From a virus: a stretch of 24,642 bases of DNA. The notes beneath the pieces were generated by a model. That model saw only the letters and a list, made by a program, of their open reading frames with translations. It did not search any database and was not told the DNA's origin. Positions 1-24,642 of this stretch are shown here, piece by piece. A program made the translations under genes and the position numbers. The stretch is taken from IMG/VR virus record IMGVR_UViG_3300005265_000317, positions 1 to 24,642 of that record; one strand, 5' to 3'. How positions within the stretch are numbered: position 1 is the first letter of the stretch; the number at the start of each line of letters is the position of its first letter.

Positions 1-1
1 A

Positions 2-691
2 AATAGTTATTTAACTTCAGAAATACGTTCTAGAATGGGTAAGCAAAATAAAGGAAGAATCCCATGGAATAAAGATAAAACAAACGTCTATTCAGAAGAA
101 ACACTAACTAGTATGCGAAAAGCAGCTAAAAAAAGAAAAGGTTCAAAATCATCCAATTGGAAAGGTGGGTATTATACAAATAATATCCCTTTATATGATA
201 TTTATATTACACATCTTGAGTATGCTGAAGAATGCAAAAGAAATGATAACGATGATAAAGTTTTAGATCTTAGATGTACATACTGTGGAATGTGGTTCAC
301 ACCCACAATACAACAAGTTTATGAACGGATTAGAGCGTTAAATGGAAAACAAGGTGGAGAACAAAGATTATATTGCTCACATAAATGTAAAATGGAGTGT
401 TCTATATATGCTCAACATAAATATCCAAAAGACTTTAAACATATTACATCACGAGAATTACAGCCCGAACTCCGTCAAATGAGATTTGAAATTGATAATT
501 ACACTTGTCAAAAATGTAATAAACACAAAGATGAACTACAAGTTGGGCTTCATTGCCATCATTTTGAAGGAATACGATGGGAACCTCTTGAATCAGCAGA
601 TATAGATAAGTGTATAACTCTATGCAAAATTTGTCATATAGAAGTGCATAAAAAAGAAGGATGTGGGTATTACGATTTGAGGTGTAAATAA
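2..691 (+). CDS. NUMOD3/HNH homing-type endonuclease, 5' end outside window
   Basis: This is probably a freestanding or intron-associated homing endonuclease, a DNA-nicking or -cleaving mobile gene. Numbering from the ATG at 35, a NUMOD3-type DNA-binding repeat (NKGRIPWNKDK) covers residues 5-15, and a second copy starts near SEETL and ends at SNWKGG (about 20-45). A Cys4 zinc finger follows (C81, C84, C114, C118). The C-terminal HNH/zinc module has C158/C161, H173-x-H175-H176 and C197-x2-C200-H201-x3-H205. The frame is open upstream of ATG 35 to the window edge. The upstream residues (TSEIRSRM) complete the NUMOD3 consensus and ATG 35 has no SD, so the true start probably lies before the window. 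The gene sits next to an RNA polymerase gene, a common neighbourhood for phage homing endonucleases. The family call is firm; the insertion target is unknown. Confidence 0.85.
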   Translation, partial: NSYLTSEIRSRMGKQNKGRIPWNKDKTNVYSEETLTSMRKAAKKRKGSKSSNWKGGYYTNNIPLYDIYITHLEYAEECKRNDNDDKVLDLRCTYCGMWFTPTIQQVYERIRALNGKQGGEQRLYCSHKCKMECSIYAQHKYPKDFKHITSRELQPELRQMRFEIDNYTCQKCNKHKDELQVGLHCHHFEGIRWEPLESADIDKCITLCKICHIEVHKKEGCGYYDLRCK

Positions 692-692
692 G

Positions 693-884
693 ATGAGAGA
701 CCCCAATAGAATCGAGCCAATACTTTCGTTGATAAGGGAGATCTGGTATAAATATCCAGATCTCCGTTTAACTCAATTGATTATGAATTCTTTAAAAATG
801 AATCAAGATCCTTATTATGTTGAGGATGAAATTTTAGAAAAAGCATTAAAAAAATATATAAAACTAATGGAGGGAAAACATTGA
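693..884 (+). CDS. Small conserved protein, DUF1040/YihD-like
   Basis: This 63-aa protein begins MRDPNRI and contains the pattern RI-x3-L-x-LI-x3-W-x2-YPDLRL-x-QLI followed by DPYYVEDEIL. The same order of features (RLNEVIELLQPAW, PDFNLLQFL, then an acidic segment) is what I recall for E. coli YihD (DUF1040), and short MRDP-starting proteins of this kind occur in bacteria and phages. No catalytic motif is visible and the function is unknown. It starts two bases after the HNH gene stop, with GAGG upstream. Its stop overlaps the TTG start of the polymerase gene, so the two are probably translationally coupled. A perfect 10-bp inverted repeat lies inside the gene at 737-765. The gene call is reliable; the family assignment is from memory of the motif and moderate. 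Confidence 0.7.
   Translation: MRDPNRIEPILSLIREIWYKYPDLRLTQLIMNSLKMNQDPYYVEDEILEKALKKYIKLMEGKH
737..765. repeat. Perfect 10-bp inverted repeat with a 9-nt AT loop
   Basis: Arms GGAGATCTGG (737-746) and CCAGATCTCC (756-765) are exact reverse complements around the loop TATAAATAT. The repeat lies inside the 63-aa gene, in the stretch coding for REIWYKYPDLR, about 115 bases before the polymerase gene start. As RNA it would be a stable hairpin; as DNA it is a palindromic site. No T-run follows, so a simple terminator is unlikely. It may also be a chance result of coding constraint. Confidence 0.6.
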
Positions 885-3877
885 TCATAAATCCAACATT
901 TAAAATACAAAGTGAAAATAACATTTTCACAATCAGAGAAAAAGAATATAAACAGATTTTACCCATTGTTTCCCAAATAATTAAACCAGTTGAGGATATA
1001 GGATTTCAAATAGTTGAATTAGCATTAAAAGACTCTAGATTTTCATCTGGAGAATTATCAAGAACGGTTAAACAAACTTTGGTTATAAGACTGCAAAAAG
1101 GAAACTCAAATATAGATTTGAGTATATTCCTTCCAAAATTAATTGATAAAAATTATATTGCAATCAACGGAAGGAGGAAAATACCTTTATTTCAACTGTT
1201 CGATATACCAATAGTTACTCGGGGAGAATCGATAAAATTAAGAACCAACGTTGCAACATTGATGGCATATAGAGACAGAGAAGCACCTCATGCAAAAGTT
1301 AGCTTCTTAGGAAAAAAGGTTCCATTATCATTAATGATGTTAGCATATTATGGACCGGTAGCTTTAGACTCCAGATATGATTTTGAACATTTAAAATACG
1401 AATCCAATAGTGACATATTATATGAAAATTTGATGGAAGACTTAGTTTTAACAATAGAAGACTCTAAAGGTTACACTCAAGATGATTACATACAAGAGTT
1501 GGGAAAATTATATTCAAGATATAATTCTAAATCGAAAGGTGAAGATATTATTTATGCCTTAGAAGTAATTCCAAAAATAGATGTTATGACATCGATGTTT
1601 TTAACAACTAATTCTTTAATTGAAGAATTATTATTGGCAATTCAAACTCAATATGTAGATGATACTCTTTTCACAAATAAAAGAGTTCGATGTTTTGAAT
1701 ATGTTATTATATCAAAAATATCCAAGATTATATTTGACTTATGTTTTTCAAACAGAACTTCTAGACAACCAAAGTTTAATATAAATTCAAATCAGATATT
1801 AACTGAGTGTAACGTATCTGATATTGTACAATTTGATTTTTCAATCAATCCAATTGAGGAATTAACAAAATTATCACGAATTAGTCTCTTAGGGCCGGGT
1901 GGATTTAAAAGAGAAAATATTCCAAAACATTTAAGAGATATATGTCCATCTATGTTTGGAAGGATATGTCCAGTTGATACCCCCGATAGAGATAATTGTG
2001 GAGTCTTACAAAATTTAATTCCAAATGTTCCTCTTGATGATAATTTAAAATTTACATCTGAAACTTGTGAACACCAACCAATTTCTATACCCGTCTCTAT
2101 GGTTCCGTTTTGTGAACACGATGATCAAACCAGATTACAAATGGCGTCATCTCAAATGAGACAGTCAATTATGTTAAAGGAATTTGATAAACCATTAATT
2201 CAATCAGGTTGTGAAGGACTATATACAGATCAAACTCAATTTTTAAAAAGAGCCAAAAAAGATGGAGAAGTTATTCATATAGACGATAAATTTATTATTG
2301 TAGTTTATAATAACAACGATGTTGATATGTTTAACATTGAATATCGTAAAATATATGTTGAACATTTAGATTTTATGAATGTTTATGTAAAACCTGGAGA
2401 TAAATTTAAAGCGGGTGATATTCTTGCAGAAAGTAATTACTGTAAAAATGGTGAGATAACATTTGGTAAAAATCTATTAACAGGAGTAATGGTATATTAT
2501 GGAAATAATTATGAGGATGGTATAGTTATTTCTGATAGACTTGTTAAGGAAAATCAACTTACATCTATCCATTATAAAGATTTATCATTTACTTTACCAC
2601 CATATAAAGTACTATTATCATTAGATGAAAATGAATATAAACCACTTCCGCTTCAATATGAAACTATAGAAAAAGGTTTGCCGTATGCAAGAATACAAGG
2701 ATTGTCAATTGATGATTTATATTCTCAATTTGGAGAAGAGTCATATCTTCAAGCAGAAAAGAAATATATAATTTCAGAAGTCAAAATATATGCAAACAAT
2801 TGGAATTCTGATATTCTTGAATTTGATGATTGGGTTTTGAAAACTATTGAATCTCAAAAAGAAAAAGAAAATGATCTCAAGAAAATTATATATAGTAAAT
2901 TTTCTAAAGATCAAGCAAATCAAATTATAAAGGAACATGGGTTAGATCTATATTCATTTGTTGGTAAATATAAAAACAAAAGAGAAAAGATAAATGGTAT
3001 CCATATTAAAATAGCAGGTATTTATCAAAGACAAATTCAAGTTGGAGATAAGGTTGCTAATCGTCATGGGAATAAGGGTATTATTTCAAGAATAGTTCCT
3101 CATGAGAAAATGCCCAAATTGGAAGATGGTCGTCATCTTGATATATGTATTAATCCTCTTGGTATTATCTCTAGAATGAATATTGGGCAATTATATGAAC
3201 TTCATTTAACAATGTCGTTTTATGATTTGATTAATCAACTCATGGATATGTTATCAAATAGTACTCAAGAAGAGGTTAGAGAACATTTATTAGGATTCAT
3301 TAAAATCATTGATAAGACAAAAGATAACTGGTATTCAAAACAATTTATTGATGAATTACCAAAAACTATTACTTCTGATTTTATATCAAATTTAACACTT
3401 ATACAACCTCCATTTGAATCTTGTAAAATGGAAGATATGAAAAAAGCATTAGAATATACAGGAACTACCTTCAAGCAAAAATTATATGATCCAGTATCCA
3501 AGCAAGAAATACAAAATGAAATTGCTTGCGGTTACATCTATTTCTTAAGAATGGTTCATATTGCAGAAGAGAAATTAGCCGCCAGAGGAATTGGCAGTTA
3601 TGCAAAACGAACCCTTCAACCACTGGGAGGAAGAAAAAATAAAGGTGGTCAGAGATGTGGTGAAATGGAAACTGCCTGTATTATTGGTCATGATGCTCCA
3701 TGTAATTTGTTTGAGTTTTTAACCACAAAGTCTGATTGCATTGATCTTAAAAATAGATATATTAGAGATTTTATTGATTCAGATTTAGTCGACGAAAGTA
3801 AAGAATTAGATACGACTCCTGAATCAGTAAAATTATTAAATTCATATTTAACCGTGTTAGGAGTTGAACACAAATGA
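881..3877 (+). CDS. rpoB: Single-chain DNA-directed RNA polymerase beta subunit homologue (phage)
   Basis: This is a homologue of bacterial RpoB, which with beta' forms the catalytic cleft of multisubunit RNA polymerase. Conserved blocks appear in the RpoB order: SRISLLGPGG (332-341), RDICPSMFGRICPVDTPD (352-369), PFCEHDDQTR to MRQS (409-429), NYEDGIVIS (543-551), GDKVANRHGNKG (722-733), NPLGIISRMNIGQ (758-770) and LQPLGGRKNKGGQRCGEMET (about 912-931). K724 and K732 match E. coli K1065 and K1073, and R765 matches R1106 with the same 33-residue spacing. At 998 aa it is shorter than E. coli (1342) or B. subtilis (1193) beta, mainly for want of lineage inserts and part of the lobe. The start is TTG at 881, overlapping the upstream TGA, with GGAGGG about six bases before; no ATG fits. 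No beta', alpha or sigma gene lies in this window. In phiKZ- and PBS1/AR9-type phages beta is split over several genes, so one intact chain is notable. Confidence 0.95.
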   Translation: MIINPTFKIQSENNIFTIREKEYKQILPIVSQIIKPVEDIGFQIVELALKDSRFSSGELSRTVKQTLVIRLQKGNSNIDLSIFLPKLIDKNYIAINGRRKIPLFQLFDIPIVTRGESIKLRTNVATLMAYRDREAPHAKVSFLGKKVPLSLMMLAYYGPVALDSRYDFEHLKYESNSDILYENLMEDLVLTIEDSKGYTQDDYIQELGKLYSRYNSKSKGEDIIYALEVIPKIDVMTSMFLTTNSLIEELLLAIQTQYVDDTLFTNKRVRCFEYVIISKISKIIFDLCFSNRTSRQPKFNINSNQILTECNVSDIVQFDFSINPIEELTKLSRISLLGPGGFKRENIPKHLRDICPSMFGRICPVDTPDRDNCGVLQNLIPNVPLDDNLKFTSETCEHQPISIPVSMVPFCEHDDQTRLQMASSQMRQSIMLKEFDKPLIQSGCEGLYTDQTQFLKRAKKDGEVIHIDDKFIIVVYNNNDVDMFNIEYRKIYVEHLDFMNVYVKPGDKFKAGDILAESNYCKNGEITFGKNLLTGVMVYYGNNYEDGIVISDRLVKENQLTSIHYKDLSFTLPPYKVLLSLDENEYKPLPLQYETIEKGLPYARIQGLSIDDLYSQFGEESYLQAEKKYIISEVKIYANNWNSDILEFDDWVLKTIESQKEKENDLKKIIYSKFSKDQANQIIKEHGLDLYSFVGKYKNKREKINGIHIKIAGIYQRQIQVGDKVANRHGNKGIISRIVPHEKMPKLEDGRHLDICINPLGIISRMNIGQLYELHLTMSFYDLINQLMDMLSNSTQEEVREHLLGFIKIIDKTKDNWYSKQFIDELPKTITSDFISNLTLIQPPFESCKMEDMKKALEYTGTTFKQKLYDPVSKQEIQNEIACGYIYFLRMVHIAEEKLAARGIGSYAKRTLQPLGGRKNKGGQRCGEMETACIIGHDAPCNLFEFLTTKSDCIDLKNRYIRDFIDSDLVDESKELDTTPESVKLLNSYLTVLGVEHK

Positions 3878-4039
3878 GCAGACAAGATGACTTCAATTTA
3901 GAGAGATGGACATCCTCATCTTCATCTTAAATTCTATTGCTCGAATGATTCTGAACACGATATAGATTCAGAAGAAATGATATTATGGTCGGCGCAAGTA
4001 GAGACACAGTTTTATGATGAAAATTTTATGGAGTTGTAA
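3874..4039 (+). pseudogene. Small gene split over two frames at an AG repeat
   Basis: An ATG at 3874 overlaps the polymerase stop (ATGA) and has AGGAG at 3859-3863, so translation very probably starts here. It reads MSRQDDFNLERW and then only four to five serines before TAA at 3928. A second frame, open from 3902 to TAA 4037-4039, encodes RDGHPHLHLKFYCSNDSEHD and continues to a C-terminus ending FYDENFMEL, with no usable start of its own. Adding one AG unit to the AGAGAGA at 3902-3908 joins both frames into a coherent 55-aa protein reading NLERDGHPHLHLKF across the joint. The cause could be a real 2-bp loss, an assembly error, or recoding (a -2 slip would re-pair AGA on AGA exactly). I do not recognise the protein family. 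It lies immediately before folE2, with only 11 nt between. Confidence 0.5.
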
Positions 4040-4050
4040 GGGGGAGATAT

Positions 4051-4902
4051 ATGAATAAAGAATGTTTACCTGATATACAATGCTCAGTACCGGATATTCA
4101 AATTCCAATAATGCAAGTAGGAGTTGAGAATGTTGAAGTTCCATTTAGACTCGAATCTAAATATGGTGGATTCCATCAACTGACTGCAAACGTTGCTTTG
4201 ACAACAAATCTTGATAAAGCTACCAAAGGTATTTCAATGTCTCGACTTCTGCTAACATTAAAACCATATTTAGAATTACCATTAAAAAGTGCTTTAATAA
4301 AAATTATACTTGAGGATTTGATAAAAAATCTTGAAACGACTAAGGCAACTATGAAGTTTGAATTTCGGATGCCTATTACAAGAAAATCAATTATATCTGA
4401 TAATGAATTTCCAATTTATTATAAATGTAAATTTGAAATGACTAGACAACTTGACAGGACATCTGATTTAACATGGTTCTATCAAGGAGTTAAGATTCAG
4501 TATGCGTCCTATTGTCCTTGCTCTGCTGAACTCTGCGGGGCGTTAGATGAAAAGGGATATCCTCATAACCAAAGATCATTTGCTGATGTATTAGTTGAAG
4601 TTGTGAATAATCATTATGTCTGGTTGGAAGATATAATTGAAACAGTTGAATCACAAATTAAAACTCTACCATATCCCGTAATTAAAAGAATTGATGAGCA
4701 GGAGATTGCCAGAGTAGCAGCACAAAATCCAATGTTTGTTGAAGATGCAATTAGAAAAATATCTAAAGCATTGGATGACCGAGATGATATTTATGACTGG
4801 ATTGTGAAGTGTGTTCATGAAGAATCAATCCACACATCTGAAGCAATTGCAATTAATTGGAAGGGAATGACTAACGGGTTCGATGGGAGGCGGTTTATAT
4901 GA
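4051..4902 (+). CDS. folE2: GTP cyclohydrolase FolE2 (GCYH-IB) homologue
   Basis: FolE2 converts GTP to 7,8-dihydroneopterin triphosphate, the entry step for folate and for queuosine/7-deazaguanine bases, and is the zinc-independent alternative to FolE. At 283 aa it has family length. The N-terminus shows LPDIQ and VGVENVEVP (24-31). The signature block holds C155-P-C157-S followed by GYPHNQRS, with H172 and NQRS (173-176), matching the family CPCS and AHNQRS metal and active-site motifs. The family block KGTHMSR is altered to KGISMSR (59-65), losing the Thr-His pair. A strong SD (AGGGGGAG) precedes ATG 4051. The stop overlaps the ATG of the next gene (ATGA). In phages such enzymes usually feed DNA or tRNA 7-deazaguanine modification, but no QueC, QueD, QueE or DpdA gene is in this window, so the pathway is inferred only. 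Confidence 0.85.
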   Translation: MNKECLPDIQCSVPDIQIPIMQVGVENVEVPFRLESKYGGFHQLTANVALTTNLDKATKGISMSRLLLTLKPYLELPLKSALIKIILEDLIKNLETTKATMKFEFRMPITRKSIISDNEFPIYYKCKFEMTRQLDRTSDLTWFYQGVKIQYASYCPCSAELCGALDEKGYPHNQRSFADVLVEVVNNHYVWLEDIIETVESQIKTLPYPVIKRIDEQEIARVAAQNPMFVEDAIRKISKALDDRDDIYDWIVKCVHEESIHTSEAIAINWKGMTNGFDGRRFI

Positions 4903-5666
4903 AACATATTGATGTATCTGTTTCATATGGTTTTGGAAGTGATAACAGATACAATGATACTGGTGGAATTCCTCAGAGCATACAATTAGCATTATACAAA
5001 TACCAATTATATCAAGAACAGAAGAAACAAATATTTAAGGCAGTCAGTAGAAGCCATACTCATGTTAAAGTTGTACACATGCCCCTGGATTTTTTAAGAC
5101 ATGATCCATGGTCTATGTTTGAAATGATAAAAGAGTTGAGAAATGAAGTTGGATGTTGTACATATGTAGTCCATCCCAATAAAGGAATTGGTTCATTCTT
5201 AACACATTTCTTAGATCAACATATGATGGATGTTACTTTATGTATTGAAAACTTTCCATGGAGAAAGAAAAAAGAGCTTCGAAACCCCTTGAAAATGATA
5301 GAATATATAGGATGGTTAAAAGAAGATTATGAGTATGTTGATAGACGTTTAAGGTTATGCATAGATACAAGCCATACAGATGATATATGGTTCGAGTATC
5401 AATTGATGTATTTTCTACTTCCTTATACTGATGTTATTCATCTATCAAATAGATCAGGAAAAAATCAACATCTTCCATTTAACTCAGCTAAGGGGGATTT
5501 AAATCTTGTTGGTTTTGTAAAGGATTTGAAGGGAAGATATGATTGGGGCGGAGATATTGTTCTTGAATATATGCCAGAGTGGAGTCATAAACTTTATCAA
5601 AATGTAGAATATATAAAGAGGTTACTTTATGGACCCAGTAGAAGAAATCCTAAACGTGCCATTTAA
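4899..5666 (+). CDS. TIM-barrel protein of the AP endonuclease 2/sugar isomerase superfamily
   Basis: This 255-aa protein has the order of metal-ligand motifs seen in endonuclease IV (Nfo)-like barrels: VVH (H60), VHP (H92), CIENF (E117), IDTSH (D156, H159), VIHLS (H181), NQH (N189, H191) and VLEY (E223). Against E. coli Nfo these correspond to H69, H109, E145, D179, H182, H216, D229, H231 and E261, with the usual D-x-H replaced by N-x-H. Members either repair abasic DNA or isomerise sugars and related substrates; the sequence alone does not choose between them. It overlaps folE2 by four bases and has GGGAGG just upstream, so the two products are probably made together. Overlap with the next gene is 38 nt. 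The fold call is firm; the substrate is unknown. Confidence 0.75.
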   Translation: MKHIDVSVSYGFGSDNRYNDTGGIPQSIQLALYKYQLYQEQKKQIFKAVSRSHTHVKVVHMPLDFLRHDPWSMFEMIKELRNEVGCCTYVVHPNKGIGSFLTHFLDQHMMDVTLCIENFPWRKKKELRNPLKMIEYIGWLKEDYEYVDRRLRLCIDTSHTDDIWFEYQLMYFLLPYTDVIHLSNRSGKNQHLPFNSAKGDLNLVGFVKDLKGRYDWGGDIVLEYMPEWSHKLYQNVEYIKRLLYGPSRRNPKRAI

Positions 5667-6225
5667 ACCATGGGAATATATGACTTATTCAACGCGCCGG
5701 TTTGTTATTCATCCCATCAATAATAGAAGAAATTGGTATAAAACAAGGAGTCATGACTATAGAGCAGTATTTGAAACTCTTGAAAATTATAATAAAACTA
5801 CATGGAAACTTGGTGATGTTGTAAAATTTGGTAAGGGTTATTATCTTAAAGCCATCGATTGGCAAGCTTGGTTTCTTAATGAGAAAGATTTTGATCAATA
5901 TCTTAAAAAACATAAAAGATATAATAAATCAATTCCAGCTTATGCCAGAAATCAATATGCGATAGTTTTAGCAAGGTATAAATGGACAAAATATAAAGGA
6001 TACATGACTTACATAGATTATGGTAGCTTCATTATGATGTTAACGGGAAGTAAAATAGGCCACATAAGAAAATATTATGTAGTTAATCCATATGAATTTA
6101 TAGGAGCATATCCATATGTTAAAATGCGTTATAATTTAAACCATGATCGATTATTTCATGGAGTTGAAAGGGTAAAAGATGTAACACATTTCTTAGAAAA
6201 TCTCGTGAGGAAAATTGCTATATGA
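5629..6225 (+). CDS. Unrecognised 198-aa basic/aromatic protein
   Basis: I do not recognise this family. The 198-aa product is rich in Tyr, Trp, Lys and Arg (for example RNQYAIVLARYKWTKYKGY in the middle), with no signal peptide, clear membrane segment or Cys/His cluster. The start at 5629 has AGAGG about seven bases upstream but overlaps the end of the TIM-barrel gene by 38 nt. A later in-frame ATG (residue 17, MTYSTRR) would remove the overlap but has a poorer SD. The last four bases overlap the start of the next gene, so it belongs to the folE2 operon. A high aromatic and basic content would suit nucleic-acid binding, but that is only an inference. Confidence 0.75.
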   Translation: MDPVEEILNVPFKPWEYMTYSTRRFVIHPINNRRNWYKTRSHDYRAVFETLENYNKTTWKLGDVVKFGKGYYLKAIDWQAWFLNEKDFDQYLKKHKRYNKSIPAYARNQYAIVLARYKWTKYKGYMTYIDYGSFIMMLTGSKIGHIRKYYVVNPYEFIGAYPYVKMRYNLNHDRLFHGVERVKDVTHFLENLVRKIAI

Positions 6226-6575
6226 AAATTGAAGATGTTATTGAAATCTATAAAAAAGAAAGATATTACGAAACCTGTGTGTTTGGTAATTATGAACAAA
6301 TCCAAGCTTTAAACTTTGCTAGCTTTCTTCTATTTTTAAAGAAATATATAGACAAAGCATTAAAGGCATACGCGGGAAAATGGGATACTGAGTTACCTCC
6401 GTGGTTATTAACAACCACAGAATTTGAGCAGGATGGAACTGCACCAGTTAAAGCATATGAAGAAGTAGTAAAAATTATGGCACTAGCAGGTGCTACATTA
6501 GAAACTTATACATCTATAAATCCCGAAAAATGGCGCGAAGATTTAGAAGCGCACATGAGTAAATGGAAAGATTAA
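6222..6575 (+). CDS. Unrecognised 117-aa predicted all-helical protein
   Basis: This 117-aa product appears helical throughout, with a conserved-looking core: LNFASFLLFLKKYIDKALKA, then LPPWL, then a helix containing KAYEEVVKIMALAGATLETY. The start overlaps the upstream stop (ATGA type) with GAGG before it. The pattern of short helices carrying paired acidic residues is loosely like small MazG-type NTP pyrophosphohydrolases, but the typical ExxE and ExxD pairs are not clearly present, so I do not assign it. It is the last gene of the folE2-containing run and is followed 21 nt later by a gene with its own strong SD. Confidence 0.75.
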   Translation: MKIEDVIEIYKKERYYETCVFGNYEQIQALNFASFLLFLKKYIDKALKAYAGKWDTELPPWLLTTTEFEQDGTAPVKAYEEVVKIMALAGATLETYTSINPEKWREDLEAHMSKWKD

Positions 6576-6596
6576 AAATTCAAAGGAGATAACTCA

Positions 6597-7352
6597 ATGG
6601 AACAAGTAGAAACAAATTTATCAGACATGATTAGACAAGATGAACCACCGGTATTTGAAACATCGAATTTGGACTTACCGGAAGATACAACAGAAGTAAT
6701 ATCAGAGGATACAACAGAAGCTGTAGAAGAAGCCCAAGCGGAAGCAATTTCAATTACTCCTCTTAATACATGGTTTGAATCTAATGCGGAATCATTTCAA
6801 AATGTCAATCGAGTTCAGGTTGAAATTCGTGGAGTTGATCCCTCAAAAACTTTGATAATGGCAGTACTTGATGATCAAGGTGAAGTTAACGGCCATCCAA
6901 GCAGAGACCTTCAACTTTTCAAAAATGCTGACATTCAGCCGGTATTGAATATTCCTGCAGTTGATATGCAGATTTATAACAATGGATTCAGAATTATTTC
7001 ATCTTATGATGATAACATTATTATTAAATCTTACGGTGTAAGAACAGGGCTTATCTGTGTATTCTGTAACAACATTGCCGGAAAAGCGATTCCTTATAAG
7101 GTCATAAAAGCAAAGAAAAAAGATGAAGTTGTTGAAGTTTCTCGATTAGATGCAGCAGCAGTTGCCATCAAACTATCTCAAGATGCTGACCTGGAAGCAT
7201 TACAATTACTTTATAAACAAAGTAGTAAAGTAATTGAAGATATGACTACAAATCAAACAGTGGTTGATTGGTTATTAGAACGCCAGAACGAAGTAACGGA
7301 TATCAACCATCATCTACAAATTGATAATGTTATTATAAACATTCTGTCATAA
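6597..7352 (+). CDS. Unknown 251-aa protein with acidic N-terminal tail
   Basis: A strong SD (AAAGGAG) precedes the ATG at 6597. The first 50 or so residues are acidic and low-complexity, with a short tandem repeat EDTTEVIS/EDTTEAVE encoded by repeated GATACAACAGAAG units (about 6680-6720). From residue about 55 the protein becomes globular, with alternating beta-like stretches (RVQVEIRGV, TLIMAVLDD, NIIIKSYGV, LICVFCNN) and a helical C-terminal third (DADLEALQLLYKQSSKVIED). I recognise no domain. An acidic disordered tail on a beta-rich body is common in phage virion or DNA-mimic-like proteins, but there is no direct evidence for either. The gene ends just before a structured intergenic element. 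Confidence 0.8.
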   Translation: MEQVETNLSDMIRQDEPPVFETSNLDLPEDTTEVISEDTTEAVEEAQAEAISITPLNTWFESNAESFQNVNRVQVEIRGVDPSKTLIMAVLDDQGEVNGHPSRDLQLFKNADIQPVLNIPAVDMQIYNNGFRIISSYDDNIIIKSYGVRTGLICVFCNNIAGKAIPYKVIKAKKKDEVVEVSRLDAAAVAIKLSQDADLEALQLLYKQSSKVIEDMTTNQTVVDWLLERQNEVTDINHHLQIDNVIINILS

Positions 7353-7359
7353 ATGATTT

Positions 7360-7425
7360 GGGATGGGCGGAATATGTTTAGTTAACCCATATACTAAACA
7401 ACACAGGCCTTATTCCGTTCATCCC
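7360..7425 (+). other. Intergenic structured RNA element A
   Basis: Within the 87-nt gap between two + strand genes, GGGATGGGCGGAATA (7360-7374) pairs with TATTCCGTTCATCCC (7411-7425): 15 pairs, of which two are G·U. Stacked directly inside, TGTTTAGT (7375-7382) pairs perfectly with ACTAAACA (7393-7400) around a 10-nt loop, leaving a 10-nt one-sided bulge (7401-7410). The element ends 14 nt before the ATG at 7440, next to a weak SD (CAGG). No long T-run follows, so a terminator is less likely than a translation-control or mRNA-processing structure. Confidence 0.6.
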
Positions 7426-7439
7426 CTTTCAGGTTAATT

Positions 7440-8171
7440 ATGAAAATAAATCCAAATTTAAAATTAGTGTTAAAAGATTTATATTTATATGATATTGAAG
7501 CATGTCATTATAATATAGTGAAAAAAATGGGATTGGATGTTTCCAATTTGGATGAGAATGATAAGCTCGATAGAAATATTGAAATTGGTAAAATGATGAG
7601 AAAGAATCCTAGATTAACATCAGTTATAAGAAATACAACTCGTTCTATTATTGATGAATACATAAGAAGAAATGATATTAAAGATGATGAAATTGTTATT
7701 AGACAATATGATGGTATGATACTGACCAGGGGTTTACAAGAAACTAATGTTGGACAGCTTCCTTTAAATCGTAGAAGATTTTATCAAGTCTTTATTGCTT
7801 CTATTGATAGATCAAAATATATATCATTGGATAGTGCGGAAAAAACTTCCATTAAAGGAATACCATTTAGATATCCTCATATAGACGCTGTTTATCAAAA
7901 AATATGTAAGTTAAATTTTGGAAAGAAGGGTGCTATATTCAGAGGATTGCAAAATATAAAAGATGCTTTCTTGAACTCAAATGATTCTAAATTATTCGGA
8001 GTTCCTTTAAAAAACGGGAAATTTAACATCTTTCTTAAACGATATGGAGAAATGCAGGTATCTGAACAAACATTAAAAATCATGGATACAGATGATATTG
8101 ATAAGAAAAGATATTTTGATTTCTACATTATACCGTTCACTAAAAGTATAACATATGAATTTGTGAGGTAA
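7440..8171 (+). CDS. Unknown 243-aa protein with faint polymerase-palm-like motifs
   Basis: The function is not established. Three blocks stand out: YLYDIEACHYNI (15-26), DRNIEIGKMMRKNPRLTSVI (44-63), and EIVIRQYDGMIL (84-95), preceded by a long helix (RNTTRSIIDEYIRR). Their order and spacing loosely recall motifs A, B and C of DNA polymerase palms, with D18 and D91 as possible metal ligands. At 243 aa it is far too short for a full polymerase and lacks recognisable fingers or exonuclease domains. The C-terminal part (IKGIPFRYPHIDAVYQKI) is unplaced. The start is ATG 7440, just after structured element A, with a weak SD. The next gene begins three bases after its stop with a good SD (GAGG). 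An unrelated fold with chance similarity is quite possible. Confidence 0.75.
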   Translation: MKINPNLKLVLKDLYLYDIEACHYNIVKKMGLDVSNLDENDKLDRNIEIGKMMRKNPRLTSVIRNTTRSIIDEYIRRNDIKDDEIVIRQYDGMILTRGLQETNVGQLPLNRRRFYQVFIASIDRSKYISLDSAEKTSIKGIPFRYPHIDAVYQKICKLNFGKKGAIFRGLQNIKDAFLNSNDSKLFGVPLKNGKFNIFLKRYGEMQVSEQTLKIMDTDDIDKKRYFDFYIIPFTKSITYEFVR

Positions 8172-8174
8172 TAA

Positions 8175-8762
8175 ATGGAAAAAACAATATTAAACATTGC
8201 AGCAGGAAAATTTGAACCGATAGGAATAAGTCAAGAAGAAACAGTATTTTTAGTTAATTTAGATATTATGTATTATGATCATACTGATGTAGCAGTCATT
8301 GAAAAAGAATATGATGACTGGACACAACTTCGAGATAAAATATTTTACTGTGCTGAAGATGCAGTTACATTTATGGAAAGAACAAGAATGATGTTTGATA
8401 AAGTATGCATATATAGATTTCTAGAACATGTTTCATTTACAAACGTTCAATATTTTATATATCTTTTATCTACAATTACTACTATAGGATCATGGCTTGA
8501 TATTATAGTTCCCAACTATAAAATATTAGCTCAAAATATTTTAGATGAGAATATAAATGATGTAGATTTCGAGTCTAAAAATATTGAACTAACAACAGAA
8601 CTTCTAAACGAACCATCATGCCCACATGCATCTATATGGACACCAGCTAGAGCCAGACATTTCTTTGGATTAGAAGGAAGATTCAGGGTCGAAGATGTAA
8701 TTGAGAATTATGAATTTGATGGTCGGAATATATATATGAGATTCTGGGCAAAGAGAATATGA
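8175..8762 (+). CDS. Degenerate class I SAM-methyltransferase-like protein
   Basis: The 195-aa product resembles the Rossmann-fold methyltransferase core. An N-terminal ILNIAAGKFEPI (5-16) sits where the SAM-binding motif I should be, with only one of the usual glycines. FDKVCIYRFLEHV (about 74-86) matches the motif around LEH that is common in these enzymes, followed by a helix and a strand-turn DIIVPNYK (about 109-116), like the VPN after motif VI. Relatives of this type in large phages are often annotated as methyltransferases without a known substrate. Loss of glycines in motif I casts doubt on activity. The SD GAGG precedes the ATG by six bases, and the stop overlaps the next start. Confidence 0.6.
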   Translation: MEKTILNIAAGKFEPIGISQEETVFLVNLDIMYYDHTDVAVIEKEYDDWTQLRDKIFYCAEDAVTFMERTRMMFDKVCIYRFLEHVSFTNVQYFIYLLSTITTIGSWLDIIVPNYKILAQNILDENINDVDFESKNIELTTELLNEPSCPHASIWTPARARHFFGLEGRFRVEDVIENYEFDGRNIYMRFWAKRI

Positions 8763-9118
8763 TACTACATGCAAAAGCAAGCGATCATGGCGGTGGACTC
8801 CATATATCAAGACCTACCAGGAGAGAAAAGTTATATTATTCTGAACTAGCGATCTTTGTTTATCCTAATGGAAGAGTTGAAATAGGTAAAAACAGGAATG
8901 GTAACCTTGGTGATGCTACATTGGAAGATGCTATACATCACTTTTCAATGATACTAGCAAAACTTAAATTGAAAGATACAAACCTTGATATGTTTAAAGA
9001 AGGACTATATAAACTCCTTCATGAAAAAATAACAAATACCTTGAAAGGGGATTATTATGAGAGAACCATTTGCTCAGAGAGCGCAGGAGATGGGTCTAAC
9101 TGTAATAGGAGCACATAA
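8759..9118 (+). CDS. Small unknown 119-aa protein
   Basis: The start overlaps the preceding stop by four bases. Residues about 28-48 form a short beta-rich module (LAIFVYPNGRVEIGKNRNGN) followed by helices. The last 20 residues (YYERTICSESAGDGSNCNRS) are read from the 62-nt overlap with the next gene, which has the stronger SD (AAAGGGG) and a well-supported start at 9057. The C-terminal tail therefore looks like an accidental extension. No family is recognised. Confidence 0.6.
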   Translation: MILHAKASDHGGGLHISRPTRREKLYYSELAIFVYPNGRVEIGKNRNGNLGDATLEDAIHHFSMILAKLKLKDTNLDMFKEGLYKLLHEKITNTLKGDYYERTICSESAGDGSNCNRST

Positions 9119-9971
9119 AGGTCTATTTACATATGAGGATCAATATTCTCAGCTTGTTTATAGACAATTATACACAAGTTTTATAAATATCAATGAAGAA
9201 GATAGACATGAAACCGATGGAAGTCCGACTCCACTCATTGCCATTTATACAAGACCCACAGCAGACGTAGATTTTAAATATGTTGGATATGTATCAGATT
9301 TTTATCAATTTATTGGAAACAATGTATTATGTCAACGGGTTAGAGATTCAGTTCAGGCAGTTGGTATGCCAATTTTAACTGAAAATACAATAATGAGCTG
9401 GGATCATACAAGGATGAGAAATGAAATCATTATTCAAAGCAGTCAGAACCACGCCCAAGCGGGGGATATTCTACCCGTTATGGTTGTTAATAATAGCTAT
9501 AACGGAACTCGCGCTGCTACCATCGCTTTTGGTCTCGCTATGGAGTATAACAATAATAGGACTGTTTTCGCTTTTTCTCTTGGTGAAATGCGCCAGGTTC
9601 ATATTCAAAGCGCCACAACAGAAATGCGATCAGCAATAACATCCTACATGCAAGTGTTTTCAGAAAATATTGCTGATATGATAAGCCAAAGCTTCAACAG
9701 CACAGTAACAGAAGAGGATATGATGACCCTGTTAGATGTTATTGATCAATATGGCCGAAAGAGAAGAGATGCAATCTCAACTCTATTAGCAGAGATTCAA
9801 CCTGCTGAAGCTGGGCTTCCTTCAGCTTGGCAGATATTCTTAGCTATTGTAAGATATAGTAGTTTCGAACCGAATCTCAATATGAAAAGATTACTGGAGA
9901 ACGCAGCAGAAAGCGTCCTGGTAATCCCAAGAAGGATGCATGAAGTCCTAGATGAACTTCAAACATCATAA
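9057..9971 (+). CDS. DUF932-like phage protein
   Basis: This 304-aa protein is probably related to the DUF932 phage/plasmid family. The supporting features are a central YVSDFYQFIGNN (about 77-88), the block GDILPVMVVNNSYNGTRAAT (about 137-156) that recalls the family's NSxDG/A-type segment, and a downstream helical region. Biochemical function is unknown for the family. The SD AAAGGGG lies a few bases before the ATG. The gene is followed by a 156-nt structured gap and ends the block preceding the virion genes. Family placement rests on motif memory and is moderate; the gene itself is secure. Confidence 0.6.
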   Translation: MREPFAQRAQEMGLTVIGAHKGLFTYEDQYSQLVYRQLYTSFININEEDRHETDGSPTPLIAIYTRPTADVDFKYVGYVSDFYQFIGNNVLCQRVRDSVQAVGMPILTENTIMSWDHTRMRNEIIIQSSQNHAQAGDILPVMVVNNSYNGTRAATIAFGLAMEYNNNRTVFAFSLGEMRQVHIQSATTEMRSAITSYMQVFSENIADMISQSFNSTVTEEDMMTLLDVIDQYGRKRRDAISTLLAEIQPAEAGLPSAWQIFLAIVRYSSFEPNLNMKRLLENAAESVLVIPRRMHEVLDELQTS

Positions 9972-9992
9972 GGAATCCGACATAAGATTCCT
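9971..9992 (+). other. Hairpin directly after the DUF932-like gene
   Basis: AGGAATC (9971-9977) pairs perfectly with GATTCCT (9986-9992) around an 8-nt loop. It begins on the last base of the stop codon of the upstream gene and is followed by CCCTTTCG rather than a clean T-run. It could protect the 3' end of the upstream message or act as a weak terminator. Confidence 0.45.
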
Positions 9993-10002
9993 CCCTTTCG
10001 TA

Positions 10003-10016
10003 CCGACGAAAGTCGG
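10003..10016 (+). other. Short hairpin with a GAAA (GNRA) tetraloop
   Basis: CCGAC (10003-10007) and GTCGG (10012-10016) enclose the loop GAAA, an especially stable RNA tetraloop class. It is the middle of three hairpins in the 156-nt gap 9972-10127. Four G-tracts (10015-10017, 10025-10027, 10033-10037, 10050-10052) begin at its 3' arm, an unusual concentration of G in this AT-rich window. Confidence 0.5.
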
Positions 10017-10032
10017 GATTGATTGGGTGATT

Positions 10033-10100
10033 GGGGGATAATATCGACTGGGTTGATCGCCAGTTATTAGTATACATTATTCCCCTTTCACTTTTTTTTT
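10033..10100 (+). terminator. Branched-stem terminator-like element B
   Basis: GGGGGATAAT (10033-10042) pairs with ATTATTCCCC (10076-10085): ten pairs with one G·U. Inside it ACTGG (10047-10051) pairs with CCAGT (10060-10064) around an 8-nt loop. The 3' arm is followed by TTTCA, C and nine T (10092-10100), the layout of an intrinsic terminator, though the T-run starts six bases after the stem. It separates the DUF932-like gene from the hub gene. The 3' flank CCCCTTTCA also follows element A at 7422-7430. Confidence 0.5.
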
Positions 10101-10127
10101 GGAACAAAATATAAAAAGGAATAGAGA

Positions 10128-11390
10128 ATGGCATCAAATAGTCCGTTGTTAAGTTATTGGCATCCAGATATAACATATGATTTTACGTTAAGAATAGGTG
10201 AATCCGATTACTCAACCGATTTAGTAAAAGTTGAAATTAGATCCGGTGTTAATTTACCATATCAGCATATATTTCTTGATATTTTCATGGATCCAAGAGA
10301 TATTTTATCAGAGCAATTATTTGGACAGCAACCTTTAAAACTTATAATAAGATTAAAAGGAAAAGAAACAGTAGGATTTGGAGATGATATTAATTTTGAT
10401 TTAATATACATTAATGCCGAAGGAGAATATGCTCCAGCCCAACAAAGTTATCTTACTGATCAATGGGAACGATCAATAGTAAGATTAAAAACATTATGTT
10501 CAAAACCATATCAAACAATGTCAAGTATGGTAAATGAAGTCTATTTCAATTCAACTCCATATAATATAATTACAAATTTAATAAATAACAATACAGATGC
10601 AGAATTAAAATATGATCCAACGGGGCAAAGCAACCTTACAATTGATCAGTTATTAATACCTCCTACTACTATATATGGAGTAGTGAAATATTTGAACAGA
10701 ACATATGGAGTTTTTAATGGCCCTCTTGGCTTTCATTGTTCATTTGATAACAAAGTTAAGGTACAAAATTTAGCAAGTAAAGTAAAAGATGCACAGAAAT
10801 TTACCTTATATTTATTAGCTACAGATAGACAAAATGAAGAAGATATATATAAAGGTAATGATACCAAAGATACTTCGTTTTTCTATACAAAATCAGCAGT
10901 TAGTAGTGCATATCAAGGAAATTCTGTTTTTTCTACGGCTGCCCCAATTAGAAAATATATTGTAAAACCAAGTAATACACTCTACCAAAATATTGATATT
11001 AACACTGAATCATTTGCAAAAAAATATGGAATTATTGAAAAAAATAATCCATCTATATATTACAACAAAGAAACAATAAATACGAGTAAAAGAATTTCAT
11101 ATCATAAAGATCAGACTGGATATAACAGCGATCAAACATTTATAAATTCAACATTATCTCCATATCTTGTAGACATGGCAACATTAGAAGCAGATATAGA
11201 AGGAAATCTGCCTGTATTAAATCTCATGGAAGTTGGAGAACATGTTAAAGTAGTTAGCCAAGTTGATGATCATCTTAAATTAGGCGGATCATATATATTA
11301 AAAGGAAGCAGCATTCAATTTATGAAAGCAACTAGTTGGGAAGCGAACGCAAAGATTTTTATGTCAAGAACGAATATTGCGATGCAATAA
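10128..11390 (+). CDS. Baseplate hub protein, gp27/gpD-like
   Basis: The 420-aa protein has the features of the late-control-D/gp27 hub fold that sits at the centre of a contractile baseplate and receives the tail tube. The N-terminal beta domain contains SDYSTDLVKVEIRSGVNLPY and FLDIFMDPRDIL. A central section has a helix-strand unit typical of hub domain II (NSTPYNIITNLINN, then GVVKYLNRTYGVF and GPLGFHCSFDNKVKV). The C-terminal part has LMEVGEHVKVVSQVDDHLKLGG followed by strands, like the small beta-barrel end of these proteins. SD AAGGA precedes the ATG. Neighbours (terminase, tape measure, gp48/54-like) agree. No lysozyme domain is attached. Assignment is by pattern, not alignment. Confidence 0.65.
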   Translation: MASNSPLLSYWHPDITYDFTLRIGESDYSTDLVKVEIRSGVNLPYQHIFLDIFMDPRDILSEQLFGQQPLKLIIRLKGKETVGFGDDINFDLIYINAEGEYAPAQQSYLTDQWERSIVRLKTLCSKPYQTMSSMVNEVYFNSTPYNIITNLINNNTDAELKYDPTGQSNLTIDQLLIPPTTIYGVVKYLNRTYGVFNGPLGFHCSFDNKVKVQNLASKVKDAQKFTLYLLATDRQNEEDIYKGNDTKDTSFFYTKSAVSSAYQGNSVFSTAAPIRKYIVKPSNTLYQNIDINTESFAKKYGIIEKNNPSIYYNKETINTSKRISYHKDQTGYNSDQTFINSTLSPYLVDMATLEADIEGNLPVLNLMEVGEHVKVVSQVDDHLKLGGSYILKGSSIQFMKATSWEANAKIFMSRTNIAMQ

Positions 11391-11417
11391 TTAGAACAAA
11401 TAATAAAGGAGAATAGT

Positions 11418-13079
11418 ATGGCAGCAATATCCGCAGCAAAAGCAATGATAGATACAGATGATTATGTTGCAGAGTATTTGCGATGTAAAAACAATTTTCA
11501 CTATTTCTCTAGTCATTACATTTATATCGAAATACCAGGAAAAGATATATTACTAAAACCTTATGGAAAACAATCAGAACTAATTGATGTGATTGAAAAT
11601 AAGAAATATGTTTTAGTTCTTAAAAGTAGACAGATTGGTATTTCAACAATCATTCAAGCATATGCTTGTTGGTTAACAGTATTTTATAATAACGCTGTAA
11701 TTGGGATTATTTCAAAGGATGGTGCTGAAGCTACTGACTTTGCAAGAATCATAAGAGGAATGTTTGAAAAACTTCCAGAATGGATGAAACCTGTTGGGGG
11801 TTCTCAGGGGCGTGGTTTATCAAAAAGGACTGAGCGTTCATTTATTTTAACAAACGGAAGCAAGGTTTATGCATCTCCTGTCAATCCTAATGCTCCTGAT
11901 AAAACTCTTCGTGGTAAGGCATTAACATTTTTGGTTATAGATGAGGGGGCATTTGTTACTCATATTGAATCAGCTTGGACTTCAATGGTTCCCGCTTTAT
12001 CAACAAATCAAATGCAAGCAAGAAAAGCTGGAATACCGTATGGTACTGTTGTACTTTCAACACCAAATAAAACTATTGGAATAGGCCAATGGTATTTTGA
12101 ACAATACATGCGAGCTATTTCAAGAGATGATATCTTTGAACCATTTGTAATTCATTGGAAAATGATTCCTGAATTAGCAAATGACCCATTTTGGTATAAA
12201 ACACAATGTAGGTTGTTTAATAATGATCCAAAGAAAATTGCTCAAGAATTAGAATTAAAGTTTTTGCCAGCGGAAGGATCATTCTTTGAGGCAGATACTG
12301 TTGAAAAGATGCAAGATTCATGTGTTACTCCAATAGAAATTCTTAAATTATTTAATGGAGAAATTTGGAAATTTCAAGAACCATTACCTCAACGAACTTA
12401 CATGATTGGCGTCGATACAGCACCAGAGCATGGTGCAGATAAATCTGCTATCACAGTATGGGATTATCAAACATTAGAGCAGGTGTGGGAATATCAAGGA
12501 AAGTGTAAAGTTCTTGATTTCTTAAAGATAGTACAACTTGCAGCTACTGCATATGCCAACGGACCAATAATTGTTGAATCAAATTCATATGGAAATCAAG
12601 TTGTTGAACATATAGGTCAAACAACTTTTTCACATAGATTATATAGAGAAAAAAGAGGACCACATACAATAGTTCCGGGTCTTTCAAATAATGCGAAGAC
12701 AAGACCTTTGATGATTGACGCTTTATATTCATATATGACTGAATTTCCTGAAGCTGTTAAATCTCAAAGACTTGCCCTCGAACTTACAGGACTTGTATCT
12801 AAATCAAGTGGGCGAGTTGAAGCTGATACAGGATGTCATGACGACTTAGCATTATCTGCAGCGTGTTGTATGTATGTAAGAAAATATGATCCTCCTTTAA
12901 TGCTTGAAACTAGTGGAGAAAGTTATTCAGGAACTATGGAAATTATGAAAGATATTGTTAGTTTTAATACAGATGTGCCTTTAGAAATCACCAATGAATC
13001 TATAATGAAATCTGTTAAGAAAAATTTGGACAAAAATCTTGGCTTTGTAGATATCATGGAGTTATATAACAAGGAATAA
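11418..13079 (+). CDS. terL: Terminase large subunit
   Basis: TerL powers DNA packaging into the procapsid and cuts the concatemer. The 553-aa protein has both domains. The ATPase has a Walker A-type KSRQIGIST (69-77) with the lysine at the front, as in many terminases including lambda gpA, a Walker B FLVIDEG (171-177; D175, E176), and a coupling motif STPN (214-217). The RNase H-fold nuclease has GVDTA (D333), VESNSYG (E387) and CHDDLALS (D475/D476). SD AAAGGAG precedes ATG 11418. It lies between hub and HEXXH genes, not beside an obvious small terminase, portal or capsid gene, so the head genes are elsewhere. No intein or frameshift is seen. Confidence 0.95.
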   Translation: MAAISAAKAMIDTDDYVAEYLRCKNNFHYFSSHYIYIEIPGKDILLKPYGKQSELIDVIENKKYVLVLKSRQIGISTIIQAYACWLTVFYNNAVIGIISKDGAEATDFARIIRGMFEKLPEWMKPVGGSQGRGLSKRTERSFILTNGSKVYASPVNPNAPDKTLRGKALTFLVIDEGAFVTHIESAWTSMVPALSTNQMQARKAGIPYGTVVLSTPNKTIGIGQWYFEQYMRAISRDDIFEPFVIHWKMIPELANDPFWYKTQCRLFNNDPKKIAQELELKFLPAEGSFFEADTVEKMQDSCVTPIEILKLFNGEIWKFQEPLPQRTYMIGVDTAPEHGADKSAITVWDYQTLEQVWEYQGKCKVLDFLKIVQLAATAYANGPIIVESNSYGNQVVEHIGQTTFSHRLYREKRGPHTIVPGLSNNAKTRPLMIDALYSYMTEFPEAVKSQRLALELTGLVSKSSGRVEADTGCHDDLALSAACCMYVRKYDPPLMLETSGESYSGTMEIMKDIVSFNTDVPLEITNESIMKSVKKNLDKNLGFVDIMELYNKE

Positions 13080-13083
13080 TAAT

Positions 13084-13992
13084 ATGGATAAAAATAGATA
13101 CTTTGATGAAGAATATTTAAATGAGTTATTCTCACTCCCGATTGGAATGAAAGTTGAAGCGGTAGTCGATGGGCAGAAGTTTTATTCTTCTCAAAAAATC
13201 AAAGAAGCATTTATAAAATCTATCGGCTCAACTGGTAGATCAGCTGGAATTTATAAGCAGATTAAAAGTTTGGTTATGAAGAAAAAGCTTTTAGTTCCTT
13301 GTTATCTTACTAAAAATATGTTTAGATTTTTTGTTCATAAAATGATAGGAAAAGCTGAAGATAAATCGGTTTTGGGTTTCTATCATATGATACAAAAAAG
13401 AGTTTTTATATTAATTGATAATACAATTTCTACAATTGGTACTGCACAAAATGATTTTTTAGCTAGTACTACAATGCATGAATGTGTCCATTTATATGCT
13501 GATAGAATGAAAGGTAAATTCATAAAAACATTTAAAGAAGAGTTATCGAGATATTATATTTCATATTTTTCAAAAACATTTAGTCTAAAAACTAAACCAA
13601 ATGTTGTTCCATTAATTAACTTCATTTCTACCTTCGAGTATAAAAGATCGGAACAAATGAATAAACAGCTATCTACATACTATAGCTTATTAGAGAAAAT
13701 ATTAAAACCTCATAGTATTTTAAGCGATGAGGAATTTACTAAAGTGTTGACAGATTTAATAATAATAATTAAGGTATACTTAATAAATTTTTCAACATTT
13801 ATAAGGATGTATAGACAATATAAACATGTAATTGGTCCACTTGATAGAGCATACCAAGAAGCATTCGGAAAGAGAAATAAATATACCACACCTTATCAAG
13901 AGTTGTCATCTGTATCTGAAGTTATATGCGTCCTTGCTGAAATGAAACCAACACATTCTAAAATAAAGAAAATGTTTAAAGATATGGCATAG
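13084..13992 (+). CDS. HEXXH-motif protein, possible zinc metallopeptidase
   Basis: The 302-aa protein contains STTMHECVHLYADRM with a canonical HEXXH at residues 132-136 in a helix following a predicted strand (KRVFILIDNTIST), as in zincins. A third ligand is not certain: candidates are the acidic residues of FKEELSRYY (about 151-155) or E279/E286 near the C-terminus. The rest is helical and Lys/Tyr-rich with no signal peptide. It lies five bases after terL with AAGGA as SD, and 11 nt before the tape-measure gene. The position suggests a virion-assembly or virion-associated role. The motif alone does not prove protease activity. Confidence 0.6.
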   Translation: MDKNRYFDEEYLNELFSLPIGMKVEAVVDGQKFYSSQKIKEAFIKSIGSTGRSAGIYKQIKSLVMKKKLLVPCYLTKNMFRFFVHKMIGKAEDKSVLGFYHMIQKRVFILIDNTISTIGTAQNDFLASTTMHECVHLYADRMKGKFIKTFKEELSRYYISYFSKTFSLKTKPNVVPLINFISTFEYKRSEQMNKQLSTYYSLLEKILKPHSILSDEEFTKVLTDLIIIIKVYLINFSTFIRMYRQYKHVIGPLDRAYQEAFGKRNKYTTPYQELSSVSEVICVLAEMKPTHSKIKKMFKDMA

Positions 13993-14003
13993 GAGTTTAA
14001 TAT

Positions 14004-17000
14004 ATGGCTATACGAGGTGACAATATTCCCCCAAATAAAACCCCGGGTAGTATTACACAAACCGCTGATTCGCAGATAGATCGTATTGGGAATATTAGCA
14101 ATGTCTCAAAAACTGTATCCAATATGCAACAAGATGTAAAACAGAGAATTACTGAAACCAAACAAGCGGTAGATGAAGGTCAACAAATCAGTACAGTTCA
14201 AAAATCTATGACGACAGTCTTAGATAAGCTTGCAGATACAGTTGGCGCCCTTTCAAGTGGTGTTAAAACAATTACCGTAGATACTGCCAAAGCAACTAAA
14301 GATTCTATTGCACAATACGGAAAAGCTATAAGCGAGGATATTAGCTTTAATAAACAGCACACAGTTGCAATGGCATTAGCAAAAACAACTCCTATATATG
14401 GATATTTTGCAGCTAAATTTATGGAGACAGATGTTTTCAAAAAAGCTGCTGAAAGAATGAAAACATCTATCGGCAAGGTATTTGGTAGTTTAGCAGGAAT
14501 TTTTAGGCGAGGTAAAAAAGGTGCAGGTGAGGATACTGCAATACCAAAAATGCAGTCAGGTGGTTATGTAAAGAAGGGGGGTTTGGCGGAAGTACACGCT
14601 GGAGAAGTTGTAGCTCCAATTGAAAAAATTCTAAAACGAATTGATGATAGTATCACTACTACTAAAGATTTAGCAAAAATTACTGAAAAAACTGCTCTGC
14701 ATATGACAACAGATTTGAGGGGTTATATTAAGAGTAGCTCGGCATCTGATAAAAGTCAGATGAATATATTCCGTAGTTTTATTAGAACCTATAAGGAAGT
14801 AGGTGAGCGAGCATTTACAGAACAACCTGTAGAACGTATGGCTAGATCATTGCTTGCTATTCAGGATACTCTTGGAGCTCAAATTGGTAACATGGAACAA
14901 GTTTGGCAAGAAATGTTGGCAAACCATCCAACTCTTGTAAAATTAAGAATTGGTATGAAAGCTATTAGTGGCTCTTTTACAGCTCCATATAGAATTTTTA
15001 GAGCTTTTATGAGAGTAAGGGGGTTTGGAGGATATCGAACTAAACTTTCTAAAGCTAAAAACCCAATGCAAGCAACTGCAGAAAATATAGCAACATTGTA
15101 TGTTGATTTAATGTGGCGTCTAGATAATATGTTGCCTATTATGAAATTAACAGCTGAAGCTTCAAGAGACACTGCTTCAAAACTTACAGGAAAATCATAT
15201 AAAAGAGTTAAAGGTATTCCTAAAGAAAAAACCTGGTCTATTAATCAAGTGGCATCTGCTGCTCTTGGTCTTATTCCTGGATTAGCAATTGGTGGTTTGG
15301 GAAAAGGAGTTGGAAAACTAGGAAGTAAGATATTTAAAGGGAAAACTGGGGAAGTATTTGAAAAAGGTGGAGATATTACTGGAAGTATTGCTAAATGGTT
15401 AATAACTGGTGGTGGACCTCAAATAAAAAGTAAAGGATTGTTAGCTAAAGCAGGAGCTGGATTTAGAGATCTATTTATTAAACAAGAAGACAAAACCCTT
15501 TTAGGAGCTGCTAAAGGACATGGTCCAGGAACAGTCGAAGGAATAACAGTAACGATTCAAGGAATACAACAACAAATTGAAGATTATTATAAAAACTTTT
15601 TTCCTATTTATAGAGATTTTATAACACAACAAAAAGAAATAACCGAATGGAAGTTGTCAGATATGCGAAATGAGATAGAAAGAAAAAATCTCGAACATGG
15701 AGTTCTACTACTAGAACATAAAAAAGCAGAAATCGAATATCCGAAACTTTTAGAAGAAAGAAAAAATAAAAAGAAAGAAAAGAAAAGAAGAAATCTACTT
15801 GAAAGAGCTGCCCAAAGTTCAATTTCTATGGGTAGTCGTTTAAGAAAATTCTTAACTAAAGATAGAATATGGAAATGGGTTATGATGATAGGAGGGATTC
15901 TTTCAAGTGTATTCACTGGTGTAATAAGTACTATAACTTCATTATTTGCACCAGGTGGTATTATAGCAAGTGCTATCATGGGCATTGGACCTAAATTAGC
16001 TGCCGCTGTTACATCAGGTCCATTTTGGGCAGCAATTGCTGCAGCAGGCATTGGAGCCTTAATAGGAACATGGATAAACGATGAAATTGTTAAACCGTGG
16101 TTAGATAAAAAAGAAAAAGAAAAAAGAAAACAAGTCATTAAGCATCAACAATCAGAAGATAAGCGAACAAAAGAAGCATTAAAAGCTGCAAGAACTACAC
16201 CTGATCCGGAAAATGTAAAACAACTTACTAAACAATACTTCGGACAACAACAATTAAAATTAAAAAGACTAGGCATATCATCAGCAGCTAATAAGAGTAT
16301 GCAGGGGTTTGGAATACTTGGAGAATCTAGTTTACTAGCAATTCAAACTGGTATGGAACAATACAGAAATGAAAATATGCAAGAATATTTGCTGTACGAT
16401 GCAGCGTCTGTACTTAATATGAGAGAAAAATGGGATAAAGAAGGACGTTTTAGAACAAGAAGAGTTCTTCGAGGAGAAGGTCCATTTGAATATGGTAAAG
16501 CAAGAGAAACAGCATTTCTTAATTATTTAAGAGTTCATGGTGATGATATAAAAGTAGTTGGAAATTTAGATGAATTAGGACCAATATTAATTGAAAGAGA
16601 AAAGAAGAAAAAACAACTAGAGCTACTTAGAAAACAACAGAAAGTTGCAATTGGTTTCGAGACAGATCAAAGAAAACTACAAACTCAGGGAAAAGTAAAG
16701 GGACTTAGGGCATCTGCTCAGAGAAAGTTAATAGAATATGAAGTCAAATTATTTCAAAAAATAAATAAAGGTAAAGGTATCGGAAAAAACTGGTGGCGTA
16801 AATTAGATTCTAAGTCAAGAGCAGCGTTTGAAGAAGCTAAATTATATTTTATAAATAAATTTGGGGTAAGTGAAGTTCAAGCAGATGCGATGCTACAAGA
16901 CTTTGCTATGAAGGTTGGTTCTAGATATGATTTAATGACGAATCCAGAGGTATATAAACAGTTCGGAAAAGATTTTATTAATGAATATAGTGAGAGGAAA

Positions 17001-17345
17001 GATCAAGCATTTAATGTTATAAAGAGTGAATATAAAGAAAGGCTTCCACAGGTTAAAGAAGCAAAAAATATAATCGTTGATAAAGCTAATTTACACTTTG
17101 CAACAGTTCAAAAATTAGGAAAAGAAGTTGGCGAAGTAGTTGTAGAACAAACAGAAAGAGTTGTTGATGCCACAATAAAAACTGGCGCACAAGGTTCGGC
17201 AATTTTAGTTGAAACAACAAACAATGTAATTGAATCTGTAAGTAATAATTCATCAGTTCAAACAGGAATGGATAGAGGTAAACAAGCTGGTGTCGCATCT
17301 ATGGAATTTTTTAATAATATTAATTTTGTAGGTGCATTTGATTAG
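14004..17345 (+). CDS. Tape measure protein candidate
   Basis: Tape measure proteins set tail length and occupy the tail tube. This 1113-aa protein has the usual make-up. A helical, Gln/Thr-rich N-terminus is followed by a Gly-rich SGGYVKKGGLAEVHAGEVVA segment (about 187-206), often seen in tape measures. A charged coiled-coil-like stretch covers about 547-600 (MRNEIERKNLEHGVLLLEHK and a KKKEKKRR run). A long hydrophobic region (about 625-695: MMIGGILSSVFTGVISTI, then AAIAAAGIGALIGTW) could be membrane-active during DNA entry. The rest is a long helical C-terminus. At about 1.5 Å per residue it would span up to roughly 165 nm. It lies between the terminase/HEXXH genes and the gp48/54-like gene. 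SD AGGAG is present. Confidence 0.75.
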   Translation: MAIRGDNIPPNKTPGSITQTADSQIDRIGNISNVSKTVSNMQQDVKQRITETKQAVDEGQQISTVQKSMTTVLDKLADTVGALSSGVKTITVDTAKATKDSIAQYGKAISEDISFNKQHTVAMALAKTTPIYGYFAAKFMETDVFKKAAERMKTSIGKVFGSLAGIFRRGKKGAGEDTAIPKMQSGGYVKKGGLAEVHAGEVVAPIEKILKRIDDSITTTKDLAKITEKTALHMTTDLRGYIKSSSASDKSQMNIFRSFIRTYKEVGERAFTEQPVERMARSLLAIQDTLGAQIGNMEQVWQEMLANHPTLVKLRIGMKAISGSFTAPYRIFRAFMRVRGFGGYRTKLSKAKNPMQATAENIATLYVDLMWRLDNMLPIMKLTAEASRDTASKLTGKSYKRVKGIPKEKTWSINQVASAALGLIPGLAIGGLGKGVGKLGSKIFKGKTGEVFEKGGDITGSIAKWLITGGGPQIKSKGLLAKAGAGFRDLFIKQEDKTLLGAAKGHGPGTVEGITVTIQGIQQQIEDYYKNFFPIYRDFITQQKEITEWKLSDMRNEIERKNLEHGVLLLEHKKAEIEYPKLLEERKNKKKEKKRRNLLERAAQSSISMGSRLRKFLTKDRIWKWVMMIGGILSSVFTGVISTITSLFAPGGIIASAIMGIGPKLAAAVTSGPFWAAIAAAGIGALIGTWINDEIVKPWLDKKEKEKRKQVIKHQQSEDKRTKEALKAARTTPDPENVKQLTKQYFGQQQLKLKRLGISSAANKSMQGFGILGESSLLAIQTGMEQYRNENMQEYLLYDAASVLNMREKWDKEGRFRTRRVLRGEGPFEYGKARETAFLNYLRVHGDDIKVVGNLDELGPILIEREKKKKQLELLRKQQKVAIGFETDQRKLQTQGKVKGLRASAQRKLIEYEVKLFQKINKGKGIGKNWWRKLDSKSRAAFEEAKLYFINKFGVSEVQADAMLQDFAMKVGSRYDLMTNPEVYKQFGKDFINEYSERKDQAFNVIKSEYKERLPQVKEAKNIIVDKANLHFATVQKLGKEVGEVVVEQTERVVDATIKTGAQGSAILVETTNNVIESVSNNSSVQTGMDRGKQAGVASMEFFNNINFVGAFD

Positions 17346-17360
17346 TGAGGATAATAAAAT

Positions 17361-18680
17361 ATGGGAGACTCTACTAAAAAAGGATTATATCAATTTATAC
17401 CCAAAGGAATAGTTGGTAATGAAGTAACTTTACAAAAAGTATTTGGGTATCCTCCGGATAATTTAGAACCAAGAACTAATGAAATAATAAAAAAATCAAT
17501 GCCCCTTGTTAGATTTTTTCCATCTGAACCTAACTTTCAGAGAGGATTGGATTTATTTAACATAGTATCTAAATGGGATGATTATAAAAAACTTTTATTT
17601 GATAATGGATTTAACACCAACAATGGAAAAGGCGATGGAATACAATTAGCCTTTCTAGCTGATAATTTTCCTACTGATTCTTTTACAAATGAATATGGAG
17701 AGAACTTTTTACAAAAATTTACAAGTATGGCGTCAGAAGGAGCTCATTCTATTGCACAAATTTTTGGAGCTAAAAAGGCATCTGATGTATGGGAACGCGT
17801 ACAAAAAGATTTGGGGCAAAGTGAAAATGCCGCTGCTAAAATGTTTGGTGGGGGAATGAAGATATTCGGAGGTGGTATATCCGCAGCAAAACAATCACTC
17901 TCAAACGTTCCAGGTATTGGTCGAACAACTGCCGCTGGAATAAATTTAATAGATAGATTAGCAGCTGGTGCTAGAATTGACTTCCCTATGGTTTGGAAAT
18001 CAAGCGGTTTTCAACCTTCATATTCAATGACCGTTAGATTATATAATCCATTTCCTCAAAGTGAAGAAGCAACAAGAAGATTTATCATTGGTCCTATTGC
18101 TGCTATAATGCTATTAGGAGTTCCAAGAGCTGAAGATGCATCGACATTTACATGGCCTTTTTTACATAGAATAGAATGCCCTGGTTTGTTTACTTTAGAT
18201 CCTGGTTTTATAAGCAACATTACCGTTATCAAGGGTGGTGATCAACAACAAATTTCATTTCAACAAAGATTAGGAATTGTGGATGTCAGAATAGATGTAG
18301 GAAGTTTATATAGCAGTATGTTAGGAGCTTCACTAAAAGTAACCTCAAGAAGACCAACAGTTTCAAATTATGTACAAACTATGGCTGGAGAAATTCCTGT
18401 AAGTACAAGAGTCTATGATAACAAACATATAGGCACTGCTTCTAAACAAGAAACAATTGGTCGTAGAGATGTAGGATTAACAGAATTTGGAGCAGATTCG
18501 TTTGGAGAAACTACTAAAATTGGAACAGGGAGGGGTGTAGGTAGAACAAATACCAGAGGGGGAATTAGTCCAAAAAGAGCCGCTACTTCATTTGGTTCAG
18601 ATGATAGCCCTAAATCAAGAGTCACTGCGGCGGCAAAAGCTTTAGCTGCTGAGTTAAAGAAACTCGATCCTTTTGCTTAA
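17361..18680 (+). CDS. Tail tube-baseplate junction protein, gp48/gp54-like
   Basis: The 439-aa protein contains, from about residue 208, IDFPMVWKSSGFQPSYSMTV, then RLYNPFP, FIIGPIAAIMLLGVP, CPGLFTLDPGFISNITVIKG and QRLGIVDVRIDVGSLYSSM. This order (fit to the tube, LYNP, a hydrophobic helix, Gly-Gly turn and VDV strand) matches what I know of T4 gp48 and gp54, which cap the baseplate and start tube polymerisation. The N-terminal 200 residues, with a Gly/Met-rich segment (KMFGGGMKIFGGG), and the Ser/Thr/Gly-rich C-terminal tail are extra. Only one such gene is seen here, whereas T4 has two. SD GAGGAT precedes the start. The stop TAA shares TTAA with the converging gene. Confidence 0.6.
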   Translation: MGDSTKKGLYQFIPKGIVGNEVTLQKVFGYPPDNLEPRTNEIIKKSMPLVRFFPSEPNFQRGLDLFNIVSKWDDYKKLLFDNGFNTNNGKGDGIQLAFLADNFPTDSFTNEYGENFLQKFTSMASEGAHSIAQIFGAKKASDVWERVQKDLGQSENAAAKMFGGGMKIFGGGISAAKQSLSNVPGIGRTTAAGINLIDRLAAGARIDFPMVWKSSGFQPSYSMTVRLYNPFPQSEEATRRFIIGPIAAIMLLGVPRAEDASTFTWPFLHRIECPGLFTLDPGFISNITVIKGGDQQQISFQQRLGIVDVRIDVGSLYSSMLGASLKVTSRRPTVSNYVQTMAGEIPVSTRVYDNKHIGTASKQETIGRRDVGLTEFGADSFGETTKIGTGRGVGRTNTRGGISPKRAATSFGSDDSPKSRVTAAAKALAAELKKLDPFA

Positions 18681-19792
18681 CATACGCTATTACGCATACA
18701 TAGAGTTAGATAATACGCAAGGTAGGAATGAATGATGAATTGAGTTTGATTTGTATAAGAATTGAATGTTTTTGTATAACCTATATCTTTTAATATTTTC
18801 AGTAATAGAATATTTACTTGTTGTTTAAAATATATTCTTGCTCTAGTTCTTTTTACTGCCATCAATTTTCTAATATAACTATAATAATTCTTACCACAGA
18901 ACATAGATGCATCAGTCACATCTTTAACAAACATCTGCAAAATCAATCTAATCTCATCTGCATATTTCATATCCTTCAATTGTCTTGTAACAAGATTAGC
19001 TATAACTGTTTTAATTTTGGTTATCTTCTTCGCTTCTTCCATAGCTTTATCATCAATCGTTTTATATACTGTTAATTTTCTAACAGTTGCATCAATGATT
19101 TTCTTGCCTCGTTCTTGTGTTTGTGCTTGATATGCATTAGTTTCAGGATCAGTTTCATCTGTTTGTGTTTTTAATGCATCACCTGACTTCCATGCTCTAT
19201 AATAATGTTCAGCAAAACTTTTAACACTTTGACTTATTCTATGTCTAGATCCTGATATAAATTGAATAATTCCATCGATGTTAAATGTTTTAATATCTCT
19301 AGTATATTTTTTTTGTAATTCTCTTGTTAAATGAAACAAACTATTAGCAATTGTTTTCTCTCTTGAAAATAAATGTGTTTTAGTTAATGTTTCTAATGCA
19401 TATGAAAACACTTCCTCATTACAAAATTGTTTAAAGTGTCTCTTCATAACATGTCCATATTGTCTAATCATATGATAGAGTAAAGTCCCGTGATATAAAG
19501 TGTTATTTCTTTTCTTTAATGCATACCACATAATAAATAATAATAGATTAGTTCCTGGTTCATTAGCAATATTAAAATTCTGAGCGATTGTTCCTTTATA
19601 TGTTCTTTTGGTGAATGCTTTAATATCTTTATCAGTTAAACCAGTAGCATTCAATAACATGTGATATTCTTTTTTATGTCCAGGAATATAACAAGGTTGG
19701 GACAAATTATTCACATCACTAGAAGCCATCTTCAAAATAACTCTTTGAAGGTTTGATATGTTTATATTAGATTCTTTTAATAATGTCTCCAT
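18677..19792 (-). CDS. Unknown 371-aa protein at the end of the baseplate operon
   Basis: I do not recognise this family. The 371-aa product is largely helical and basic, rich in Lys, Thr and Tyr. It has a hydrophobic N-terminal third stretch (NLLLFIMWYALKKRN) and an Asp/Thr/Gln-rich linker (about 200-225, QTDETDPETNAYQAQTQERG). It starts two bases after the stop of the gp6-like gene without a visible SD, so it is probably translated by coupling. It is the last gene of the leftward baseplate run, which argues for a virion structural or assembly role. Its stop overlaps the stop of the converging + strand gene. Confidence 0.75.
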   Translation of the reverse strand: METLLKESNINISNLQRVILKMASSDVNNLSQPCYIPGHKKEYHMLLNATGLTDKDIKAFTKRTYKGTIAQNFNIANEPGTNLLLFIMWYALKKRNNTLYHGTLLYHMIRQYGHVMKRHFKQFCNEEVFSYALETLTKTHLFSREKTIANSLFHLTRELQKKYTRDIKTFNIDGIIQFISGSRHRISQSVKSFAEHYYRAWKSGDALKTQTDETDPETNAYQAQTQERGKKIIDATVRKLTVYKTIDDKAMEEAKKITKIKTVIANLVTRQLKDMKYADEIRLILQMFVKDVTDASMFCGKNYYSYIRKLMAVKRTRARIYFKQQVNILLLKILKDIGYTKTFNSYTNQTQFIIHSYLAYYLTLCMRNSVC

Positions 19793-19794
19793 AA

Positions 19795-22308
19795 TTATTT
19801 AAATATTTTCAGTTCAATATCATCCTCTGTAAAATATACATACTCTGGACCATATTCTAAAAGTTGATCTTGAGTTAAGTCTATCAAATCAAAGTTAAAA
19901 AAGATATTTGAAGCAGGTCGAATCAATCTACAATGATCTACTCCATCAATTTCTTGAACAACATCTATTATTTCAGATCTATAAAGATTAATTTCAATAC
20001 CAAACCTATCTGAAAACGCATTTACCAAGGTCTCCCGTACAGTATTAGCAAGAGTAGTAATTGAACCGGTGTATTCCTTAGTTTGAAACACATCTAATTC
20101 TAATTGTAATGGTATTAAGTAATTAGGTAGTATCCATCCTCCAGCACCATAAATATATTTAAATCCTTTAAGATCTACATATACCATATCATCTGTATTC
20201 GGTGTTGTATACACCCAAGTAATAGAGGTTGAATCTCCAGCAGTTGAATCATATACTGTTCTGGTACATTCAGCAATATCATTATCATGCCCTTCAAATT
20301 CACCTCTACCATTTAATACAATATATCGTTGTCCCGCAGTACATTGAGTTCCAGCTGGACCGCATGGATCCCCTGGCTCAGATCTAAAATCAATAACCGA
20401 TTGGGTGTTAATATCATTGAGTTGCATATTCTGCATACGACCGGTTGTATTACCAAATTTTATATTGACAAAATCGGTCATCATTTTATAATCTTCAAAT
20501 GTCATACTTGATAATAATGTTTGTAAAATTTGAGTTTCAAATTCTTGCTGATCGACTCCATCATAATATTCTTTTTCAATTACAGGAATATCATATACAG
20601 TATGGTTAGTTCCATCTGTAACAACATTTGATCTTGTATAATTCACTAATGACTGTCTCAAAATGAAAGTATTTTGATATCGTCCGATTAAACCTTCAGT
20701 TGGATGTTCAAGTGTAAAGAAATATGTTAATTCACCTTCATCAATTACATCATAATCTGGAAATGTTAAAATAAATTCACTCGCAGAAGAGTCGTTAACC
20801 ATATTATATTCTGCACCAGTTTCTAAAATTAACATTTTTGCAGTAACTGTTTCAGGATCGGCTGCTGTAGAATTATAAAGCAACCTAAATTCAGCCTGAT
20901 TAGTCCCAGAGGTTGCCACAACTAAATTATCTGCATATAAACTATATTCAGAATTAAAACTTGTAACTAAAGTAGTTGGTTGTTCAATTTGAAATAAAAC
21001 ATAATTATAATCTGCTACAGTATTAAGTTCATTAATAGTCATATCAAATAAAGTATAAAAGTCAACTCCATCAATATCTATTATTGTTTTTCTAGGAACT
21101 GTAGTAGTATTAAAAGTTTCAAATGCATTTCTAGTCGGAACAATTAAGTTTTGATATATAAGAGTTATAAACAAATCTATCTCATTAACCTTTATATCAG
21201 AACGTTTTAATACAGGAAGTGAATTTGGTCCTATTGGTGAGTTATCAATAATGATATTTGAATCAATATAATCCTGTTCAGTTACAGTTCTTTCTAAAGC
21301 AGTAATATTAGAAATTGCATTACGTCTAACTTCTTCAACCCCTTCTTCATCAGATCCACCAGTTGCAGCAGCTGTATTTACAACACTATAACTAACTAAT
21401 TCTGTAACTCCTGCATCAGTTTCATTAAAAATTCTATCTCCGCTTCGTATTGATCCAGAAATAACATTTCCATCATCACCTTCTGTAAGTGTTAAAGTAA
21501 CACGAACAGTACTACCAGCTGGGGGTTGATAACCAATAATACCATTACCAAATGATAAATTTATTCCTGTATCATTTCTTATGGAAACATATCCTTTTGT
21601 ATTCTCATCCATTAAATATAAACTACTGTATTCTGCATATGTATCCCAACCAGTTTCCCCAGGTTCTCTAATCTCAACTAAAATTGAAGCTAACTTTGCA
21701 TCAAAAGAAACCGGGATTGAATAAAATTGATATATTTGAAGATCGGCAGGGATTTGAAATTCTTGAACATCTAGAGTTAGTTGTCTAAAATTCAAAGAAA
21801 ATGAGAAGCTATCATCTTCTATTACAACTGGTATATTGAAAACTTTAGTTCCCTCTTGAGCTGTTATAACAACAGATGAATTACCTGTAACAGTAATTGT
21901 TGTTTTATAATATGTAGCAAATTCAATCCCATCATTTGCTCTTACTTTAAATCTTTCTGGTATTATAAATTCTGTATTTGTATCGGCAAATCCGAAAGGC
22001 ATAGTGAATAAAACATCAACATTAGCAAATGATGCCAAACTACCATTATATCCTAGAAATGCAGCTAAGTTATAAATTGATTCTGGGAGTTGTGCTTTGG
22101 TAAGAAAAAATTCACGATAAACAGATGTTTGATAAAACATTAGATTACTTGTAAGAGTAGCTAACGCCTCTACGATGAAAGAAAGGAAAGATGACTTGAC
22201 AAGATCAACGTTTTCTAATTCTAGATATTTCTTTAATTCCGCTATGATCATATTTCTATTTTCTTCTCTAGAACTATATACCTTTTGTGAAACAGGTTGA
22301 TCTGCCAT
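19795..22308 (-). CDS. Baseplate wedge protein, gp6/gpJ-like
   Basis: This 837-aa protein is related to T4 gp6 and P2 gpJ, which form the iris of the contractile baseplate. The N-terminal helix bundle (ENVDLVKSSFLSFIVEALAT, about 33-52) is followed by LPESIYNLAAFLGY. FGNGIIGYQPPAGSTVRV (about 252-270) and TEGDDGNV are the family's FGDG core. GGSDEEGVEEVRRNA (about 316-330) and RTVTEQDY (about 339-346) are the classic gpJ hinge. The C-terminal IDVVQEIDGVDHCRLIRPA is the usual dimer-contact end. Residues about 640-725 (20130-20395) look like an inserted fibre-type module containing GQRYIVLN, FEGHDNDIAECT and YIYGAGGWILP. SD AAGGAT lies just before the ATG. It is larger than T4 gp6 (660 aa), in line with the insert. 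Confidence 0.85.
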   Translation of the reverse strand: MADQPVSQKVYSSREENRNMIIAELKKYLELENVDLVKSSFLSFIVEALATLTSNLMFYQTSVYREFFLTKAQLPESIYNLAAFLGYNGSLASFANVDVLFTMPFGFADTNTEFIIPERFKVRANDGIEFATYYKTTITVTGNSSVVITAQEGTKVFNIPVVIEDDSFSFSLNFRQLTLDVQEFQIPADLQIYQFYSIPVSFDAKLASILVEIREPGETGWDTYAEYSSLYLMDENTKGYVSIRNDTGINLSFGNGIIGYQPPAGSTVRVTLTLTEGDDGNVISGSIRSGDRIFNETDAGVTELVSYSVVNTAAATGGSDEEGVEEVRRNAISNITALERTVTEQDYIDSNIIIDNSPIGPNSLPVLKRSDIKVNEIDLFITLIYQNLIVPTRNAFETFNTTTVPRKTIIDIDGVDFYTLFDMTINELNTVADYNYVLFQIEQPTTLVTSFNSEYSLYADNLVVATSGTNQAEFRLLYNSTAADPETVTAKMLILETGAEYNMVNDSSASEFILTFPDYDVIDEGELTYFFTLEHPTEGLIGRYQNTFILRQSLVNYTRSNVVTDGTNHTVYDIPVIEKEYYDGVDQQEFETQILQTLLSSMTFEDYKMMTDFVNIKFGNTTGRMQNMQLNDINTQSVIDFRSEPGDPCGPAGTQCTAGQRYIVLNGRGEFEGHDNDIAECTRTVYDSTAGDSTSITWVYTTPNTDDMVYVDLKGFKYIYGAGGWILPNYLIPLQLELDVFQTKEYTGSITTLANTVRETLVNAFSDRFGIEINLYRSEIIDVVQEIDGVDHCRLIRPASNIFFNFDLIDLTQDQLLEYGPEYVYFTEDDIELKIFK

Positions 22309-22318
22309 TTTAATATCC

Positions 22319-22972
22319 TTATACTAGATAGAATCCACTATTTGAATCAAATAGTTCACGTTTACATCTATCTCGTAATATTTGATTTTTGCTTAGAAGT
22401 TTTGTTAAATATTCAGCATCTTCTAGCTCATGAATTTTTTTATCATATTCATAGAATGTATATGTATTCAATACCTGTTTATTTAAATCATTTTCAGTAA
22501 TACTTTGTTCAACATCCACTTTCAATTTCCAAAATAATCTATCGGCATTGACAGACTTTTCAACTCCCGAAATATTATATATTGGGTATGTATCATTAAC
22601 AGGTCTTAAATAAGCTGATTCTAATTTTATTTTATCGTTTGGTAAAGGTGTAAAGTTATAAGTACTTGGAATAACAAATCTAGTTTCATTCTCTTTTATA
22701 TACCCGATATCCTGACCATCAAATGCAGTAACGACATCCTCAATATAATATACTGGAAGTAATAATATTTTATCCCATATGACCCCAGAAAATTCACCAA
22801 CTCTATCATATGAACCTCCGAAAACTTGTTCATCTTCCCATATGGTTTCTTCTGCATTAATATGATAATAGGTCGTTAGAAATGCAACTACATCCTTACT
22901 ATAAAAATCATAAATCAATCTTTGATATTCATGAATGTAGTCGTATATTCTAGTATATTTTTGTGTTGACAT
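22319..22972 (-). CDS. Unnamed 217-aa virion/baseplate-associated protein
   Basis: The gene sits between gp25 and gp6. Its start overlaps the gp25 stop (TAATG) and has GAGGA about 10 bases upstream; its stop is ten bases before the gp6 ATG. The product is beta-rich with aromatic clusters: GGSYDRVGEFSGVIWDKILL, LPVYYIEDVV, FVIPSTYNFTPLP and NADRLFWKLKVDVEQS. It ends with a helix and NSGFYLV. In T4 the wedge partner of gp25 and gp6 is gp53, and this gene has the size and place for it, but I see no convincing gp53 motif. Virion role is inferred from context only. Confidence 0.7.
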   Translation of the reverse strand: MSTQKYTRIYDYIHEYQRLIYDFYSKDVVAFLTTYYHINAEETIWEDEQVFGGSYDRVGEFSGVIWDKILLLPVYYIEDVVTAFDGQDIGYIKENETRFVIPSTYNFTPLPNDKIKLESAYLRPVNDTYPIYNISGVEKSVNADRLFWKLKVDVEQSITENDLNKQVLNTYTFYEYDKKIHELEDAEYLTKLLSKNQILRDRCKRELFDSNSGFYLV

Positions 22973-23412
22973 TATGTGGCTGTCCTCGTTAAGAAATCAG
23001 CAAATGTGGTATCATCAAATTTAACATCTAATGTACCTTTCTCACCTTTATAGTTTATATATATTGATATTTCAATTCTTCTGCCATTATTTGAAATACG
23101 AACTTGAACATCTTCAATTGATGCTCTATCATCATATAAATTAATTCTATCAATGACTTCTCTTTTTATACTTTCAACAGTAGATTCATCTGCTGGTTCA
23201 AAAACATATTTATATAAATCACTACCAAATTCGGGATCATGTAAATATGTTCCTCTTGGAGTCAGTAATATATTATTCCATGAATTTATAATAACATTTA
23301 AATCATTTATTCTTTTAAAATCCCCAATAGATGCGATAGTCGAAAGATAATCACGCAAACGTTCTTCTGAACCAATAACTTGAGTATTGAAACGATCAAG
23401 TAAATTTGCCAT
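22972..23412 (-). CDS. Baseplate wedge protein gp25-like
   Basis: The 146-aa protein matches the gp25/GPW family (PF04965), which links wedge to hub and is among the most conserved proteins of contractile injection systems. The helix plus INSWNNILLTPRGTYLHDPE (about 41-60) and FGSDLYKYVFEP reproduce the family's NILLT-x-xGE-x-x-x-x-P-x-FG core. The following segment DDRASIEDVQVRISNNGRRI corresponds to the EPRI-type strand, here without the Glu-Pro. Length is normal. The SD-like AAGGGCGG lies inside the tail of the frameshift extension of the upstream gene, two bases separating that stop from this ATG. Confidence 0.85.
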   Translation of the reverse strand: MANLLDRFNTQVIGSEERLRDYLSTIASIGDFKRINDLNVIINSWNNILLTPRGTYLHDPEFGSDLYKYVFEPADESTVESIKREVIDRINLYDDRASIEDVQVRISNNGRRIEISIYINYKGEKGTLDVKFDDTTFADFLTRTAT

Positions 23413-23414
23413 AA

Positions 23415-23618
23415 TTATCCGCCCTTAATTTGTTCCTCGATCATCTTTTTCTTATCTTCTTCTAAGTCTGTTTTCCATTTGAGGTAATTATAAAATCTTT
23501 TAATCGGCATATCTACAACATCCTGATACCCTTGTTTACTCAATTCCATACATGAAAATATGTTCATTTCAAGGGTTGATCTGTATTTATTGATCGAATC
23601 AGAAAGTGTAGACCATGC
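23415..23618 (-). CDS. +1-frame C-terminal extension of the gp26-like gene
   Basis: Starting at GCA 23618-23616, 67 codons are open in the frame +1 to the upstream gene. They encode AWSTLSDSINKYRSTLEMNI, then CMELSKQGYQDVVDMPIKRF and a charged helix ending QIKGG, and stop two bases before the gp25 ATG. The frame is closed by TAG just upstream (23633-23631), and the first internal ATG (after STLE) has no SD. The segment reads naturally when joined to VANFF of the upstream frame at the T6 tract, giving a fused product of about 322 aa. So it is very unlikely to be an independent gene. Whether the join is made by the ribosome or the indel is an assembly error cannot be told here. Confidence 0.65.
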   Translation of the reverse strand, partial: AWSTLSDSINKYRSTLEMNIFSCMELSKQGYQDVVDMPIKRFYNYLKWKTDLEEDKKKMIEEQIKGG

Positions 23619-24384
23619 GAAAAAAGTTTGCTACAAGATCTAGATCAATTTCTTCCTCTTCCCCACAATGAATACAATTACTTTTCATTTTAAGAGAGAT
23701 TCCGTATTTTCCAAATCTGTCCCTATATTCTTTATGAACCTGCCTTTTATCCCTAGAAGGTAATGATAGATATGCATCTACAATATCAGATCTTTCTGAA
23801 TATACAACTGTATCACCCTCATCCGGTGTTTGTTGAAAATTATCAATAATCAAAGTTTCTGTTATCAGATCCATGCTCTTATCAACACTTCCAACCATAC
23901 TTTTAATTCCAATCATTTCTTCAAACAACGTAGGTTGTTTTATAGTACATATAACACCTTTAGTTGCAACAAGTTCGATTGGTATTCTTTTAGATAAGAT
24001 ATCTTTATCTGGATATGGTAGGTAGTTGAATGTTGATGAAGCTTGAACAGTAACTGGATATTCTTTATTACAACTACCGCATGTAACATCATAATTCCTT
24101 ATTTCTTCATAAGAAATATGATATAGTCCGTATAAAAGAGCATCTCTATCTTTCAATGTAACAGCTTTTAAAAAGCTATCATAATCAGTTACTTGTTCAG
24201 GTTTTTGTACGATGGAGTCAAATATGCATTTGTTTAGATGTTCGTGAATTTTATTGGGAGTCATTAAACTCCCTTTGAGTCTTTCCTCTTCTTTGACGTT
24301 CAACGATCTCACAGTAAATGAAAGATGCGTCTGTGGTGTGATAACTTCATATTCCGGTAACTTCACATCAAACCCTTTAAACAT
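23599..24384 (-). CDS. Zinc-ribbon baseplate hub protein, gp26-like
   Basis: The 261-aa 0-frame protein starts at ATG 24384, chosen over an in-frame TTG at 24402 because AAAGGAGG lies just before it. The N-terminus contains a beta-strand FKGFDVKLPEYEVITPQT and helices. Four cysteines in two pairs, CGSC (about 118-121) and CIHC (about 244-247), would make a zinc ribbon, each flanked by strand segments (EYPVTVQ and EIDLDLV). That layout and the place upstream of gp25 match the gp26-type hub subunit of T4-like phages. The 0-frame ends NFFRMVYTF right after a T6 tract followed by CGC, beyond which the +1 frame continues for 67 codons. The gene is secure; the gp26 name is moderate. Confidence 0.65.
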   Translation of the reverse strand: MFKGFDVKLPEYEVITPQTHLSFTVRSLNVKEEERLKGSLMTPNKIHEHLNKCIFDSIVQKPEQVTDYDSFLKAVTLKDRDALLYGLYHISYEEIRNYDVTCGSCNKEYPVTVQASSTFNYLPYPDKDILSKRIPIELVATKGVICTIKQPTLFEEMIGIKSMVGSVDKSMDLITETLIIDNFQQTPDEGDTVVYSERSDIVDAYLSLPSRDKRQVHKEYRDRFGKYGISLKMKSNCIHCGEEEEIDLDLVANFFRMVYTF

Positions 24385-24458
24385 GGTACGTCCTCCTTTC
24401 AATTCGAGTCTATATAATTATTTCGGTACTGTAACCCTCAATAAATTATCCTTTAATT

Positions 24459-24484
24459 ATGAGGGATGGTCTCCCACCCCTCAT
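24459..24484. other. 11-bp hairpin with a GAGA (minus strand) tetraloop
   Basis: On the - strand ATGAGGGGTGG and CCATCCCTCAT pair over 11 bp (one G·U) around a GAGA loop, a GNRA tetraloop. The hairpin lies in the 115-nt gap between the stop of the Ala/Lys-rich gene (24500) and the start of the gp26-like gene. No U-tract follows on the - strand. It could be an inefficient terminator, an mRNA-stabilising 3' end or a processing site. Confidence 0.55.
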
Positions 24485-24499
24485 TATATTATCTATATC

Positions 24500-24642
24500 T
24501 TATGCAGCAATTTTTGCAGCTTTAGCTTTAAGAGCTTGTACTTTTGCAGCAACCCCTGCTTTACATTTTTCAGGGTTTTTAGATTTGGCACATGTTCCGG
24601 AAGCTGATTGAATAGCAGCAGCTTGTTTCATAATTGCTTGTT
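24500..24642 (-). CDS. C-terminus of an Ala/Lys-rich protein, start outside window
   Basis: On the - strand the frame is open from the window edge to TAA at 24502-24500 and ends in a helical, low-complexity tail (KQAAAIQSASGTCAKS, then NPEKCKAGVAAKVQALKAKA and AKIAA). Two cysteines lie ten residues apart. The only ATG inside (24631) has no SD, so the start is probably upstream of the visible sequence. Position at the head of the leftward baseplate run hints at a virion protein or assembly factor, but the fragment is too short to name. Confidence 0.6.
   Translation of the reverse strand, partial: QAIMKQAAAIQSASGTCAKSKNPEKCKAGVAAKVQALKAKAAKIAA

Follow-up and report, generated by a model that had tools for sequence, protein, structure and literature searches.

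A FolE2 gene beside the RNA polymerase gene of uncultured giant phages probably feeds a dispersed 7-deazaguanine DNA modification pathway

Introduction

Phage 7-deazaguanine systems, such as those of phages 9g, CAjan and Rosebush, hold a GTP cyclohydrolase, QueD, QueE, QueC and a DpdA-like enzyme in one genome (Hutinet et al., 2019; PMC6884629). In these systems, FolE together with QueD, QueE, QueC and DpdA leads to dPreQ0, and replacement of QueC by Gat-QueC leads to dG+; the same paper makes no mention of FolE2. In bacteria, FolE2 (GTP cyclohydrolase IB, with solved structures, e.g., 2r5r and 3d2o) is known as a zinc-independent replacement of FolE (PMC2770081).

Here we analyse a 24.6-kb virus fragment (“the window,” i.e., the whole stretch of DNA under study) whose FolE2 resembles the bacterial enzymes in its full-length family match and active-site motifs, but differs from them in being phage-encoded, beside rpoB and in a preQ0 context. 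A comparison with related records places this gene in a group of phages that, unlike 9g, CAjan and Rosebush, uses FolE2 where those have FolE.

Results and Discussion

The FolE2 locus and its conservation

Scans of IMG/VR returned 102 FolE2-bearing stretches, 80 of which were kept (longest contig, 277 kb), and the related records examined reach 312 kb. The group consists of uncultured giant phages with a multisubunit RNA polymerase, and FolE2 was found in 95 related loci. In most relatives rpoB lies directly upstream of FolE2, which is near-constant in this position, and the widely kept order runs from rpoB and FolE2, through the barrel and 198-aa genes where present, to the genes for the 117-, 251-, 243- and 195-aa proteins (Table 1). 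No tRNA genes were found in the window.

Table 1. Features of the window, with the evidence or conservation on which each assignment draws.
Feature	Position	Strand	Evidence or conservation
RpoB homologue (phage RNA polymerase beta-subunit)	881..3877	+	Pfam RNA_pol_Rpb2_6 9.8e-55; NCBIfam rpoB 1e-109, under its cut-off
FolE2, GTP cyclohydrolase type IB	4051..4902	+	Pfam, NCBIfam, active-site motifs
ATGA stop/start overlap of FolE2 and barrel gene	4899..4902	+	Read directly from sequence
Xylose-isomerase/endonuclease-IV-like TIM barrel, accessory gene	4899..5666	+	Weak Pfam match, fold model, invariant residues
198-aa protein, accessory, no Pfam match	5629..6225	+	In 36/66 relatives
117-aa protein, no Pfam match	6222..6575	+	Near-constant in group, 91 loci
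251-aa protein, conserved downstream neighbour	6597..7352	+	Conservation across relatives
243-aa protein	7440..8171	+	Homologue marks same slot in G050
Terminase large subunit, marker of phage structural region	11418..13079	+	phrog_2 3.8e-37

By its sequence, the gene at 4051-4902 encodes a full-length FolE2, for which GTP cyclohydrolase activity is predicted. The 283-aa product covers the full Pfam GCHY-1 profile (E=2.5e-64) and clears the NCBIfam equivalog NF010200 “GTP cyclohydrolase FolE2” (223.7 bits, cut-off 215, residues 7-268), which confirms the FolE2 assignment of the original prediction. Its CPCS, HNQRS, NPMFVED and EESIH motifs align with solved FolE2 enzymes (2r5r, 8g6c), and the CPCS, HNQRS and ESIH motifs are invariant or nearly so across ten phage FolE2 sequences. 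A dN/dS of 0.10 relative to the nearest relative indicates purifying selection. Annotated phages gave three weak FolE2 matches, and PADLOC returned no match for FolE2 or the barrel protein. Two unannotated records named Staphylococcus phage (OR844998.1 and OR850219.1) carry a FolE2-like frame with 25% identity to that of the window.

preQ0 partner genes in long relatives

None of QueC, QueD, QueE or DpdA is present in the window, as the original prediction had remarked of the immediate surroundings of FolE2, but absences within a 24.6-kb fragment say little about the phage as a whole, and long relatives were found to carry QueC, QueD, QueE and a DpdA-like gene. QueD was detected in 24 of 25 long relatives, scoring above the TIGR03367 cut-off in the two records tested; in the records read it carries a CxxxHGHN motif and sits between topoisomerase-like and helicase genes, ~20-30 kb from FolE2. 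QueE (phrog_2076, E ~1e-30 to 1e-34) was found in the three largest of the 25 long records and, when sampling went by DpdA, in 30 of 32 loci. QueC is short, mostly missing the usual cysteine tail, and occurs in five of the six records >145 kb; its absence from 11 mostly short records is attributable to fragmentation, as the longest records do carry it. Three relatives (G012, G013 and G014) each encode QueD, QueE and QueC, and the FolE2 of the longest close relatives is 72-81% identical to that of the window. Unlike in phage 9g, where the genes are clustered, the pathway genes of long relatives are scattered over 130-160 kb: in G013, DpdA lies at 41 kb, QueE at 45 kb, QueC at 91 kb, QueD at 178 kb and FolE2 at 200 kb.

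A radical SAM protein of ~345 aa near QueD initially seemed to be QueE, but QueE proper is a distinct protein of 223-240 aa. This ~345-aa protein (L133:5133-6194, equal to G013:185133-186197, and homologues near QueD) is conserved in long relatives and bears a weak resemblance to prokaryotic viperins (NCBIfam 7.5e-12, PADLOC 5.5e-13). A second conserved radical SAM/SPASM protein lies ~20 kb downstream of FolE2 (L135:2304-3326, or G013:222304-223329, and homologues), and one 207-kb record (G015, behind locus L089) holds sixteen radical SAM matches.

A divergent DpdA-like protein beside QueE

Near QueE, relatives encode a protein of 465-472 aa with a partial match to phrog_887, annotated as queuine tRNA-ribosyltransferase and the family of the phage 9g DpdA. 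Its DSGG(F)Q, TGG and DS(S)G motifs show little or no variation across 17 sequences and are colinear with those of known phage DpdA in a remote HHalign match (E=1e-4, probability 57%). A negative result with the Pfam TGT model was discarded, since that model misses the phage 9g DpdA too. The profile of the protein matched no solved structure, and its AlphaFold2 model (pLDDT 58) was of insufficient quality for fold comparison and yielded no convincing TGT match. Unlike known phage DpdA systems, this protein had no counterpart in a tblastn search of 50,697 catalogued phage records. Given its motifs and the weak statistics, it is a candidate for a very divergent branch of DpdA transglycosylases.

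The DpdA-like gene lies beside QueE and a family-B DNA polymerase gene, a neighbourhood kept in most of 32 loci, with a thymidylate synthase homologue nearby in 18 of them. The polymerase carries an N-terminal fused uracil-DNA-glycosylase domain (L160:653-3874 and homologues), and a Cpn10 (GroES-like) gene stands between QueE and DpdA in 26 of the 32 DpdA loci (e.g., L160:5187-5543, L126:4491-4817).

Exchange of FolE2 for FolE at one locus

A second, independent sampling started from DpdA rather than FolE2 and comprised 23 records, six of which carry FolE2, all of them >185 kb. Nine of the 23 exceed this length, and the three among them without FolE2 are G036, G041 and G050. The first of these terminates at rpoB. 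In the second (312 kb), only QueE and DpdA were detected, with no FolE, FolE2, QueD or QueC; some members of the group must use host or undetected homologues for missing steps. The third, a distant relative, carries a type IA FolE (PF01227, 5e-69) in the FolE2 slot, flanked by rpoB and by homologues of the 243-aa, 195-aa, 420-aa, TerL and 302-aa genes of the window. QueC and a glutamine amidotransferase share the gene run of this FolE, and QueD, QueE and DpdA are located elsewhere in the record. FolE and FolE2 are non-homologous by sequence and have the same known activity, and a search for FolE in 44 records turned up no case of both cyclohydrolases together, by the models used. This exchange at a single locus is the strongest evidence on the role of FolE2 here.

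The QueE of G050 (L274:17229-18920; G050:157229-158923) is 564 aa long; a Hint (intein-like) domain splits it close to the N terminus, and its radical-SAM part continues from about residue 365.

A probable role in guanine modification of phage DNA

QueD, QueE, QueC and the DpdA-like gene accompany FolE2 in relatives and FolE occupies its slot in G050; FolE2 therefore most likely feeds preQ0 synthesis, which lends support to the suspicion, voiced in the original prediction, of a nucleobase modification. Taken as a whole, we consider it very probable that FolE2 performs the first step of a phage preQ0 pathway and that the DpdA-like enzyme puts a 7-deazaguanine into phage DNA, the barrel being optional. 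FolE2 would begin the route to preQ0 by turning GTP into 7,8-dihydroneopterin triphosphate, with QueD, QueE and QueC for the remaining steps; the DpdA-like transglycosylase would then replace guanine of the phage DNA with preQ0 or one of its derivatives, and the modified base would probably shield the DNA from host nucleases. The window phage itself presumably shares these partners and enzyme activities, the modified base and its benefit, with the genes laid out as in its relatives (i.e., FolE2 after rpoB, QueD between the topoisomerase-like and helicase genes, QueE and DpdA by the DNA polymerase, and QueC elsewhere). By analogy, the predicted base is dPreQ0 or a derivative in the FolE2-bearing group, and perhaps dG+ in G050, which adds an amidotransferase as in dG+ phages (PMC6884629).

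As phage 7-deazaguanine modification is already known, the system is new as a variant within the open-access literature: FolE2 in place of FolE, a dispersed layout and a divergent DpdA, in a large uncultured group.

An optional barrel protein in the slot behind FolE2

The 255-aa product of the gene behind FolE2 matches Pfam AP_endonuc_2 below the cut-off (7.7e-5) and finds no match in NCBIfam, to a curated EndoIV model or otherwise. Its AlphaFold2 model is confident (mean pLDDT 87, pTM 0.87) and matches xylose-isomerase/endonuclease-IV barrels at Z ~18-20, in agreement with the endonuclease IV/isomerase-type barrel originally proposed. Endonuclease IV chains score Z 18-19 (rmsd 3.2-4.2 A, ~223 residues aligned) and ketose epimerases Z 19-20; among viral folds, AP endonucleases come closest. 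Eight residues do not vary across 25 barrel sequences (His60, His92, Glu117, Asp156, His159, His181, His191 and Glu223), and by motif order they correspond to eight of the nine metal-ligand positions of E. coli Nfo, whose residues were confirmed in the Nfo sequence. HHalign supports the correspondence for Asp156, His159 and His181, the other five being matched by motif order, and the additional conserved histidines are more in keeping with a multi-metal site than with the single-metal Glu/Asp/His/Glu site of ketose 3-epimerases. The barrel shares with Nfo-like enzymes a fold and eight of nine ligand positions; unlike Nfo, it is shorter, shows no significant sequence match and has a variable residue where Nfo has Asp229, such that the full nine-ligand set is not matched. 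The gene evolves under purifying selection (dN/dS 0.06 relative to its nearest relative). No relatives were found among annotated phages, nor cellular ones in genome contigs by a pattern search that reaches fairly close relatives only.

These features make an endonuclease-IV-type enzyme of DNA repair or processing, unneeded by the base pathway and lodged in a variable slot behind FolE2, a plausible if tentative identity. The eight invariant putative ligands in Nfo-like order and the AP endonucleases among its best viral fold matches point this way, and the uracil-DNA-glycosylase domain fused to the phage polymerase would generate abasic sites. Yet the Asp229 counterpart is not conserved, matches to EndoIV sequences are not significant (E 0.3), ketose epimerase folds score equally well, and the fused glycosylase domain is also present in G014, which is without the barrel. 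A DNA-processing role is our leading guess, short of a confident one: the barrel would be an optional, metal-dependent member of the endonuclease IV/isomerase superfamily whose substrate might be abasic or otherwise altered DNA. An extended possibility, which we regard as unlikely, is that a new DpdA branch goes with a new 7-deazaguanine derivative, and that variable-slot enzymes (e.g., this EndoIV-like barrel) change the base still further or act on the DNA that contains it, in a phage-specific manner.

The coupling of the barrel to FolE2 raises another possibility, namely that the two form a two-enzyme unit making a new pterin- or deazaguanine-derived base. The ATGA overlap reported by the original prediction is confirmed by reading the sequence (barrel ATG at 4899, FolE2 stop TGA at 4900-4902), and FolE2 terminates in ATGA at 25 of the 66 dereplicated loci, more commonly where the barrel is present (17/25) than where it is not (8/41). 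Across 25 long records the barrel occurs at most once each and only in the FolE2 slot, and its divergence parallels that of FolE2 (Mantel r=0.70, p=0.0001), though adjacent genes that are inherited as a unit would be expected to diverge in parallel anyway. Against such a unit, the barrel is present in 25 of the 66 loci and absent from 41, including G012 and G014, which both carry FolE2, QueD, QueE, QueC and DpdA, and it is dispersed across the FolE2 tree, needing 18 changes vs. a shuffled-label mean of 20.3. We therefore judge the two-enzyme unit quite improbable: FolE2 is nearly always kept and the pair is not, and the barrel is most likely an optional accessory that the core pathway does not need.

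The same pattern weighs on the broader proposal of a four-gene pathway in which FolE2 and the barrel would act with both proteins at 5629-6575. Both of the latter are genuine conserved families with no Pfam matches, but the 198-aa family is accessory (36 of 66 dereplicated loci), sits further downstream in some relatives, and evolves faster (dN/dS 0.32 vs. 0.06-0.10 for FolE2 and the barrel). With the barrel and the 198-aa gene varying independently of FolE2, and with partners elsewhere in the genome, the four-gene pathway is unsupported.

Folate supply, i.e., FolE2 raising tetrahydrofolate for thymidylate synthesis in infection, shares the GTP cyclohydrolase step with the preQ0 pathway, finds some room in the thymidylate synthase homologue near QueE and DpdA, and accords with a metagenome study that places viral folE2 in folate metabolism (2026; PMC13288924), but DHFR, the folate gene searched for, was found in none of 25 records, QueD, QueE, QueC and DpdA co-occur with FolE2 in relatives, and the FolE that replaces FolE2 in G050 shares its gene run with QueC and an amidotransferase, making the folate module that was also originally proposed very unlikely.

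Implications

If FolE2 indeed opens a preQ0 pathway in these phages, then the known range of 7-deazaguanine DNA modification would come to include a large group of uncultured giant phages that encode an RNA polymerase themselves. FolE2 could stand in for FolE in its first step, at a single fixed locus, and its last step would involve a branch of DpdA not found among catalogued phage records. These patterns also caution against filing viral folE2 under folate metabolism—here, the gene most likely serves DNA modification.

Follow-up and report, generated by a model that had tools for sequence, protein, structure and literature searches.

Two intergenic hairpins of similar shape, elements A and B, stand before different genes in one stretch of phage DNA, raising the question of whether they are copies of a single RNA device and what each of them does. 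The stretch analyzed here (the window) is the whole of IMG/VR record IMGVR_UViG_3300005265_000317, 24,642 bases in length. It is a fragment of a large phage carrying the genes for an RNA polymerase beta-like protein, a folE2-type GTP cyclohydrolase, and the large terminase, and its relatives are large phages, most of them uncultured. The phages collection, searched with ORFs 243 and 304, contained no matching phage, and we found no earlier description of the junction between ORF 251 and ORF 243, where element A resides, in the open-access literature searched. No Rfam match at or above a gathering threshold was detected in the window and nine related loci.

Two hairpins in the window and their folds

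Element A starts 7 nt after the stop codon of ORF 251, for which no match was found in Pfam or PHROG. The features of this region are as follows.

6597-7352, + strand: ORF 251, the gene upstream of element A, syntenic in the relatives
7360-7425, + strand: element A, a hairpin between ORF 251 and ORF 243, identified by its z-score, covariation, and relatives
7360-7374 paired with 7411-7425, + strand: P1, the outer stem of element A, 15 bp
7375-7400, + strand: P2, the inner hairpin of element A, at the 5' side of the outer stem
7401-7410, + strand: the one-sided bulge of element A, ACACAGGCCT, 10 nt, on the 3' side
7431-7434, + strand: Shine-Dalgarno sequence (SD) AGGT, 3' of the hairpin and 5 nt before the ATG of ORF 243
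7440-8171, + strand: ORF 243, 243 aa, with a predicted miniature family-B DNA-polymerase fold (pLDDT 94.0)

The fold of element A is far outside chance: the MFE of positions 7345-7445 was -34.8 kcal/mol (z -5.10), and none of 200 shuffles was equally good. The outer stem is followed by CCCCTTTCA. No T-run was found directly after the stem, where the letters are CCCCTTTCAGG, and the terminator scanner did not list the site either. A small ORF within the hairpin was considered and dropped, as neither its length nor its frame appeared conserved by eye. The letters TAAC, those of the gp43 operator loop, occur in the inner loop (7383-7386, + strand) and are not kept in the clade of the window.

Element B lies between ORFs 304 and 420, with the following features.

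9057-9971, + strand: ORF 304, the gene that element B is predicted to terminate
10033-10085, + strand: element B, a stem with an inner hairpin, a predicted intrinsic terminator judging from its fold and relatives
10092-10100, + strand: T9 run after element B
10101-10116, + strand: promoter-like motif GGAACAAAATATAAAA, conserved in the relatives; the only exact copy in the window
10128-11390, + strand: ORF 420, the gene 3' of element B

The outer stem of element B comprises 10 bp (10033-10042/10076-10085) and encloses an inner hairpin (ACTGG..CCAGT) and a 3' bulge of about 11 nt, followed by CCCCTTTCA. Both elements fold as the preliminary description had drawn them, with an outer stem, an inner hairpin at its 5' side, a one-sided bulge on the 3' side, and the CCCCTTTCA flank. 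The fold of element B alone is weaker than that with its flanks: positions 9972-10110 gave a z of -3.63, and the 71-nt stretch alone gave -1.77, with 10 of 200 shuffles equally good.

In the relatives read, a stem and a T-run were found at the same site 3' of the ORF 304 homologue, followed by GGAACAAAATATAAAA or a variant of it. Most of them have a short plain loop there, and the inner hairpin and bulge, once proposed to be recurrent, are mostly missing; an inner hairpin with the loop TTGATC or similar was found in the window, L011, L025, and L034, and more loosely in L031. The inner architecture of element B is lineage-specific. As looked for in an intrinsic terminator, the stem of element B is directly followed by the T-run, and the element was omitted by a consensus terminator scanner with a loop limit of 8 nt. 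Judging from the stem and T-run in the window and the relatives, element B is best described as a predicted ordinary intrinsic (Rho-independent) terminator, and GGAACAAAATATAAAA behind it is perhaps a phage promoter. The alignment of the B module gave weak consensus support, and a search with a short B-module pattern was set aside as too unspecific.

Conservation of element A and a module shared by two sites

Element A is a conserved, covarying RNA hairpin with a conserved one-sided bulge. The clade of the window (the window, L011/L012, L013/L014, L015, and L016; five distinct sequences) keeps P1 and the 3'-side bulge, while P2 varies in sequence and length. Across the five distinct sequences, 97.3% of the cells are paired versus 40-51% in slid versions, two-sided changes were found at 11 of the 22 pairs, and the covariation score was reached by none of 500 shuffles. 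The bulge has the consensus ACACAGGCCY, and 7 of its 10 columns are invariant in the five relatives. For comparison, the same five sequences are invariant at 6 of 40 fourfold-degenerate ORF 243 sites (binomial 1.3e-4, with columns treated as independent). Conservation of a structured RNA in relatives, which had been set beforehand as the refutation test, was thereby borne out. At junction A of two other lineages, ACACAGGCCC / AAACAGGCCC occurs on the 5' side of the stem (L028, position 6792; L061, position 3188), possibly as a permuted form of the bulge seen in the window.

The covariance scan for further copies of element A covered 50 of the 70-odd records (up to 312 kb), and the model matched in four of the 50, all of the window clade and all at the ORF 251-243 junction, with one match per record and no further copies. 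The remaining matches were reverse-strand images of these same sites and a marginal one (E 0.075) in the 312-kb record. A pattern scan of IMG/VR returned seven stretches, of which three were known relatives and four were chance matches without the neighbouring genes. As for the flank, CCCCTTTCA has three exact copies in the window (7423, + strand; 9042, - strand; 10082, + strand), the one at 9042 being unrelated. It is retained at A only by the nearest relatives (L003/L004), and none of the relatives read has it at B; the common flank thus seems to reflect the C-rich end of a stem and coincidence.

A structured RNA module termed here type III (GGATGTATGCTTCGGACC..GGGACAAGCGAGTGCC) is common to two different intergenic hairpins. 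Some relatives (L025, L029, L033, L037, and L061) have it within the hairpin at junction A and others (L021, L044, L068, and L086) within terminator B, so that both junctions are able to carry the same insert. The module had no Rfam match in those of its loci that were searched. Its DNA identity is 79-92% in several pairs of which the ORF 243 proteins are 51-60% identical, and mostly 70-77% in the pairs involving L037 and L025. These identities suggest that the module likely spread by exchange among lineages and between the two sites, although its similarity may also be due to strong selection. The type III pattern matched six stretches in IMG/VR, five of them in this group and one (L083) by chance, and two chance matches were obtained from genome_contigs.

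The preliminary description took elements A and B for one recurrent device. The similarity of the two drawn shapes and the presence of the type III module at both junctions in relatives are consistent with a single RNA family, but the model of element A assigns B 8.2 bits (E 7.4) versus 103.5 bits for A, the type III model assigns B 9.8 bits (E 0.92), and the interior of B is lineage-specific. We consider a single family highly improbable.

Shine-Dalgarno position at the ORF 251-243 junction

Homology to ORF 243 collected 70 loci with 59 distinct ORF 251-243 gaps. The hairpin was present in 51 of the 59; the genes overlap in L069, and seven had no recognised gap. The hairpin core ranges from 20 to about 90 nt, and its sequence and interior are highly variable across the relatives. 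A z below -3 was obtained for 45 of the 51 hairpin gaps versus 3 of 39 other gaps (same-strand, 40-150 nt, without a T6 run); the z of L061 (-0.6) reflects truncation of its gap at an internal stop codon. Some gaps hold more than one structure. The gap of L061 (2960-3250) spans about 300 nt and contains two hairpins, one of them type III, with a large structure in between, that of L033 contains two tandem hairpins, and L038 carries an extra 45-48 nt or so before ORF 243, with its own hairpin and AACCT repeats at the edges, which is missing in the close relative L053.

The 51 gaps fall into three states according to the position of the SD as predicted from the sequence. In 34 (U state; 31 scored automatically, and L032, L061, and L067 assigned by eye), the sole SD lies 5' of the hairpin, typically as a TAAGGAG that overlaps with the ORF 251 stop, and there is no SD between the hairpin and the ATG. 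The SD is 3' of the hairpin in 10 gaps including the window (D state), and seven hairpin gaps have no recognisable SD (N state). None was scored with an SD on both sides. On the U contigs, an SD within -22 to -4 was found for 248 of 260 other genes versus 1 of 34 ORF 243 genes (a 4-nt match). The SD-hairpin-ATG arrangement is nearly exclusive to the ORF 243 start, which accounts for 30 of the 33 cases among 1340 candidate starts. When the hairpin is excised in silico, the SD-AUG spacing in the 31 automatically scored U gaps has a median of 12 and is 7-15 nt in 28; the larger values in L030 (17), L051 (20), and L045 (31) were obtained where the scored core sat further in. The U relatives thus share three sequence features with the split ribosome-binding sites (RBSs) of the T4 gene 25/38 type, namely a hairpin between SD and AUG, no nearer SD, and a workable spacing when the hairpin is taken as folded. 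The window does not belong to this type, as its AGGT is 3', not 5', of the hairpin, and bridging of SD and AUG is thus inapplicable to it.

In the ORF 243 tree, rooted at the midpoint, the D rows were placed among U rows in two separate supported groups. One consists of the five window-clade members and the other of five L017-clade rows, a clade that also contains two N rows. The simplest reading is that the SD shifted 3' twice with the hairpin retained, a direction that we infer, and the U arrangement is probably ancestral. The interiors of the junction A hairpins change rapidly and do not track the ORF 243 tree.

The terminator or processing signal proposed earlier was right in part: a terminator fits element B, and a processing signal for element A found no support. 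Element A sits at the translation start of ORF 243, which argues for a role in initiation rather than in processing. It could instead be a 3'-end or processing hairpin of the ORF 251 mRNA (an RNase III site or an exonuclease block) with no part in initiation, for which the location of the hairpin close behind the ORF 251 stop codon in most of the 51 gaps speaks. However, 34 of the 51 hairpins lie between the only SD and the AUG, where cleavage would remove the SD, and we regard this explanation as doubtful.

The ORF 243 product, the role of element A, and known systems

ORF 243 is predicted, with high confidence for the fold, to encode a very small family-B DNA-polymerase core. The structure model reached a mean pLDDT of 94.0 with 52 sequences and 42.1 with 8 sequences. 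The top PDB matches in Foldseek were family-B DNA polymerases (E 7.6e-6), and VIA-align aligned 238 of the 243 residues with RB69 DNA polymerase (gp43) at a Z of 12.5 and an rmsd of 3.3; herpesvirus helicase-primase subunits gave a Z of 12.8. Aspartates 18 and 91 are invariant and represent the putative catalytic pair. No well-fitting Pfam family was found, and the protein matches PHROG 21037, which carries no function. Of ten records searched for other polymerases, the three longest (223, 248, and 312 kb) also have a full-size family-B gene each, and none has one of family A. ORF 243 clusters with terminase and structural genes, and the full-size family-B genes are elsewhere on the three longest records.

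We consider it probable that element A forms a structured translation-initiation region for ORF 243, and that element B, which is separate, terminates transcription 3' of ORF 304 and perhaps precedes a promoter. In the commonest arrangement, an SD at the ORF 251 stop codon is followed by a strong hairpin and the AUG, and folding of the hairpin would bring SD and AUG to a working distance (7-15 nt), much as described for genes 25 and 38 of T4. In the two D lineages, the hairpin appears to stay under selection with the SD 3' of it, so that it would have to act beyond bridging; tuning of ribosome loading, insulation from ORF 251, and protein binding through the bulge are the candidate roles. The conserved stem and bulge suggest that the hairpin still matters in the window. 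Counting against this reading, bridging does not apply to the window itself, the SD and ATG of the window are predicted to be mostly paired (unpaired, 0.10 and 0.06, respectively), seven relatives with the hairpin lack an SD, and no coevolution was found between the arms at the hairpin base (permutation p 0.97 for U and 0.42 for D). Sequestration of the SD by the arms flanking the hairpin base looked plausible on visual inspection but was rejected, as cognate arms pair no better than swapped ones.

Element A may alternatively be an autogenous operator, to which the ORF 243 protein would bind at its own RBS and repress translation as gp43 does. The ORF 243 model resembles gp43 of T4/RB69 in its polymerase part (238/243 residues and Z 12.5 against RB69). 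T4 gp43 binds a hairpin upstream of its own AUG, and crosslinking places the operator RNA of RB69 at the palm (PMC3014915). The retention of the hairpin with the SD on either side, the near-exclusivity of the arrangement to ORF 243, and the conserved bulge in the window clade would also agree with an operator. On the other hand, the hairpin sequences diverge greatly despite conservation of the protein, the UAAC loop of gp43 is not kept even within the window clade of five, and type III modules also reside in terminator B, away from ORF 243. We thus view an operator as possible but unlikely. Somewhat less likely still is a scheme in which intergenic hairpins provide an exchangeable slot, with RNA modules moving between lineages and between split RBS and terminator, and in which the ORF 243 product regulates itself via its own hairpin.

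One junction offers 34 natural versions of a split RBS with very different hairpins, together with two lineages having the SD on the other side, and this set suits testing how much RNA structure ribosomes tolerate between SD and AUG. The gene at this junction appears to encode a very small family-B polymerase core, a full-size one being present elsewhere on the longest records, and the structure at its start invites a test of autogenous control.

Among known systems, element B resembles an intrinsic terminator in its G+C-rich stem followed by T9 and differs in the inner hairpin held by the stem; element A differs in lacking a T-run. The T4/RB69 gene 43 operator is similar to the window in the order of hairpin, SD, and AUG before a gene for a family-B fold, T4 gp43 binding both the sequence at the SD and a hairpin some 40 nt before its own AUG (PMC3014915). 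Here, in contrast, the loop sequence varies, binding of the protein to the hairpin is putative, and the ORF 243 product is of 243 aa, the three longest records encoding a full-size family-B polymerase besides it. In T4, split RBSs are described for two genes, in which a hairpin shortens the SD-AUG spacing from 22 to 5 nt (gene 38) and from 27 to 11 nt (gene 25) (PMC3014915). As in those 'accommodated' sites, a hairpin parts SD from AUG and shortens the effective spacing, and the structure is kept in close relatives and missing from distant ones (PMC3014915). The junction studied here differs in the gene and the phage group, in the size of the hairpin cores (20 to about 90 nt) and their strongly varying interiors, and in two lineages, including the window, with the SD 3' of the hairpin. 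Altogether, the relatives probably possess a variant form of a known translation-initiation structure, the window is arranged differently, and element B is a predicted ordinary terminator.
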